The notes under the pieces were generated by a model. The model saw nothing but the letters and a program-made list of their open reading frames with translations. It did no database searches and was not told where the DNA came from. A program made the translations under genes and the position numbers. Positions 1 to 64,000 of a stretch of 64,000 nucleotides of DNA are shown piece by piece (position 1 is the first letter of the stretch; each line of letters opens with the position of its first letter). The stretch is from Gammaproteobacteria bacterium Ga0077536 (GTDB lineage: Bacteria; Pseudomonadota; Gammaproteobacteria; Ga0077536): the NCBI GenBank assembly GCA_001464935.1, contig LNEL01000047.1:62001-126000 (forward strand). The letters are read 5' to 3'.

Positions 1-2
1 GG

Positions 3-971
3 CAGGCAGAGACGCGCTATCGCCTGCTGTTCCAGCTCGCGTCGGCTGCGGTGCTGATCGTGGAGGCCTCGTCGCGCAAGATCACCGATGCCAATCCCGC
101 GGCGCTGGCGCTGATCGGCGGCAACAGTCGCAAACTCGTCGGCAGCGCGCTGGCCGACTGTTTCCCGGAAGCCGATGCGGCCGTCGTCAATGAAATGCTG
201 ACAACGGTCAAGGCCATCGGACGCACGGATGAACAACGGATCACCGGCGGCGAACGCAAACTGCCGCTGACGATCACCGCCTCGCTGTTCCGTGAGGAAG
301 CCGGCGAACATTTCCTGGTGCGCCTGACCGCCGCCGACGCGCATGACGGCGACGCCGGCAGCGCCGCGCATTCGCGCGTTGCCGCAATCATGGAGCAGAC
401 GCCGGATGGCTTCGTGGTCACCGATCAGAACGATCGCATTCTGGCTGCCAACCCGGCGTTCCTCGATCTGGTACAGCTGGCAACCGAAGCGCAGGTCGAA
501 GGTGAAAGTCTCGAGCGGTGGCTAGGCCGTCCCGGCGTCGACATGAGCGTGCTCGCCGCGAACCTCAAGCAGTACGGCTCGGTGCGCTGCTTTGCGACCA
601 AACTGCGCGGCGAATATGGCTCGACCATCGACGTCGAAATTTCGGCCGTCGCCGTGCCGAACGGTGACGAAGGCTGCTGCGGCTACGTCATTCGCGACGT
701 CGGGCGCCGGCTCGGCACGCAGACGCGTTCGGTGCGCGAACTGCCGCGTTCGGTCGATCAGCTGACGGAACTGATTGGCCACGTGTCGCTGAAGGATCTG
801 GTGCGCGAAGCGACTGACGTGATCGAGCGGCTGTGCATTGAAGCAGCGCTCGAACTCACCGGTGACAATCGCGCGTCGGCCGCTGAAATGCTCGGCCTCA
901 GTCGCCAGAGCTTCTACGTGAAGATGCGCCGGCACGGCCTCGGCGACCTGGCGCCTGAAGGCGAAAAGTAA
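3..971 (+). CDS. ppsR: PpsR/CrtJ photosynthesis repressor (5' end cut by window edge)
   Basis: This is the C-terminal ~322 residues of a PpsR/CrtJ-type redox- and light-responsive repressor of photosynthesis genes; the family is usually ~460 residues, so the N-terminal PAS region lies outside. The frame is open from base 3 with no stop. Two PAS-like segments are visible, the first from the edge to about residue 110 and the second starting near EQTPDGFVVTD. They are followed by a Fis-type helix-turn-helix ending in GLSRQSFYVKMRRHGLGDL. A cysteine sits just before the HTH (ERLCIEAALELTG), where the redox cysteine of this family lies. It is followed by bchG and bch2, the usual neighbourhood, and its predicted TGT-N12-ACA operators recur through the window. 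Identification is secure; only the start is missing. Confidence 0.93.
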   Translation, partial: QAETRYRLLFQLASAAVLIVEASSRKITDANPAALALIGGNSRKLVGSALADCFPEADAAVVNEMLTTVKAIGRTDEQRITGGERKLPLTITASLFREEAGEHFLVRLTAADAHDGDAGSAAHSRVAAIMEQTPDGFVVTDQNDRILAANPAFLDLVQLATEAQVEGESLERWLGRPGVDMSVLAANLKQYGSVRCFATKLRGEYGSTIDVEISAVAVPNGDEGCCGYVIRDVGRRLGTQTRSVRELPRSVDQLTELIGHVSLKDLVREATDVIERLCIEAALELTGDNRASAAEMLGLSRQSFYVKMRRHGLGDLAPEGEK

Positions 972-1087
972 CCCGCGCCAAGCCCTGGCGGCATTGCTTG
1001 CCGCCACTGTCCCACCCTGACAATTCAGCCCCGACAACGGGCTGTGCGCGTCTGTTGCCGGCTCGTCGGCCCATCGCAACGCTTTCA

Positions 1088-1136
1088 TGTAAACTTTAAT
1101 TGACAGCACATGCTCGTGTGTCTATTTTTAAGGACA
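1088..1136 (+). promoter_or_regulatory. Two PpsR/CrtJ operators and sigma70-like promoter before bchG
   Basis: There are two perfect TGT-N12-ACA palindromes at 1088-1105 and 1119-1136, separated by 13 bp. A TTGACA -35 (1100-1105) lies in the first site and a TATTTT -10 (1123-1128) in the second, with a 17-bp spacer. Repressor binding would cover both elements. The second site ends on the A of the ATG at 1136, so transcription would start at or within a few bases of the start codon, suggesting a leaderless message. The motif is the established CrtJ/PpsR site; occupancy is inferred. Confidence 0.82.
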
Positions 1137-1429
1137 TGCGTACGCCGCAGCCCGCCGCTGTCCTTGAATTGCTGAAGCCGGTCACCTGGTTTCTGCCGAT
1201 GTGGGCGCTCGCCATCGTGACACGCAGCGACTTCAAGCCCGCGGTGTTCGTCATCGCCTTGCGGTACCTGAGGGGGCGTCCGTACGGCGCCGCGGCCATC
1301 GTCGGCCTGCTCCAGAATCCGCGCGAACGCGCCCCCTGGCTCCACGCGAACGGAGTCCCACTGCCGGTGTCCGGCATCCTGATCGGCGCGTTCGCGCTGC
1401 AATCCCTATTCACCGCGGGGGCTCCATGA
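1136..1429 (+). pseudogene. bchG: Internally deleted bacteriochlorophyll synthase (bchG remnant)
   Basis: This 97-codon ORF begins with the BchG N-terminal signature (LELLKPVTWF, then PMWA) and ends with the BchG C-terminal signature (NPRERAPW, then NGVPL and GAFAL). BchG is a ~300-residue membrane prenyltransferase that attaches the phytyl or geranylgeranyl tail to bacteriochlorophyllide. Here roughly 200 residues are absent, including the Asp-rich NDxxDR-type substrate-binding motif and most membrane helices. The reading frame is kept, the ATGA overlap with bch2 is intact, and both PpsR sites lie upstream. The remaining protein cannot be a working synthase of the known type. Causes could be a real in-frame deletion with another bchG elsewhere, an assembly collapse, or a new small derivative. 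Confidence 0.8.
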
Positions 1430-2790
1430 GTCGCAGAACATTCGGTTGGCCCACCATCTTCAGGCTCGGCCTCGTCCAGGCTTCGCTCGGCGCGATCGTC
1501 GTCCTCACGACCTCCACGCTGAACCGCGTGATGGTCGTCGAGCTCACGCTGCCGGCGCTGCTGCCGGGACTGCTGGTCGGCATTCACTACGCGCTGCAGG
1601 TCCTGCGTCCAAGACTCGGTTACGGATCTGATGTTCACGGCCGCCGCACGCCGTGGATCCTCGGTGGCATGGCAATGCTCGCTGCCGGCGGCGCGCTGGC
1701 GGCGATCGCCACGGCGCTGATGGGATCGTCCTTCGGGCTCGGCGTGGCGACCGCTGTCCTGGCGTTTGCGCTGATTGGTGTCGGCGTCGGCTGCGCGGGC
1801 ACCACGCTGCTCGTGCTGCTCGCCAAACGCGTCGACACCGAACGCCGCGCCGGCGCCGCCACCGTGGTATGGCTGATGATGATTTTCGGTTTCATCATCA
1901 CCACGGCGATTGCCGGCCATCTGCTCGATCCCTATTCCCCGGCCAGACTCGTCGCCGTGGTCGGTGGCATCAGCGTCATTGCGTTCCTCGTGTCCGTGCT
2001 CGCGCTGTGGCGCGTGGAAGGGCCCGTCGAGACCAACCCTGCCGACCGCGCCGATCAGGCCGCACAGGCGGTCCCGGGCGCCTTCAAGGCCGCACTTGCC
2101 GAGGTGTGGAACGAGCCGAATTCACGGCGCTTCGCCGTATTCGTATTCGTGTCGATGCTCGCCTACAGCGCACAGGACCTGATCCTCGAACCCTTCGCCG
2201 GCGCGGTGTTCGGCATGACGCCCGGTGAGTCGACCAGACTCGCCAGCATTCAGCACAGCGGTGTCCTCGTCGGCATGATTCTCGTCGCGCTCGCCAGTCG
2301 TGCCGGCATCGGCGCGAGCCTGCGCCCCTGGATCTTCGGCGGCTGCATCGGCTCCGGCCTGGCGCTGCTCGGCCTCGCTGCTGCGAGCTTTGTCGGACCC
2401 GACTGGCCGCTGCGCCCGTGGGTCTGCGTACTCGGATTCGCCAATGGTGTGTACGCAGTCGCCGCCATCGGCTCGATGATGGCGCGCGCCGACGAAGGCA
2501 CCGAACGCCGCGAAGGCGTGCGGCTCGGCCTGTGGGGTGCAGCGCAGGCCCTGGCGTTTGGTCTCGGCAGCTTCATCGGCACCGCGGCCAGCGACGTCGC
2601 GCAGGCACTGTTCGGATCGCCCGTCACGGCCTATGCCGTGGTGTTCGGCGCGGAAGGCCTTTGTTTCCTGGTGGCTGCGGTCCTTGCAGTCCAGTTGCGT
2701 GGCAACGCTGAAGCGTCGCCCGCCGTACGTCCCACTCCGTATGGCAGCCCTGCGCTGTCACCCAAACTCGCCCGGACGGTAAGCAGATGA
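1426..2790 (+). CDS. BCH2/PucC/LhaA-family membrane protein of the photosynthesis cluster
   Basis: This 454-residue, highly hydrophobic protein is of the major-facilitator-like PucC/LhaA/BCH2 family, with about 12 predicted membrane segments. Family members help assemble light-harvesting complexes and are proposed to move or deliver bacteriochlorophyll. The family pattern LVxASLGAIVVLTTSTLNRVMVVE is visible near the N-terminus, and RTPWILGG follows the second helix. The ATG at 1426 overlaps the stop of the bchG remnant (ATGA), and its own stop overlaps the bchP start in the same way, so the three are translationally coupled. This position between bchG and bchP is that of bch2 (ORF428) in other phototrophs. 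The start is set by the overlap, although the frame is open further upstream. Confidence 0.88.
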   Translation: MSRRTFGWPTIFRLGLVQASLGAIVVLTTSTLNRVMVVELTLPALLPGLLVGIHYALQVLRPRLGYGSDVHGRRTPWILGGMAMLAAGGALAAIATALMGSSFGLGVATAVLAFALIGVGVGCAGTTLLVLLAKRVDTERRAGAATVVWLMMIFGFIITTAIAGHLLDPYSPARLVAVVGGISVIAFLVSVLALWRVEGPVETNPADRADQAAQAVPGAFKAALAEVWNEPNSRRFAVFVFVSMLAYSAQDLILEPFAGAVFGMTPGESTRLASIQHSGVLVGMILVALASRAGIGASLRPWIFGGCIGSGLALLGLAAASFVGPDWPLRPWVCVLGFANGVYAVAAIGSMMARADEGTERREGVRLGLWGAAQALAFGLGSFIGTAASDVAQALFGSPVTAYAVVFGAEGLCFLVAAVLAVQLRGNAEASPAVRPTPYGSPALSPKLARTVSR

Positions 2791-3986
2791 ACAACTCACC
2801 CGACTATGACGTGGTAGTGATTGGCGGTGGCCCGGCCGGCGCAATCGCGGCCACGGATCTGGCGCGACGCGGTCGACGCGTCGCGCTGCTCGACCGTCAG
2901 GGCCGCATCAAGCCCTGCGGCGGCGCGATCCCCCCGAAGGCAATCGAAGAATTCGAACTGCCTGATCACTTGCTGAAGGCGCGCGTCACGGGCGCGCGGA
3001 TCGTCTCACCGACCCACCGCTGCATCGACATGCCTATCGACAACAACGGCTATGTCGGCATGGTCGACCGTGCCGAGTTCGACGAATGGTTGCGGGAACG
3101 GGCAGCGCTGCAGGGCGCGACGCGCGTGCGCGGCGAGTACGAGGACATCGTCGACAACGCGGACGGCAGCGTGTCGGTCCGTTATCGCGACGCCGACGGC
3201 GTCAGCAACGTCCTGCGGACCCGCTCGGTCATCGGTGCCGATGGTGCGGCCTCACGCGTCGCGAAGGCCCGCGTGCCCGGCGCCGGTGACACGCCATATG
3301 TCTATGCGTATCACGAAATCATCAGCGCCCCGACCGCGGGGAGCGAGGGCGTCGACTACAGCGCGCGCCGCTGCGATGTCGTGTACGACGGCAAGTACTC
3401 GCCCGATTTCTACGCCTGGGTCTTTCCGCACGGGGATACCGTCAGCATTGGCGTCGGCACCGCGAACAAGGGCTTCTCGTTGCGCGGCTCGGTGACAGCG
3501 CTGCGCAAGGCGACAGGTCTCGACGGCCAGAAGACACTGCGCCGGGAGGGCGCACCGATTCCGCTGCGCCCGCTGAAGCGCTGGGACGACGGCAAGTGCA
3601 CCGTCCTCGCCGGCGATGCCGCCGGGGTCGTGGCGCCCGCGTCCGGCGAAGGCATCTATTACGCGCTGCTCGGCGGACGACTGGCCGCCGACGCGATCGA
3701 AGAGTTTCTCGTCTGTGGACGTCCGGCAGTGCTCGCCCAGGCGCGCAAGCGCTTCATGAAAGCGCACGGCAAGGTGTTCTGGGTGCTCGGCATCATGCAG
3801 CGCTTCTGGTATCACAGCGACAAGCGCCGCGAGCGCTTCGTCAGCATGTGCGGCGATCGCGACGTGCAGCGCCTGACCTGGGAAGCCTACCTGCACAAGC
3901 GGCTCGTTCGCGCCCAACCGATGGCGCATCTGCGCATTTTCCTCAAGGACCTCGCCCACCTGACGGGCCTGGTTCGTCCGTCCTGA
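2787..3986 (+). CDS. bchP: Geranylgeranyl (bacterio)chlorophyll reductase
   Basis: A 399-residue flavoprotein that reduces the geranylgeranyl group to phytyl on bacteriochlorophyll or on the free diphosphate, using NADPH. The N-terminal FAD-binding GxGxxG motif is plain (VVVIGGGPAGAIAA), followed by the family KPCGGAIPPKAIEEF segment. The second FAD motif, AGDAAGVVAPASGEGIYYA, lies near residue 275. Length and motifs match BchP/ChlP. The ATG overlaps the upstream stop by 4 bp. Because bchG is broken here, the usual partner that supplies the esterified substrate must come from elsewhere if the pathway is active. Confidence 0.95.
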   Translation: MNNSPDYDVVVIGGGPAGAIAATDLARRGRRVALLDRQGRIKPCGGAIPPKAIEEFELPDHLLKARVTGARIVSPTHRCIDMPIDNNGYVGMVDRAEFDEWLRERAALQGATRVRGEYEDIVDNADGSVSVRYRDADGVSNVLRTRSVIGADGAASRVAKARVPGAGDTPYVYAYHEIISAPTAGSEGVDYSARRCDVVYDGKYSPDFYAWVFPHGDTVSIGVGTANKGFSLRGSVTALRKATGLDGQKTLRREGAPIPLRPLKRWDDGKCTVLAGDAAGVVAPASGEGIYYALLGGRLAADAIEEFLVCGRPAVLAQARKRFMKAHGKVFWVLGIMQRFWYHSDKRRERFVSMCGDRDVQRLTWEAYLHKRLVRAQPMAHLRIFLKDLAHLTGLVRPS

Positions 3987-4038
3987 TCTCCCTGGCGCTG
4001 CCGCCTGGCAGCGCCCTTCTCCGCAGGTGAATTCCCCC

Positions 4039-4326
4039 ATGCCGGACACCGCGCTCGGCCCCGGTCTCGTCACGGACCTGCTGCTGGGCGTGCTTGCACT
4101 GGAGCTGCTCACCATCGCCGCGCTGTCGCTGCATGCACGCCGCCATCGTCGACTATGGCGGCTGGTACCAACGATTGCGGCAGGCGGATTCCTGGTCCTG
4201 GCGTTTCGCAGCTTCCATCTCGGCGATGACTGGCGCATCAGCGCCCTGCTGCTGGCGGGATCGGGTCTCAGTCATGGACTCGATCTGGCGCTGCGATGGC
4301 AGCGCCAGATCGATTCGACGGGCTAA
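4039..4326 (+). CDS. Small hydrophobic protein downstream of bchP (unknown)
   Basis: A 95-residue protein that I do not recognise. It has about three hydrophobic helices (around residues 10-30, 45-62 and 70-85) separated by basic stretches such as HARRHRRLWR, so it is probably an inner-membrane protein. The ATG at 4039 is preceded by AGGTGA at 8-bp spacing; the GTG at 4027 falls inside that ribosome binding site and is rejected. It sits 52 bp after bchP and is probably cotranscribed. Its stop codon (4324-4326) directly abuts the pufC stop codon on the other strand (4327-4329), leaving no room for a terminator between the converging units. Confidence 0.6.
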   Translation: MPDTALGPGLVTDLLLGVLALELLTIAALSLHARRHRRLWRLVPTIAAGGFLVLAFRSFHLGDDWRISALLLAGSGLSHGLDLALRWQRQIDSTG

Positions 4327-5415
4327 TCAGGGAGCAGGCGTCGCAGGCGGAGCTGGCGTGGTGTCAACCGCAGGCGCAGCCGCGGTCGTCGTGCCATGGC
4401 TGCGCAGCGACGGGTAGTCCTTCGCCATGCTCACGCCCAGCAGCGGCTTCGCTGCACCCTGGTGACAGGTGGTGCAGTTCGCCTTCGGCGCGTCGGCCAT
4501 CACCGGCCCCAGCCGTTCGGCCGGCAGCGTCGACTTCAGGGGTTCGAGGTACTCGTTGTTGAGCGTCCTCGCCATCTGAATGCCGTGCCAGGCCTGCACG
4601 CGTTGCGGCGTGCTTTCCTGCCAGTTGGAGAACAGCCGGCTGTTGTGGCAGTAGTTGCAGTTGACGCCGAGCGCATCGGACACGTGCATCATCAGCCCAT
4701 AGGTGTTTTCGGTCTGCTTGATGTCCGGCGTGGGTTTACCGATTGCGGGCAGCGGATGATTGGACGAGACCCTGATCTGGCCACTGTCACGCAGCATAGG
4801 GCTGAACGGATCTTCCGGCAACGAGGCCAGTGCGACGCTGTCCGCCGCCACATTCTGCCCCGCCCGGTAACCCGCGTACGCCACTCGCGGCGTGTAGCCA
4901 TCGTTCGAGTACCAGATGTTGGCCGGCACCGGCTGACCACGATGGCAGGTGAAGCAGGTCACACCCGTCTCCTTCACATGCGCGCTCCAGTCGGCATTGA
5001 TGCTTTGCGTCATCTGGATCATGCGTCGCGCAACGACCTTCGTATACTTCGAGTCGTCGGCGAGGTTCGCCGCGTCGTGACAGTACGCGCAGCCCTCCTT
5101 CGGCGCCACCCAACTCGTCATCGCCAGCATCAGCTGGGTGAACTCGTTGGAGTCGAGATCGCCGAGGATCTGCACGTTCTGATACATCGCGCTCGCCTTC
5201 GTGCCGCTCGGCGGCAAGGCGGCGGTCGGCGGCGGCAACTGATTCGCCGCCAGCTTCTCCGCCGTATTGCTTGCCGTCTCGAGCTGCACCATCGCCGTGC
5301 CGCGGAATCCGGTCTGCAGGGTGTCCGCCGACGGCCGCTCGCAGCCCGTCAGTGGAATCAGCAGTGCGATGCCAGCCAGCGCCAGAACGCTGCGAACACA
5401 TGATGAATGGGTCAT
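4327..5415 (-). CDS. pufC: Photosynthetic reaction centre tetrahaem cytochrome c subunit
   Basis: A 362-residue lipoprotein that re-reduces the oxidised special pair from the periplasmic side. The signal peptide ends in LTGC, with Cys25 as the predicted lipid-modified residue. Four CxxCH haem sites are visible at about residues 109 (CAYCH), 154 (CFTCH), 253 (CNYCH) and 314 (CTTCH), as expected. The C-terminus carries a Pro/Ala/Thr-rich tail of about 20 residues. The start is MTHSSC: the bases before it contain AGGAG at suitable spacing, and the longer open frame upstream overlaps pufM and lacks a signal peptide. It is the last gene of pufBALMC. Confidence 0.96.
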   Translation of the reverse strand: MTHSSCVRSVLALAGIALLIPLTGCERPSADTLQTGFRGTAMVQLETASNTAEKLAANQLPPPTAALPPSGTKASAMYQNVQILGDLDSNEFTQLMLAMTSWVAPKEGCAYCHDAANLADDSKYTKVVARRMIQMTQSINADWSAHVKETGVTCFTCHRGQPVPANIWYSNDGYTPRVAYAGYRAGQNVAADSVALASLPEDPFSPMLRDSGQIRVSSNHPLPAIGKPTPDIKQTENTYGLMMHVSDALGVNCNYCHNSRLFSNWQESTPQRVQAWHGIQMARTLNNEYLEPLKSTLPAERLGPVMADAPKANCTTCHQGAAKPLLGVSMAKDYPSLRSHGTTTAAAPAVDTTPAPPATPAP

Positions 5416-5429
5416 GCGTGCTACTCCTC

Positions 5430-6395
5430 TCATGGCGCCACCGCCGGATCGACAACTGCAGGATCGATGACCGGATAGCCAGGCGCGATGCCGTGCTTCA
5501 CGCCCCACAGGAACCAGTTGTCCACCGCCGTGCCGGTCAGGATGATGCCGATACCGCCGGTCAGCGGGCACAGCACGGCAAACCACCACGCCCAGCGATG
5601 GATCGACTCCATCGTCGCGTTGAAGCCCATCGTCCAGCGCCAGAACAGCGCGGCCCGCTCCGATGCGGTACCGCGATCGACGACCTGCTCGATTTCACGT
5701 TCCCCACCGAGACGGCTGACCGCGAGAATCGTTGCGCCGTGCATCGCGAACAACAGGGTCGAGCCGTACAGGAAGGCAATCGACAGCATGTGGAACGGGT
5801 TGTAGAACAGGTTGCCATAGCGAATCGAGAATGCCGCGGTCCAGTCGAGGTGCGGGAAAATCCCGAACGGCACCGCCTCGCTCCAGCTGCCCATCAGCAC
5901 CGGGCGGATGAAGCCCAGCACCAGGTAGAGCCAGATCGCCGCGGCAAACGCCCACGCCGTGTGCGTGCCCATACCGAGGGCCTTGGCCCGTCGGTACATC
6001 CGCGCCCACCACAGGAGAATCGAGGCCGTCAGGAAGAAGCCAGCCATCAGCCACCATCCGCCCTCGTTCATCGGCGGAAAGCTGAGGCCATATTTGGCCG
6101 GTGGCGGCTCCAGCGCGAGCCACGGCAGCTGTCTGATGAACTGCAAAGGATCCCAGCCCACCGACGCCCACATGTTCAGGCCGATGATCTCGATCGCAAT
6201 GAAGCCGAACAGCAGGGACATGATGCCCAGCCCACCGAGGTAGAACGGGCCAATCTGCGCATCGCCGATTTTCCCCATCCAGTAGAAGAAAAACGGCTTG
6301 CCTTCGCGCGGCCAGTTGCCAGCGCCCATCGGCACGCCGGGATAGGTCGGCCCGCGGACCTGCACGCTGGTAAAGATGTTCTGATAATCAGGCAT
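5430..6395 (-). CDS. pufM: Photosynthetic reaction centre M subunit
   Basis: A 321-residue type-II reaction centre M protein that binds the special pair, accessory pigments and the ubiquinones together with PufL. It has the five-helix pattern and family segments such as [27 protein letters not shown] and [21 protein letters not shown], which includes a conserved His for pigment or iron binding. It starts at MPDYQNIF, 18 bp after the pufL stop, and pufC follows after 14 bp. Length is normal and nothing is missing. Confidence 0.97.
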
Positions 6396-6413
6396 ATCGG
6401 TTCTCCGTTTTCT

Positions 6414-7238
6414 TCAGCGCCAGATCGGAAGGTCGAGCCACCAGCCCCACCACTCCGGCCATCCTTTGGTCCAGAACGGGCCACTGATGATGATGCAGAC
6501 CGCACTCCAGAAGCCGGCACTCAAGGCGAGGAACAGGCCCAGCCGGTGAATGCCCAGGGTGCCGACCGAATAACCGATCGCGTCTCTGAAGAAGGTGTTC
6601 TCATGTTCTGCCGTGCGGACCGTTTCACCGGGCGCCGGATTGACCGCCGACAGAATCAGCGAACCGTGCAGTGAAAGCGCGAGCGTCGTGGTGAAGAAGA
6701 AAGTAATCGCCAGCATATGCGCCGGGTTGTAATGAAAATGCAGGTACTGGTAACCCGTGTTCGACACCCAGTCGAGATGACTGAGGATGCCGTAGGGAAA
6801 GCCATGACCCCATGCCCCCATCAGCAGTGGCCGAATGACGACCAGCGAGACATAGGCAAAAATCGCGACAGAAAAAGCAATCGGGACGTGCCAGCCGATG
6901 CCGAGCTTGCGGCAGATTTCGACTTCACGCAGAGCCCAGGAACTGAACGCGCCCACCGCACAGATCGTGATGACCTGCCAGAGTCCGCCTTCCATCAGGG
7001 GTGCGAATGCGAGCCCGTAACTCAGGTCGGGCGGTGCGATATTGATCTGCCAGACATTCCAGGTCGGGCCCATCGCCGCGCCGTATAGAATGAGCGCAGT
7101 GCCCAGCACCGCAAATATGATTGTGGTGATACCGAAAAACCCGACGTAGAAGGGGCCGATCCAGAAATCGAACAGGTCCCCGCCGATCAAGGTCCCCCCT
7201 CTGACGCGGTACTTGCGTTCAAAGCTCAACATGGCCAT
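6414..7238 (-). CDS. pufL: Photosynthetic reaction centre L subunit
   Basis: A 274-residue L subunit. The N-terminus [20 protein letters not shown] and the segment [14 protein letters not shown] are diagnostic. Conserved histidine regions ([18 protein letters not shown] and the later [10 protein letters not shown]) supply bacteriochlorophyll and non-haem iron ligands by family knowledge. It is separated from pufA by 96 bp containing a large hairpin, the typical arrangement that lets antenna mRNA outlive reaction-centre mRNA. Length and motifs are complete. Confidence 0.97.
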
Positions 7239-7284
7239 GACCGGGGCCTCCTATGAGAATCAATTATTCGTAAGCCGCAGAGAA

Positions 7285-7326
7285 GGCGGTGGAACGGGAT
7301 TCCTGACGGAATTCCTGTCCACCGCC
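7285..7326 (-). promoter_or_regulatory. pufA-pufL intercistronic hairpin
   Basis: A perfect 9-bp outer stem pairs 7285-7293 (GGCGGTGGA) with 7318-7326 (TCCACCGCC). It is followed by a 2x2 mismatch and an inner 8-bp stem (one G-T pair) closed by a 4-base loop. It lies between the pufA stop and the pufL start. In Rhodobacter such a structure blocks 3' decay and raises the antenna to reaction-centre mRNA ratio; the same role is inferred here. No T-run follows, so it is not a simple terminator. Confidence 0.8.
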
Positions 7327-7334
7327 ACACTGCG

Positions 7335-7547
7335 CTATCGCGCGGTATTGTCCGCGACCTGCGCTGCCGGCATGTCTGTCGACATGTTGTAGGCAGCCGC
7401 CTGACCTTGGGTGCGCGGTCCCTCGATCCAGTTGAAGCGACTGGTGCTGAGCAGAATGAAATGGATCAGCAATGCCACTGTGAACAGGAAAGCGAATAGC
7501 GCCGTCAAAGTCCGGCGAGGGTCGAAAAGCAGCCACATACGCCACAT
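7335..7547 (-). CDS. pufA: Light-harvesting LH1 alpha polypeptide
   Basis: A 70-residue single-helix antenna protein. The N-terminal [17 protein letters not shown] is the LH1 alpha signature, and the helix contains the pigment-binding His ([12 protein letters not shown]) followed by FNWIEG. The C-terminal tail after the helix is about 30 residues, rich in Ala, Gln and Asn, and may be processed as in other species. It begins 12 bp after the pufB stop. Confidence 0.95.
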
Positions 7548-7559
7548 ATCGAATTCCTC

Positions 7560-7784
7560 CTATGCCACAAAGGGAATGATCGAGTTCACCACGCCGTTCA
7601 GCGTGTCGATCGTCGAGGTATAACCTTCCGGGCCCGGGAGCCAGGGACGCCATTGCCAGGCAAGGACGTGAGCGATAACCGCGATGACCGTGAAGACGAT
7701 GAAACTCGTCATGAAAATCGAGTGAAACTCTTTTGCTTCACCCTCTGTCAGGCCCGAAAGCGAGCCGCCAGTGTTGTCAGCCAT
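7560..7784 (-). CDS. pufB: Light-harvesting LH1 beta polypeptide
   Basis: A 74-residue antenna protein. It has the beta signature [15 protein letters not shown], a single helix with the ligand His in [15 protein letters not shown], and a C-terminal extension of about 20 residues ([19 protein letters not shown]), longer than in Rhodobacter. It precedes pufA directly. Confidence 0.95.
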
Positions 7785-7873
7785 AAATTACCTCATTACA
7801 AATGGCCCCAAGGCCGTTACCGCGAGAGCCGCGCGGCGCGGAACCCCCTGACAACCCATGCCAGGGCACGTTG

Positions 7874-7898
7874 GATCGCGCGACGGCGCCGCGCGATC
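7874..7898 (-). promoter_or_regulatory. Hairpin between pufQ-like gene and pufB
   Basis: A perfect 9-bp GC-rich stem (GATCGCGCG paired with CGCGCGATC) has a 7-base loop. It lies 15 bp after the stop of the pufQ-like gene, inside the ~128-bp leader before pufB. It could be an mRNA processing or 5'-stabilising element that sets apart the abundant antenna transcript, or an attenuator. No T-run is seen. Confidence 0.55.
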
Positions 7899-7912
7899 GT
7901 CTGTTCTGCCGT

Positions 7913-8137
7913 TCAGAAGCCCGAACTGAGCGCGATGCTCGCGGCGCTCCTGGCTTCCTGAATGACCGAGCCGCGGCGATCGGACCACCGCAGCCAGCGC
8001 CAGCCCACCAGCCGGGCAAGGCACGCGACGACGAGAAACACCGTGAAACAGATCGCATAGAGCAGGAAGAAATCGCGTTGTTCGCCACGGTGGCTGTTCG
8101 CCACCTGTCGCGTCCTCGCGTCGAGTTGCTGTGTCAT
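7913..8137 (-). CDS. pufQ: PufQ-like small membrane protein upstream of pufB
   Basis: A 74-residue protein, the usual PufQ length, in the PufQ position between bchZ and pufB. It has one hydrophobic helix (FFLLYAICFTVFLVVACLA) with basic flanks and a C-terminal amphipathic stretch. PufQ is known to be needed for normal bacteriochlorophyll supply to antenna and reaction-centre proteins. The start is MTQQLD: GGAGG lies 8 bp upstream, which rules out the longer frame. The match rests on size, topology and position rather than strong residue identity, so the symbol is provisional. Confidence 0.68.
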   Translation of the reverse strand: MTQQLDARTRQVANSHRGEQRDFFLLYAICFTVFLVVACLARLVGWRWLRWSDRRGSVIQEARSAASIALSSGF

Positions 8138-8190
8138 GTGCTGTTCCTCCGCCATGTCTCGATGGTCATGTCGTCGTTCTTGTGTGTCGT

Positions 8191-9645
8191 TCAGCCGGCC
8201 GCGCCGCTGAGTGCCGCGCGGCCCGCGCTTGCCACCAATGCCTTGGTGACGCGCTGTACGCCGCTGCTGCGGGCCTGCTGCTCCGCGTAATCGCGCATCC
8301 GCTTCGCCGCGGAGATGCGCACCAGGATCGGAACCGTGCTGAGCGTTTCGTCGAGCGCAGCCTTGGCGTCTTCGTCCCACTCGAGGACGGGATCGAGGCG
8401 GCCGGGTGTCGCTTCCACACGATCGAGCACGGTCGCCAGTGGCAGGATGTTGAACAGCGCATCGAACAGCGCGTTGCAGACTTCCTGCACGACATAGGTC
8501 GCGCCGCCGTAGCCCATGAACGGTGTGCCGGTATGACGGCGGATGATCGCGCCCGGAAAAGACGCTGGAATGTAAGCCGAGCGCCCGCCGGCCTCGGCGA
8601 TGTACATCCGCTCGTTGTAGCTGCCGAACACGACCAGCGGCGACTTCTCGTGCAGCTGCGTGCGGATGGCATCGTTATCGGTCTTGGCGCCGGCCTTGCG
8701 CGCGACGGCGAACGAACACGGCATGCCGAGTTCATCCTCGAGGAAACGTCGCAGGCCGGTCGTGTAGGTCTCGTTCGCGACGACGGCGAAGCTCGCCGTG
8801 CCGAAGAAGTCCTGCGTGACGGACCGCCACAAATCCCACAGCGGCTTGATCGTCGTGTGCTTCTCACGCTCGATGAACGGTTCGGGATCGAGGCCGAGGA
8901 GTTCGCCCAGCTTGCGTAAAAAGCGGGTCGTACTGTGCAGCCCGATCGGCGCTGCGAGGTAGGGCTTGCCGAGCGCTTCGCACAGCAGGCGTCCATGTTC
9001 GCGATACATGCAGACGTTGACTTCGGCATCACCGAGCCGCGGCACGTCGGTCAGATGGCAGCCGAGCGGAAACGTCAGGTTGACCTCGGCGCCAATGCCC
9101 TCGATGAGGCGCGTGATTTCCGCGAGGTCGGACCACGTGTTGAAGTGGCCATACATCGGGCCAATGATGTTGACCTTCGGCGCCGCGGTGGTGGTCTCGG
9201 TCGCAGCGCGTGCAGCCCCTTTGCGGCCCCCATACTCCTTCCACAGCCAGGCCATGGCGCGATCCGCGCTCTGCCACTGGTCTTCGTCGATCGTACGCGG
9301 CAGGAAGCGGTGGAGATTCGTGCCTTCGGGCGTCACGCCGCCGCCGATCATCTCGGCGATCGAGCCGGTGACGACCACCGCCGGCAGGTCCGGGTCGAGC
9401 GTCTGGTGCGCGCGACGCATCGCTTTTTCGGTCCCGTCCTGGCCCAGTTCCTGTTCGCTGAGGCCGGTGACCACGATCGGCAGTTCATGCGGCGGCAGTC
9501 CATCGGTGTAATGCAGCACCGAGGTCACAGGCAGGTTCTCGCAGCCCACCGGCCCGTCGATGACGACCTGCAGCCCCTTGACCGCTGTGAAGACGTACAC
9601 CGCGCCCCAGTAACCACCTGCCCTGTCGTGATCGAGGACGAGCAT
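8191..9645 (-). CDS. bchZ: Chlorophyllide a reductase subunit Z
   Basis: A 484-residue nitrogenase-like catalytic subunit. With BchY it forms the heterotetramer that receives electrons from BchX and reduces ring B of chlorophyllide a. The N-terminal [23 protein letters not shown] and [25 protein letters not shown] are family hallmarks, including a cluster-ligand Cys. The ATG lies directly after the bchY stop codon, with no gap. Length is normal. Confidence 0.96.
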
Positions 9646-11175
9646 TTACATCATCTCCTCTGCTTTGCGCTTCGCGGCCTGACGCGCCATCTTGCGGCGA
9701 TTCATCTCGCGAAACTCAGGGTGATCGACGGGTTCTTCGGTCCAGATGCCGCTGTTGTTGCCGGTGCCGACGCCTTCGAAGAAGGCCAGCATGTCGTCGA
9801 AGCGCGCCTTGTTGCCCATCGCGGCGTTGACGACCGTCGCCAGCGACCCGGCGCCGGCGGCCCCCATCAGCGGACGGGCGGAAATCAGGTTCGTGAAGTA
9901 CAGCGCCGGCGTCGCGCGTTCCTTGGCTTTCTGCACCACCGGCGTCGTGCCGATGACCAGGTCGGGCCGGAACTCCTCGAACGCCGCGACATCCTGCTCG
10001 AGTGAGGCGCGGAACTGCACATGGATGCCGCGGGCAGCGAGCCATTCGCGATCGGCTTCGCTCCATTCGGTGCGCGGACAGGCGGTGCCGACATAGCGCA
10101 CATCGGCGCCGGATTCGACCAGCAAGCGCGCCACCAGCAGTTCGGAGCCTTCGTAGCCGGACATCGTGATGCGGCCCTTGATCGGCGAGTTCGAGAGGGC
10201 TTTCGCAATCGTCGGCAGCACGCGGTTCTTCGCGGCGTCAATCTGTGAGCGGGCTACACCGCAGGTGTCGCCGATCGCGTCGAGCCATGCCGCGGTGCCG
10301 TCGTGACCGACCGGCGCTGAGCCGACAATCGGGCGTCCGGCGGCACTGAACTCGCGGATCGAGGCGGTATAGAACGGGTGGATCGCGGCGACGGCGACGC
10401 AGTCGAGCGCGGCATACAGTTCACGCCATTCCCGGTTCGGAATGACCGGCCCGGCGGCAAGGCCCAGCGGCTCGAGCAGTCCGCCGATCGTCACCGGGTC
10501 GACCGGGAACATCTCGCCGAGCAGCGCAATCGTCGGGCGCTCGCTGCGCCCGCCGCGCGGCGCCTGCACCGGACCGCGCTCGGCTTCCGCCCGTGCGAAC
10601 TTCAGCAGGGCGCCGGCCAGCACGTCTTTCGCTTCCGCATGCGTCGGCACGCCGAAACCGGGTACATCGATGCCGATGATGCGCACACCGTTGATCTGCT
10701 TCGGCAGCAGGCGCAGTGGTACGCCGGATGCCGTCGGCACGCAGAGATTGATGACCACGATCGCGTCATAGTGTTCGGGATCGGCGAGCTTGTGGACCGC
10801 ATCGCGGATGTCTTCGAACAGCTTGCCGGTGACGAGCGTTTCGGAGTTGAACGGCACGTAGCCGACACTGCGGCGCGCGCCATAGAAATGCGACGTGAAG
10901 GTCAGCCCGTAGACGCAGCAGGCAGAACCTGACAGCACGCTGGCGGTGCGACGCATGCGCAGACCGACGCGCAGCGCGCCAAAGGCCGGGCACATGCTCT
11001 GCGGCTGGTCGTGCGGGCCGCGCGGATAGTCGGCCGCATACTTCGCGAGCAGTTCACCGTTGCCGGCCGCTTCCGCGGCGCGCGTCAGCTGCTCGCGACC
11101 GCCATGGCAATCGACGCCGGCCACGGATGCCGCGGCGACGCTGTCTTGATGCTGATTGTCGTTGCTCACTGTCAT
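9646..11175 (-). CDS. bchY: Chlorophyllide a reductase subunit Y
   Basis: A 509-residue partner of BchZ. The SMCPAFGALRVGLRMRRTASVLSGSACCVYGL segment holds the family cysteines, and RITMSGYEGSELLVARLL lies further on. The start MTVSNDNQHQ at 11175 follows a GGGAGC ribosome binding site in the 14-bp gap after bchX; the open frame extends upstream into bchX antisense space but has no support. It is translated in the order bchX-bchY-bchZ. Confidence 0.95.
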   Translation of the reverse strand: MTVSNDNQHQDSVAAASVAGVDCHGGREQLTRAAEAAGNGELLAKYAADYPRGPHDQPQSMCPAFGALRVGLRMRRTASVLSGSACCVYGLTFTSHFYGARRSVGYVPFNSETLVTGKLFEDIRDAVHKLADPEHYDAIVVINLCVPTASGVPLRLLPKQINGVRIIGIDVPGFGVPTHAEAKDVLAGALLKFARAEAERGPVQAPRGGRSERPTIALLGEMFPVDPVTIGGLLEPLGLAAGPVIPNREWRELYAALDCVAVAAIHPFYTASIREFSAAGRPIVGSAPVGHDGTAAWLDAIGDTCGVARSQIDAAKNRVLPTIAKALSNSPIKGRITMSGYEGSELLVARLLVESGADVRYVGTACPRTEWSEADREWLAARGIHVQFRASLEQDVAAFEEFRPDLVIGTTPVVQKAKERATPALYFTNLISARPLMGAAGAGSLATVVNAAMGNKARFDDMLAFFEGVGTGNNSGIWTEEPVDHPEFREMNRRKMARQAAKRKAEEMM

Positions 11176-11189
11176 GCTCCCGCTCGTCG

Positions 11190-12203
11190 TCAGACCGCGT
11201 CGTAGATCACTTCGAGCGTGGCGCGCGGCTGTTCCGGCTTGCCGAGCATGTCGGCGGCCGTCGCCGGCTGAAGCACGTAGTCGCGCCCCACCTGGCTGCC
11301 CTTGAACAGTCCCAGCAACGCATCCTGCGTCAACGGCGTCGGCCGCAGCGGCGGTGCGTCGGCCACGTTGCGCGCGAGGTCCTCGAACAGCGAGCCCCAC
11401 TCGCTGCCGGGCCGGCCGATGATTTCGTAATTCGCGCTCTTGCGCCGGATGTCCTCGTGCGCCGGAATCGCAGCGAGCACCGGGATGCCCGCAGCGGCCG
11501 CGAAGGCCTGCGCTTCTCCGGTGTTGTCGTCCTTGTTGATCAACAGGCCCGCGACACCGACGTTGCCGCCGAGCTTGCGGAAGTACTCGACGGCCGAGCA
11601 CACGTTGTTCGCGACATACAGCGACTGCAGGTCATTCGAGCCGACGACGATGACCTTCTGGCACATGTCACGGGCGATCGGCAGGCCGAAGCCGCCGCAC
11701 ACCACGTCACCGAGGAAGTCGAGCAGCACGTAGTCGAAGCCCCATTCGTGAAAGCCGAGTTTCTCGAGCAGTTCGAAGCCGTGGATGATGCCGCGGCCAC
11801 CGCAGCCGCGACCGACTTCGGGTCCGCCGAGCTCCATCGCGAACACGCCGTCGCGCATGAAGCAGACGTCGCTGATCGAGACTTCCTCACCGGCGAGTTT
11901 CTTCTTTGACGAGGTTTCGATGATCGTCGGGCACGCCCGGCCACCGAACAGCAGTGACGTGGTGTCACTCTTCGGGTCGCAGCCGATCAGCAGCACGCGT
12001 TTGCCCTGCTGGGCCATCATGTAAGAGAGGTTCGCAAGCGTGAAACTCTTGCCGATGCCGCCCTTGCCGTAGATCGCGATGACCTGTGTCTTGCTGGTGG
12101 CGGCCGTCGGCACCGGATCGGGCTCCATGCTGGCCTCGATGCGCAGTTGTTTGGTCATGTCACGCAGTGGGCTTTCGACGATGGACGAGGTCTGCGAAGT
12201 CAT
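11190..12203 (-). CDS. bchX: Chlorophyllide a reductase iron protein subunit X
   Basis: A 337-residue NifH-like ATPase that passes electrons to BchYZ. The P-loop GKGGIGKS is at about residues 46-53, and the Cys residues expected to hold the shared 4Fe-4S cluster are in CFMRDGVFAMELGGPEVGRGCGGRGI and the VVCGG region. An N-terminal extension of about 38 residues precedes the fold. Its ATG overlaps the bchC stop by 4 bp. Confidence 0.96.
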   Translation of the reverse strand: MTSQTSSIVESPLRDMTKQLRIEASMEPDPVPTAATSKTQVIAIYGKGGIGKSFTLANLSYMMAQQGKRVLLIGCDPKSDTTSLLFGGRACPTIIETSSKKKLAGEEVSISDVCFMRDGVFAMELGGPEVGRGCGGRGIIHGFELLEKLGFHEWGFDYVLLDFLGDVVCGGFGLPIARDMCQKVIVVGSNDLQSLYVANNVCSAVEYFRKLGGNVGVAGLLINKDDNTGEAQAFAAAAGIPVLAAIPAHEDIRRKSANYEIIGRPGSEWGSLFEDLARNVADAPPLRPTPLTQDALLGLFKGSQVGRDYVLQPATAADMLGKPEQPRATLEVIYDAV

Positions 12204-13141
12204 GCGCGGTTTCTCCAGTCGAGAATCATTTTGAGACAGTCGGGGTCCATGAACGCTGTGCGGTAGGCTTCATCAGCGTCGCGGAAACTGCGCCGGTGGC
12301 TGATCAGGCCGTCGAGCGACAGCAGGCGTTCGGCGGTCAGATTGCGGACGGCGGCGAGATCGGGTTCCTGCCATTCGGCGGCAATCTGGAAGCGCGCTTC
12401 GCGCAGGAACGCCGGCGGGAAATCGAACGACACGCGCTCGGCATAGAAACCGGCGAGGATGATGTCGCCGCCGTGCGCGAGATGCGTGACGAGACCATCG
12501 ATCGCCGCTGCGTTCCCGCTGGCGTCGATGATCGTGCGGTAGTTGCGGCAGGTGTCCGCCGACGGCTGCAGCACCTGGTAACCGGTCGCGCCGCCAGCAC
12601 GCTTCGCGTCGGTTTCCCACACTGTCGGCGCGCTGCCCCATTTCAGCAGGGCGATGCGCGCGATCAGTCTGCCCAGCACACCGTGACCGACGATCAGTTG
12701 CGGGCCACCGTCATTCGCGAGCGCCACCGCGTGATAGGCGGTGGCGGCGAGCGCCAGCAGCGCGCCCTGCTCGCCCAGGTGTTCCGCGTACGGATGGGCG
12801 CGATGACCGGCGACGACCAGGCGGGACGCGGCGCCACCGAACAGGCCGCGGATGTCACCGAAACAACGCGCGCCGGGCACGAACACCTGTTCGCCGTTGC
12901 TGCGTCCCGAGGCACTGCCGGCCTCGACGATGCGGCCGACCGATTCGTAACCAGGCACCAGCGGGTAGCCCATGCCCGGAAACGGCGGCATGAGGCCCGT
13001 CCAGAGCAGCTTCTCCGTCCCGGTGCTGATGCCGCTGTATTCGATGTCGACGACGACGTCCTGCTCGGTCGGATCGGTCAGCTCCAGTTCGGTCAGCACG
13101 AGTTGACGGGGCTGTTCCATCACAACGGCACTCGCTCGCAT
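12200..13141 (-). CDS. bchC: 3-hydroxyethyl bacteriochlorophyllide a dehydrogenase
   Basis: A 313-residue medium-chain dehydrogenase that oxidises the 3-hydroxyethyl group of bacteriochlorophyllide to the acetyl group. Family features include DIEYSGISTGTEKLLW, YPLVPGYESVGRI and the nucleotide-binding segment LIVGHGVLGRLIARI. GGGAGC stands before the ATG. It is first in bchCXYZ; the gap upstream has two PpsR operators and a sigma70-like promoter, so this unit can be transcribed independently of crtEF. Confidence 0.94.
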   Translation of the reverse strand: MRASAVVMEQPRQLVLTELELTDPTEQDVVVDIEYSGISTGTEKLLWTGLMPPFPGMGYPLVPGYESVGRIVEAGSASGRSNGEQVFVPGARCFGDIRGLFGGAASRLVVAGHRAHPYAEHLGEQGALLALAATAYHAVALANDGGPQLIVGHGVLGRLIARIALLKWGSAPTVWETDAKRAGGATGYQVLQPSADTCRNYRTIIDASGNAAAIDGLVTHLAHGGDIILAGFYAERVSFDFPPAFLREARFQIAAEWQEPDLAAVRNLTAERLLSLDGLISHRRSFRDADEAYRTAFMDPDCLKMILDWRNRA

Positions 13142-13194
13142 CGTCTGCTCCCGACCTCTGGTTCGAGGCGTCCAGAAGGCCGGACGCGCTCGTA

Positions 13195-13238
13195 TGTAAT
13201 ACTAACTAGACAGATAAAAATGTCAACTTTAATTTACA
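13195..13238 (-). promoter_or_regulatory. bchC promoter with two PpsR/CrtJ operators 8 bp apart
   Basis: Perfect TGT-N12-ACA palindromes lie at 13195-13212 and 13221-13238, separated by exactly 8 bp, the spacing known at the bchC promoter of Rhodobacter capsulatus where CrtJ binds cooperatively. Read toward bchC there is a TTGACA -35 (inside the distal site), 16 bp, then TAGTAT as -10 (inside the proximal site). Bound repressor would cover the polymerase contacts. Confidence 0.85.
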
Positions 13239-13260
13239 CGCAAACAGCTTTCTAATTCGT

Positions 13261-14433
13261 TCAGTTGACACTCGCAATCACGAGCGTCAGCGGCAGTGGA
13301 CCGGACGTGGGGCGGACGTCGACCTGGGCAAAGCCCGCCTCACCGAGCATCCGGCGGACTTCTTCCGGCGTGCGCGGCCGACCGCTGCCCATCGCCTTCA
13401 GGTACATCCCGAAATAGGCGGCGCCGACCACGTCGCCGCGTCCGCGTTCGATCATCGGTTCGGCGATGACCAGTCGGCCGCCGTCGGGCAGCGCGGCGCG
13501 GATGTTCCGCAGCAGCCGCCGCGCGGGTTCGTCATCGTGGTCGTGCAGCACACGCACCAGCGTCACGACATCGGCGCCGGCCGGCAGTGCATCGGTGACG
13601 AAGTTGCCGCCGACGCTGTCGGCGCGCGCGGCATGACCGGCGGCTTCGAGTCGCGCCAGCGCGCGGGCGGCGACCGCCGGCAGGTCGAACACCACGCCTT
13701 CGAGCGCGGGGGCGCTGTCGAGGACGTTGATGACGAAGCGGCCTTCACCACCGCCGATGTCGAGCAGCCGGCGATGACGCGTGAAGTCGTAGGCGTGGAT
13801 CACTGCCTGCGACACCATGTCCTGCGACACCGACATCAGCGCCGAGTAGCGAGCCACCGCGTCCTCGTCGAGGGCCCCGGGTGTCGCGCTTTGCGCGTAG
13901 GCCCAGTACTGCCCGAGCCGGGTGCCGTGGCGTTCGCCGCGCAGCACTGCGAGTGGGTCCTGGAGATCGGCGTAGAACATCTCGTGATGCAGGACCATGG
14001 CGCGCAGACCGGGATTGGCGAGCAGCACGGCGCCGCGCGGGCCGAGGCCGATCGCATCGCGGCCGCGCAGTTCGAGCAGGCGCAGCGCGATCGCGGCGTC
14101 GAGCAGCACCTGCGCGCCCTCCGGCGGCAGCGGGAGAGACGCCCGCAGACGGGTCATCGGCACGGGGCCGTGGCGAAGCTGCTCGAGCACGTCGAGCCGC
14201 ACGATCACGCCGAGCACCTGCGAGTAGACGAAGCCGGCGCAGAGGTCGAACATCGCGCGCGCTTCGCGGCGGGCGAACAGACGCACGATCGGCGCCTGTG
14301 CCGCCCAAGCATGAAACGAGGGGTTGCTCAGTGTCGCATCGCGCCAGCGCGCCCACCGGTCCCGCCACGCGCGCCAGGCGTCGCGCATCGTGGCGGCCGG
14401 CGGCGCGGCCGGGGCCGAGGTCTCAGGCCGCAC
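13261..14433 (-). CDS. crtF: Demethylspheroidene O-methyltransferase
   Basis: A 390-residue SAM-dependent methyltransferase that methylates the 1-hydroxy group of acyclic carotenoids to the methoxy form (spheroidene/spirilloxanthin branch). The Rossmann SAM motif LLDIGGGEGRFV lies near residue 220, and DVVTLVRVLHDHDDEPARRLL follows. The N-terminal half has the plant-type O-methyltransferase dimerisation helices. The frame opens with GTG at 14433, overlapping the crtE stop by 11 bp; an internal ATG at residue 16 (MRDAWRAW) is an alternative start. Confidence 0.93.
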   Translation of the reverse strand: MRPETSAPAAPPAATMRDAWRAWRDRWARWRDATLSNPSFHAWAAQAPIVRLFARREARAMFDLCAGFVYSQVLGVIVRLDVLEQLRHGPVPMTRLRASLPLPPEGAQVLLDAAIALRLLELRGRDAIGLGPRGAVLLANPGLRAMVLHHEMFYADLQDPLAVLRGERHGTRLGQYWAYAQSATPGALDEDAVARYSALMSVSQDMVSQAVIHAYDFTRHRRLLDIGGGEGRFVINVLDSAPALEGVVFDLPAVAARALARLEAAGHAARADSVGGNFVTDALPAGADVVTLVRVLHDHDDEPARRLLRNIRAALPDGGRLVIAEPMIERGRGDVVGAAYFGMYLKAMGSGRPRTPEEVRRMLGEAGFAQVDVRPTSGPLPLTLVIASVN

Positions 14434-15292
14434 GAGCCTGCACGTCGGCCGGGATCAGGCGCAGGGCTTCCGCCCGTATCAAGGCCGTGAGCTGCGCGCG
14501 ACCGGCACATTCCGGAATCGCGGCGACCGAGGCTTCGACGAGGTGATTGAAGCGCTCCAGCGCGCCGCGCAGGCCGAGTTCGCGCGCCGAGCTCGGGCGC
14601 CCCAGGGACTGGTCGATGCCGATCGGTTTGCCGAGCAGCGCCGGATCCCCGGCCGCATCCTGCACGTCATCCGCGACCTGGTAGGCTTCGCCGAGTCGCT
14701 CACCGAGCAGGCGCCAGCGCTCGTAGTCGGCACCGGCCGCGAGCGCACCGGCGGCGGTCGCCGCGGCGAACAGCGCACCGGTCTTCGCGCACTGGTATTC
14801 GCCGAGCCGCACCTGTGCTTCCGACTCCCAGGCCTGACCGGCGCAAATCCCGTTCGGCATGCCGACGGCGCGGGCGACGATGCCCAGCAGCGCCGGCAGG
14901 CGCTCCGGCACGGCGACCAGGCCGCGTCCGAGCATCTGGAAGGCCAGCACGATCAGCGCGTCGCCGGCAAGGATTGCAATGCGCTCGCCGAACTGGGCGT
15001 GCACGGAGGGCAGGCCGCGGCGCAACGGGGCATTGTCGAAGCACGGGAGATCGTCATGCACGAGGCTTGCGCAGTGGAGCAGTTCGATGGCGGTGGCAGC
15101 GGCTTCGGCGGTGGCACTGCGGGTCTCACCGCAGGCCATCGCGACGGCGATGCACAGCCGCGGGCGGATGCGGGCACCGCCCGGAAACACCGCATGGCGC
15201 ATCGCGGCGCCCAGGGTCGGTGGGCCGCCCCGGATTTCGGCGTTGACCACGGCATCCATCAACAGCTCATCTATCAACTGCAGCAGTTCCAT
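14423..15292 (-). CDS. crtE: Geranylgeranyl diphosphate synthase
   Basis: A 289-residue polyprenyl synthase that makes the C20 precursor shared by carotenoids and the bacteriochlorophyll tail. The first Asp-rich motif DDLPCFD is at about residues 80-86 and the second in YQVADDVQD. GGARIRPRL is the substrate-binding segment near residue 40. GGAGG stands 4 bp before the ATG, a short but usable spacing. It is divergent from crtD across a shared 101-bp control region. Confidence 0.95.
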   Translation of the reverse strand: MELLQLIDELLMDAVVNAEIRGGPPTLGAAMRHAVFPGGARIRPRLCIAVAMACGETRSATAEAAATAIELLHCASLVHDDLPCFDNAPLRRGLPSVHAQFGERIAILAGDALIVLAFQMLGRGLVAVPERLPALLGIVARAVGMPNGICAGQAWESEAQVRLGEYQCAKTGALFAAATAAGALAAGADYERWRLLGERLGEAYQVADDVQDAAGDPALLGKPIGIDQSLGRPSSARELGLRGALERFNHLVEASVAAIPECAGRAQLTALIRAEALRLIPADVQARAA

Positions 15293-15307
15293 TGGTCCTC
15301 CACGGCG

Positions 15308-15350
15308 TGTAAATTTGAATTGTCGTTGCGTGTGTCAATTAAGATAGACA
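15308..15350. promoter_or_regulatory. crtE-crtD divergent control region with PpsR/CrtJ sites
   Basis: A perfect TGT-N12-ACA site at 15333-15350 is accompanied by a degenerate partner at 15308-15325 that starts TGT but ends TCG, 7 bp away. Read toward crtE, a TTGACA -35 lies in the perfect site; its -10 is weak. One regulator bound here could control both the crtEF/bch run and crtDC. Confidence 0.75.
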
Positions 15351-15393
15351 CTTCGCCTCCGGGAAGCAAACCGAAATCACCAGGAAGTTCGTT

Positions 15394-16932
15394 GTGCGAC
15401 GCACGCAGGTCATCGTGATCGGGGCGGGGGTCGGTGGCCTGACGGCCGCCGCCGAACTCGCCGCGGGCGGCTGCGCCGTCACCGTGCTCGAACGGACCGC
15501 GCAACCGGGCGGCAAAGTGCGCCAGGTCGAGATCGACGAATGCCGTCTCGACGTCGGCCCGACGGTGCTGACGATGCGCTGGGTTTTCGATGAACTCTTC
15601 GCCGCGCTCGGCAGCGATCTGAACGATCACCTGCGGCTGCATCCGGCGTCGATCCTCGCGCGTCATGCGTGGGACGATCGGGGCTCACTCGACCTGTACG
15701 CCGATCGCGCCCGCACGATAGACGCCATCGGCCGCTTTGCCGGCGCCGGTGAAGCTCATCGCTATGCGCAGTTCTGCGCGCACGCGGCCGAGATATTCAC
15801 GACGCTCGACGCGCCGTTCATGCGCGTCGGCAATCCGGACATGCTGGGTCTGATCAGTCATCGGCACTTTTCGGGTGTGCAGCGGCTCACGCGCATCGCC
15901 GCGTTCTCGACCCTGTGGCAGGCGCTGGGCGCTCATTTCAACGATCAGCGCCTGCGTCAGCTGTTCGCGCGCTACGCCACGTATTGCGGATCTTCGCCGT
16001 TCAGTGCGCCGGGCACGCTGATGTTGATCGCGCATGCAGAACTCGCCGGCGTGTGGTGCGCGGAAGGCGGCATCTACGGCCTCGCCCGCGCGCTCGTGGC
16101 ACTCGGCCGACAACACGGCGTTGAACATCGTTATTGCTGCGACGTGCGGGAAATCCTGCTGAATCGCCGCCAGGTCACCGGCGTGATGCTCGCGGACGGC
16201 ACGCAGCTCGGCGCCGATATCGTGATCTGCAATGCCGACATCGCCGCCGTCAGCGCCGGCCTGTTCGGACAGGCGGCGCGGCGCGCGGTGCCGGCCGTCG
16301 ATGTCAGGCAGCGCTCCCTGTCCGCCCTCACGCTTGCCCTGCATGCGCGCACCAGCGGCTTTCCGCTCGCGCATCACAGCGTGTTCTTCGGCGACGATTA
16401 CGCGGGCGAATTCGCCGATGTGTTTTCCCGGCGCACACTGCCCGCGAAACCGAGCGTGTACGTCTGTGCACAGGATCGCGGCGAACACGCATCGCCGCCT
16501 GCCGCAGGCGAACCAGAGCGCCTGTTCTGCATCATCAATGCGCCAGCGAATGGCGATACACGGCAGTTCTCCAGGCACGACATCGACGCCTGTCGCGAAG
16601 CCGCGATCGCGCAACTCGCGCGCTGCGGCCTGACGCTCGATTACGCGCGCGAGCAACTGGTGACGACGACACCACGCGATTTCGACAAGCTGTTTCCGGG
16701 CACTGGCGGCGGCCTCTACGGCAGCGCGACGCACGGTTGGCGCTCGTCGTTCTCGCGGCCGGGCGTGCGCAGTCGCATCCCCGGGCTGTATCTCACCGGT
16801 GGCAGCGTGCATCCCGGCGCCGGCTTGCCGATGGTCACGCTCTCCGGCCGGCTCGCAGCCGCCAGTGCGCTCGAAGATCTGAGGTCCGGCCGCGGCCGCA
16901 GCCGCGTCACGGTGCCGCATGCTGGCGCCTGA
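15394..16932 (+). CDS. crtD: 1-hydroxycarotenoid 3,4-desaturase (methoxyneurosporene dehydrogenase)
   Basis: A 512-residue FAD-dependent carotenoid desaturase. VIVIGAGVGGLTAAAELA at the N-terminus is the FAD fold, ERTAQPGGKVRQ follows, and LYLTGGSVHPGAGLPMVTLSGRLAA near the C-terminus is the family signature. It introduces the 3,4 double bond after CrtC hydration. The frame opens with GTG at 15394, with AGGAAG upstream. It overlaps crtC by 14 bp. Confidence 0.92.
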   Translation: MRRTQVIVIGAGVGGLTAAAELAAGGCAVTVLERTAQPGGKVRQVEIDECRLDVGPTVLTMRWVFDELFAALGSDLNDHLRLHPASILARHAWDDRGSLDLYADRARTIDAIGRFAGAGEAHRYAQFCAHAAEIFTTLDAPFMRVGNPDMLGLISHRHFSGVQRLTRIAAFSTLWQALGAHFNDQRLRQLFARYATYCGSSPFSAPGTLMLIAHAELAGVWCAEGGIYGLARALVALGRQHGVEHRYCCDVREILLNRRQVTGVMLADGTQLGADIVICNADIAAVSAGLFGQAARRAVPAVDVRQRSLSALTLALHARTSGFPLAHHSVFFGDDYAGEFADVFSRRTLPAKPSVYVCAQDRGEHASPPAAGEPERLFCIINAPANGDTRQFSRHDIDACREAAIAQLARCGLTLDYAREQLVTTTPRDFDKLFPGTGGGLYGSATHGWRSSFSRPGVRSRIPGLYLTGGSVHPGAGLPMVTLSGRLAAASALEDLRSGRGRSRVTVPHAGA

Positions 16933-17869
16933 CGCCGCCCTGAACTTCGCGCGCCCGGTGCCCGCCGACGGCTATGCGTGGTGGTATCTCGACGCCCTGA
17001 GCGACGACGGCGAGCACGGACTCGTGATCATCGCGTTCATCGGCAGCGTGTTCTCACCGTACTACGCTTACGCGCGCCGCCGCGGGCCGACGAATCCCGA
17101 ACACTATTGCGCGATCAATGTCGCCCTGAAGTCGCGCCGGCAGCAACGCTGGGCGATGACGGAGCGTGGCGCTGCGCGTCTCGCCCGCAGCGACGAGGTG
17201 CTCGTCATCGGACCCAGTGCGCTGCATGCCACCGCCGACAGCCTGCGCATCGACATCGATGAAGTCTGCGCGCCCTTGCCGTTCAGGCTGCGCGGGCGGG
17301 TCGAGGTGCAGGGCATAGGCCCGGGGCTTGGCCCCTATGCGCTCGACGGCGACGCCGCACACCTGTGGCAGCCCATCGCGCCCACCGCGCGCGTCACGGT
17401 CGATTTCACGCAGCCCGGCGCGCGCTGGTCCGGCCACGGCTACCTGGACACCAATCGTGGCCAGCTCCCGCTCGAACGCAGCTTCCGCGGTTGGCACTGG
17501 TCGCGCATGCGCCTGCCGGACGGCAGTGGCCGCTTGCTGTATGACGTCGACGCGCTCGACGGCCGCGGCGCCCTCCTCGCGCTCGATATCGATCGGGACG
17601 GCGTTGCGCGGCACGGCGACGCGCCCCCGCCCCGCGTACTCGCGAAAAGTCGCTGGGGCATCGAGCGCGTCACGCGCGCGGCGCCCGACACGCAGGTCGA
17701 CGTTCTCGACACGCTCGAAGACGCGCCGTTCTACGCGCGCTCCACACTGCGGACGACCGTCGCCGGCGTCCCCAGCGAGGCCGTGCACGAAAGCCTGTCG
17801 CTGCGGCGCTTCGTCGCCCCGTGGGTGCAGTTCATGCTGCCGTTCCGCATGCCCAGATCGCCGTGGTAG
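16919..17869 (+). CDS. crtC: Carotenoid 1,2-hydratase (hydroxyneurosporene synthase)
   Basis: A 316-residue enzyme that adds water to the end group of neurosporene or lycopene. Family features include GYAWWYLDALSDDGEHGLVIIAFIGSVFSPYYAYARRRG near the N-terminus, HYCAINVAL, and the central GYLDTNRG and FRGWHWSR segments. It overlaps crtD by 14 bp and ends in MPFRMPRSPW. With crtD, crtF and crtI it points to spheroidene- or spirilloxanthin-type carotenoids; no crtA is present in the window. Confidence 0.94.
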   Translation: MLAPDAALNFARPVPADGYAWWYLDALSDDGEHGLVIIAFIGSVFSPYYAYARRRGPTNPEHYCAINVALKSRRQQRWAMTERGAARLARSDEVLVIGPSALHATADSLRIDIDEVCAPLPFRLRGRVEVQGIGPGLGPYALDGDAAHLWQPIAPTARVTVDFTQPGARWSGHGYLDTNRGQLPLERSFRGWHWSRMRLPDGSGRLLYDVDALDGRGALLALDIDRDGVARHGDAPPPRVLAKSRWGIERVTRAAPDTQVDVLDTLEDAPFYARSTLRTTVAGVPSEAVHESLSLRRFVAPWVQFMLPFRMPRSPW

Positions 17870-17881
17870 CGGGTCGCCGGA

Positions 17882-17911
17882 CCGCGCCGGTCATGTGACC
17901 GCGCGGCGCGG
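17882..17911. terminator. Hairpin between converging crtC and the crtB-linked small gene
   Basis: CCGCGCCGGTCA pairs with TGACC and GGCGCGG around a TG loop, giving 12 paired bases with one 4-base bulge. It lies 12 bp after the crtC stop and 10 bp from the stop of the minus-strand small gene, so it can serve transcripts from both sides. There is no clear T-run. Confidence 0.5.
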
Positions 17912-17921
17912 ACAGGCAAGG

Positions 17922-18089
17922 TCAGGGAGAGGATTCGGGGGCGGACTCGGCGTCGGGCTGTGGCGCGGCAGCCTGGCGCTCACGTTCACGCTGGCGGTCG
18001 AGGCGCTTGCAGACGAGTTCGATCACGCCGTAACCGACGGCGAAGGCGAGCACGATCAGCAGTTCGAACCACCCCGCCCATGCGCTCAT
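17922..18089 (-). CDS. 55-residue single-helix membrane protein coupled to crtB
   Basis: This short ORF starts MSAWAGWFELLIVLAFAVGY, has one hydrophobic helix (about residues 8-27), then a strongly charged segment KRLDRQREREERQ-like in character (Lys/Arg/Glu-rich, residues 28-39) and an Ala/Pro/Glu tail. Its ATG overlaps the crtB stop by 4 bp (TCAT at 18086-18089 on the plus strand), so it is probably translated by coupling as the third gene of crtI-crtB. The frame is open for its full length and ends just before a terminator-like hairpin. Function is unknown; membrane anchoring near carotenoid enzymes is inferred. It is not TspO, which often follows crtB, because it is far too short. Confidence 0.6.
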   Translation of the reverse strand: MSAWAGWFELLIVLAFAVGYGVIELVCKRLDRQRERERQAAAPQPDAESAPESSP

Positions 18090-19168
18090 CGCGTCGGGCG
18101 GCGAAGGGACGGCGGACGACCCGTGCGCACGAGCCCGGCCTGCTGGCGCTGCTCGACGCGAATGAAGAGATCAATGGTCCAGCCCGCGCGCTCATCGAAG
18201 CGCCGGGTCCAGCGTTCGAGCGCGGACTGGGAGGCCACGGTGGCGGCCCGGCTGGCGGCCGCGTCAATCAGGAAGCGCGCTTCGGCCGGCACTTCGAAAC
18301 CTTCGGGCGGTGTGGCGCGCAGCGCGGCGAGCCCGGCGCGCAGCACGCATTCGGTCTTGCGCAACGGCGGCACGATCGCACGGCGATCGCAGGAGTTGTG
18401 GCCGTGACGCGCGACCTCGAGGCCGATTTCGCGATACAGCAGTCGCGCCGCATGCATCGCCGGGCGGTAATACCAGTTCAGGGCGCCGATGCCGCGCGCG
18501 GCGCGCTGGTACAGCACTTCAGCCACGGCCAGCAGGCGTTCGGTCACGCCGGCCAGTGCCGGTCCGTGGTGCAGCGCGCCCGGGTCGATGTCGGCATCGA
18601 TGCCCGCGTCGCTGAGCCAGTCGCGCGGCAGGTAGATGCGGCCGAGACGCGCGTCTTCACCGACGTCGCGCGCAATGTTCGTCAACTGCATCGCAATGCC
18701 GAGTTCGACGGCGCGTTCGAGCGCCGGCGCGTCGCGCCGGCCCATCAGCAGCGCCATCATCGCGCCGACGGTGCCGGCAACGCGCGTCGCATAGGCGGTC
18801 AGATCGGACAGGTTCTCATAGCGTCGGCCTTCGATGTCCCACGCGAGGCCTTCGAGCAGCGCTTCGGGCAATTCACGCGGAATGTGGAATTCGGCGACGA
18901 CCTGCGCGAACGCGCGGTCGGTCGGTGACACCGGCGGCCGCGCGGTGTAGATGCAGTCGAGCCGTTCGCGAAATTCCGCGAGCCCGGCCAGGCCACCGCC
19001 CTGATCGACCGCGTCGTCAGCCAGCCGGCAGAACGCGTACAACGCGGCGGCGGCCTGCCGCAGACGTGCCGGCAACAGCAGCGACGCCCAGAAGAAGGAA
19101 CGCGAACCGCCGACGAGCAGGTGCTCGCAGGCGGCGAAATCGGCAGCGTCAGCCATCTGCTCAGACAT
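18086..19168 (-). CDS. crtB: Phytoene synthase
   Basis: A 360-residue squalene/phytoene-synthase family enzyme that joins two geranylgeranyl diphosphates. The two Asp-rich motifs are in FCRLADDAVDQ and ARDVGEDARLGRIYLP, with WYYRPAMHAARLLY later. The start MSEQMADAADF at 19168 overlaps the crtI stop by 8 bp; an ATG four codons on is also possible. The C-terminal ~30 residues (SLRRPTR end) are basic and less conserved. Confidence 0.94.
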   Translation of the reverse strand: MSEQMADAADFAACEHLLVGGSRSFFWASLLLPARLRQAAAALYAFCRLADDAVDQGGGLAGLAEFRERLDCIYTARPPVSPTDRAFAQVVAEFHIPRELPEALLEGLAWDIEGRRYENLSDLTAYATRVAGTVGAMMALLMGRRDAPALERAVELGIAMQLTNIARDVGEDARLGRIYLPRDWLSDAGIDADIDPGALHHGPALAGVTERLLAVAEVLYQRAARGIGALNWYYRPAMHAARLLYREIGLEVARHGHNSCDRRAIVPPLRKTECVLRAGLAALRATPPEGFEVPAEARFLIDAAASRAATVASQSALERWTRRFDERAGWTIDLFIRVEQRQQAGLVRTGRPPSLRRPTR

Positions 19169-20690
19169 GCACGCGCGCCTCGGGCACCACGCTGTCGAGC
19201 ACGCGCGCCGACGACAGCACGCCCGGCAGGCCCGCGCCCGGATGCGTGCCGGCGCCAACGAGATACAGGTTCTCGATGTCTTCGCTGCGATTGTGCGGCC
19301 GGAACCACGCGCTCTGCGACAGCACCGGTTCGAGCCCGAAAGCGGCGCCCTTGAAGGCGAGCAGGCGCGTCCGGAAATCCTGCGGCGTCATCATCCACGA
19401 ACTGACGACATGCTTTTCGAGGTCGGGCAGCATCGTCGCCGACAGATGACGCGCGATGGCCTGTCGATAAGGTTCGGCTGCCTCGCGCCAGTCGATGTTC
19501 GCATCGAGGTGCGGGACCGGCGACAGCACGTAGAAGGTTTCACCGCCCGGCGGCGCCAGCGAGGGATCGGTCGCGGTCGGCCGGTGCAGATAGAGACTGA
19601 AATCCTTCGCGAGCACCTTGCGCTTGAAGATGTCGCTCAGCAGTTCACGGTACCGCGGCCCGAGCATGATCGTGTGATGCGGCACGGCCGCATACTGGCG
19701 ATCGGTCCCGAAGTACCACACGAACAGCCCCATCGAATAACGCGCGTTGTCGATGCGGCGGTCGGTCCAGCGGCGCCTTGACGCGGCCGGCAGCAGATGG
19801 CGATAGGTCCACGCGGAATCCGCGTTCGACACCACGACGTCCGCTTTCAACTGCTCTCCATCGGCGAGTCGCACGCCCGTCGCGCGCTTGCCGCTGACGG
19901 TGATCTCGGCCACTTCGCGCCCGCACTCGACGCTGCCACCCTGCCCTTCGATCAGGTTGACGAGTCCGCTGACGAGCCGTCCGGTGCCGCCCATCACGAA
20001 GTGCACGCCCCAGCGCCGTTCGAGAAACGCGATGAGGCTGTACACCGACGTGGTCGTGAACGGATTACCGCCGACGAGCAGCGGATGAAAGCTCAGTGCC
20101 ACGCGCAGTTTCGGATCCTTGACGTACTTCGCGACGAGTCCGGCGACACTGCGATAGCTCTGCAGCCGCACGAGCGCAGGCAGTGCACGCAGCATGTCGG
20201 TGAAGTGACCGAAGGGGACGTGGCCGAGTTGTTCGAAGCCGACCTTGAACACTTCCTCGCTGAGTTTCATGAAGCGTTCGTAGCCGGCGACATCGGACGG
20301 CGAGAACTTCGCGATCTCCGCGCGCATCGCGGCCGGGTCGCCGTTGCAGTTCATCAGGGCGCCGTCGTCGAAGCGCAGCGTGTACCAGGGATCGAGCGCG
20401 CGCATCTCGACGTCGTCGGCGCGCTTGCGGCCGCACAGCGCCCACAGTTCGTCGAACAGGAAAGGCGCGGTGACGATGGTCGGCCCGCAGTCGAACGTGA
20501 AGCCGTCCTGCCGCCGCACGTAGGCACGGCCGCCGGGCGCATCGAGCCGTTCGAGCACCTGCACACGGTAGCCGCGGGCCCCGAGGCGTACCGCCGCGGC
20601 GAGCCCCCCGAATCCGCTGCCGATGACAATGGCCTGCGCCTGCGCCCGCACTGGGGCAGACGCGCGAACGACAGCGGGAGCGGGTGGCAT
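19161..20690 (-). CDS. crtI: Phytoene desaturase
   Basis: A 509-residue FAD-dependent desaturase that converts phytoene to neurosporene or lycopene. The N-terminal FAD fold is AIVIGSGFGGLAAAVRLGARG, GGRAYVR follows, and NLYLVGAGTHPGAGLPGVLSSA is the C-terminal signature. Two ATGs are possible, at 20702 (MLTV) and 20690 (MPPAP). The upstream one lies inside a PpsR operator, and neither has a Shine-Dalgarno sequence, so the later one is preferred and the transcript may have almost no leader. How many desaturation steps it catalyses cannot be told from sequence. Confidence 0.93.
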   Translation of the reverse strand: MPPAPAVVRASAPVRAQAQAIVIGSGFGGLAAAVRLGARGYRVQVLERLDAPGGRAYVRRQDGFTFDCGPTIVTAPFLFDELWALCGRKRADDVEMRALDPWYTLRFDDGALMNCNGDPAAMRAEIAKFSPSDVAGYERFMKLSEEVFKVGFEQLGHVPFGHFTDMLRALPALVRLQSYRSVAGLVAKYVKDPKLRVALSFHPLLVGGNPFTTTSVYSLIAFLERRWGVHFVMGGTGRLVSGLVNLIEGQGGSVECGREVAEITVSGKRATGVRLADGEQLKADVVVSNADSAWTYRHLLPAASRRRWTDRRIDNARYSMGLFVWYFGTDRQYAAVPHHTIMLGPRYRELLSDIFKRKVLAKDFSLYLHRPTATDPSLAPPGGETFYVLSPVPHLDANIDWREAAEPYRQAIARHLSATMLPDLEKHVVSSWMMTPQDFRTRLLAFKGAAFGLEPVLSQSAWFRPHNRSEDIENLYLVGAGTHPGAGLPGVLSSARVLDSVVPEARVHV

Positions 20691-20693
20691 GAC

Positions 20694-20730
20694 TGTCAAC
20701 ATAGGTAGACAGTGTAACCAAGAATTGACA
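20694..20730 (-). promoter_or_regulatory. crtI promoter with two abutting PpsR/CrtJ operators
   Basis: Perfect TGT-N12-ACA sites lie at 20694-20711 and 20713-20730, only 1 bp apart, so the centres are 19 bp apart. This is much closer than the 8-bp gap at bchC. The downstream site reaches to within 4 bp of the preferred crtI start and covers the alternative ATG. Read toward crtI, TTGTCA in the distal site could be the -35. Confidence 0.78.
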
Positions 20731-20818
20731 AAAATCCATCGCCCCGGCCGCCGCCACACCATTTTGTCGGACACCGGCCTCCTGCCGGCGACCCTGTGCC
20801 CCGGGCCGGCGGCTGCGC

Positions 20819-22606
20819 CTAGTCGCGGATCCGCACCGCCGCGTTGATGACCCCACTGAGCTTTCTGGCGTCCGCCTGCGGCAGGGACAGGTAGCGCGCG
20901 TGCATGTCGGCAGCGAGGCCGACCGCCAGCGCGCTGCCGCGTGGCGCGGTGTCGATGAACAGCGTGCGGCAACCCTGGGCGGCGAACTGGCGCGCCGCAG
21001 CCTGTGCGTCTTCGGCGGCGCGCGCGCGTCCGCCGCTGCCGTCGCGCGCAACGTTGGCCTGCCCGTCACTGAGCACGATCACAATCGGCAGATCGCCGCG
21101 CCGCTGGACGCTGTCCGCGAGTGCGCGCGCCGCATCGAGCGCGTCCGCGAACGGCGTGCCGCCGCCCCCGGGCAGCGCGCTGAGCCTGCGCTTCGCGCGC
21201 ACCAGCGAGCGCGTCGGCGGCAACAGCAGTTCCGCCTTGCGGCCGCGAAACGCAATCAGCGCCACCTGGTCGCGCCGGACATAACAGTCGGCGAGCAGCA
21301 GTTCGACGGCGCCCTTCGCTTCGGCCAGCCGATGTGCAGCAGCCGAGCCCGACGCATCGACGACGAAGATCGTCGTCGTCTGCGTGCGCTGCTTGATCTG
21401 CCGCACGCGAAAATCCTCGCGCCGGATCAGCACCCGCGCGGGCTCCGCGTCCGCTTGCTGGCGCCGGCGCAGCGCCTGCCACGGCGCCGCCGCCCGCAGC
21501 GTGTCGATCACGCTCAGGCGTGCGTTCCCACCCGGCGTACCGGCCCGCGCGCCGCACAGCCGCCCGCGCCCCTGGCGCCCGACTTTCTGTGCGCCGGCAC
21601 GGCCGGCCGATGAGGTCCGCGCACCGCCCAGCAACTGCAACGCCTGCAACTGTGCGAGCAGCCCGGGCGGCAGCGCCGCGGTTGCCGCGGCGAGTACCTG
21701 GTCGGGCAAGGGCCCCTGGTTCGATTCGGTCGGCGTGTCAGGGGGCGGTTCGGACGCCTCGTCGCGCGCGTCGCCGTCGTCCGGCGGTTCAGGCGCCTCG
21801 GCGTCGTCCGGCGGCGCCTGATCCGGCGACGGTGGCAGCCGGCGCGCGCGCGGCGCGAGCACGAACTGCGCGGCGCACGCGGCATCGTCGGCGTCGACCG
21901 TCGCGCGTTCGTGCAGGGCGGCCGCGGCACAGGCCACCCGCGCGGCGAGACCTGCGACGCGCATCGAATCGATGCCGAGGTTCAGCGCCGTGGCGCACAG
22001 GGCTTCGAGCATGGCCGGCGGCAGGGTCACCGACGGCAACCGCGCGCGCGCCGCGACGATCGCCGCGGCGTCGGGCAGTTCGACGTCGAATTCATCGTCG
22101 GGCACATCGGGCAGGATCAGCCACGGGCCGCAGCGTTCAGCGAGCCCGGCGGGCACCTGCTCGTCGTCGCTCAATCCTTCGTCGAGCGCGATCGCGGCAA
22201 AGCGGGTCGGGCGTTGCACGTTCAGACCGTCACGCTGCACGCTGACTTCACCGGCATCCATCACGCCGGCGATGCGCGCGGCGGTGCCGGCCGGTAGGCG
22301 CTCGGCCATGGCCAGCAGCACGATGCCGCCGTCGGCCTCCGCGAGCAGGCCGCGCTCCGCCACCGGCCGTCCGGCCCCGAGCGTCGCGACCAGGTCGACG
22401 CCGCCGAGCAGGCGATGATCGGTAATCGACGGCGCGGCGCGGCGCGGTGTCGGTTGTCCCGGCCAGATCGCGCAGAGATAGTCGAGCCAGCGTTCACGTG
22501 CAGGCCCCGGTGCGGCACGCAGCACCACACCGCCGATGCCGGCCGGATCGACCGCGAGCAGTGCCGCGGCGAGACGTGCGTCCGGCGCTGCGCCGTCCGC
22601 GCTCAT
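20819..22606 (-). CDS. bchD: Magnesium chelatase ATPase-like subunit D
   Basis: A 595-residue protein that, with BchI and BchH, inserts magnesium into protoporphyrin IX, the first committed step. The N-terminal half resembles BchI but lacks a proper Walker A. A long acidic and proline-rich linker follows (rich in Pro, Asp and Glu, about residues 255-300). The C-terminal von Willebrand A domain carries the MIDAS motif DASGS near residue 415, with the second MIDAS region in LPGGGGTPFADALDAA. It begins 3 bp after bchI. Confidence 0.95.
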   Translation of the reverse strand: MSADGAAPDARLAAALLAVDPAGIGGVVLRAAPGPARERWLDYLCAIWPGQPTPRRAAPSITDHRLLGGVDLVATLGAGRPVAERGLLAEADGGIVLLAMAERLPAGTAARIAGVMDAGEVSVQRDGLNVQRPTRFAAIALDEGLSDDEQVPAGLAERCGPWLILPDVPDDEFDVELPDAAAIVAARARLPSVTLPPAMLEALCATALNLGIDSMRVAGLAARVACAAAALHERATVDADDAACAAQFVLAPRARRLPPSPDQAPPDDAEAPEPPDDGDARDEASEPPPDTPTESNQGPLPDQVLAAATAALPPGLLAQLQALQLLGGARTSSAGRAGAQKVGRQGRGRLCGARAGTPGGNARLSVIDTLRAAAPWQALRRRQQADAEPARVLIRREDFRVRQIKQRTQTTTIFVVDASGSAAAHRLAEAKGAVELLLADCYVRRDQVALIAFRGRKAELLLPPTRSLVRAKRRLSALPGGGGTPFADALDAARALADSVQRRGDLPIVIVLSDGQANVARDGSGGRARAAEDAQAAARQFAAQGCRTLFIDTAPRGSALAVGLAADMHARYLSLPQADARKLSGVINAAVRIRD

Positions 22607-22609
22607 CGA

Positions 22610-23641
22610 TCAACCCAGTTCGGCAATCGCGCGCTCGACGCGCACCGTCGACCCGGCGTCGTCGAGCGGATTGCGCCGCAGGCGATGGCGCAGCGCGGAC
22701 GTCGCGATGAGCCGCAGATCCTCGAGCGTCACGATGTCGTGTCCGTCGAGGGCGGCCACGGCGCGCGCGGCACGCATCAGGGTCAGTTCGCCGCGCAGGC
22801 CGTCGGTGCCGGCGCGCATGCACAGCCGCGAGGCCCATTCTAGCACCGCGTCGGGGACCGTGACCTGCGGCAGGCGTGCGCGCGCGTCGGTGATGCGCTT
22901 GCGCGTCTGCGTTTCGGCGCGCTTCCACTTCGCGGCGAAGGCCAGCGGATCGCGCTCATAGGCATCGCGTCGGCGCACGATTTCCACGCGCAGCGGCAGG
23001 TCGTCGGGCGTGCGCACTTCCACCGACAGGCCGAAGCGATCGAGCAGCTGCGGGCGCAGTTCACCCTCTTCCGGATTGCCGCTGCCAACGAGCACGAAGC
23101 GCGCCGGATGTCGCACGCTCAGGCCTTCGCGTTCGACGACATTCTCGCCCGACGCGGCGACGTCGAGCAGCGCATCGACCAGGTGGTCTTCGAGCAGATT
23201 CACTTCGTCGATGTACAGAAAACCGCGATGCGCGCGCGCCAGCAGGCCGGGCTCGAAGCGCTTGGTGCCACGCACGAGCGCGCTTTCGAGATCGAGTGCG
23301 CCGATCAGCCGGTCTTCGGTGGCGCCGAGCGGCAGATCGACCACCGGCACGGGCACTTCACGGGCGGCTGGCAGCGTGCCGCCTGCGGTGCAGTGCCCGC
23401 AGAGTCCGGCCGTATGCGCCGGCGCGCAGTTGTAGAGACAGTCGGTGACGACTTCGATCTTCGGCAGCAGCGCAGCCAGCGCGCGCACTGCCGTCGACTT
23501 GCCGGTGCCGCGATCGCCCAGCACTAGCACGCCGCCGATCGCAGGTTCAACGGCCGCGATCAGCATCGCGCGCTTCATTTCGTCCTGGCCTACGATGGCG
23601 CTGAAAGGAAAGGGCGCGGGGCGCGGTGTCGGTCGAGACAT
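22610..23641 (-). CDS. bchI: Magnesium chelatase ATPase subunit I
   Basis: A 343-residue AAA+ ATPase. Walker A GDRGTGKST is at about residues 42-50, and Walker B FLYIDEVNLLEDHLVDALLD follows. GATEDRLIGALDLESAL and VGSGNPEEGELRPQLLDRFGL are family blocks. The start MSRPTP at 23641 gives the usual length; the open frame upstream extends across the promoter and is not used. It is divergent from bchO. Confidence 0.96.
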   Translation of the reverse strand: MSRPTPRPAPFPFSAIVGQDEMKRAMLIAAVEPAIGGVLVLGDRGTGKSTAVRALAALLPKIEVVTDCLYNCAPAHTAGLCGHCTAGGTLPAAREVPVPVVDLPLGATEDRLIGALDLESALVRGTKRFEPGLLARAHRGFLYIDEVNLLEDHLVDALLDVAASGENVVEREGLSVRHPARFVLVGSGNPEEGELRPQLLDRFGLSVEVRTPDDLPLRVEIVRRRDAYERDPLAFAAKWKRAETQTRKRITDARARLPQVTVPDAVLEWASRLCMRAGTDGLRGELTLMRAARAVAALDGHDIVTLEDLRLIATSALRHRLRRNPLDDAGSTVRVERAIAELG

Positions 23642-23706
23642 GCAGTGTTCCTGTGCGCGTGGGCAGCACCTGCGGCGGAAGCTCCGCGCAGCGCGCCAAC
23701 GTCGCG

Positions 23707-23724
23707 TGACTACAATAGTTGACA
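23707..23724. promoter_or_regulatory. Near-match PpsR/CrtJ site between bchI and bchO
   Basis: TGA-N12-ACA lies at 23707-23724 in the 126-bp gap between divergent bchI and bchO. It differs from the consensus at one half-site base. A TTGACA hexamer overlaps its right half. With only one imperfect copy, binding would probably be weaker than at the other promoters. Confidence 0.5.
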
Positions 23725-23767
23725 GCCCGCAATGTAACATCTTTCCTCGAATACGAGGCAAGCACGC

Positions 23768-24631
23768 TTGAAGCACGGACGGTTGATCTGGGAAGAAGAC
23801 GGGCGCGACTGGCCGCACCGCGAGTTGAGCCGTTTCGTGCACGCAGGCGGCACACGCTGGCATGTGCAGATCGGCGGTCACGGCCCGGCGGTGCTGCTGG
23901 TGCACGGCACCGGCTCCGCCTCGCACACCTGGCGCCACCTGTTGCCGCGGCTGCTGCCTCATTACACGGTCATCGCGCCGGATCTGCCGGGCCACGGTTT
24001 TTCGGGTCCGCCGCAGGATGGCCGTTACGGGCTCGACGATCTCGCCCGCGGCCTCGGTGCGCTGCTCGCGGCGCTCGATCTGACGCCGGCGATCGTCGCC
24101 GGCAACTCGGCCGGCGCCGCGATCGTCGCGCGCCTGAGTCTCGATGCGCGCACGCCGCCATCGCGGCTCATCAGCTTCAACGGCGCCCTGCTCCCGCTGA
24201 GCGGCGTCAGCGGTGTGCTGTTTCCGCCGCTCGCGAAGCTGGCCGCGCTGAGTCCCTGGGTCGCCTTCCTGTTCGCGCGCAGCGCGGCCGAGCGGCGGGC
24301 GGTCGAGCGCATGGTGCAGGGGACCGGTTCAACCCTCGACACCACCGGGGTCGACCTGTACCAGCGCCTCCTGCGCAGCCCCGGCCATGTGGAATCGGTG
24401 ATCAGGATGATGGCGCACTGGCGACTCGAGCGGCTCGCCGCCGACCTGCCGGGGCTGAATTCCGCCCTGGCCCTCGTCGTCGGCCTCGCGGACCGCATCG
24501 TGCCGCCCGCGACCGCCGACGCCATCCAGCGCCTGCTGCCGTCGGCCGTCATCGAGCGTCTGCCCGGCCGCGGGCACCTGCTGCACGAAGAAGACCCCGT
24601 CGCCGCCGCCCGCTGCTTTGACGTGCAGTAA
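23768..24631 (+). CDS. bchO: Alpha/beta hydrolase of the magnesium chelatase operon
   Basis: A 287-residue alpha/beta hydrolase, BchO, a conserved photosynthesis-cluster protein proposed to assist magnesium chelation though its reaction is not settled. The nucleophile elbow is GNSAG, the oxyanion segment LLVHGTGSASHTW, and the C-terminal catalytic His is in GRGHLLHEEDP. The N-terminal EEDGRDWPHRELSRFV block is typical of BchO. The first in-frame start is TTG at 23768, with GAGG 9 bp upstream; no ATG is available. It is the last photosynthesis gene on this side. Confidence 0.9.
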   Translation: MKHGRLIWEEDGRDWPHRELSRFVHAGGTRWHVQIGGHGPAVLLVHGTGSASHTWRHLLPRLLPHYTVIAPDLPGHGFSGPPQDGRYGLDDLARGLGALLAALDLTPAIVAGNSAGAAIVARLSLDARTPPSRLISFNGALLPLSGVSGVLFPPLAKLAALSPWVAFLFARSAAERRAVERMVQGTGSTLDTTGVDLYQRLLRSPGHVESVIRMMAHWRLERLAADLPGLNSALALVVGLADRIVPPATADAIQRLLPSAVIERLPGRGHLLHEEDPVAAARCFDVQ

Positions 24632-24638
24632 GCCCGGC

Positions 24639-24661
24639 TTTGGCGCGTGCACTGCGCCAAA
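24639..24661 (+). terminator. Inverted repeat after bchO
   Basis: TTTGGCGC and GCGCCAAA form a perfect 8-bp stem with a 7-base loop, 7 bp after the bchO stop. No T-run follows, so termination would be factor-assisted or weak. It marks the right edge of the photosynthesis cluster. Confidence 0.5.
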
Positions 24662-24757
24662 CACGCGCACTTCGGCGCACACCACCCCACATGAAGGAAG
24701 ATTTGTCGCGCCAAATGAAGGCGCAGCGAAAAACCATGTACGGGGTGTTTGTACCGG

Positions 24758-24773
24758 GCCACTCTTGAGTGGC
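24758..24773. promoter_or_regulatory. Perfect palindrome before the RND transporter gene
   Basis: GCCACTCTTGAGTGGC is a 16-bp palindrome with a 2-base centre (7-bp arms TT-separated), 82 bp before the RND gene start. Its position suits an operator for an unidentified regulator, though it may be chance. No -10/-35 pair is clear nearby. Confidence 0.3.
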
Positions 24774-24854
24774 AGAATCACCCGGCCCGGCCCGCCGGGC
24801 CTGCTCCTGGCAGCCGTCCAGCCATAAGATGAAAGCTACTCGAGGGAGAGGATC

Positions 24855-27272
24855 TTGGAAAAGCACGTTTATAAAGACTCAAAAGGCCAGCGGGTCGCCA
24901 ACTGGCTCATGGACCGGAAGTGGATCACCTTCCTGATCGTCGTCGTCCCGACCCTTGTCATGGCCTGGGCCATCCCGTCGATCGAGGTCTATTCGCGCTT
25001 CGCGGACCTGCTCCCCGGCAAGCACGAGTACATCATCAACTACAACCGCATGAAGCAGACCTTCGGCGGCGCGAACGTGGTGGCGATGTCGCTCGAGGTG
25101 ACCGACGAGAAGAGCGACATCTTCACGGTCAAGACGCTGAACAAGATCAAGATGCTGACCGAGGAAATCGATCTCATCACCGGCGTCAACCACTACCAGG
25201 TGGCGAGCATCGCGCATCCGAAGATCCGGCGCGTGCGCACCACCGGCGGCGGCCTCATCAAGTCCGAACCCGTGCTGCCCAAGGATCTGCCGACCGATGA
25301 GGCAGGTCTCAAGCGGCTGCGCGAAGAGTCGTTCAACAACGACATCATCTACGGCACCTACATTTCGACCGACGGCCGCGCCGCGCTGATACTCGCGGGC
25401 TTCGACGAAGAGCGCCTGAACTACACCGAGATTCACACCCGCCTGCAGGAGCTGAAGGCCGAGGTCGAGAAGGACAGCGAAACCCGCCTCTACATCGCCG
25501 GCGAGCCGATGCTGAAGGGCTGGATCTTCTACCACTCGAAGGAGCTGTTCCTGATTTTCGGCGTGACCTTCCTCGTGATGGTCGTGCTGCTGTGGATCCA
25601 CTTCGGCTCCGTGTCGGGCGTGGTGGTGCCGATGATCGGCACCGCGATGTCGGCCGTGTGGGGCCTCGGCTTCGTCGGCTGGATGGGCTACAACCTCGAC
25701 CCGCTGGTGCTGGTGGTGCCAATTCTCATCTCCGCGCGTACGGCCTCGCACTGCGTGCAGATGATGGAGCGCTACTACGACGAAATCCGGCTCGGCAACC
25801 CGAAGGACACCGCGGTGCGCGTGTCGCTCGGCGAGCTGATCGTGCCGGCGTCGATCGCCATCTTCACCGACGCCGCCGGCCTGCTGGTGCTCGCCGTGTC
25901 GTCGATGCCGATCATCGCGAAGATGGGCTATTTCTGCGCCGTGTGGTCGGCGTCGAACCTGATCACGGTGGTCGTGCTGGTGCCGCTGGTGATGGCGCTG
26001 CTGCCCACGCCAAAGGTCACCGCGCAGGAAGAGCACAAGCATCTGCCCTCGCGCATCATGAACGGCCTCGGCCTGTTCCTGATCGGGCGCAAGGCGACGA
26101 TCCTCATCTTCGGCGCGACGGCCATCCTGGCCGCGTGGTCGGTGTACTACGGCAAGAACCCGCCGATCGGCGAGTCCAAGCCCGGTTCGCCGATCCTGTT
26201 CGCCGACAGCGAATACAACGTCGCCGCCGCGCACATCGCCGAGAAATTCGCCGGTGCGAACCAGTTCAGCATCTACTTCGAGGGTGATGCCCCGCACAAG
26301 ATGAAGGATCCGGAAGTCGTGCAGATGATGCAGGAGTTCGGCCGTTACATGGCGGACACCTTCAACTACGGCGGCACGCGCGAGATCCCGCACCTGGTGC
26401 GTTCGATCAACCGCCTGTACCACTATGACGATCCGCGCTGGTCGATCATCCCGACCGCGCAGAAGGACATCGGCAACACGCTGTTCATGTACGAGGCCGG
26501 TGCGGCGATGCCGGGCGTGATCCTCGAGTACATGGATCTCGAGGGCAAGACCGCGAACTTCGTGATCTTCTACAAGGATGCGACCGGCAAGACGGTGCAC
26601 ACGGCCGCCGAGGCCGCGCACAAGTTCCTCGACGAGCACAAGATCGAAGGCGTGACCCCGCGCTTCGCGGGCGGCATCATCGGCACGACGGTGGCGGCCA
26701 ATGAGGAGACCGTGGCATCGGACTTCAAGATGACCGCACTCATCATCGCCGTCGTCATGGTGTCCGTGATCGTGACCTACCGCTCGATCCTCTCGGGCAT
26801 CCTCGTGTTCTCGGTGCTGGGCCTCGCCGTGATGATGAACCGCGCGTTCATGACCATTCGCGACATCGGGCTGAACGTGAACACGATGCCGGTGACCTCG
26901 GTCGGTGTCGGCCTTGGCGTCGACTACGCGCTGTACATGCTCGACCGCATCAAGGAAGAGGTGAAACACCGCTCGCTCGACGACGCCATCGTGGTCTCGA
27001 TGCGCACCACCGGTGCGGCGGTGCTGTTCACCGCGATCATGGTGATCGCCGGCATCGCCTACTGGATCCCGGGCTCGTCGCTGCGCTTCAACAGCGAAAT
27101 GGCGCTGCTGCTGTGCATGCTGATGATCAGCAACATGGTCGGCGCGGTGACGGTGATTCCGCTGCTGGTCCGCGTGCTGAAGCCGAAGTTCATCACGGCC
27201 GAGCACATCGACGATTCGGAGACGGTGCGCGACCGCAATTCCGGCAGCACCTGGGGTGTGGCGACGACCTAG
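24855..27272 (+). CDS. RND superfamily transporter, MMPL type
   Basis: An 805-residue inner-membrane protein with two repeats, each one N-terminal helix, a periplasmic domain of 150-200 residues, then five helices. The first helix is ITFLIVVVPTLVMAWAIP, the first five-helix bundle starts near residue 230 (LFLIFGVTFLVMVVLL), and the second bundle near residue 630. The proton-relay region is GVDYALYMLDRIKEE. The family moves hydrophobic molecules such as lipids, hopanoids or sterols; the substrate is not evident. The start is TTG at 24855, after GGGAGAGG. It stands alone, with no membrane-fusion or outer-membrane partner, and ends in a strong terminator. Third-position C/G bias is very high, suggesting strong expression. 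Confidence 0.88.
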   Translation: MEKHVYKDSKGQRVANWLMDRKWITFLIVVVPTLVMAWAIPSIEVYSRFADLLPGKHEYIINYNRMKQTFGGANVVAMSLEVTDEKSDIFTVKTLNKIKMLTEEIDLITGVNHYQVASIAHPKIRRVRTTGGGLIKSEPVLPKDLPTDEAGLKRLREESFNNDIIYGTYISTDGRAALILAGFDEERLNYTEIHTRLQELKAEVEKDSETRLYIAGEPMLKGWIFYHSKELFLIFGVTFLVMVVLLWIHFGSVSGVVVPMIGTAMSAVWGLGFVGWMGYNLDPLVLVVPILISARTASHCVQMMERYYDEIRLGNPKDTAVRVSLGELIVPASIAIFTDAAGLLVLAVSSMPIIAKMGYFCAVWSASNLITVVVLVPLVMALLPTPKVTAQEEHKHLPSRIMNGLGLFLIGRKATILIFGATAILAAWSVYYGKNPPIGESKPGSPILFADSEYNVAAAHIAEKFAGANQFSIYFEGDAPHKMKDPEVVQMMQEFGRYMADTFNYGGTREIPHLVRSINRLYHYDDPRWSIIPTAQKDIGNTLFMYEAGAAMPGVILEYMDLEGKTANFVIFYKDATGKTVHTAAEAAHKFLDEHKIEGVTPRFAGGIIGTTVAANEETVASDFKMTALIIAVVMVSVIVTYRSILSGILVFSVLGLAVMMNRAFMTIRDIGLNVNTMPVTSVGVGLGVDYALYMLDRIKEEVKHRSLDDAIVVSMRTTGAAVLFTAIMVIAGIAYWIPGSSLRFNSEMALLLCMLMISNMVGAVTVIPLLVRVLKPKFITAEHIDDSETVRDRNSGSTWGVATT

Positions 27273-27297
27273 CCACGCGCCCGGCCCGGGCATATCG

Positions 27298-27324
27298 CCA
27301 TCGGCGGCACGCAGCCGCCGATGG
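27298..27324 (+). terminator. First hairpin after the RND gene
   Basis: CCATCGGCGGC and GCCGCCGATGG form a perfect 11-bp stem with a 5-base loop, 25 bp after the stop. It is followed by the second, T-tailed hairpin and may act with it. Confidence 0.6.
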
Positions 27325-27334
27325 TCAGGGATTG

Positions 27335-27374
27335 AACGCCGCGGTAGGGACACCCGACCGCGGCGTTTTTGTTT
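27335..27374 (+). terminator. Rho-independent terminator after the RND gene
   Basis: AACGCCGCGGT (27335-27345) pairs perfectly with ACCGCGGCGTT (27357-27367). Inside the loop GGG/CCC can pair as well, and TTTGTTT follows directly. This is the clearest intrinsic terminator in the window. Confidence 0.92.
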
Positions 27375-27487
27375 GTGCTGACCGCAGGGTCATTACCTGT
27401 GCGGTGCGCGGTCGACGCCCGCGACGCCAGGCCGGATCGGACTGACGCGGATTCACCGCCGCCATTGCCAGTGAACGAACGACGAGC

Positions 27488-29674
27488 TTGACCGACACAT
27501 CCCCCCCTCCCCGCGCCGGCGCCGCCGACAGGCCGCCGCGCAAACCACTCCGGCAAGGGCTGCAACGCGCCGTGCTGCTCGCGCTCGGCCTCGGCGTGGT
27601 GCTGTGGATTGGCGCCAGCTTCTTCATCGCGCGCACGATCCTCGTCGCCAGCACGCTCGAGCACGAACGGGACGACGGGCTCGGGCATGCGCAGCGCATG
27701 CAGGGCCTGCTCGACCTCGAGTTGAAGCGGCTGGCCCGGACCAGCCGCGACTGGTCCGCGTGGGATGAGACCTACGCGTTCGCCCGCGGCGACGCGCCGT
27801 CGTTCGTCGAACAGAACATTTACGACGACGTGTTCGCGAACCTGAAGCTCGATCTGATGGCCTTCATTGCCGCCGACGGCACGCCGCGCCTCGTGCGCAG
27901 CGTCGATGCGCAGACCGGCACCGCGCGTGACATCACGCCGGATGTCGCGCGCCTCCTCGCGCCGCACGGCGCGTGGCTCGATGCCCACCGCACGAATCAG
28001 GCGATGACGGGCTTCGTCGCCACCGAGCGCGGCATTCTCGCCTTCGCCGCACAACCGATTCATCGCAGCCTGCCCGACGCCCCGGGGGACAGCGCCGGCA
28101 CGCAGGTGTTCGGCCGCTACCTCGGCCCCGAGTTCATGGATGAACTGCGTGGCATCCTGCGGCTGGACCTCAGCCTGACCCTCGCCACGAGCCCAGATCT
28201 GGCGCCCGATCTCCGCGCGGCGCTGACAGTCGCGGGCAAGGACGGCATCGCCGTGGCCCCGCTCGACCTGCAGCGTCTTGGCAGTTATGCGGTGTTGAGC
28301 GATCTGTGGGGCGCGCCGGTCGCCATCCTGCGCGCCCTCAGCGAGCGCAGTGGCTACCTGCACGCGCGCGAAGCGGAGCGCTCGCTGCTGCTGGCGAGCC
28401 TCGCGGTCGGCCTGCTCGCCGGTCTCGGCCTGTATCTGTTCATGGCCAGGCGGGTCCTGCAGCCGTTGCGCGCGCTGGACACGTCGGTCGCGGGCATCAC
28501 GCGCGACGACGGGCGCAGCCGCGTGGCGGTGGCGGGCTACGACGACGAAATCACCCGGCTCGGGCATTCGGTCAACGCAATGCTCGACGAAATCGACGCC
28601 CAGCACGACGCGCGTGAAGCGCGCGACGCGGCGCTGGCCGCAAGCCATCTGAAGAGCGAATATCTCGCGACGCTGAGCGAGTCCGTCCGCGTGCCGCTCG
28701 GCGGCGTGCTGGGCCGGCTCACGCAGACGCTCGAACACGATCTGCCGCCCGCCGTGCGCGCGCAGCTCGATGCGGCGTACCGCGCCGCCTACGGCCTGCT
28801 CGCGCAGATGAACGAACTGCCGGACTTCTCGCGCGTGAATGCCGGGCTCAAACCCGTCGAGAAGCTGCCCTTCGATCTGCGCAGTCTCGTCGAGGACGTC
28901 ACGGCGCTGTTCGCCGCGCGCGCCGCCCAGCACGGCCTGGTGCTCGCCTGCGTCGTGGATCCCCGGCTGGCGCACCGCTATTCGGGAGACCAGCACCGGC
29001 TGCGCCAGGTGCTCGCCAACCTGCTCGACAATGCGCTGAAGTTCTCGCAGCGCGGCGAAATCGTCGTCGCCGCGCGGCTTGGCGGCCAGGCCGACGGCCA
29101 CGACAGCGTCGAGCTGATCGTGCGCGACGAAGGCATCGGCTTTGCGCCAGCAGGCCCTGCGGCCGGCGTGCAGGACCTCGCACGCGACGGCGAGCAGGCG
29201 CTCGCGCGGCCCGAGCAGGCAGGCATCGGCCTGGCGGTCTGCAAGCAGATCCTGACCCAGGTCGGCGGCCTGCTCGATATCGACAGCGCGACGGGCGCCG
29301 GCAGCCGCGTGCGCGCCACCGTGCGCCTGATGCGCGTCGCCGACGCCGAAGTGACGTCGCGCTTCGCCGGCCGGTGCGCCCTGCTCGCCTGCCGCGCCGG
29401 CGTCGGCCGCGACGTGCTCGTCGAGTACCTGGAGGCGCTCGGGATCGACGTGACGGTGCAGGCCGCCGACGGCCTGCACGAAGCCGGACAGATCGACGTC
29501 GTACTCGTGGACGTCGACGTCGGGCCGGCGCACCCGGCTGGCCCAGGACTCCCCGTCATCGCCCTCGTCGCTCACGGCACCCCGCCGAGCCCGGTGCAAC
29601 CAGGCCGCGCGGTGCTCACCCGGCCGGTGCAATGGCAGGCGCTGCTCGCGGCCCTGGACGCCGTTCTCGCCTGA
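27488..29674 (+). CDS. CHASE4-HAMP hybrid sensor kinase lacking the phospho-acceptor His
   Basis: A 728-residue membrane protein. After a basic N-terminus comes a helix (AVLLALGLGVVLWIGASFF), a CHASE4-type periplasmic domain (SRDWSAWDETYAFARG near residue 95), a second helix (LLASLAVGLLAGLGLYLFM near residue 305), HAMP, a dimerisation helix, an ATPase domain and a C-terminal receiver-like domain. The H-box reads KSEYLATLSESVRVPL where the family has SHEIRTPL, so Glu replaces His. The ATPase N-box (RLRQVLANLLDNALKFS) and DEGIGF are kept. The receiver lacks the acidic pair (ALLACRA instead of VVDD-like) and has Arg for the conserved Lys, but keeps the central Asp in VVLVDVD. The start is TTG at 27488. 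Autophosphorylation of the standard kind is not expected. Confidence 0.85.
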   Translation: MTDTSPPPRAGAADRPPRKPLRQGLQRAVLLALGLGVVLWIGASFFIARTILVASTLEHERDDGLGHAQRMQGLLDLELKRLARTSRDWSAWDETYAFARGDAPSFVEQNIYDDVFANLKLDLMAFIAADGTPRLVRSVDAQTGTARDITPDVARLLAPHGAWLDAHRTNQAMTGFVATERGILAFAAQPIHRSLPDAPGDSAGTQVFGRYLGPEFMDELRGILRLDLSLTLATSPDLAPDLRAALTVAGKDGIAVAPLDLQRLGSYAVLSDLWGAPVAILRALSERSGYLHAREAERSLLLASLAVGLLAGLGLYLFMARRVLQPLRALDTSVAGITRDDGRSRVAVAGYDDEITRLGHSVNAMLDEIDAQHDAREARDAALAASHLKSEYLATLSESVRVPLGGVLGRLTQTLEHDLPPAVRAQLDAAYRAAYGLLAQMNELPDFSRVNAGLKPVEKLPFDLRSLVEDVTALFAARAAQHGLVLACVVDPRLAHRYSGDQHRLRQVLANLLDNALKFSQRGEIVVAARLGGQADGHDSVELIVRDEGIGFAPAGPAAGVQDLARDGEQALARPEQAGIGLAVCKQILTQVGGLLDIDSATGAGSRVRATVRLMRVADAEVTSRFAGRCALLACRAGVGRDVLVEYLEALGIDVTVQAADGLHEAGQIDVVLVDVDVGPAHPAGPGLPVIALVAHGTPPSPVQPGRAVLTRPVQWQALLAALDAVLA

Positions 29675-30140
29675 GTGTCATCCGGGCGCGAGCCTCTTGC
29701 GCGGGAAACGAACTGGTGCGGCCGCTCGCACAGGGGGTGCTGAGGCCGGCCATCCAGATCCTCTTGAGTACTTTGCAAGTACACTCCAACCCTCTGAATT
29801 CAATCAGGTCCATGCCTCCATCATCATGTGATGCATGAAGTGCTGGCGAAGCACCGGGCGCCACGAAGTGGACCGCGCCGGAAGTCAGGACCAGGCCCGG
29901 GTTGCGTGCCGCCCTGGGCTGGCAAAGTCCTGATGCAGTTTGGCTGATACGGGCCCAAGCCTCTGTTTCAAGTCGAGATCAGGCTGATCTTCAGATCTTG
30001 CTCGAAGCAGGGTGATGAGCGCGACAGTCCGGGCGCCACGGACAGCAGGCGTGCCGGCTCGAGCGGGGAACGCGTCGTCAGGCGCAACATGAAAAATCGC
30101 GGGCGAACTGAAGGGCTTTCAGGCGCGGCGCGCCGGGACG
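29675..30140. other. 466-bp gap between converging genes, no gene seen
   Basis: This lies between the 3' ends of the CHASE4 kinase gene and recQ. A few small hairpins are visible (GTACTT/AAGTAC near 29768, AGATCA/TGATCT near 29975), but I see no T-tailed terminator, tRNA, repeat or credible reading frame. Confidence 0.6.
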
Positions 30141-31940
30141 TCAGCCCGGCGGATTACGCAGCACGTCGAGGAAGGCTTCGCCGTAGCGGGCGAGCTTGGC
30201 CTGGCCGACGCCCGGCACGCTCAGCAGGTCCTCGACACTCGACGGCTGCAGCGATGCCATCGCGGCCAGCGTCGAGTCGTGAAAGATCACGTAAGGCGGC
30301 ACCCCGTGCTCGTCGGCCAGACGCTTGCGACACGCGCGCAGGGCGTCCCACAGCGGCGCGGCGACGGCGGGGGCGAACGTCGCGGTACCGCCTCGCCGGG
30401 CCTTGCGTGCCGGCGCGGCCGGGTCCTCGCGCAGCCACAACTCGGTCTCTCCACGCAGCAGCGGGCGGCTCGCTTCGGTCAGCACCAGCGCGCCGAAGCG
30501 CTCGACGTCGGCCCGCAGCAGGCCGCGCACGACGCACTGCCGTATCACCGAGCGCCACTGCTCGACCGAGCGGGCGCGCCCGATGCCGAAGGTGCTGAGC
30601 GCATCGTGCCGGTGCTGGGCGATCTTGTCGGAGGTCTTGCCGAGCAGCACGTCGACGACATGCGCCGCGCCGAAGCGCTGGCCCGTGCGATAGACGCAGG
30701 ACAGCAGCTGGCGGGCCGCCTCGGTGGCGTCCCAGGTCGGCGGCGCACTCAGGCAGTTGTCGCAGTTGCCACAGGGCTCGGCGAGCGTCTCGCCGAAATA
30801 GCCGAGCAGGGCCTGTCGGCGACAGTCGATCATCTCGCACCAGCCGAGCAGCGCATCGAGCTTCATGCGCTCCAGGCGTTTGTGCTGTTCGTCGGCGGTC
30901 GATTCATCGACCATCTGGCGCAGCCGCACGACATCCTGCAGGCCGTACACCATCCAGGCCTGCGCCGCGCCACCATCGCGGCCCGCACGCCCTGTTTCCT
31001 GGTAATAGGCCTCGATGCTCTTCGGCAGGTCGAGATGCGCGACGAAGCGCACGTCGGGCTTGTCGATGCCCATGCCGAAGGCAATCGTTGCCACGATCAC
31101 GACGCCGTCCTCGCGCTGGAAACGCGCCTGGTGCCGCTCCCGGGTTTCCGCCGGCAGGCCTGCATGGTAGGGCAACGCGGTATAGCCTTCGGCGTTCAGC
31201 CATTCGGCAGTGGCCTCGACTTTCGCGCGCGCCATGCAGTAGACGATGCCGGCGTTGCCGCGCTGGTCGTCGAGGAAGCGCTTCAACTGGCTGCGGGCAT
31301 CGGTCTTGACGTCGACGATGTAGCGGATGTTCGGGCGGTCGAAGCTGCTGATGAACCAGCTCGGGTCTTCGAGTTCGAGCCGCGCGGCAATTTCGGCGCG
31401 CGTGCGGTCATCGGCCGTCGCCGTCAGCGCAATCCACGGCACACCCGGGAAGCGTTCGCGCAGGCGCGCGAGACCGAGATAGTCGGCACGGAAGTCGTGA
31501 CCCCACTGCGACACGCAGTGTGCCTCGTCGATCGCGATCAGCGCGACGCGGCTGCGCGTGAGCCGCGCGAGCGTGTCTTCCTGCAGGATGCGTTCGGGAG
31601 CGACGTAGAGCATGTCGAGCGCGCCCGCGGCGACGGCGGCCAGCACCTCGCGCTGCTCCGGCAGGCTCAGCGTCGAATTCAGAAACGCGGCGCGCACGCC
31701 GAGTTCGCGCAGCGCCATCACCTGGTCCTGCATCAGCGCGATCAGCGGCGACACCACGATGCCGACGCCTTCGCGCAGCAGCGACGGCACCTGGTAACAC
31801 AGCGACTTGCCGCCGCCCGTCGGCATCAGCACCACGCAGTCCCGCCCCGCGACGACCGCATCCACGATCTCGCGCTGCGCTCCACGAAAAGCCGGATAGC
31901 CGAAGGTTTCCTTGAGAACTGCGAGCGCGCGATCGATCAT
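30141..31940 (-). CDS. recQ: ATP-dependent DNA helicase RecQ
   Basis: A 599-residue 3'-5' helicase that acts in recombination and stalled-fork repair. Walker A TGGGKS is at about residue 41-46 and [14 protein letters not shown] at 138-151. Motif VI is [10 protein letters not shown], and the zinc-binding Cys set lies in [18 protein letters not shown] and CGNCDNCL (residues 370-400). The RecQ winged helix follows and a C-terminal HRDC domain ends the protein ([26 protein letters not shown]). Length is close to E. coli RecQ (about 610). Confidence 0.96.
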
Positions 31941-32098
31941 CGCGCCAGTATACCGGGCGGGGCACGCGACGGCCCCGTCCGCGGAGCATCAGCGCAGCGC
32001 GCGATGGCCGCACCCGTCTTCAATGCGTGCGGTCGCGTGCGGCATCTGTGTGGGGCTTCCTGCGTCAGCCGGCCTCATGAAAGCCCGGTATCGCCTGT

Positions 32099-32245
32099 CG
32101 TAGCCCGGATGAAGCGCAGCGAAATCCGGGATCGCGGCAACGCCGGCGCTCGTCTCCGGCACCCGCAGCACAGGGTCGGGGTGCCGCGGTTCAACGCCGT
32201 GCAATCACCCGATCCCGGATTTCGCTACGCTTCATCCGGGCTACG
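32099..32245. repeat. REP-like element with 36-bp inverted ends
   Basis: The 36 bases at 32099-32134 (CGTAGCCCGGATGAAGCG...) reappear inverted at 32210-32245 with one mismatch, about 75 bp apart. REP-type repeats of this GTAGCCCGGAT form are widespread in gaps of gamma- and betaproteobacterial genomes. The copy ends flank a spacer with no coding potential. Confidence 0.8.
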
Positions 32246-32304
32246 ACGGGCGGCGCCAGGCTTTCGGGATGTCGGGTGAGGCAGGCACCTCACGAAAGCT
32301 CGAT

Positions 32305-32393
32305 GTAGCCCGGGTGGAACGCAGTGGAACCCGGGATCTGCAGGAGCTGACAGGCCGACCCGGGATCCGCGCTGCGCGGGACTCCCGGGCTAC
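32305..32393. repeat. Second REP-like element
   Basis: This begins GTAGCCCGGGTGGAACGCAG and ends, inverted, CCCGGGCTAC. Inner CCCGGGATC blocks also pair. It is a diverged relative of the element at 32099-32245, lying 64 bp past the 3' end of the enoyl-CoA hydratase gene, where it could also serve as a termination or mRNA-protecting structure. Confidence 0.7.
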
Positions 32394-32456
32394 TTCGTAC
32401 CAGGCCCTTGCAATTTCACAGCAACCTGCGGCCGTGCCAGTTCCCCGCTTCATTGC

Positions 32457-33254
32457 CTATCGCCCGTGGTACACAGGCTTGCGCTTTTCCATGAATGCGC
32501 GCGGGCCTTCCTTCGCGTCTTCGGTTTGGAACACCGGCGTCGAGATCTCGACTTCGAGCTTCAGGCCTTCCGCTTCGGGCAGACCGAGGCAGGCCTTCGC
32601 CGAGCGGCGAATCGCGCGTACCGCGATCGGGCCGTTGGCGGCAATCTTCTGCGCGATCTCGCGCGCCTTCGCCACCGGATCCGGCGTCACGTAGTTCAGA
32701 AAGCCGAGCTGCAACGCTTCGTCGGCCGTGATCAGGTCACCGGTCAGCAACAACTCCATCGCTTTCGCGTACGGCATCTGCATCGGCAGGCGCACCGTCG
32801 AGCCGCCGGCCGGGAAAATCGCCCACTTGACCTCCTGCACGCCGAACTTCGCCGCTGGCACCGCGACGCGCATGTCCGTGCCCTGCACGATTTCCATGCC
32901 ACCAGCGATCGCGTGGCCGTTGATCGCCGCGATGATCGGCTTGCCCGGATCGAAGTTGCGCAGCAGCGCGCGTCGCGGCAGGTCGCGATCGGCGACGACG
33001 CGTTCGTCCCATTCGTTCTCGGGCTTGCGCGCGCCGGAGTACAGCGGGATCAGTTGCCCCAGGTCCGCGCCCGCGCAGAACACCGAGCCCACCCCGGTCA
33101 GGATCGCAACGCGCACCGAGTCATCATCGCGGACGGCCACCCAGGCATCGGCCAGTCGCGCCGCGACCTCCGGGTTCAACGCATTGCGCGCCTCGGGGCG
33201 GTTCAGGGTGATCAGGGCGATATTGTCGGCAACGCTGTATTCGACGACGGACAT
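32457..33254 (-). CDS. Enoyl-CoA hydratase/isomerase family protein
   Basis: A 265-residue crotonase-fold enzyme that acts on acyl-CoA thioesters. The oxyanion-hole segments are SVFCAGADLGQ and NGHAIAGGMEIVQGTDMRVA. At the position of the second catalytic Glu the protein has KWAIFPAGGSTVRLP, so the hydratase catalytic pair is not fully conserved; isomerase or hydrolase chemistry is possible. The start MSVVEYS is set by GGAGG, 6 bp upstream; the longer open frame is rejected. It stands alone between repeats. Confidence 0.88.
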   Translation of the reverse strand: MSVVEYSVADNIALITLNRPEARNALNPEVAARLADAWVAVRDDDSVRVAILTGVGSVFCAGADLGQLIPLYSGARKPENEWDERVVADRDLPRRALLRNFDPGKPIIAAINGHAIAGGMEIVQGTDMRVAVPAAKFGVQEVKWAIFPAGGSTVRLPMQMPYAKAMELLLTGDLITADEALQLGFLNYVTPDPVAKAREIAQKIAANGPIAVRAIRRSAKACLGLPEAEGLKLEVEISTPVFQTEDAKEGPRAFMEKRKPVYHGR

Positions 33255-33959
33255 GGCAGGCCTCCGCAAGACTGGAAAGCCACCATCATCGCACCGGGAT
33301 GTGCGTGTCGCACAGAAAAAAGCGCGCGCCTGGCATCCGTGCGTTGAGCCCTGGCCAGGGGCTGCCTGTGACGGGCTGCATATGGCCACCGAGAACACCG
33401 AGAACACAGAGAAAGAAACATTGGGCAGGCGCCACCGCTGCGCTGGTGGCGAGCTTAGCGACTGAATCGCGCCAACGCCGGTTCTATCGCCCTCTTTCCA
33501 GAGGCAGCGGGAGTGAAAGTCAGGGGTGGTTACAGGCACAGCAGGGCCGTCCCAACCAATATTCATCTATATTTTATTTTTCCTTCTCGGTGTTCTCGGT
33601 GTTCCCGGTGGCCATATTCAACACCGATCACCACGCACCCACCCAACCGAACCGCCCAACGCCTGCCGCCCGGCGCGCCCCCGCTAGCTGCTGTTGCGCA
33701 GGCCGGCCGCGATGCCGTTGCTCGAGGTGCGAATGCCCTGCCTGGTCCCGGGATTGGCTTCGAACGACCAGGCGTGTCAACAGTGCGTTCACCCCGTTCG
33801 CTGCACGCGCCCCGGCAACTCCCCAACCAATTTCTCTTTCTGTGCTTTTCTTTCTCTGCTTTTTTTCTCTGTGTTCTCGGTGGCCATATTCAACACCTAT
33901 CACCAAGCACCCACCCAGCCGAACCGCGCCCACCGCCTGACGCCCGGCGCGCGCCCTCG
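33255..33959. other. 705-bp gap with repeats and a copy of the ppc 3' end
   Basis: It lies between the 5' end of the hydratase gene and the 3' end of ppc. It holds an inverted GAGAACACCGAG-type repeat pair (33384-33414 and 33584-33613), a third copy near 33865-33885, and a tandem duplication that includes the last ~20 codons of ppc. T-rich tracts occur near 33570 and 33860. No intact gene is seen. Confidence 0.7.
33384..33613. repeat. GAGAACAC repeat pair in inverted orientation
   Basis: GGCCACCGAGAACACCGAGA... at 33384-33414 faces an inverted, slightly diverged copy at 33584-33613. The same family recurs at 33865-33885, 53798-53827, 62200-62226 and 62314-62340, always between genes. The core is an 8-9-bp GAGAACAC(C/A) unit repeated two or three times. 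Confidence 0.75.
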
Positions 33960-34023
33960 CTAGCCGCTGTTGCGCAGGCCCGCCGCGATGCCGTTGATCG
34001 AAATCAGGATGCCCTGCTTGGTC
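33552..34023. repeat. Diverged tandem duplication covering the ppc 3' end
   Basis: Unit 1 (33552 to about 33748) and unit 2 (33823 to about 34023) begin with CCAACCAAT and share the GTTCTCGGTGGCCATATTCA block, CACGCACCC/AAGCACCC, a GCCCGGCGCGC block and the ppc end. In unit 1 the minus strand encodes a TRQGIRTSSNGIAAGLRNSS-stop remnant, against TKQGILISINGIAAGLRNSG-stop in real ppc. The period is about 271-276 bp. The copy lacks the rest of ppc and is non-functional. Confidence 0.8.
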
Positions 34024-36722
34024 TTGGTATCCGTTTCGCCGGCGCGCCAGCGCTTCAGCAACGTCGTCTGCACGTGGTTCAGCGGGTCGAGGTAGGGGTA
34101 GCGCTGGCGGATGGCGCGGGCCAGCGGCATGTTGCCGTCGAGCAGGCGGCGCTGGCCCGTGATCGCGCACAGGGCATCGAACGTGCGCTGCCACTCGGCC
34201 TTGATGCGCGGGAAGATGCGCTCGCGCAGTGCCGCGTCCTGGACCAGGTCTGCATACGTGCTCGCGATGCCCATGTCGGTCTTCGCGAGCACCATGTCCA
34301 TGTTCGACAGCAGGGTCTGCAGCATCGGCCAGCCGCGATACAGGTGGCGCAGACGCGCCATGCCAGCGTCGCCGTGGCGGGCGACGAAACCGTCGACCGC
34401 GCTGCCGAAGCCGTACCAGCCCGGCAGGATGATGCGCGCGAGCGACCAGCTGAACACCCACGGGATTGCGCGCAGATCCTCGATGCGCGCCGAGGGTTTG
34501 CGCGACGTCGGGCGGCTGCCGATGTGCAGTTCGGCGATCTCGCTGATCGGCGTCGCCTCGCGAAAGAAACTCGCGAAGCCTTCGGTCTCGTACACGAGAT
34601 TGCGATACGCGCGATACGCGGTCTCGCTGAGTTCCTCCATCACCTCGACATAGCCCGGGTCGACGGTCTCCGCGCCCGGCAGCGGCTGCAGCGATGCTTC
34701 CATCGTCGCCGCCATCAGCGTCTCGAGATTGTAGCGCCCGGTTTCGTGATCGGCGTATTTGCTCGCGATCACCTCGCCCTGCTCGGTCAGCCGGATCTGG
34801 CCGTTCACCGAGCCGGGCGGCTGCGCGAGGATCGCGAGATGGCTCGGCCCGCCGCCACGACCCACCGTGCCGCCGCGCCCGTGGAACAGTCGCAGGCGCA
34901 CGCCGTGGCGGCTGAACAGAGTCGTCAGCTCGAGTTCGGCCTTGTACAGCTCCCAGTTCGCGGTGAGGAAGCCGCCGTCCTTGTTGCTGTCCGAATAGCC
35001 GAGCATCACTTCCTGCAGGCCATGGCGGCTGTCGACGAGCGCGCGGTAGGCCGGCAACGACAGCAACTCGTCCATGATCTGCCCGCAGCCGCGCAGATCG
35101 TCGATCGTCTCGAACAGCGGAATGATGTTGACGGCGAGCTGGGGCGGCGTGCCTGGCCGCAGCAGCCCCGCTTCCTTCAGCAGCAGCGCGACTTCGAGCA
35201 TGTCGCTGACGCTGTCGGTCTTCGAGATGATGTAGTTCTGCACGACCGCCGCGCCGTAGCGCTGCTGCAGCTCGGCGGCGACATCGAAGATCGCGAGTTC
35301 GGCGCGCGTGTCCTCGCTGTACTCGACGAAGCGTGAGCGCAGCGGCCGCGCGGTCGCGAGTTCATCGAGCAGCCAGCGGCGGCGCTCGTCCTCGGGCAAC
35401 GCGCTGTAGCCGCTGCGGCCGGCGCCACGCGCGAACAGTTCGTCGACGACGGCCTCGTGCACGCCGCTGTGCTGCCTCAGATCGAGCGGACACAGGTGAA
35501 AGCCGAAGACTTCGACGGCACGTCGCAGTTCGCGCAGCCGGCCGCGGGCGAGGCGCTGGCCGCCGTTGGCGAGCAGCGAGTCGAGGAGCACATCGAGTTC
35601 GCCGGCGAACTCGGCGCTCGTCGCGTACGGCGCGCCGGCGCCGGCTGGCGCATACAGCGCCGGATGATCGTCGAGCACCTGCGAAGTCGCGGCGAGCCGC
35701 GCATAGATGCCGGCCAGCGCGCGCCGGTACGGCTCGTGTTCGCGATAGCGCGACTGTTCGGGCGAGGCGGCGGACATCGCGGCGAGCGCCGGGCTCACCT
35801 TCACCAGGAACTCCGACAGGCTGAACTGAGCCATCAGTGCCTGCACTTCCTCGAGGTAGTAGTCCATCGCCACCGTCGAATGCGTCTGCACCGCGTAGCG
35901 CGTGACCTCCGCCGTCACGAACGGATTGCCGTCGCGATCGCCGCCTATCCACGAGCCGATGTTGAAAATCGCGCCCACTTTCAGATCGCCATGGCCGCGC
36001 GCGGCGAGCTGATCTTCGAGATCGGCGTACAGCCGCGGCAGCTCGCGCAGAAAGGTGTAGCGGTAGTAGGCGAGGCCGTTGTTGATCTCGTCATTCACCG
36101 TCAGCTTGACGGTGCGCAGGATGCGCGTATGCCACAGCAGCAGCACCTGGTAGCGCAGCTGCTCTTCGTTGGCCGCGAGTTCGGCCGGCGTCAGCGACAT
36201 GCGATCGCGTTCGGCGAGCAGGCGCGCGATTTCGATCTGGCAGTCGAGAATGCACTTGCGCTGCACCTGGGTCGGATGCGCGGTCAGCACGGCCGACAGC
36301 AGCGAGTCGGACAGGAAGTCGGCGAGAGCTTCGCGCGTCGTGCCGGCGGCCGCGAGCCGCGTCAGCGCCGCCTCGACGGTGGTGTCGTCACTCGGATCGT
36401 CGTCGTACCGGCGCAGGCGCTTGTTGTGCTGATCCTCGGCGATGTTTGCGAGCAGCGAGAAATAGCTGAACGCGCGCACGACGATGAGAATCGCCTCCTC
36501 GTCGAGCCCGTCGAGCAAAGTGCCGAGCGCAGCGCGCGCGTCCTGATCGTCGTCGCGACGGAAGCGGATCGCGAGCTGCCGCACCTGTTCGATCAGCGAG
36601 AAAGCGGTTTCGCCCTCCTGCTCGCGCAAGGTATCGCCGAGCACACGGCCAAGGGTCCGGATGTCATCGCGAAGCTGGCCGTCGGCGACATCGTCCGGGG
36701 CGGAGAGTGCTAGCAGATCCAT
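33960..36722 (-). CDS. ppc: Phosphoenolpyruvate carboxylase
   Basis: A 920-residue enzyme that fixes bicarbonate onto phosphoenolpyruvate to give oxaloacetate, refilling the citric-acid cycle. The catalytic His lies in SAVLTAHPTQVQRK, the glycine-rich loop is RLFHGRGGTVGRGGGPSH, and YSDSNKDGGFLTANWELY and IGSRPTSRKPS are family blocks. The end, GIAAGLRNSG, resembles the conserved C-terminal hydrophobic tail. The start MDLLALS follows GGGGAGA at 8-bp spacing; the longer frame has no ribosome binding site. In aerobic phototrophs this enzyme supports light-driven anaplerotic CO2 uptake. A partial copy of its 3' end lies downstream. Confidence 0.96.
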   Translation of the reverse strand: MDLLALSAPDDVADGQLRDDIRTLGRVLGDTLREQEGETAFSLIEQVRQLAIRFRRDDDQDARAALGTLLDGLDEEAILIVVRAFSYFSLLANIAEDQHNKRLRRYDDDPSDDTTVEAALTRLAAAGTTREALADFLSDSLLSAVLTAHPTQVQRKCILDCQIEIARLLAERDRMSLTPAELAANEEQLRYQVLLLWHTRILRTVKLTVNDEINNGLAYYRYTFLRELPRLYADLEDQLAARGHGDLKVGAIFNIGSWIGGDRDGNPFVTAEVTRYAVQTHSTVAMDYYLEEVQALMAQFSLSEFLVKVSPALAAMSAASPEQSRYREHEPYRRALAGIYARLAATSQVLDDHPALYAPAGAGAPYATSAEFAGELDVLLDSLLANGGQRLARGRLRELRRAVEVFGFHLCPLDLRQHSGVHEAVVDELFARGAGRSGYSALPEDERRRWLLDELATARPLRSRFVEYSEDTRAELAIFDVAAELQQRYGAAVVQNYIISKTDSVSDMLEVALLLKEAGLLRPGTPPQLAVNIIPLFETIDDLRGCGQIMDELLSLPAYRALVDSRHGLQEVMLGYSDSNKDGGFLTANWELYKAELELTTLFSRHGVRLRLFHGRGGTVGRGGGPSHLAILAQPPGSVNGQIRLTEQGEVIASKYADHETGRYNLETLMAATMEASLQPLPGAETVDPGYVEVMEELSETAYRAYRNLVYETEGFASFFREATPISEIAELHIGSRPTSRKPSARIEDLRAIPWVFSWSLARIILPGWYGFGSAVDGFVARHGDAGMARLRHLYRGWPMLQTLLSNMDMVLAKTDMGIASTYADLVQDAALRERIFPRIKAEWQRTFDALCAITGQRRLLDGNMPLARAIRQRYPYLDPLNHVQTTLLKRWRAGETDTKTKQGILISINGIAAGLRNSG

Positions 36723-36886
36723 GATGCCGATCTCCCCTTTTTTTGCTGCGGCGCGTTGATGATGCCCCGCAGCGCCGCCGCTTGGCAATGCTTCGCACGT
36801 CGACACCACGGTTGTATACACAACGCCGGCGCGGCAGGATTCGCAGTCTTCGCCACGTGCCCGTCACCCGGGCCAGGAGCTTGTCG

Positions 36887-38092
36887 ATGAACATTCTTGA
36901 AGGCATCCGCGTCCTCGACTTCACGCAATACCTCGCCGGTCCGACCGTCACGCGCCTGATGGCCGAGATGGGTGCCGAGATCATCAAGGTGGAGTCGGCG
37001 CCGGGTGGCGATCCGTCGCGCCTGCTGCCGGTGATCAAGGACGGCCGCAGCGGCTATTTCGTCCAGCAGAACCGCGGCAAGCAGAGCCTGTGCCTCGATC
37101 TGCGCCGTCCCGAGGCATTGGCAGTCGTGCGTGGCCTCGTCGGCGCGGTCGATGTCGTCGTCGAGAACTTCGGGCCCGGCGTCATGGAGAAGCGCGGGCT
37201 GGCCTACAGGGATCTCGCGCAGATCAATCCCCGCCTCGTGATGGCATCGATCTCGGCCTACGGGCGCGAGAGCCCGCTGTCGCACAAGACCGGCTACGAC
37301 TGGGTCGCCCAGGCCTTCGCCGGCATCATGCACATGACGGGGCCGGCCGACGGACCGCCGATGCCGGTCGGCATGGGCATCGCCGATGTGTCCTCAGGCG
37401 TGCATGCGTTCTCCGCGATCGGCTATGCGCTGTTCCATCGCGAGCGGACCGGCCGCGGCCAGTGGCTCGACATCTCGATGATCGACAGCATGTTCCACAT
37501 GAACGAAATCTCGGTGCAGGCGCATTCGATCACCGACGGTGCGTTCGTGCCGAAACGCGCCGGCAACAATCATCCGCTGGTGGCGCCGTTCGGCGTGTTC
37601 AAGGGGCCGACGGGCTACCTGGTGATCCTCGCCCTGCAGCTGCAGTGGAAAGGGCTCTGCGAGGCGATGGGGCGACCCGATTTGGAGCACGACCCGCGCT
37701 TCGCCGACAGCAACTCGCGCGCACGCAACCAGCATGAGCTGACGCCGCTGATCGAAGCCTGGCTCACCGGCTTCGACGACAACGACGCGGTGCTCGCGCG
37801 GCTCGAACAGTTTCGCGTGCCGTCGGCGCCGGTGCTGAGCCCGGCCGACGCCGCGACCCACCCGTATTTCCGCGCCCGTGGCACGGTGCGCCGCGTCGAG
37901 GATCCGGTGCTCGGCGCGCTCGACATTCCGGGCTTCCCGCTGCGGTTTTCGGAGCAACCCGATCTGCCCGAGCTGCAGGCACCGCTGCTCGGCGAGCACA
38001 ACGCGTCGGTGCTCGGCTCGGTGCTCGGCTATTCGGCCGATCAGATCGCCGCCCTCGCGGCCGCCGGCGTGCTCGCCAGCGCCGATCGCTGA
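36887..38092 (+). CDS. Class III CoA-transferase (CaiB/BaiF family)
   Basis: A 401-residue acyl-CoA:carboxylate CoA-transferase. LEGIRVLDFTQYLAGPTVTRLMAEMGAEIIKVE is the N-terminal family block, QNRGKQSLCLDL follows, and the catalytic Asp is expected in GMGIADVSSG near residue 163. The start MNILEGIRV has CCAGGAG upstream. It is divergent from ppc with a 164-bp gap. The substrate is unknown; the acyl-CoA genes elsewhere in the window suggest a role in activating an organic acid. Confidence 0.92.
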   Translation: MNILEGIRVLDFTQYLAGPTVTRLMAEMGAEIIKVESAPGGDPSRLLPVIKDGRSGYFVQQNRGKQSLCLDLRRPEALAVVRGLVGAVDVVVENFGPGVMEKRGLAYRDLAQINPRLVMASISAYGRESPLSHKTGYDWVAQAFAGIMHMTGPADGPPMPVGMGIADVSSGVHAFSAIGYALFHRERTGRGQWLDISMIDSMFHMNEISVQAHSITDGAFVPKRAGNNHPLVAPFGVFKGPTGYLVILALQLQWKGLCEAMGRPDLEHDPRFADSNSRARNQHELTPLIEAWLTGFDDNDAVLARLEQFRVPSAPVLSPADAATHPYFRARGTVRRVEDPVLGALDIPGFPLRFSEQPDLPELQAPLLGEHNASVLGSVLGYSADQIAALAAAGVLASADR

Positions 38093-38140
38093 CGCCCTGC
38101 CGGCGGGATTGACCGCCGACGGTGCGCCGTTACGGGCTCT

Positions 38141-39688
38141 TCAGGCCGGTTGCGCGCCCGGACGCCCTTCTTCGACGACCCACGTCGAGTGTGTGCGGCA
38201 CGCCGAGTCGGCGCGTCGCACATCGTCGAGCGCGCGCAAGTCCGCGCTGAAGCGCGACGCCGTGAGATTCACCCGCACATAACCGCGGTACAGGCCCGTC
38301 GCGAGCCGCACGTGCGGGCCCTCGGCCGCGGCGGTCTGCATCACGGTCTCGGGCGGCGGCTGCGAGGTGACGGACGTCGTCACGAATTCGCTCGCGAGGA
38401 CGGGCCCGTCCTCGCGCGCGAAATCGGTTTTCAGATCGTTGACCCAGAACGCGTGGACATCGCCGCCGAGCACGACCGGGTTCGTCGCGCGGGTGTCACG
38501 CAGAGTCTCGAGCAGGCGCTGGCGCGCGGCCGGATAGCCGTCCCACGAATCCGAGTAGTAGAGCTCGCCGGCGCCCGCCTGGTTGTCCGCCTGCGCCATG
38601 CGCGTGGTCTGCGCGAGCAGGTGCCAGCGCGGCGCGGCGTCACCCGCCAGTCCCGCCGCGAGCCACGCCTCCTGCTGCGCGCCCAGCATGCTCGCCGCGC
38701 GCTCCTCGCGCGCCGCGCAGTGTTCGATCAGGTTCGAGCCACCGCGTCCCGCTTTCGGGCACGGCTGCGGGGAGCGGTACTGGCGCGTATCGAGCACGTG
38801 GAAGCGCGCGAGCGTGCCGTAGTCCACGCGCGTGTGCAGTCGCAGGTCCGGGCCCAGCGGCGTCATCGCGCGACGCAGCGGCTGATGCTCGTAACAGGCC
38901 TGGTAGGCCATCGCGCGACGCGCGAGCATCCAGCGCGGATCGTCGAGGTCTTCCGCATGGTCGTTCGCGTAGTCGTTTTCGACCTCGTGATCGTCCCAGG
39001 TCAGGATCCACGCACACGCCGCGTGCGCCGCCTGCAGATCGCGATCGAGCTTGTAACACGCATAGCGCGCACGGTACTGCTCGAGCGTGACGGGTTCGGC
39101 CGCTTCGTGGCGGCGCACATGGTCTTTGCCCCACGAGCTCTCGTAGATGTAATCGCCGAGGTGCACCAGCAGCTCGGGATCGTCGGCGACGATATGACGA
39201 TACGCCGCGTAGTAACCCTGCTCGTATTGCTGGCAGGACACGAACGCGAAGCGCAACGCATCGGGCGTCGCGTCCGCCGCGGGGGCGGTCCGGAACCGCC
39301 CGACCGGACTCGTCGCATCCCCCGCGTGGAAGCGATACCAGTAATCGCGAGCGGGCGCGAGCCGCGCGGTCTCGACGTGCACCGAGTGCGCCCACGCGGG
39401 CTCCGCATACGTCAGGCCGGTGTCGGCGAGCTGTGCGAACTCCGCGTCGTGCGCAATCTCCCAGCGCACCGGCACCGCCAGCGGGTCCATGCCGCCGCCT
39501 GGTGCGAGCGGCGCGGGCGCCAGACGTGTCCACAGCGCAATGCCGTCCGGCGTCGGGTAGCCGGCGGCGACCCCGAGCACGAACGGATCGGCGCCGAACA
39601 CGGGCTTCGCCCACAGCGGCGGCAGCGCGGACACGGCGCTGCCGGCAAGCAGACACTGCAGGAATCGGCGTCGATCGAAGCGGGGCAT
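38141..39688 (-). CDS. phoD: PhoD-type alkaline phosphatase/phosphodiesterase, Tat-exported
   Basis: A 515-residue secreted metallophosphatase. The N-terminus MPRFDRRRFLQCLLAGSAVSA is a twin-arginine signal. An N-terminal PhoD domain (VLGVAAGYPTPDGIALWTRL) is followed by the catalytic domain with LLVHLGDYIYE, ILTWDDHEVENDYAND and VVLGGDVHAFWVNDL, which hold the Fe/Ca-binding residues of the family. AAGGAAG precedes the ATG. Expression under phosphate starvation is usual for the family, but no Pho box was recognised. Confidence 0.93.
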   Translation of the reverse strand: MPRFDRRRFLQCLLAGSAVSALPPLWAKPVFGADPFVLGVAAGYPTPDGIALWTRLAPAPLAPGGGMDPLAVPVRWEIAHDAEFAQLADTGLTYAEPAWAHSVHVETARLAPARDYWYRFHAGDATSPVGRFRTAPAADATPDALRFAFVSCQQYEQGYYAAYRHIVADDPELLVHLGDYIYESSWGKDHVRRHEAAEPVTLEQYRARYACYKLDRDLQAAHAACAWILTWDDHEVENDYANDHAEDLDDPRWMLARRAMAYQACYEHQPLRRAMTPLGPDLRLHTRVDYGTLARFHVLDTRQYRSPQPCPKAGRGGSNLIEHCAAREERAASMLGAQQEAWLAAGLAGDAAPRWHLLAQTTRMAQADNQAGAGELYYSDSWDGYPAARQRLLETLRDTRATNPVVLGGDVHAFWVNDLKTDFAREDGPVLASEFVTTSVTSQPPPETVMQTAAAEGPHVRLATGLYRGYVRVNLTASRFSADLRALDDVRRADSACRTHSTWVVEEGRPGAQPA

Positions 39689-39877
39689 GCGGGCTTCCTT
39701 GAGCGGCGGAGAACGGGCGGACTCTACGGCCTGTCGCCCGCCGCGACCAGCCCGCGCGCGGGGCTGAGCGGCCACTCACGGCCACTCGAAGCCAGCGCAG
39801 GTGAGTTTCCCTTGCGCGCCATCGCCGGCGCCCGCAGCATGCGAACCATTGTCTTGCGCCCGCACCCTGTCATCGCG

Positions 39878-40387
39878 ATGTCACCATTCTCCGGCCTGCG
39901 CTTCGTGCTGCTCCTGGTCGCCGTCTACGGCACGTGCGACTGGGCGTATCAACGAATCCCGGACGCCGTCCTGCGCGACTCCGTGTACTTTCACGTGTTC
40001 GTGCGGCCGGGTGCGGCCCTCGTCAACCTGATTGCGCCGGGCGAACACGTGCAGGCCGACGGCAACCTGCTGCGCTCGTCGCGGGCGCTGCTCGAAATCG
40101 TCCGCGGCTGCGATGGCGCCGGGGCGCTGTTCCTGGTGCTCGCCGCGGTCCTCGCGTTTCCCGCGACCTGGAAGGCACGCGCGATCGGCGCGCTGAGCGG
40201 CGCCGCGCTCGTCTACGGGCTGAACACACTGCGGCTGGTGGGCCTGTATTTCGTCGAGGCCTACCGCGCCGACTGGTTTCAACCGCTGCACACCTATTTC
40301 GTGCCGAGCCTGCTCGTGCTCACGCTGTGCGTGTTCTTCATGCAATGGGCGGCGTGGGCCAGCCCCGCGCGCGATGCAGCGCGCTGA
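39878..40387 (+). CDS. Compact exosortase-family protein (XrtH/XrtM-like)
   Basis: A 169-residue membrane protein with about five helices. The exosortase catalytic set is visible: Cys78 in EIVRGCDGAG, Arg119 in GLNTLRLVGLY and His138 in FQPLHTYFVP. Exosortases are transpeptidase-like membrane proteases that process PEP-CTERM-type sorting signals. At this size it resembles the short XrtH/XrtM subfamilies rather than the ~280-residue EpsH/XrtA type. The start MSPFSGLRF is chosen because it places the first helix at the N-terminus; an upstream ATG at 39839 is possible, and neither has a clear ribosome binding site. Confidence 0.82.
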   Translation: MSPFSGLRFVLLLVAVYGTCDWAYQRIPDAVLRDSVYFHVFVRPGAALVNLIAPGEHVQADGNLLRSSRALLEIVRGCDGAGALFLVLAAVLAFPATWKARAIGALSGAALVYGLNTLRLVGLYFVEAYRADWFQPLHTYFVPSLLVLTLCVFFMQWAAWASPARDAAR

Positions 40388-41018
40388 ACTGCAGCGCGTG
40401 CCGCTGCGTCTCATCGCCGCCTGGCTGGCGCTGTCGGCGCTGGGGCTCTTCGCCGGCGAATTCCTGATCGGCCTGAGCCGGCCCGCGCTGTCGCTGATGC
40501 TGACGCAACTCGCGCCCGGCCTCAGCGGCCCGCTCGAGTTCATCGAACATCGCGGGCAACGCCACCTGCGCTTCAATGCGCGCACCACGTCACCGCGCAC
40601 ACTCGGCCCCATGGCCGCCCTCCCCGCCGGCCAGCCCCTGCCGTCCAGCGCGAGCCTCGCGCACGTGCTGGTGCCGCTCGTGATCTTCGGCAGCCTCGTC
40701 GTCGCGTGGCCCGCCCGCAGCGGCGCCGAGGCCTGGCGTCGGCTGATCTGCGGTAGCGTTGGCGCCGCGCTCGTGCTGCTGCTGACCACCCCGGTGCAGC
40801 TCGTCGGGCTCATCGAACTCGCCGTGCACGATTACGCCCAACAACAGGGCGCGCCGCGCGCACCCCCGCTGCTGGTGCAGGCCATGCTGATGCTCGAAGG
40901 CGGTGGCCGCTGGGCGCTGCCGGTGGCGATGGCGACGCTGGTGATCGCGCTCGCGCGCGCCGCCCGTCGATCCGACGGCTGGGCAGAGCCGCTTGGACGC
41001 GCCGCACAAAAGCCCTAA
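40374..41018 (+). CDS. Membrane protein paired with the exosortase (unknown)
   Basis: A 214-residue protein with an N-terminal helix (LIAAWLALSALGLFAGEFLIG), a polar region of about 70 residues, presumably periplasmic, then helices near residues 95-112 (VLVPLVIFGSLVVAW), 123-145 (AALVLLLTTPVQLVGLIELAV) and 180-196. It overlaps the exosortase gene by 14 bp, so the two are coupled. I do not recognise the family; association with exosortase function is inferred from the overlap. Confidence 0.7.
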   Translation: MQRAELQRVPLRLIAAWLALSALGLFAGEFLIGLSRPALSLMLTQLAPGLSGPLEFIEHRGQRHLRFNARTTSPRTLGPMAALPAGQPLPSSASLAHVLVPLVIFGSLVVAWPARSGAEAWRRLICGSVGAALVLLLTTPVQLVGLIELAVHDYAQQQGAPRAPPLLVQAMLMLEGGGRWALPVAMATLVIALARAARRSDGWAEPLGRAAQKP

Positions 41019-41099
41019 AGTGCAGCGCTGAGCTCATTCGGCGCCGCGCATGTCCATCAGACAATCAGTTCTACACGTCCGCCAGCGGTCGAGGCCCGT

Positions 41100-44000
41100 G
41101 TGCTGAGGCTCATCGCAGCCGCCGACGAGTTCATGCTGACGCTCGACGCTGACGACGCGGTTGTCGCGACGAGTGTCCTGCGGCCGCGCGACGGCGCGGT
41201 GACAACGGGCGGCAACACCGCGTTCGGCCAGTCGTTCGTCGATCTGCTGCCAGCGGCGCATCGCGCGTCGATGACGCGCCTGCTCGCGGACGTCCGCCAG
41301 CAGCGCCGGCCGGTCACGCAGCACTTGCGCTTCGACGGCCGCACCGAATCCTTCGCGTGCACCATCAGTGCCGTGTCCGACGCCACGGGCGGCGCCAATC
41401 AGCTGATTTGCGTGCTGCGCAACCACGCCGCCACCGTGCAACCGGCGGTCGACCGTTTCGACGAGGCACTGTCGCTCGCGCGCGTCGCCTGGTTCGAGCG
41501 CGATCTGCGCACCGACATCGGCATCGGCTCGCCGTCGCTGGCCCAGATCTACGGGCTCGAACATCCGCGCGGCCCGTGGCATTTCGACGAAGTTCGCGCC
41601 CGCATCCTGCCGGAGGATCTGCCGGGCCATCACCAGGAAATTGCGGCCGGCCTCGAACGGCGCTTCGATGATCTCGAGGCGCGGGTCCTCCAGTACCGCA
41701 TCCGGCGCCCGGACGGCACGGTGCGCCACCTCGAAGTCCGCTATCGCAATCTCTACAGCGTCGAGCGCCCGCGCACGTATGGCCTGATCTTCGACATCAC
41801 CGAAGCCAAGCAGATCGAAGGCGAACTCGTCGACAGCCGGAACTGGCTGAATCTCGCGCTGCGCGCCGCGCGCATTTTCCTGTGGGAGCGAGAGCTGGCG
41901 ACCGACGTGGTGCGCACGTCGTCCAATTTTGCGCAATTCACCGGGCTGCAGACGGCCCGCACGACCTGGACGCACCAGGAACTGCTGAACACGATGCCGG
42001 AGGACGCTCGCCAGACATTCGACGAGGCGAGTGCACACTGGATAGCGGGACGCGAGGTGCGCCAGCCGCGCGTCGCGATCCGGTTGGCAGATGGCACCCA
42101 CCGCTGGATCGAGTCCAGCGGCAGCGTGCAATCGAACGAACACGGACAGCCGACGCATCTGCTCGGGATCACCTGGGACGTGACGTCAGTCGTCGAGCAG
42201 GAACTCGCGCGCAAGGCCAGCGACGAGCGCCTGCGGCGCATCGCCGACCTGGTGCCGGGCGTGGTGTACCAGTTCAAGCGCGATCCTGACGGTCACTACT
42301 CGTTTCCGTATGCGAGCGACGGCATACGCGACATCTATGGCGTCACGCCCGACGACGTGCAGGCAGACGCCGCTGCCATCATGGCCAGCATCCACCCGGA
42401 AGATCTGCGTGGCGTGCTGCGTTCGATGCGCGTGTCCGCCGAACAGCAGACGCGCTGGCAGCATCATTACCGCGTGGTATTGCCCGAGCGCGGCGTGCGC
42501 TGGGTCATGGGCACCGCGACGCCACAGCTCGAGCCCGATGGCGCGACGCTGTGGCACGGGCACATTGTCGATGTGACCGATCGGCACGAAGCCGAGAGCC
42601 TGTTGCGGGAGAGCGAAGCGCGCCTGTCACTCGCGCTGTCCGCGGCCGGCATGGCGTCCTGGCAGTGGGACCTTCAGACCGACCAGGTCACGACCACCAG
42701 GGCTCTCAGCCTCATGCTCGGCTTCGAAAGCCCGACGGTGTCGTCCGACCGGCTGTTCAGCGGTGTGCATCCTGCCGATGTCGACGCTTTTCGCGCGCAA
42801 CTCGACGAAGTGGCGCGCACGGGTTACCGCGATCAGTTCAGCGTCGAATATCGCTTCCGCTGGGCGGATGGCGTGTACCGCTGGGCCGAGCTGCGGGCGC
42901 GCGGTGTGTTCGATGAGCACGGCAAGATCACCGCGTACTACGGCGTCAGTCTCGACATCGACGAGCGCCGACGCACCGAGGCCGAGCGCGAGCGTCTGCT
43001 GCGGCAGCTGTCGCAGGCCCAGAAAATGGAAGCGATTGGTCTGCTCACCGGCGGCATCGCGCACGACTTCAACAACATCCTGGCGAGCGTGCTCGGCTAT
43101 TCGAGCCTGGCCCTGCAGCGCTTCGGCGCCGCGAATCCCGGCAAGCTGTCGGACTACCTGTCGGAAGTGATCAAGGCCGGCGAGCGCGCGCGCGACCTCG
43201 TTGCACAGATGCTCGCGTTCAGTCGCGGCGAAACCAGCGAAGTCGCCAGGCTCGAAGCAGCGCCGCTCGTTGAGCAGATGATGAAGATGTTGCGCCCCAT
43301 TCTGCCGAGCAGCATCGAGATTCGGGTCGATATCGCGCCCGACCTGCCGGCGGTCACCGCCAACGCGGTCCAGCTGCAGCAGGTATTGCTGAACCTGTGC
43401 ATCAATGCACGCGACGCGACGAACGGCGTCGGCACGATCGCGATCACGGCGCGCTATGAGCATGTCAATCAGGCCGACTGCGCGTCCTGCCACCATCGCT
43501 ACAGCGGCAAATACGTCGTGCTGTCGGTCAGTGATGACGGCAGCGGTATTCAGGAGGCGCAGCGCACACGCATCTTCGAGCCCTTCTTCACGACCAAGTC
43601 CGAACAGAAAGGGACCGGCATGGGGCTGGCGACGGTGCACGGCATCGTGCATCACCACGGCGGTCATCTGGGCCTCGTGAGCACGATCGCGGTCGGCAGC
43701 ACGTTCAGCGTTGCGCTGCCGGTCGCCGATGTGCTGCAGGACGCGGGCGACAGCGTCGCCGGTGGCAGTGAGGTCGAGCAGTTGCCGGTCGCCGCGTGGC
43801 CGGCCCGGATCCTCGTGGTCGACGACGAACCCTCGATTGCGCAGTGCACGGCCGAAGTGCTCGAAATCGCGGGCTTCCGCGTCAGCATCGAGACCGACTC
43901 GCTGCGCGCGGCCGAGCGCCTGCGCGCGGCCCCGAATCATTTCGACCTCCTCGTCACCGATCAGACGATGCCCCGGCTGACCGGCCACCAGCTCGCCATC

Positions 44001-44201
44001 GAAGCGATGATCGAGCGCCCCGACCTGCCGGTACTGCTGGTCACCGGCCACAGCGCGGCCGTCGACGAGCAGCAGGCGCTCGCGCTCGGCATCAAGGCCT
44101 TCCTGCGCAAACCCGTGCCACGCATCGATTTGCTGAACGCGGTGAAAAACGCGCTGCCGGAAGCGGCGCCGCGCAAGGCGCGTGCGCGACGCGGCGGCTG
44201 A
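41100..44201 (+). CDS. Multi-PAS hybrid sensor histidine kinase
   Basis: A 1033-residue protein with no clear signal or membrane helix, so probably cytoplasmic. Five PAS/PAC-type units can be followed, at about residues 1-110, 115-245, 250-365, 375-500 and 505-625. They are followed by a HisKA domain with GLLTGGIAHDFNNILASVLGY (phospho-acceptor His), a HATPase domain (LNLCINARDAT, SVSDDGSGI, GTGMGLATVHGIVHHHGG) and a C-terminal receiver starting ILVVDDEPSIAQ with acceptor Asp in LLVTDQTMP and Lys in FLRKPV. All key residues are present. The start is GTG at 41100 with GAGG at 5-bp spacing; an ATG at 41050 is out of frame. The signal is unknown. Confidence 0.9.
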   Translation: MLRLIAAADEFMLTLDADDAVVATSVLRPRDGAVTTGGNTAFGQSFVDLLPAAHRASMTRLLADVRQQRRPVTQHLRFDGRTESFACTISAVSDATGGANQLICVLRNHAATVQPAVDRFDEALSLARVAWFERDLRTDIGIGSPSLAQIYGLEHPRGPWHFDEVRARILPEDLPGHHQEIAAGLERRFDDLEARVLQYRIRRPDGTVRHLEVRYRNLYSVERPRTYGLIFDITEAKQIEGELVDSRNWLNLALRAARIFLWERELATDVVRTSSNFAQFTGLQTARTTWTHQELLNTMPEDARQTFDEASAHWIAGREVRQPRVAIRLADGTHRWIESSGSVQSNEHGQPTHLLGITWDVTSVVEQELARKASDERLRRIADLVPGVVYQFKRDPDGHYSFPYASDGIRDIYGVTPDDVQADAAAIMASIHPEDLRGVLRSMRVSAEQQTRWQHHYRVVLPERGVRWVMGTATPQLEPDGATLWHGHIVDVTDRHEAESLLRESEARLSLALSAAGMASWQWDLQTDQVTTTRALSLMLGFESPTVSSDRLFSGVHPADVDAFRAQLDEVARTGYRDQFSVEYRFRWADGVYRWAELRARGVFDEHGKITAYYGVSLDIDERRRTEAERERLLRQLSQAQKMEAIGLLTGGIAHDFNNILASVLGYSSLALQRFGAANPGKLSDYLSEVIKAGERARDLVAQMLAFSRGETSEVARLEAAPLVEQMMKMLRPILPSSIEIRVDIAPDLPAVTANAVQLQQVLLNLCINARDATNGVGTIAITARYEHVNQADCASCHHRYSGKYVVLSVSDDGSGIQEAQRTRIFEPFFTTKSEQKGTGMGLATVHGIVHHHGGHLGLVSTIAVGSTFSVALPVADVLQDAGDSVAGGSEVEQLPVAAWPARILVVDDEPSIAQCTAEVLEIAGFRVSIETDSLRAAERLRAAPNHFDLLVTDQTMPRLTGHQLAIEAMIERPDLPVLLVTGHSAAVDEQQALALGIKAFLRKPVPRIDLLNAVKNALPEAAPRKARARRGG

Positions 44202-44260
44202 TAATCGCAGCTTGGGCCACCGGGAACACAGTGGGGCAGCAAGATGGCGGCGACAACATC

Positions 44261-44420
44261 GTAGGTTGGGCTGACGCAGGAAACCCAACACACGAGGCAC
44301 TATCCGCAGGTCAACGGCGGCGCCCCGTCACCCCGACGAACCGCCCGCCGCAACAAGCCGAGATGGGCGTCGACGCGATGTTCACCTTTCTTGTCGGGCT
44401 TCCTGCGTCAGCCGACCTAC
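44261..44420. repeat. ~160-bp inverted-end element, copy 1
   Basis: The left end GTAGGTTGGGCTGACGCAGG (44261-44290 in full) matches an inverted right end, TTCCTGCGTCAGCCGACCTA, at 44393-44420. The interior (ACACGAGGCACTA, CGCGATG blocks) resembles copy 3 at 53609-53769. Inverted termini and no ORF are typical of a REPIN- or MITE-like non-autonomous element. Confidence 0.72.
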
Positions 44421-44454
44421 GCAGCCGCAAGCTTCCGGTCGGCCCGAAACGGCC

Positions 44455-44619
44455 GTAGGTTGGGCTGACGCAGGAAACCCAACATCAGACGCAAGAGAAT
44501 GGCAGCGGCGTCATAGCACAGACCATGTAATCCAGCGGATGTGTTTGTTCGACGTTCACCATGATTCCCCGTTCGCCAGAGCACTGCGTGTTGGGCTTCC
44601 TGCGTCAGCCCAACCCACG
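44455..44619. repeat. ~165-bp inverted-end element, copy 2
   Basis: This copy has the same termini, left at 44455-44484 and inverted right at 44589-44619 (TGTTGGGCTTCCTGCGTCAG), but a different interior without clear similarity to the other two. It begins 34 bp after copy 1 in the same orientation. Confidence 0.7.
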
Positions 44620-44772
44620 CCCATCGCCTGCGCACGCGCAATCTGCATTCCTCTGAGTACGCGGTGGCAGATCCAGCGAACATCCGCCCTTGGCGTAGCG
44701 CCGGTGCCTCGGGGGACGGTGGGCGTCCGGCGCAGGCGACGCCGGCGTGCGCCAGGCGGCCAGGTCCATCGC

Positions 44773-45744
44773 TCAATCCTGCCCCGGTGCCAGCAGCTGC
44801 AACGCGCGGCGGGTCGCGGCGTGGCGTTCTTCGTTGACGGGGCTGACGGCGAGCACCGGCAGGTCGACCCCGGCGGCGCGAAACGCGGCGAGTTGCGCAC
44901 GACAGCGCGCGGGTGTGCCGACGACGCAGACTTCGTCGATCAGATCCTCCGGGATCAGGCGCGCCGCGTCGCGGCGCTGGCCGGTGCGCAGGATTTCCTG
45001 CACGGCGTCCATCACCTCGCCATAGCCGGCCCGGCGCCATTGCCGCCGATAGTTCGGCAGCGACGCGAAGAACGCGAGGTTGTAGCGCGCGGCAGAACGC
45101 GCTGCCGCTTCATCGTCGGCGACGAAGGTCGGAATGCTGAGGCAGCAGTGGCACGCGGCCGGATCGCGCCCCGCGGCACTGGCGGCGGCCTGCGCAGCCT
45201 GCACGAGCTGCGGCAGGTAGGACAGCGGCGACAGGTATGGCATCAACCCGTCACCGACCTCGCCGGCCACGGCCGCACTCTCCACCGTGTTGCCGGCGAC
45301 GTATACCGGCACCGGATGGCTTGCGGCCTGCGGCTTCAGCAGGCCGTGCGCGCCTTCGCCGGCCAGCGCGCGCTTCACCGTCTGCGTGTACTGCCGCAGG
45401 GTTTCGCGCGCATTGCCCATGTCGATGCCGAGCGAGGCGAGCATCTGGCGATGACTCATGCCGAGGCCGAGCATCAGGCGGCCACCGGACAGCTCGGCGA
45501 TCGCACGCGCGGTGGCCGCGCAGAGATACGGATGCCGGTAATAGATGTTCGCGATGTTGGTGCCCACGGTGACCCGTGTGGTCGCGGCGGCTATCGCCTG
45601 GCTCGCCGCCAGTGCGTCGCCGCGGCCTTCGTTGACGAGCACCGCTTCATAGCCGAGCGACTCGGCGAGTTGCGCGAGTTCGATGAACTCCGCGAGCGTC
45701 GCATCGGTCACCGTCGACAGGACGACGCCCAGTCTCTCCTTCAT
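44773..45744 (-). CDS. LLM-class flavin-dependent oxidoreductase
   Basis: A 323-residue luciferase-like TIM-barrel monooxygenase or F420/FMN oxidoreductase. Family features are ELAQLAESLGYEAVLVNEG, the TTRVTVGTNIANIYYRHP block and SGGRLMLGLGMSHRQML. The start MKERLGVV has GAGG at 9-bp spacing; two upstream ATGs (45750, 45762) are less well placed. It is the last gene of a five-gene minus-strand run with a SnoaL-like protein and acyl-CoA enzymes, where it may oxygenate an intermediate. The cofactor cannot be decided from sequence alone. Confidence 0.87.
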   Translation of the reverse strand: MKERLGVVLSTVTDATLAEFIELAQLAESLGYEAVLVNEGRGDALAASQAIAAATTRVTVGTNIANIYYRHPYLCAATARAIAELSGGRLMLGLGMSHRQMLASLGIDMGNARETLRQYTQTVKRALAGEGAHGLLKPQAASHPVPVYVAGNTVESAAVAGEVGDGLMPYLSPLSYLPQLVQAAQAAASAAGRDPAACHCCLSIPTFVADDEAAARSAARYNLAFFASLPNYRRQWRRAGYGEVMDAVQEILRTGQRRDAARLIPEDLIDEVCVVGTPARCRAQLAAFRAAGVDLPVLAVSPVNEERHAATRRALQLLAPGQD

Positions 45745-45769
45745 GCGCATGTGCCTCGCCATGCGTGCA

Positions 45770-46285
45770 TCAGCGGCGGGTGATGACGGGTGACGGCGGA
45801 TTGACCGGATTCGGCAGCCGCTCCGACAGGTCGAACGGCGCATCTTTCCAGCCGTCGGAGCCCGCGACCGTCAGCCGCCGGCTCGCAATCCGCCAGCCCG
45901 CCGGGGTGAGCCTCAGATGGTCACGATAACGACCCCACAGATCGATGCGCCGGCCGTTGCTCGCCAGCACGTGCCATGCATAGACGTAGGCCGTTGATTC
46001 GGCCGCGTCGTCGCCGCTGAAGCGGATGCGCACGTTCGACAGGTGATGGCTCGTCATCGTGAACACGCCTAGGGTCTTGGCGAACATCCGTGTCAGCTGC
46101 TCATGGCCAATCACGGCGTGCTTCGCGCCGAGTTCGAAACAGCCGTCGTCGCAGAACACGTGTTCGACGATGCCGGCCGGATCGTTGCGATCGACGTAGT
46201 GGCAGTAGTCCTGCAGGGTTTCCGTGATCAGGGTGCGTTGCACCTGTTCCCACAGCGCGCGTTCGGGATCCGGCAATGTGGCCAT
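45770..46285 (-). CDS. SnoaL-like/NTF2-fold protein
   Basis: A 171-residue protein of the NTF2/SnoaL-like fold. The pattern ERALWEQVQRTLITETLQDYCHYVDRNDPAGIVEHVFCDDGCFELG and the later WGRYRDHLRLTPAGWRIASRRL are typical. Members include ring hydroxylating dioxygenase small subunits, ketosteroid isomerase and dehydratases; there is no clear catalytic set here. It lies 30 bp after the MaoC-like gene and 25 bp before the LLM gene, so probably works on the same small-molecule pathway. Confidence 0.78.
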   Translation of the reverse strand: MATLPDPERALWEQVQRTLITETLQDYCHYVDRNDPAGIVEHVFCDDGCFELGAKHAVIGHEQLTRMFAKTLGVFTMTSHHLSNVRIRFSGDDAAESTAYVYAWHVLASNGRRIDLWGRYRDHLRLTPAGWRIASRRLTVAGSDGWKDAPFDLSERLPNPVNPPSPVITRR

Positions 46286-46315
46286 CGTGAAGTCTTCTGC
46301 CAGGCTCGTGGCGGT

Positions 46316-47398
46316 TCAGTAGCCGGCCTTCGCGTACGGCGTGTCGCCGTCGCGGCGGTAGACCAGCAGGTTGCGGCGATAACGGCAGATCTCCACGCCC
46401 AGCTGATTGCGCGCGAAGGTATCGACCGTCAACACGCCTTCGTGCGGCCGCGACTTCGACGTGCGCGCTTCGACGATCGTCGACTCCGCCTCGACGGTGT
46501 CGTGCTCGTGCACCGCCCCGAGCGTGATGTCGGTCCAGCCGAGATTCGCCGATACGCGGCCGAAGGTCCGCGTCGTCAGCGCCGTGACCGCGCCGAGCAG
46601 CACCGTCTCCGGCACCCGCACGCGCCCGCCGCCCCGCGTGTCGATCCACGCCGCGTCGTGAAAGGCCGGCGCGAAATCGAAGGCGCGGCGCGCATGCTGG
46701 ACCAGATCCGCGCGATGGAAGGTGCGCCGCGGCGCGTGGATGAAGCTCTCGCCGGGCCGCGCATCCTCGAAGAACAGGCCGCACTGTTCAATCAAGACGT
46801 CCCCGTGCGCGCGATAGCAGGCGAAGCGCGCCTCGCGCGCCGGTGCGCCGAGCGGCTCGAGCGCCACCGCCTGCCAGCCGGCACTGGTGAAGATTTCGAC
46901 GTCCATCACGAGGTTCGCGAACGGCACCGGGTCGGGCACGGGCGTGCCGTCGTGATGACGATCCTTGCGGCCGGTGATGCGCACCGTGACCACGCCGACA
47001 CCGTCGCTGCCCGGCCGGCACTCGAGGATCTCGCTCTCGGCGTAGATCGTGTCGCCGCCGAACACCGGCGCGGACAGGCTGATCTCGCGAAAGCCCAGGA
47101 TGTCGCGCCGGCAGCCGAGGGTGCGCGAGGTCATGCCGACGAGCCGCTGTACCGTCAGCGTGCTGACCATCAGCGGCCGCTGCCAGCTCGACTGCCCGGC
47201 ATAGCGGGCGTCGAAGTGAATCATCGCACCGTTGTAGCTGTCGAGCGTTTCGTCCGCATTGTCCTGCTGGCTCAGCGTGACGCCGGGCCGGTGCACATAG
47301 CGCTGGCCGGGCGCGAAACGCTCGAAGAACAGGCCGAAGTGCTCGCGATAACGCTGCGGCCCGGCGACGTAGAACGGCGTGTCGATCGTGTCGCTCAT
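46316..47398 (-). CDS. Double hot-dog MaoC-like dehydratase
   Basis: A 360-residue protein made of two hot-dog halves. The first is FFERFAPGQRYVHRPGVTLSQQD through about residue 170, and the second is LFFEDARPGESFIHAPRRTFHRAD from about residue 210. The layout resembles mesaconyl-CoA hydratase and other fused MaoC enoyl-CoA hydratases. It lies 7 bp after the acyl-CoA dehydrogenase gene, consistent with hydrating that enzyme's enoyl-CoA product. Confidence 0.82.
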   Translation of the reverse strand: MSDTIDTPFYVAGPQRYREHFGLFFERFAPGQRYVHRPGVTLSQQDNADETLDSYNGAMIHFDARYAGQSSWQRPLMVSTLTVQRLVGMTSRTLGCRRDILGFREISLSAPVFGGDTIYAESEILECRPGSDGVGVVTVRITGRKDRHHDGTPVPDPVPFANLVMDVEIFTSAGWQAVALEPLGAPAREARFACYRAHGDVLIEQCGLFFEDARPGESFIHAPRRTFHRADLVQHARRAFDFAPAFHDAAWIDTRGGGRVRVPETVLLGAVTALTTRTFGRVSANLGWTDITLGAVHEHDTVEAESTIVEARTSKSRPHEGVLTVDTFARNQLGVEICRYRRNLLVYRRDGDTPYAKAGY

Positions 47399-47405
47399 CT
47401 TCTGT

Positions 47406-48575
47406 CTACGCCACGGAGTGCCGCTTGATGTACTGACGCGCGATGATCATGCGCTGCATCTCGTTCGTGCCCTCGCCGATGCAGGTCAGCGGCGAATCGC
47501 GATAGAAACGCTCGATGTCATATTCTTTCGAATAGCCGTATCCGCCGTGGATGCGCATCGCTTCGGTGCTGTTCTCGAGCGCAGCTTCCGACGCGAAGAA
47601 CTTCGCCATGCCGGCTTCCATGTCACAGCGCTCGCCGCGATCGAAGGTTTCGGCAGCGTCCAGCGTCAGCAGCCGCGCGGCGCGGGCGCGCGTGACCATT
47701 TCACCGAGCTTGAGCTGAATGGCCTGGTGCTCGCAGATCGGCTTGCCGAAAGTCTTGCGGACCTGGGCGTAATCCGAGGCCAGCCGCAGCGCACCTTCGG
47801 CAAGCCCGACGCCGCGCGCGGCGACGTTGATGCGGCCGAGTTCGAGGCCGCCCGTCGCCTGGAAGAAGCCCTGGCCTTCGACGCCGCCGATCAGGTGTTC
47901 CTTCGACAACCGGTAGTTGTCGAACACCAGTTCGCCCGAGTCGATGCACTTGTAGCCGAGCTTCTCCATCTTCTTGCCGACGGTGAAGCCCTCCTTCTTC
48001 GGCGCGATGAACAGGCTCATGCCCTTGTAGCGCGGCTCGGCATTCGGATCGGTCTTCACCAGCAGCGCGATGCACGAGCCTTCGATGCCGTTGGAGATCC
48101 AGGTCTTGGTGCCATTGATCACATACTCGCTGCCGTTCCACTTCGCGGTGGTGCGGATGCCCTGCAGGTCGGTGCCGGCGTCCGGCTCCGTGAGCCCGAG
48201 GCCGCCGCGGATCTCACCGCTCGCGAATTTCGGCAGCCACAGCGACTTCTGCTCGGGCGTGCCGAACTTCTCGACCGCGAGTGACATGATCAGGTGCGAA
48301 TTGAAGATGCCGGTGATCGACATCCACACCGACGAGATGATCATCACGAGCTTCGCGTAGGTCGTCGCCGGCAGGCCCAGCCCGCCGTACTCCTGCGAAA
48401 TCGTCGCGCCGAAAAGCCCCATCTCCTTCATCTGCTCGACGATTTCGTGCGGATAGCGATCGGCGTGGTCGTATTCCTTGACGATCGGTTTGAGCTCGCG
48501 GTCGGTCCACCGCTGGATGGTGTCGAGCAGGATGGCTTCGTCTTCCCTGCTGAATTTTTCGTTGGCAACGGTCAT
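47406..48575 (-). CDS. Acyl-CoA dehydrogenase
   Basis: A 389-residue FAD enzyme of the standard acyl-CoA dehydrogenase family. Family blocks include GGLGLTEPDAGTDLQGIRTTA (FAD/substrate contact), GRINVAARGVGLAEGAL and IHGGYGYSKEYDIERFYRDSPLTCIGEGTNEMQR, where the Glu of GEGTNE is the expected catalytic base. The start MTVANEKFS follows AGGAGA. Closest paralogues by pattern are short or branched-chain and cyclic acyl-CoA dehydrogenases; the substrate is unknown. Confidence 0.94.
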   Translation of the reverse strand: MTVANEKFSREDEAILLDTIQRWTDRELKPIVKEYDHADRYPHEIVEQMKEMGLFGATISQEYGGLGLPATTYAKLVMIISSVWMSITGIFNSHLIMSLAVEKFGTPEQKSLWLPKFASGEIRGGLGLTEPDAGTDLQGIRTTAKWNGSEYVINGTKTWISNGIEGSCIALLVKTDPNAEPRYKGMSLFIAPKKEGFTVGKKMEKLGYKCIDSGELVFDNYRLSKEHLIGGVEGQGFFQATGGLELGRINVAARGVGLAEGALRLASDYAQVRKTFGKPICEHQAIQLKLGEMVTRARAARLLTLDAAETFDRGERCDMEAGMAKFFASEAALENSTEAMRIHGGYGYSKEYDIERFYRDSPLTCIGEGTNEMQRMIIARQYIKRHSVA

Positions 48576-48633
48576 GAGGCAGTTCTCCTGGAGCAAAGGG
48601 ACGGCCGGCGACGCCGGCCGTCGGGGTGCGGGT

Positions 48634-49635
48634 TCAGTCGAGCGTGACGACGATCTTGCCGAGCGCGCGACGCTCCGACAATTCGCGGATCGCGCGGCCG
48701 CCTTCGGCGAGTGGCAGCCGCAACGACACGTGCGGCCGGATCTTCCCCTGCGTGTAGAGCGCGATGAGTTCAGCGTTGTTGCGCGCATTCTCGGCCGGGT
48801 CGCGCTCGGTGAACGCGCCCCAGAAGATGCCGACGATCTGGCAGCCCTTCAGCAGCGCGAGGTTCAGCGGAATGCGCGGGATGCCGGCCGGGAAGCCGAC
48901 GACGAGAAAGCGCCCTTCCCAGGCGATGGCGCGCAGCGACGCTTCGGCATAGTCGCCGCCGACGGCGTCGTAGACGACATTGGCGCCCTGCTTGCCGCAG
49001 ACCGCCTTGAACTGCTCGGCGAGCGCCTTTGCGCCGTCCTTGTCGAACGGCCCGCGCGGATAGACGATGCCGTCCGCCGCGCCGTGCGCCTTCGCGAGTT
49101 CGAGCTTGTCCTGGCTCGAGACCGCGGCGATCACCCGCGCGCCCATTGCCACGCCGAGTTCGACCGCCGCCAGGCCCACGCCGCCGGCCGCACCGAGCAC
49201 GAGCAGCGTGTCGCCAGCCTTCAGCGCGGCGCGCTGCTTGAGCGCGTGATACGACGTGCCATAGGTGAAAATGAACGCGGCACCTTCGTCGTAAGGCATG
49301 CCGTCCGGCATCGCGATGCATTTCGCGGCGCTCGCCGCGACCTGCTCCGCCATGCCGCCGTGACCGACCAGCGCGATCACGCGGTCGCCGACCTTCAGGC
49401 TGCTGACAGCGCTGCCGACGGCCGTGATGTCGCCGGCGACTTCGCCGCCGGGCGCGTAGGGGCGCGTGGGACGGAACTGGTACTTGTCCTCGATCATCAG
49501 CGTGTCGGGATAGTTCACGCCGCAGGCACGTACGCGGATGACCACCTCGTTCGCGCCCGGCACCGGGGCCGGCAGGTCACTGCGCAGGACCAGCGTGTCC
49601 GGCCCGCCGACGACTTCACTCACCAATGCTCGCAT
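48634..49635 (-). CDS. NADPH:quinone oxidoreductase-family protein
   Basis: A 333-residue medium-chain dehydrogenase/reductase without structural zinc cysteines. RVRACGVNYPDTLMIEDKYQFRP, PGGEVAGDI and the NADPH motif VLGAAGGVGLAAVELG are present. It heads the run leading to acyl-CoA dehydrogenase, 58 bp upstream. It may be a quinone reductase or an enoyl-thioester reductase, since both functions occur in the family. Confidence 0.9.
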   Translation of the reverse strand: MRALVSEVVGGPDTLVLRSDLPAPVPGANEVVIRVRACGVNYPDTLMIEDKYQFRPTRPYAPGGEVAGDITAVGSAVSSLKVGDRVIALVGHGGMAEQVAASAAKCIAMPDGMPYDEGAAFIFTYGTSYHALKQRAALKAGDTLLVLGAAGGVGLAAVELGVAMGARVIAAVSSQDKLELAKAHGAADGIVYPRGPFDKDGAKALAEQFKAVCGKQGANVVYDAVGGDYAEASLRAIAWEGRFLVVGFPAGIPRIPLNLALLKGCQIVGIFWGAFTERDPAENARNNAELIALYTQGKIRPHVSLRLPLAEGGRAIRELSERRALGKIVVTLD

Positions 49636-49967
49636 GCAGGAATCCTCTTCATGCGCCCCGCCGACAGCGGTGGGCGCGGTTCGGTAAAGACCCGAACGCT
49701 AGCATGAAGAAAGCCTCGCGTCGCGAGGGGGCAAGGCAGGCTCGAGAGGGCCCGCGGCAGTGCCGTCCATGGCGTCCCGCCCCCTGGGGGGAAGCGGGCA
49801 CTGGCTGCCGCGGGCGCCGGATCATTGGGGGACCGGCGGCTCACACCTTGCCCGCCCGGCATGACGTGCGCATGACGAACCCGACGCGGTCGTGACCCAT
49901 GGCGACCTGCCGCCCCGACGGATCCGAAAGGTCGCCGCAGGGCAGCACGGCACGGCATAATGGCCGG
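49636..49967. other. 332-bp divergent gap with an inverted repeat
   Basis: It separates the quinone oxidoreductase gene (minus) from the macA-like gene (plus), so it should hold promoters for both. CCTCGCG/CGCGAGG form a near-palindrome at 49714-49728 and a larger inverted repeat lies at 49750-49815. No short gene or tRNA is seen. Confidence 0.55.
49750..49815. promoter_or_regulatory. 66-bp imperfect inverted repeat
   Basis: GCCCGCGGCAG (49750-49760) pairs with CTGCCGCGGGC (49805-49815). TGCC/GGCA and CCCGC/GCGGG blocks inside also pair, giving a long bulged hairpin. It could be an RNA structure, an operator or a terminator fragment. There is no further evidence. Confidence 0.4.
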
Positions 49968-51104
49968 GTGCGTACCCTGATCTTTCTACTCGTGGCACTC
50001 GGCATCGGCGCCGGCGGCTGGTGGCTGACGCGGCCGAAACCCGTCGAAGTGCTGCTGCATACCGTCGAACGCGGACTCGTGCGCGCGACCGTCTCGAACA
50101 CCCGCGTCGGCACCGTCGAAGCCTGCCGCCGCGCACGCATGTCGCCCTCGGCCGCCGGCCAGGTCGCGCGCCTGCCCGTCAAGGAAGGCGACAGCGTGCA
50201 GGCGGGCGACGTGCTGATGGAGATCTGGAACGACGACCTCCAGGCGCAGCAGCGCCACGTCGACGCCGAGATCGTGGCCGCCGGTCGGCGCGTCGAGGAA
50301 GCCTGCGCGCAGGCCGACGGCGCCGGCCGCGAAGCGGAGCGTTTGCGCAAGATGAGCCAGAAGCGGCTGGTGTCCGAAGACGCGCTCGACGTCGCGCAGA
50401 CGCGGGCCGCTGCCACGCGCGCGGCCTGTGCTGCCGCACGTGCGGCGGTCAATGTGAGCCGGGAAAGCCGCCAGGTCGTCGAAGCCCAGGTCGAACGCAC
50501 ACGGCTGCGCGCGCCGTTCGCCGGCGTCGTCGCCGAACTGAACGCCAAGCTCGGCGAATTCATCACGCCCTCCCCGACCGGCATCGCGACCTTGCCCGCG
50601 GTTGACCTGATCGACATGGCCTGCCTGTACGTGTCCGCCCCGATCGACGAAGTCGATGCGCCGCAGATTCGAACCGGCATGCCGGCCTGCGTTTCGCTCG
50701 ATGCCTTCGATGACAAGCGCTGCGGCGCCGTCGTGCGCCGGATAGCGCCGTATGTGCTCGACCGCGAGAAACAGGCGCGCACCGTTGAAGTCGAAGTCGA
50801 GTTCACGCAGGCGGACGACCTCAGGGGCCTGCTGCCCGGCTACAGCGCCGACATCGAAGTGCTGGTCGACGAGCGCAAGGACGTCGTGCGCATCCCGACC
50901 GAGGCCGTCGTCAAGGACACGCACGTGCTGGTGCTCGTCGATGGCGTGCTGGAACTGCGCGAGTTCGAACGCGGGCTCGCGAACTGGGAGTACACCGAGG
51001 CGAAGGCCGGCGTCGAGGCCGGCGAGCAGATCGTGCTGTCGGTCGGCCGCGACGGCGTCAAGGCGGGCGTGCCGGCGGTCGAGGACGATGGCATCGACGA
51101 ATGA
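49968..51104 (+). CDS. MacA/HlyD-type periplasmic adaptor protein
   Basis: A 378-residue membrane-fusion protein. An N-terminal helix (LIFLLVALGIGAGGWWL) anchors it, a biotinyl-lipoyl half motif follows (GQVARLPVKEGDSVQAGDVLMEI), then a coiled-coil hairpin of about 75 residues, the second lipoyl half (ERTRLRAPFAGVVAELNAKLGEFI) and a beta-barrel. The frame is opened by GTG at 49968; the longer open frame starts in non-coding sequence. It overlaps the ATPase gene by 17 bp. It is normally a partner of an ABC ATPase and an FtsX-like permease. Confidence 0.87.
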   Translation: MRTLIFLLVALGIGAGGWWLTRPKPVEVLLHTVERGLVRATVSNTRVGTVEACRRARMSPSAAGQVARLPVKEGDSVQAGDVLMEIWNDDLQAQQRHVDAEIVAAGRRVEEACAQADGAGREAERLRKMSQKRLVSEDALDVAQTRAAATRAACAAARAAVNVSRESRQVVEAQVERTRLRAPFAGVVAELNAKLGEFITPSPTGIATLPAVDLIDMACLYVSAPIDEVDAPQIRTGMPACVSLDAFDDKRCGAVVRRIAPYVLDREKQARTVEVEVEFTQADDLRGLLPGYSADIEVLVDERKDVVRIPTEAVVKDTHVLVLVDGVLELREFERGLANWEYTEAKAGVEAGEQIVLSVGRDGVKAGVPAVEDDGIDE

Positions 51105-51834
51105 CACGGCTGCCGCGACGGACGCGGCGACAGCCCCGGATCGCGCGCCGCCGCTGATCGAACTGCGCGCGGTCACGCGCATCTTCACTCTCGGCGGCGA
51201 CACCGTGCGCGCCGTCGACGGCGCCAGCCTCGCCATCCGGCAGGGCGACTACTGCTCGATCATGGGCCCGAGCGGCTCGGGCAAGTCCTCGCTGCTGAAT
51301 CTGATCGCACTGCTCGACCGCCCGACCAGCGGCCAGTACCTGCTGAACGGTACCGATGTCACTCACCTGTCCGACGACGAACTCGCCGCCGTGCGCAATC
51401 GCACGATCGGCTTCGTGTTCCAGTCGTTTCACCTGGTGCCGAGACTGACCGCCGCGCAGAACATCGAGCTGCCCCTGCTGCTCGCCGGCATCACCGGCCG
51501 CGAGCGCACCGAGCGCGTGCGCAGTGCCCTGCAGGCGCTGGGCCTGACCGAACGCGCGTCGCACCGGCCGGCGGAGCTGTCCGGCGGCCAGCGTCAACGT
51601 GTGGCGATCGCACGCGCGATGATCATGCGCCCGCCGCTGCTGCTCGCTGATGAACCGACCGGGAACCTCGACTCCGCGTCCGGCGCGCAGGTCGTGGACA
51701 TCCTCGAGACCCTGCAGCGCGAACAGCAGGTGACGCTGATCGTCGTCACCCACGATGCCGATCTCGGCGCGCGGGCTCGACGTCATCTGACCATCGTCGA
51801 CGGACGTATCGCGAGCGATACCCGCAGCGCGTGA
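51088..51834 (+). CDS. ABC transporter ATPase, MacB/LolD type
   Basis: A 248-residue ATP-binding protein. Walker A GPSGSGKSS, the Q-loop in FVFQSFHLVPRLTAAQN, signature LSGGQRQRVAIARAM, Walker B LLLADEPTGNLDS and the His switch VVTHD are all present. NLDSASG after Walker B is typical of the MacB/LolD/FtsE group. The gene has no permease after it: surE starts 90 bp downstream. The pair adaptor + ATPase therefore must use a permease encoded elsewhere or be a remnant. Confidence 0.93.
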   Translation: MASTNDTAAATDAATAPDRAPPLIELRAVTRIFTLGGDTVRAVDGASLAIRQGDYCSIMGPSGSGKSSLLNLIALLDRPTSGQYLLNGTDVTHLSDDELAAVRNRTIGFVFQSFHLVPRLTAAQNIELPLLLAGITGRERTERVRSALQALGLTERASHRPAELSGGQRQRVAIARAMIMRPPLLLADEPTGNLDSASGAQVVDILETLQREQQVTLIVVTHDADLGARARRHLTIVDGRIASDTRSA

Positions 51835-51924
51835 CCGGCGCCCTGTTCCAGGCCCGGCACATCGGTCACTATTCGGTCTGAATCGCGCCATCACCCTCCA
51901 TTCACCCAACACAGCCAGACGACC

Positions 51925-52713
51925 ATGAGCAGCCGCAAACCGCTAGCCGACTACCGCTTCCTGTTGACCAATGACGACGGCATCGACGCCCCGGGCATCA
52001 AGGTGCTCGAAGAGGTCGTCCGCACGCTGTCCGACAATATCTGGATCGTCGCGCCCGACAGCGAGCGCAGCGGCGCGAGCCACTCGATTTCACTGCACAA
52101 CCCGATCCGCGTGCGCCGCTGCAGCGAGCGGAGCTGGGCCGTGTACGGCACGCCGACCGACTGCGTGCTGATGGCCTATCACGAACTGATGCGCGACGAA
52201 CGTCCGACCTTCATCCTGTCCGGCATCAACAACGGCGCGAATCTCGGCGAAGACGTCAGCTACTCGGGCACCTGCGCCGCCGCGATGGAAGGCACGCTGC
52301 TCGGCATCCGCTCCATCGCGCTGTCCGTCGTGCGCTCGCTGACCGGCACCGCACGCTGGGACGCCGCGCAGCAGCGGCTGCCGGCGCTGCTGACCAGTCT
52401 CATCCAGAGCGACCAGTGGCCGGCCGGCAGCTTCCTCAACATCAACTTTCCGGATGCGCTGCCGGCCGAGGTCACCGGCGTGCGCGTGACCCGGCAGGGC
52501 CAGCGTCCGCCCGGCGCCTTCAGCATCGACGCGCGGATCGACGCCCGCAACGTGCCCTACTTCTGGGTCAAGATTGCCTATCCCGACGGCGAGAAGACGC
52601 CTGATACCGATCTGCACGCGATCCACGAAAACGCCGTGTCCGTCACGCCGATCCAGCTCGACTTCACGAATTACGAATGGCGCGGGCGGCTGCAGCAGGC
52701 GCTCGACGGGTGA
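51925..52713 (+). CDS. surE: 5'-nucleotidase/phosphatase SurE
   Basis: A 262-residue metal-dependent nucleotidase. The N-terminal metal motif LLTNDDGIDAPG, then VAPDSERSGASHSI, YGTPTDCVLMA and LSGINNGANLGEDVSYSGTCAAAMEG are diagnostic. Length is normal. Its usual genomic partners (pcm, nlpD, rpoS) are not here, so this may be an extra copy. Confidence 0.95.
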   Translation: MSSRKPLADYRFLLTNDDGIDAPGIKVLEEVVRTLSDNIWIVAPDSERSGASHSISLHNPIRVRRCSERSWAVYGTPTDCVLMAYHELMRDERPTFILSGINNGANLGEDVSYSGTCAAAMEGTLLGIRSIALSVVRSLTGTARWDAAQQRLPALLTSLIQSDQWPAGSFLNINFPDALPAEVTGVRVTRQGQRPPGAFSIDARIDARNVPYFWVKIAYPDGEKTPDTDLHAIHENAVSVTPIQLDFTNYEWRGRLQQALDG

Positions 52714-52901
52714 ACGGTGCGGCCGTCAGGCAGCCCGACGCACGCCGGGGTGCAAGCCGTGGCCGTATTCGAACGCCGCGGCGTGCCGCTTCGAATGCAA
52801 ATTTTTGCGGCCTGGCGCGAGATCCCGAACCAGGCCCGGTATCGGCCGGCGCTGTCGTGCTAGCGTCGACCCCACAACAACAAACAAGCTGGGAGTTCTC
52901 C

Positions 52902-53546
52902 GTGCGTCTACTGCCTCTTGCTTCCGTGTGCTGCGCGTTCGCCCTGCTCGGCCATGTCGCGCACGCCGCGCCCGTGCGGGTCGACTTCAGCGGCACGATT
53001 TCCGGCACGAATCCGGGCCCGCTCGACGCGAATGCGCCGTTCAGCGGGAGCTTCCTGCTCGACGACACCGTGGTGCCGACCTTGAGCACCAGTGCGGTTT
53101 ACCTGAACGCCATCGATGACTTCGTGCTGACGACCGGTGGACGCGACTTCCGCGGCGACAACGGGCGGCTGCAGATCCAGCTCGCTTCCAGCGATTTCCT
53201 GTCCGGCACCTTCAGTCTCGGCGCCGCCACGGTCGACGGCAGCGTGCCGGACGGCGCGAACGCCTACACGCTGGCGAACATCAGCTTCGATTTCCGATTG
53301 CCGGCCGGCACCCTGCCCGGCCTGACCCCGTTGCCGTCGGGCTTCGACATCACGGACTTCACGTTCATCAGCCTGACGCTGGCGTTCGACCACCCGACGG
53401 CCAATGCGATAGACAGGAACACGATCCTGCGCGGCGCGAGCTTCGACACGCTGACGTTCGCCCCCGTCCCGCTGCCCGGCGCGCTGTGGCTGATGGCCAG
53501 CGCGGGCGGGCTGCTGACGTGGGTGGGCCGCCGGCGCGCCGCCTGA
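52902..53546 (+). CDS. PEP-CTERM-type exported protein
   Basis: A 214-residue secreted protein. An N-terminal signal peptide (LLPLASVCCAFALLGHVAHA, cleaved after AHA) is followed by a beta-rich domain with few charged residues. At the C-terminus VPLPGALWLMASAGGLLTWV and a basic RRRAA tail form a PEP-CTERM-like sorting signal, which exosortases recognise. The frame opens with GTG at 52902 after GGGAG; the upstream extension of the frame has no signal peptide. Function unknown. Confidence 0.82.
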   Translation: MRLLPLASVCCAFALLGHVAHAAPVRVDFSGTISGTNPGPLDANAPFSGSFLLDDTVVPTLSTSAVYLNAIDDFVLTTGGRDFRGDNGRLQIQLASSDFLSGTFSLGAATVDGSVPDGANAYTLANISFDFRLPAGTLPGLTPLPSGFDITDFTFISLTLAFDHPTANAIDRNTILRGASFDTLTFAPVPLPGALWLMASAGGLLTWVGRRRAA

Positions 53547-53608
53547 ACAGCCGAGCGCGAGTATCGATCAGTCGCCATGAACCCCGGCGAGAACCCTGGA
53601 CTACAACC

Positions 53609-53769
53609 GTAGGTTGGGCTGACGCAGGAAGCCCAACACACGAAGCACTAACCCCACCTCAACGGGCACGGCTGCGCCAAGTCAAACCACCCGCCGGAAC
53701 GGGCTGGGATGCGCATCGATGCGATGTGCGGCCTCAATGTTGAGGCTTCCTGCGTCAGCCCAACCTACG
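53609..53769. repeat. ~160-bp inverted-end element, copy 3
   Basis: GTAGGTTGGGCTGACGCAGG at the left is inverted at the right (TTCCTGCGTCAGCCCAACCT, 53738-53769). The interior aligns with copy 1 (CACACGA-GCACTA, then TCAACG, a CCGCC block and CGATGCGATG). Copies 1 and 3 are 9.3 kb apart in the same orientation. Confidence 0.75.
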
Positions 53770-53797
53770 TCTGCCTCTGGCGCAGGAACACTCTGTA

Positions 53798-53827
53798 TTC
53801 CTCGGTGTTCTCTGTGTTCTCGGTGGC
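53798..53827. repeat. GAGAACAC-family repeat, single copy
   Basis: TCGGTGTTCTCTGTGTTCTC followed by GGTGGC is the same sequence as one arm of the element at 62200-62340. It lies 29 bp after the ~160-bp element, so two repeat families are nested in the same gap. Confidence 0.7.
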
Positions 53828-53899
53828 TAATCCCGCGAACATCCGCAGGCACGCACGGCGGACGAAGCACAGTGAAGCCTGCCGCTTTCCGCCCGCCTG

Positions 53900-54595
53900 C
53901 TAACCCGCCGAGGCCACTCTCACCGGTGGCGTGCTTTCGCTCAATTCCCGCGTGACGAAATCGTCGGGCAGATCGAAAGCACCGCCGAAGCCCTCGTCCA
54001 TCTGCGTGTATTCGGGGCGCCCCGTACCCGCCGGCGGCTGCGGGACCGGGGTCGCGGGCGCCACGAACGACGGCGGATTCTTGTAGCGCGCGAGTTCCTC
54101 GGGCGTGATGCCGTTCAGCTGCACGACTTCCGGATCGATCCACGCGTCGGCGTCGATCCCGCTCGCCGACGTCGACACCTCGAGGACCAGGTTCTCCGGC
54201 CCGCCGAAATAGATCGATTTGCAGAAACCGTGATCGAGCGGCCCGAGCACGCGCACCCCCTTGGCGCGGATGCGATCGCGCATTGCGAACAGTTCGGTAT
54301 CCGTGTCGCAGTTGAACGCCAGGTGCTGCATCACGCCGGGCGCGCAGGGCTTCACCGGGTTGCCGGCATGCGAGACGCCGAACTCGGTCGGGATGTCCTT
54401 CACCGCCGGCGCATAGACGAAGGCCACCGAGCAACTCGGATTCAATTCCATGAACGCATGGAAATACCCCTCAACGTTGTGCATCCAGTACAGCGCCTTC
54501 AGCTTCATGCCGAGCACGTCGGAAAAGAATTCGATCTGCGATTTGACGTCCGCTGTCATGATCGCGAGGTGGTGTACGCCGTTCAGGGTCGCCAT
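53900..54595 (-). CDS. VOC/glyoxalase-family protein
   Basis: A 231-residue protein with one vicinal-oxygen-chelate domain (MATLNGVHHLAIMTADVKSQIEFFSDVLGMKL to about residue 140), including the possible metal ligands His9, His in MQHLAFNCD and Glu in LVLEVST. A Pro-rich C-terminal extension of about 70 residues follows. AGGAG precedes the ATG. It is divergent from the LysR gene across 244 bp, so it is a likely target. It could be an extradiol dioxygenase-like enzyme, a lyase or a binding protein. Confidence 0.82.
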   Translation of the reverse strand: MATLNGVHHLAIMTADVKSQIEFFSDVLGMKLKALYWMHNVEGYFHAFMELNPSCSVAFVYAPAVKDIPTEFGVSHAGNPVKPCAPGVMQHLAFNCDTDTELFAMRDRIRAKGVRVLGPLDHGFCKSIYFGGPENLVLEVSTSASGIDADAWIDPEVVQLNGITPEELARYKNPPSFVAPATPVPQPPAGTGRPEYTQMDEGFGGAFDLPDDFVTRELSESTPPVRVASAG

Positions 54596-54839
54596 CGGGA
54601 AGTCTCCTCGCCGGAATGAGGGCCCGAGTGTGCCGCTTGCCGCGGCGCACTGACAATCGGCCTGCCCATCGTTCCTGTGCAGCCCCGGCTGTCGGTCGCG
54701 ACGGCCGCTGTCGCCAGGCCCCGCCGTGCACTGCGCTTCAACGGGGCGGCCCGGGATTTCGGTGTGCGGCCGGACGACCGTGCGGGATCCGGGGTTTCGG
54801 TGCGCTACCATGGGCGTCCACCTGCACCCACGCCCGCCC

Positions 54840-55790
54840 ATGAAATTCGATCTCGGCAACCTGAACCTGCGCCAGCTCCGCTATTTCCTCGAAGTCGCCG
54901 AGCTCCACAGTTTCACGCGTGCCGCCGAAACGCTGCATGTCGCGCAATCGGCGCTCTCGCGCCAGATTCGCATGCTCGAAGACGACCTCGGCGTGATCCT
55001 GTTCAACCGGGTCGATCGCGGCGTCACGCTCACCGAGCCCGGCGAACGTCTGCGCGATCGCTCGGCGGCGCTGCTGAAAGATCTGCACCGGCTGCGTCAT
55101 GAAGTGGTTGGCGATGCCGCCGGGCCCCAGGGCGACCTGGCGGTCGGCATGCCGCCGTCGATGCGCGACATGGTCACCCTGCCCTTGATGCGCGAATACT
55201 GCCGTTCGTTCGACAAGGTGACGCTGCACGTGCACGAAGGCATCAGCGTGGATCTGTCGCGCCTGGTCCAGGAGGGCCAGCTCGACTGTGCCGTGATCGT
55301 GGACATGATGGCCGTGCCGCAAGTCAGCACGGGCCCGCTGATGCGGGAGCGTCTGTATCTCATCGGCCCGCGCGGCGCCGGACTGAGCGTGCGGAAGGCC
55401 GTGTCACTCGACGAGGTCGCCGCCAGGCCGTTGATCCTGACCACCCGTCCCAACAGTCTGCGACTCGTCGTGGAGAACGCGTTGGCGGAAGCGCATCTGC
55501 CACCCCGCATCATCGCAGATTCGAATTCCACGTCGGCCATGGTCGAACTGGCCGCGGACGGCATGGCCTACACCGTGTTGCCTTACTGCGCGGCGTGGAA
55601 GGCCATCGTCGACCGTCGTTTGTCGACCGCGCCAATTGCAGGCCTTGCAATCGACTGGGTGTACATCGAGTCGTTGACGCGCAAGAAGTCCCGCGCGGCG
55701 ACCGAATTCAGGCACGTCCTGTTCGAGCACTGCGGCAGGCGCATCAGACGCAGGCAATGGCGAGGCGCCGAGATGAGCAGTTCGTCCTGA
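54840..55790 (+). CDS. LysR-family transcriptional regulator
   Basis: A 316-residue LysR-type regulator. The N-terminal winged helix is LNLRQLRYFLEVAELHSFTRAAETLHVAQSALSRQIRMLED; the effector domain from about residue 95 begins LAVGMPPSMRDMVTLPLM. The pattern resembles the CynR/NAC-type group that reacts to small aromatic or nitrogenous effectors. It sits between the VOC gene (divergent) and the cyclase-HisD-SDR-amidohydrolase run, which it probably controls. Confidence 0.92.
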   Translation: MKFDLGNLNLRQLRYFLEVAELHSFTRAAETLHVAQSALSRQIRMLEDDLGVILFNRVDRGVTLTEPGERLRDRSAALLKDLHRLRHEVVGDAAGPQGDLAVGMPPSMRDMVTLPLMREYCRSFDKVTLHVHEGISVDLSRLVQEGQLDCAVIVDMMAVPQVSTGPLMRERLYLIGPRGAGLSVRKAVSLDEVAARPLILTTRPNSLRLVVENALAEAHLPPRIIADSNSTSAMVELAADGMAYTVLPYCAAWKAIVDRRLSTAPIAGLAIDWVYIESLTRKKSRAATEFRHVLFEHCGRRIRRRQWRGAEMSSSS

Positions 55791-55975
55791 GGAGGTGTGC
55801 GGGACTCGCGGGCCGCCACAGGTGGAACATGCCCGGGCAGTGCCGCGTCCCAGGCGTCGGATCGGCATCCAATCCCGAGATGCCTGCCAGCGAAATTCAG
55901 TATTGGCAGCCCGTTGCTGCCAGCTTCTAGACTCCGTGGCCATCGCACAGTCGAACGCCAATCCAGGAGTCCCGC

Positions 55976-56944
55976 ATGCCACGCCATCACACCGACGCAC
56001 CGTTCGATCTGAAACATCTGAAGGAAACCGCCGAGCGCTGCAGCAACTGGGGCCGTTGGGGGAGCGACGACGAAATCGGGACTCTCAATCACGTGACACC
56101 CGCGGACATCGTGGGCGCGGCCGGACTGATTCGTCGTGGCAAGGTGTTCTCACTCGCGCTGAACTTCGATCGCAACGGACCCCAGCGTGGGCTCTGGGGC
56201 AATCGCTTCAATCCGATACACACGATGCTGGCGACCGGCACCGACGCGGTGTCGGGCAACCAGGACGCCGGCGGCCTGCGCTATGCCGACGACGCCGTCA
56301 GCATGCCGCTCCAGTGCGGCACGCAGTGGGACGCGCTCGGACACATTTTCTACGAGGATAAAATGTGGAACGGGTACGACGCGACGCTCGTCGATTCGAA
56401 CGGTGCTCAACGCAACGGCATCGAGAAGGTCAAGGACAGGATGGTCGGCCGCGGCGTGCTGCTCGATCTGGCGCGGCACTGTCAACGGGACTGTCTCGCT
56501 GACGGCACGGCGATCACCTGCGCCGACCTCGACGCCACGGCGGCCGCCCAGGGCGTGGAAATCCGCAGCGGCGACTTCGTCCTGGTCCGCACGGGACAGA
56601 TGGAAGACCGCCTCGCGTCCGGTGAATGGGGTGGCTATGCCGGCGGTGATGCGCCCGGGCTCGCATTCGAGACCGCGGACTGGATTTTCGGCAAGGACAT
56701 CGCCGCCATCTGCACCGATACCTGGGGCTGCGAAGTGCGACCGAATGAAACGACCGACGCCTCACAGCCCTGGCATTGGGTCGTGATCCCGAAAATCGGC
56801 ATTTCGATGGGCGAGATCTTCTTTCTCCAGGCTCTCGCTGACGACTGCGCGCAGGACGGTGTCTACGAGTTCTTCTTCTGCGCCCCACCGCTGCCTATCA
56901 CCGGCGCCGTCGGCTCACCGATCAACCCGATCGCAATCAAGTAG
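55976..56944 (+). CDS. Cyclase-family (KynB-like fold) protein
   Basis: A 322-residue protein of the metal-dependent cyclase/kynurenine formamidase-like family. The motif region reads [23 protein letters not shown], where Gln replaces the first His of the HxGTHxD signature; DALGH retains Asp and His. [11 protein letters not shown] and a C-terminal [17 protein letters not shown] are typical of a subfamily seen in catabolic clusters. It is first of a four-gene run, 8 bp before the HisD-like gene. Hydrolysis of an amide or lactone is likely; the substrate is unknown. Confidence 0.82.
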
Positions 56945-56952
56945 CCGCCGTC

Positions 56953-58236
56953 ATGATCACGCAACTCAAGACTGGCAAGCCGCAGGCCGTCCGGGCGGAA
57001 ATCGAACAGCAGGTGCGCAATACCGTCGAGCAGATCATCAACGATGTCGCCCGCGAAGGAGAGCAGGCAGTGCGCCGGTATTCCGGGCAGTTCGATCAGT
57101 GGAACCCGCCGAGCTTTCGACTCACGCCCGACGAGATCGAACGCTGCGTCGATACCCTGACCCCACAGGCGCGGGACGACATCGAGTTCGCGCAGGCGCA
57201 GATCAGGCGCTTTGCACAGGTCCAGTTGCTGAGCTTGCGTGACGTCGAGATCGAGACGCTGCCCGGCGTCGTCCTGGGTCATCGCAATATTCCCGTCAAC
57301 GCCGTGGGCTGCTACGTGCCGGGTGGAAAATATCCCCTGCTTGCCTCTGCCCATATGAGCGTGGTGACCGCAAGGGTCGCCGGCGTGAAACGCATTGCGG
57401 CCTGCGCACCGCCGTACAAGGGTGAACTGCCGCATGCCGTCATCGCGGCGATGGCGCTGGCGGGCGCTGATGAAATCTACGCATTCGGTGGCGTGCAGGC
57501 GATTGCGGCGATGGCGCTCGGCACCCAGCATACCGAAGCCGTCGACATGCTCGTCGGGCCAGGTAACGCCTACGTCGCAGAAGCGAAGCGCCAGCTGTAC
57601 GGCAAGGTCGGCATCGATCTGCCGGCCGGGCCCACCGAAACGCTGGTGATCTGCGACGACAGCGTCGACGCCGAACTGGTCGCCGTCGATCTGATGGGGC
57701 AGGCGGAACACGGGCCGAACTCGCCCGCGATCTGTGTGACGTCGAGCCGGACCCTCGCCGCCGCCCTGCCGGCGGCGATCGAGGCAGTGCTGGCGCGCCT
57801 CGACACTGCACCGATCGCCCGCGTCGCCTGGGAAGACTATGGCGAGATCATTCTCTGCGACACCCGCGACGAAATGCTGGGCGAGGCCGAACGGCTGTGC
57901 TCCGAACACGTCCAGGTGATGACGGAAGATCCCGAGTGGTTTCTGGCCCGCATGACGCGATACGGTGCCTTGTTCCTCGGCAGCCGCACCAACGTGTCCT
58001 TCGGTGACAAGGTGATTGGCACGAACCACACGCTGCCGACCCGTGGTGCCGGCCGCTATACGGGCGGGCTGTGGGTCGGCAAGTTCATCAAGACGCACAC
58101 CTATCAGCAGATCAGGACCGATCGCGCGGCCGTTGAGATTGGCCAGGTGTGCTCGCGACTGTGCGCACTCGAGCATTTCTCCGGCCATCAGGAGCAGGCC
58201 GACATTCGCGTGCGTCGCCTGGGCCTCGCAGGTTAG
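56953..58236 (+). CDS. HisD-like dehydrogenase (sulfopropanediol dehydrogenase type)
   Basis: A 427-residue member of the histidinol dehydrogenase family. The conserved zinc and catalytic residues are present: [14 protein letters not shown] (Gln, His), CSEHVQVM (Glu-His), [13 protein letters not shown] (Asp) and [12 protein letters not shown] (C-terminal His). [22 protein letters not shown] is typical of HpsN-like enzymes that oxidise short diols rather than of biosynthetic HisD. The context has no his genes. A role in two-step oxidation of an alcohol to an acid in this run is inferred. Confidence 0.86.
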
Positions 58237-58240
58237 GGCG

Positions 58241-59002
58241 ATGCCGCAGGTATGCGCATCCCTGGCGGACACGGTCGCCGTCGTGACCGGCGGCGCAGGT
58301 GGCATCGGCGCTGCGATTTGCCGCGGGCTGGCGGACGAAGGCGCCAGCGTAGTCGTCGGCTACCACCGTTCACCCGCGCCGGCCGAAGCGCTGGCTGCGG
58401 CGCTCGGGGGCCGAGGTCGCCACTGCGCCGTATCGGCACCGGTGACGGACAGCGCTGCATTGGCGCGCATGGCCCGCACGGTGGCCGACACCTACGGCCG
58501 ATGTGACGTGCTGGTGAACTGCGCCGGCACCACCCGTTTCGTGCCGCATCACGATCTCGATGCGCTCGACGACACCCTGATCGACGACATCCTGTCGACC
58601 AATGTCCGTGGACCCTTCGCAGCCGTGCGGGCACTGCGTCCGCTGCTGGCGCAAGGCGCGGGCGCACTGGTCGTCAATATTTCCTCGATTGCGGCGACCA
58701 CCGGCATGGGCAGCAATGTGATGTACTGCGCGTCCAAGGCTGCGCTGGACAGCCTCACGAAATCACTCGCGCGCGCCCTGGCCCCAGGCATTCGTGTGCT
58801 GTCGATTGCACCTGGCCTCGTCGACACACCGTTCATCGCCGGACTCGATCCGGCCTGGCGCGATGAACAACTCGCCCGCAGCCCGCTCGGTCGCCTCGCG
58901 CATCCGGCGGACATCGCGGCGGCTGTCGTCGCCGCCTGTGCGACACTGACGTTCTCCACCGGCACCGTCATCGCCGTCGACGGCGGTCGCCCGCTCGTCT
59001 AG
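58241..59002 (+). CDS. Short-chain dehydrogenase/reductase
   Basis: A 253-residue SDR oxidoreductase. Cofactor motif VVTGGAGGIGAAICRGLADEG, NCAGTT and the catalytic set Ser-Tyr-Lys in NISSIAATTGMGSNVMYCASKAAL are present. It starts 4 bp after the HisD-like stop (ATG at 58241). C-terminal TGTVIAVDGGRPLV is standard. It works in the same operon as the HisD-like enzyme and amidohydrolase. Confidence 0.93.
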   Translation: MPQVCASLADTVAVVTGGAGGIGAAICRGLADEGASVVVGYHRSPAPAEALAAALGGRGRHCAVSAPVTDSAALARMARTVADTYGRCDVLVNCAGTTRFVPHHDLDALDDTLIDDILSTNVRGPFAAVRALRPLLAQGAGALVVNISSIAATTGMGSNVMYCASKAALDSLTKSLARALAPGIRVLSIAPGLVDTPFIAGLDPAWRDEQLARSPLGRLAHPADIAAAVVAACATLTFSTGTVIAVDGGRPLV

Positions 59003-59068
59003 TGCGCGCTCCCCGAAGCACTTCGATCACTTTTCAACCCACGCCATAGCGGCACAAGGAGCAGTTCG

Positions 59069-60454
59069 ATGTCGAACCGTAAGACACTGTTAAAGGGCGG
59101 CACGATCATGACGCTCGCGCCCGACGGCGCATTCGGCAGCACATTCACGGGCGATTTGCTGATCGACGGGACGCAAATCGCGGACGTGCGCCCGTCCATC
59201 ACCGACGCGCAGGCCGAGACCATCGACGCCACCGGCTGCCTCGTGATGCCGGGCCTGATCGACACCCACCGCCACGTGTGGCAGACCGCCCTGCGCGGCG
59301 TGTGCCATAACGAAACGCTGAAGGGCTACATGCGCGAGATCCGCTTTCTCCGCGCGAAGCATCACCGCCCTGAGGACATCTACACCGGCAACTGGGTCGG
59401 CATGCTGGAGGCATTGAACGCCGGCATCACGACCGTGTGGGACTTTTCCCACTGCATCAATTCGCCGGCGCATGCAGACGCCGCCATCGACGGCCTCGTC
59501 GACTCGGGCGCGCGCGCGGTGTTCGGCTATGGTTTCAACGAGGTCCCGCTCGAAGCGCCCGGATTCCAGAATCTCGCCGGGCGCATCAAGGACATGCAAC
59601 GCATTCGACAAGGACGGCTGGCCTCGGACAGCGCGCTGGTGACGATGGGTGTGGCCACGTCGGACCTGCTGATCTGCGGCCTCGATCAGTTCAAGCAGGA
59701 ACTGGCCGCCGCGCGCAGTCTCGGCCTGCCCGTCTCGATCCATTCGAACACCTGGGAGTTTCCGGAGCGTGAGCCGGAGGTGGCCTTGATGCAGGCGCAC
59801 GGCCTGCTCGGCAGTGACCTGCTGTTCGTGCACACGAATCTGTCCAGCGACGAAGAGATCCGGATGATTGCCGATTCCGGCGGCTGGATCTCCTCGACCC
59901 CGGAAACCGAGATGCAGATGTCGATGGGGCCGTCGGTCATCGGCCGCTTCGCCGCCGCCGGCGGTCGTCCGACCTTCGGCTGCGACATCATCTCCAACAA
60001 CAGCGGTGACCTGCTGACCCAGGCGCGCCTGGCCTTGCAGACGCAACGCATGTTCGACAACGCGGAGGTGCTGGCCGGGCACCGTGGCGCTGACACCGTC
60101 AAAGTCACCACCGAGGACATGCTGCGCGCCATGACCGTCGACGCCGCGACGGCGTTGGGGCTCGAGCGCCGGGTCGGCACACTGGAAATCGGCAAGGAGG
60201 CCGACGTGATCATGGTCCGCCTCGACGACGTCAACACGATGCCGCTGCACAATGCGGCCGCGACGCTGCTCCTGCACGTGCACCCGGGCAACATCGACTC
60301 GGTGTACGTGGCCGGCCGCTGCCTCAAGCGCGGGGGCAGGCTCCTCGCCGATATGACGCGGGCGCGTGAACTCATCGCCGTGTCGCACGAGCACATCAGC
60401 AGTGCGGTCGCCCGCGATCAAAGCACGCTGCCGGCGGGCTACAAGGGCGACTGA
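59069..60454 (+). CDS. Amidohydrolase (ATZ/TRZ-like deaminase family)
   Basis: A 461-residue metal-dependent hydrolase. The HxH motif is in GLIDTHRHVWQTALRGV, further ligand candidates are in SIHSNTWEF and LFVHTNLSSDE, and the Asp in FGCDIISNN closes the site. C-terminal LGLERRVGTLEIGKEADVIMVRL is family standard. Length fits cytosine-deaminase/ATZ-TRZ group enzymes. It ends the four-gene run, 66 bp after the SDR, and could deaminate or hydrolyse an N-heterocycle. Confidence 0.88.
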   Translation: MSNRKTLLKGGTIMTLAPDGAFGSTFTGDLLIDGTQIADVRPSITDAQAETIDATGCLVMPGLIDTHRHVWQTALRGVCHNETLKGYMREIRFLRAKHHRPEDIYTGNWVGMLEALNAGITTVWDFSHCINSPAHADAAIDGLVDSGARAVFGYGFNEVPLEAPGFQNLAGRIKDMQRIRQGRLASDSALVTMGVATSDLLICGLDQFKQELAAARSLGLPVSIHSNTWEFPEREPEVALMQAHGLLGSDLLFVHTNLSSDEEIRMIADSGGWISSTPETEMQMSMGPSVIGRFAAAGGRPTFGCDIISNNSGDLLTQARLALQTQRMFDNAEVLAGHRGADTVKVTTEDMLRAMTVDAATALGLERRVGTLEIGKEADVIMVRLDDVNTMPLHNAAATLLLHVHPGNIDSVYVAGRCLKRGGRLLADMTRARELIAVSHEHISSAVARDQSTLPAGYKGD

Positions 60455-60680
60455 CAGCCCGCACGCGGAGTGGCACAGGCAGGTAGCTCGATTTCGTCGC
60501 CCGGAGGCCGCACAAGCCGGAATCCGGGTCGAAGCCGGCACGGCGTTCATCTCCGGCGTCAGCGCCACTTCATCGCAGCGGACGCAGAGACATACAACAC
60601 CCGCCCCTCCCTGTCTCCGGATTCCGCTTGCGCTGCATCCAGGCCACAGTCGGTGGGCGGTGCCGTGATCGCGCGCGCCC

Positions 60681-61376
60681 TTACAGGTGGCGGCGGAAAA
60701 ACTCGAGGCTGAGGTCCAGCGCGCGGACGGCGTCTTCTTCACGATACGGGCGGCCGCCCTTGCGCGCGAAGGCGTGGTCGGCGTCGGGATACTTGTGAAT
60801 CTCGACGAGCGGGTTCGGGCCGAGACGGCGCTCGAGCATCGCGTTGATTTCCGGTTGCACCCAGCGATCCTGCATCGCCATGTGCAGCATCATCGGGCGG
60901 TGCAGGTGCTTCGCCTCACGGATGCTGTGCTCGATGTAGGTGCCGTAATAGGCGACCGCGCAGTCGATGTCCGTGCGACAGCACAGCAGATAGCAGAGCT
61001 TGCCGCCGAGGCAGTAGCCGACTGCACCTACCTTGCCGTTGCACTCGGGCATGGTCTTCAGAAAGGCCCGCGTGTCTTCCATGTCCTGCACGCCGAGGTC
61101 GTAGTCGAACTCGTAGTACAGATCGAAGGCCTTCTCGGCGTCCGCCGGGTTGCGATCGGACAGTTCGACGCCGGGTTCCTGCCGCCAGAACAAATCGGGG
61201 ACGAGGCACACATAGCCCGCCTCGGCGAACTCGTGTGCGTGGTGACGCATCGTGTCGTTGACGCCCCAGATCTCCATGATCGCGATGATCGCGCCCACCG
61301 GCGTGCGATCCGGCACCGCCAGGTAGGCACCCATGTCGCCGTCGCGGAGCGGGACCTTGATGTGGCTGCACTTCAT
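60681..61376 (-). CDS. Dienelactone hydrolase-family protein
   Basis: A 231-residue alpha/beta hydrolase. The nucleophile is the Cys of GAVGYCLGGKLCYLL, the His lies in YPDADHAFARKG, and the glutamate region is IMEIWGVNDTMRHHAHEFAEAGYVCLVPDLFWRQ. Cys in place of Ser is typical of dienelactone hydrolases, which open enol-lactones formed in aromatic ring degradation. It is followed upstream (minus strand) by an SDR 13 bp away, suggesting an operon. Confidence 0.92.
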   Translation of the reverse strand: MKCSHIKVPLRDGDMGAYLAVPDRTPVGAIIAIMEIWGVNDTMRHHAHEFAEAGYVCLVPDLFWRQEPGVELSDRNPADAEKAFDLYYEFDYDLGVQDMEDTRAFLKTMPECNGKVGAVGYCLGGKLCYLLCCRTDIDCAVAYYGTYIEHSIREAKHLHRPMMLHMAMQDRWVQPEINAMLERRLGPNPLVEIHKYPDADHAFARKGGRPYREEDAVRALDLSLEFFRRHL

Positions 61377-61389
61377 CTACGCGGGCCTC

Positions 61390-62175
61390 TTACTGCCGCG
61401 CCGACGTGCCGCCGTCGATCACCAGAATCGTGCCGTTGCAGTAACCCGCCTCGTCGGACGCGAGGAACAGGCAGCCGGCGGCCATTTCGTCCGGCGTGCC
61501 GGCGCGCGCCATCGGGGTGATCTGCGCGGCCACTGCGGGATCGTCGAACACGTTCATCACGGAGGCTATCATCGGCGTGTCGGTATAGCCCGGGCACACG
61601 CAGTTCGTGCGCACACCGTCCTTCGCATAGGTCGTCGCCAGCGCGCGCGTGAGGTTGATCACGCCGCCTTTGGCGGCACAGTAGGTGTGCGCCGTCGGCA
61701 TGCCGAACAGGCCGGAGATGCTCGCGACGTTGACGATCGATCCCTTGCCCTGCTTCAGCATCTGCCGCAGGCAGGCGCGGTTGATGAACGCGCAGGCATC
61801 GAGATTGAGGCCAATGACTTCGCGCCATTTGTCCGGCGTCGTGTCATCGAGCGGATGCATCGACCCCGGGCTGCGCTCGTTCCAGCTCCAGCCGACGCTC
61901 GCCGAGTGGACGAGGATGTCGATGCGGCCATAGGCCGCCACCGTCGCAGCGACGATTTCGTCGCAGGACTCGGGCTGCGACAGGTCCTTCGCCAGCACCA
62001 TGCCGCGGCCGCCGAGCGCATGCACCTCGACCAGCGCCTCGTCGAGGTTCTTCTGCGTGCGCGAAACGCCGACCACCGTCGCGCCTTCACGCGCGAACAT
62101 GCTCATGCACGCCCGCCCGATGCCCGTCCCGGCCCCGGTGATCACCGTAATCTTGTCTTTGACTCTGTCGACCAT
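61390..62175 (-). CDS. Short-chain dehydrogenase/reductase
   Basis: A 261-residue SDR. ITVITGAGTGIGRACMSMFAREG binds NAD(P), and the catalytic residues are in IVNVASISGLFGMPTAHTYCAAKGGV. There is an unusual insert around WSWNERSPGSMHPLDDTTPD, and the C-terminal end is GTILVIDGGTSARQ. It precedes the dienelactone hydrolase gene in the same run. Confidence 0.92.
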   Translation of the reverse strand: MVDRVKDKITVITGAGTGIGRACMSMFAREGATVVGVSRTQKNLDEALVEVHALGGRGMVLAKDLSQPESCDEIVAATVAAYGRIDILVHSASVGWSWNERSPGSMHPLDDTTPDKWREVIGLNLDACAFINRACLRQMLKQGKGSIVNVASISGLFGMPTAHTYCAAKGGVINLTRALATTYAKDGVRTNCVCPGYTDTPMIASVMNVFDDPAVAAQITPMARAGTPDEMAAGCLFLASDEAGYCNGTILVIDGGTSARQ

Positions 62176-62199
62176 TCGAGCAACCTCAGGTTTGGGTTA

Positions 62200-62340
62200 G
62201 CCACCGAGAACACAGAGAACACCGAGAAAGACGCTTGGATAGGGCGCCACCGGAGCGCCCAAGACGGGCGTGCCGGCGACATCGCGGAGAGTCCCGTTCA
62301 ATTCTCCTCTTCCCTCGGTGTTCTCTGTGTTCTCGGTGGC
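62200..62340. repeat. 141-bp element with perfect 27-bp inverted ends
   Basis: GCCACCGAGAACACAGAGAA... at 62200-62226 is exactly inverted at 62314-62340. Between them are 87 bp including a GGCGCCACCGGAGCGCC hairpin. No ORF is seen. It sits between the SDR and thiolase genes. Confidence 0.8.
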
Positions 62341-62353
62341 AAGAATCTGCGTT

Positions 62354-63550
62354 TCAGTACCGTTCAACGAGCGTCGCATTGGCCATGCCACCGCTTTCGC
62401 ACATGGTCTGCAGGCCGTAGCGGCCCTGCTTCGCTTCGAGCACGCGCAGCAGGTTGGCCATCAGGCGGCCGCCGGAGGCGCCGACCGGGTGGCCGATCGC
62501 GATCGCGCCGCCGAACGCGTTGACGCGTTCCGGATCCGCGCCCGTCGCCTTCTGCCACGCGAGCACGACCGACGCAAACGCTTCGTTGACCTCGAACGCG
62601 TCGACCCGGTCGATGGACAGGCCCGCGCGCTTCAGCAGTTTTTCCGTCGCCGGGATCACACCTGTCAGCATCATCAGGGGGTCGTCACCCATCACCGCGA
62701 AGTGCGTGATGGCCGCGCGTGGCTGGAGGCCCAGGCGTGCGGCGGTGGCCTCCTCCATGATCAGCAGCGCCGATGCGCCGTCCGACACCTGGCTCGCATT
62801 GCCGGCCGTCACGCTCCATCGGATCTCCGGGAAACGCGCCGCCATCGCGGCGTCCTCGAACGGCGTCTTCAGCGACTGCAGTTTCTCGTAGCTGCTGTCG
62901 GCGCGGATGCCTTCGTCGCGCGTCACGCGCTTCACGCTGCCGTCGGCCTGCGGGACGTCGACGGCCACGATGTCACGCTCGCTGCCGGCGACGTCCGCCG
63001 CCGCGCGCAGGTTCGAGCGCAGCGCATAGCGGTCCTGGTCTTCTCGGCTCAGTGCATAGCGCGCGGCAATCAGGTCGGCTGAAATGCCCTGGTGGATGAG
63101 GCCCTGCGGATAGCGCGCCTTGAAGCGCGGGCCCTCGCTGTCCTTGCCCATGCGGTTGATGCGCATCGGCACGGTGCCCATCATCTCCACACCACCGGCA
63201 ATCACGACATCGTAGGCGCCGGCGATCACGCCTTGCGCCGCGAAGTCGATTGCCTGCTGCGCCGACCCGCACTTGCGGTCCAGTGTCACCGCCGGCACGG
63301 ACTCCGGCAGGCCCGCGGCGAGCGCCGCCTGGCGACCGATGTTGCCGGCCTGTTCGGCGACCTGGATCACGCAGCCCGTGATCACGTCTTCGACGAGCGC
63401 CGGGTCGATGCCCGTGCGGCGGACCAGCGCGCCGATCACTTCGGCGTAGAGGTCCACCGGATGAATGCCCGCGAGGCTGCCGTTCTCGCGGCCACGGCCG
63501 AACGGCGAACGGCAGACATCGACGATGACGGCGCGGCGCGCGGCGCTCAT
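62354..63550 (-). CDS. Acetyl-CoA acyltransferase (thiolase)
   Basis: A 398-residue type-II thiolase that cleaves 3-ketoacyl-CoA or makes acetoacetyl-CoA. The nucleophilic Cys is in LDRKCGSAQQAIDFAA, EVNEAFASVVLAW and the His in AIGHPVGASGGRL complete the site, and the last Cys lies in LQTMCESGGMANATLVER in place of the common CxGGGxG. Start ATG 63550 overlaps the upstream stop (ATGA). Confidence 0.93.
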   Translation of the reverse strand: MSAARRAVIVDVCRSPFGRGRENGSLAGIHPVDLYAEVIGALVRRTGIDPALVEDVITGCVIQVAEQAGNIGRQAALAAGLPESVPAVTLDRKCGSAQQAIDFAAQGVIAGAYDVVIAGGVEMMGTVPMRINRMGKDSEGPRFKARYPQGLIHQGISADLIAARYALSREDQDRYALRSNLRAAADVAGSERDIVAVDVPQADGSVKRVTRDEGIRADSSYEKLQSLKTPFEDAAMAARFPEIRWSVTAGNASQVSDGASALLIMEEATAARLGLQPRAAITHFAVMGDDPLMMLTGVIPATEKLLKRAGLSIDRVDAFEVNEAFASVVLAWQKATGADPERVNAFGGAIAIGHPVGASGGRLMANLLRVLEAKQGRYGLQTMCESGGMANATLVERY

Positions 63551-64000
63551 TTGAAGCGACGCAGCGATAGCTTGAGGTCGGGCGAGGTGACCTGCACCAC
63601 CGGCGAATTCGCCAGCTTCATCAGGCGGCGGACCTGGTCGAGCTCGGGTGAGGACAGCGTCGGAAAGCTCGTCTTCACCGGGCCGTTCGCCAGCGCCTTG
63701 TCGACTTCGGACGACGGCACCAGCGCGCGCAGGATCAATTCATCATCATTGCTCGTGCCGAAACGCTTGCGCAGTTCCTCGATCGTCGGCTGCTCCGGCG
63801 GATTCGCGCAGATCTCCTTCGCACGCGGTGCCGACATGATTTTGTCGAGCACGTTCGGGTCGATCGGCGCGACGGTCTCGCCGTAATGCTTCGCGGCGTA
63901 CTGGATCACTTCGTCCGGAATCACCGAGTAGCGCTGGCCGGTGACGATGTTCAGCACGGCGAGCGTGCCGACGAGCTGGCTGAACGGAGTGGCCATGCCC
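63547..64000 (-). CDS. Pyruvate carboxylase B/oxaloacetate decarboxylase alpha-like C-terminal region (5' end beyond window)
   Basis: About 151 residues of the C-terminal conserved carboxylase domain: GMATPFSQLVGTLAVLNIV and YSVIPDEVIQYAAKHYGETVAPID are typical of pyruvate carboxylase subunit B, oxaloacetate decarboxylase alpha and relatives. The frame is open to the window edge and beyond the ATG at 63996, which is only an internal Met. The biotin domain usually found after this region is absent; the gene ends with SLRRFK and overlaps the thiolase start by 4 bp. It may be a stand-alone carboxyltransferase subunit. Confidence 0.75.
   Translation of the reverse strand, partial: GMATPFSQLVGTLAVLNIVTGQRYSVIPDEVIQYAAKHYGETVAPIDPNVLDKIMSAPRAKEICANPPEQPTIEELRKRFGTSNDDELILRALVPSSEVDKALANGPVKTSFPTLSSPELDQVRRLMKLANSPVVQVTSPDLKLSLRRFK

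Follow-up and report, generated by a model that had tools for sequence, protein, structure and literature searches.

The photosynthesis operon in the window (the whole stretch of 64,000 nucleotides analysed here) raises the question of how an organism whose bacteriochlorophyll pathway looks complete, judging by its gene content, manages with a broken operon bchG. The conserved slot ppsR-[bchG]-bch2-bchP is occupied by a reduced bchG, as the last bacteriochlorophyll gene of the photosynthesis operon (Table 1); the whole of ppsR, of which the window holds the C-terminal part, encodes 478 amino acids (L008:11536-12972). In this draft assembly of 65 contigs, 92% complete by a tool estimate, bchC, X, Y, Z, M, L, H, B, F, D, I and P, pufL, pufM and the crt genes all score as intact, the scored set lying outside bchN and acsF/bchE.

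The sequence-only reading had taken the open reading frame for a derivative of BchG, and this is borne out by two kinds of profile. PRK07566, the NCBIfam model for BchG/ChlG, matches it in two stretches (E 2e-10) with 40 bits against a cut-off of 313, and TIGR01476 gives 21 bits against a cut-off of 212; over the full profile, the remnant fails the cut-offs of both family models. A Pfam search of the frame gave no match. The BchG profile that we made from 55 intact BchGs matches residues 2-27 (i-E 6e-12) and 53-91 (i-E 2e-10) of the remnant. By slot and by sequence, the remnant and bchG share descent. The reading frame, the two PpsR sites and the overlap with bch2 are all preserved, as had been proposed, and the coordinates proved exact. 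The TGA of the remnant and the ATG of bch2 overlap as ATGA (1426-1429, forward strand), and of 54 other loci examined, 33 likewise have ATGA where bchG stops.

Table 1 Features of the bchG slot and the intact bchG elsewhere in the genome (window positions unless a contig is named)
Feature	Position	Strand	Remarks
ppsR, C-terminal part	1..971	+	TIGR02040 509 bits, cut-off 275
PpsR box 1, TGTAAACTTTAATTGACA	1088..1105	+	perfect TGT-N12-ACA; its TTGACA is the -35 element
Sigma70-like promoter, TTGACA-N17-TATTTT	1100..1128	+	1 found, 0.0 expected in shuffles
PpsR box 2, TGTCTATTTTTAAGGACA	1119..1136	+	perfect TGT-N12-ACA; covers the -10 element, ends on the A of the remnant ATG
bchG remnant	1136..1429	+	97 codons plus stop; ATG start, TGA stop
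Kept block 1, BchG N-terminus (PAAVLELLKPVTWFLPMWALA)	1136..1213	+	about residues 12-34 of the intact copy
Kept block 2, diverged second motif	1214..1237	+	IVTRSDFK for IMTLNDFK; about residues 191-198 of the intact copy
Kept block 3, PAVFVIALRYLRGRPYGAAAIVGLL	1238..1312	+	residues 231-255 of the intact copy; 12/25 identical
Kept block 4, QNPRERAPW...FALQSLF	1313..1411	+	residues 267-299 of the intact copy; 15/33 identical
bch2, PucC/LhaA-type MFS protein	1426..2790	+	PF03209 316 bits
bchP, geranylgeranyl reductase	2787..3986	+	TIGR02023 492 bits, cut-off 343
Full-length bchG	G000:C59:192808-193704	minus	TIGR01476 344 bits, cut-off 212; PRK07566 413, cut-off 313

Alignment to the BchG family resolves the remnant into four collinear, in-frame blocks rather than the two ends first proposed, while the estimate of about 200 missing residues stood. 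The blocks are parted by three in-frame deletions of about 155, 31 and 11 codons, about 197 codons in all, the number and exact limits of which are our inference from the alignment; the 11-codon deletion splits the C-terminal half into two collinear blocks. The Asp-rich catalytic motif (NDxxDRxxD) has been deleted, as the sequence-only reading had noted, and the second motif has diverged from GIMTLNDFK to AIVTRSDFK. This second block is short and has an alternative reading, in which residues 27-33 are aligned without a motif block. In all 55 bchG genes compared, the GIMTLNDFK motif is the best place for positions 1211-1240, with 18-24 of 30 nucleotides identical. Against the genome's own intact bchG, the match is 23 of 30 in codon phase, and 3000 shuffles gave at most 21; since 3000 random 30-mers from the window (mean 17) also reach 23, the score against a single gene is not overwhelming. 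What carries the assignment of the motif block, which we regard as probable, is that all 55 genes point to the same place, which is in phase and collinear.

The kept blocks have also lost the constraint expected of an enzyme. Eight of 25 near-invariant positions (at least 90% identical among intact BchGs, in kept columns) are changed in the remnant, compared with an average of 0.5 and a maximum of 2 in intact BchGs; this count follows a two-block reading of the N-terminal part, where three of the changes are C35, G36 and G41, which would be deleted, not substituted, under the motif-block reading. Under either reading, the conserved Cys (C35 of the intact copy) and NDxxDRxxD are absent, both of which are essential in plant (oat) ChlG according to mutagenesis (PMC9066304). 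Through L239R and W242R, Arg now stands in place of a conserved Leu and a conserved Trp within what used to be a hydrophobic stretch. The remnant forms the longest branch of the BchG tree (1.1, against a median of 0.27), a tree that does not fix its placement and does not reject a sister relation to the intact BchG of the same genome. These changes suggest that the remnant has no synthase activity.

The proposal that a second synthase exists is supported by a search of the genome, which found a full-length bchG on another contig, C59. Its product has the NDWYDRDVD and NDFKAIKGD motifs and the conserved Cys, and scores as BchG with both family models; the genome has five UbiA-superfamily genes, of which the other four score as other families. 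With a full-length BchG predicted to act in trans, the apparent paradox of a missing synthase is resolved. As a separate observation, a 514-residue frame on contig C62 (L005:814-2355) joins an N-terminal part resembling NAD(P)H-oxidoreductases to a MenA/UbiA-type prenyltransferase.

The C59 gene stands alone, with neighbours that are not recognisably photosynthesis genes. The contig is not a contaminant: each of the eight other genomes of the genus has a counterpart, 78-88% identical, of the dehydrogenase gene that lies about 0.9 kb from bchG, the opposite flank likewise matches the genus and the GC content is the same. The window's own contig, C47, also matches the genus outside the photosynthesis cluster. 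In the other eight genomes of the genus, we found no BchG above the family cut-off and no Bch2 at the threshold used. The C59 BchG falls in the same broad clade as the lone copies of genus g366 described below, its nearest relatives being those copies or Thiodictyon, depending on sampling. A transfer from g366, suggested by 71% identity and a first tree, was withdrawn when the addition of Thiodictyon changed the sister group. A search of viral contigs returned nothing and a scan of genome contigs only two loci; ten plasmid records carry bchG at 58-70% identity, and the Thiodictyon one, which was inspected, is operon-linked.

In relatives, the slot is usually filled. In the same family, G012, G021, G027 and G033 each have a full-length bchG between ppsR and bch2, and genus g366 keeps bchG in the slot at 29 of 32 inspected loci. 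Within the family, only five of 36 genomes have bchG and bch2, spread over four genera and with BchGs in separate clades, which indicates that the photosynthesis cluster is patchy there. In the g366 genomes G653, G527 and G535, ppsR is followed directly by the bch2 promoter and a lone bchG lies on another contig. The bch2 genes of these three genomes group with g366 (support 100/99), while their bchGs belong to a different well-supported clade; the disagreement between the two trees indicates that the operon gene was replaced by a bchG of other ancestry. The Bch2 tree is informative for g366 only, its base being without resolution and the origin of the cluster not fixed by it. The lone g366 copies (L156-L158; bch2 slots L140, L143 and L144) lie in at least two different neighbourhoods. 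The g366 replacement thus resembles the present case in that the operon bchG is gone and a lone bchG sits outside the cluster among unrelated neighbours. It differs in that the slot is empty there and holds a 97-codon in-frame remnant here, and in that a different ancestry is supported for the g366 lone copies and not established for the C59 copy.

The promoter of the operon may bear on why the remnant has kept its start. Upstream of it, TTGACA-N17-TATTTT is the only promoter-like site, with a predicted transcript start at about 1135-1136; given the position of this promoter, the transcript would begin at about the A of the remnant ATG and would be leaderless. With a permitted distance of 30-42 nucleotides, 63 of 72 upstream regions including the remnant (62 of the 71 others) have TTGAC 34-37 nucleotides ahead of a start codon; the start codon was picked among in-frame candidates to fit the spacing, which favours agreement somewhat. 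The same spacing fits 46 of the 47 regions with a full TTGACA. The set of 72 is phylogenetically uneven, more than one third coming from g366 and two rows being duplicates, and 12 loci were left unscored as they had no anchor. The PpsR-type promoters of bchC and crtE in the same window lie farther upstream of their genes, both of which have sequences like a Shine-Dalgarno (SD) element. Judged from sequence, bchG mRNA probably lacks a leader, and the promoter spacing predicts such transcripts in several classes of Pseudomonadota. A literature search on leaderless bchG found no paper.

The explanation that we hold with good confidence is displacement followed by decay: the remnant is the dead operon bchG, and the BchG of C59 would esterify bacteriochlorophyllide instead. 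A second bchG would have arisen on C59 by acquisition or by duplication and relocation, after which the operon gene would have been freed from constraint and have taken on radical substitutions and the three in-frame deletions, while the full-length C59 enzyme would carry out the esterification in trans. The promoter, the PpsR boxes, the start position and the bch2 overlap would have been retained since bch2 and bchP make use of them as well. The three g366 genomes, with an empty slot and a lone bchG from elsewhere, would show such a process run to its end. We infer this order of events from the present state of the two genes. Counted against this explanation is the upstream region of the C59 gene, where we looked for a PpsR box and found none, which bears on whether the gene may be expressed together with the cluster; the draft state of the assembly counts against it as well.

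Three other readings appear much less probable. The 97-residue product could have taken on a new role as a small membrane protein, such as binding BchG or Bch2, since two or three hydrophobic stretches are left, the N-terminal block LELLKPVTWFLPMW is well kept and the frame is gene-like; we consider this improbable, as the two Arg substitutions fall within a former hydrophobic stretch and none of the other slots that we inspected holds a comparable short form. It is most unlikely that a full-length bchG was collapsed or chimaerised at 1136 in the assembly: the genome is indeed a draft, but a collapse would give undamaged BchG sequence, whereas the kept blocks have diverged from every BchG, each of the three deletions preserves the frame and the operon is otherwise unbroken. 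Equally slight is the chance that the organism has lost bacteriochlorophyll production and its cluster is beginning to decay, as the sequence-only reading had offered among its options. The broken operon copy of the gene that ends the pathway would fit such a loss, but the intact BchG on C59 and the integrity of the tested bch, pufL, pufM and crt genes speak against it.

A further proposal, compatible with displacement and decay, is that the remnant is under selection as a leaderless leader cistron and not as an enzyme. Ribosomes would initiate at the AUG that forms the 5' end of the PpsR-controlled transcript, translate the 97 codons and reinitiate at bch2 via the ATGA, and only in-frame deletions would be tolerated, because a shifted frame would lower the expression of bch2 and bchP. 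In agreement with this, none of the three deletions shifts the frame (1/27 by chance), although their number and limits depend on the alignment. Drift has introduced no stop codon, an outcome with a probability of about 0.4 at the divergence estimated, the promoter-to-ATG distance is the one usual for bchG loci and the ATGA has been retained. The codon use is gene-like in frame (GC3 0.85), which may, however, just reflect recent decay. G653 has an ATG at this same distance, from which a 35-codon frame runs to a TGATG on bch2, but G535 and G527 have no such frame, and all three of these g366 genomes lost the gene cleanly. Moreover, bch2 has an SD-like stretch of its own (CGCGGGGGC), with a duplex energy of -8.6 kcal/mol compared with -3.2 kcal/mol for random coding 18-mers. 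The earlier idea that the shortened peptide keeps bch2 coupled to its promoter therefore gains from the in-frame deletions, the start position and the overlap, and loses from the SD-like stretch and the clean losses elsewhere; selection as a leader cistron is a tentative proposal, and a coupling role a possible, optional second layer on displacement and decay. The open frame in itself was rejected as proof of selection, as 17% of composition shuffles also leave a 97-codon frame open; the frame is kept mildly better than plain decay predicts. The 35-codon frame of G653 (L143:1388-1495), at the leaderless position, has no BchG similarity that we could find, and we do not claim it as a bchG remnant. 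A broader generalisation is about equally tentative: that bchG is leaderless across purple Pseudomonadota and its residual frame is kept as a leader cistron when the function moves, with the first codon fixed to the PpsR promoter and a leader of 97 codons here and 35 in G653.

With the canonical ppsR-bchG-bch2-bchP operon of purple bacteria, the locus shares the slot, strand, PpsR-box promoter, start position and ATGA overlap. It shares four collinear blocks with canonical bchG, from which it differs by the missing codons, the loss of NDxxDRxxD and of the essential Cys and the changed near-invariant positions. It resembles an ordinary pseudogene in its accelerated divergence, its deletions and the intact copy in trans, and differs from one in that its frame, promoter and downstream overlap are fully intact. 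Within the partial coverage of our literature search, no truncated or displaced bchG was found. As a single case, this is an unusual but understandable pseudogene, made more interesting by the leaderless promoter spacing and by bchG having left the operon more than once.

The second bchG accounts for a step that seemed to be missing from an otherwise complete bacteriochlorophyll pathway, and cautions that a broken gene inside the cluster does not imply loss of phototrophy. Although commonly regarded as a constant part of the cluster, bchG can leave it, cleanly in one genus and with a remnant here, and the conserved leaderless spacing offers a testable explanation of how a first cistron that is dead might still keep its start region and frame.
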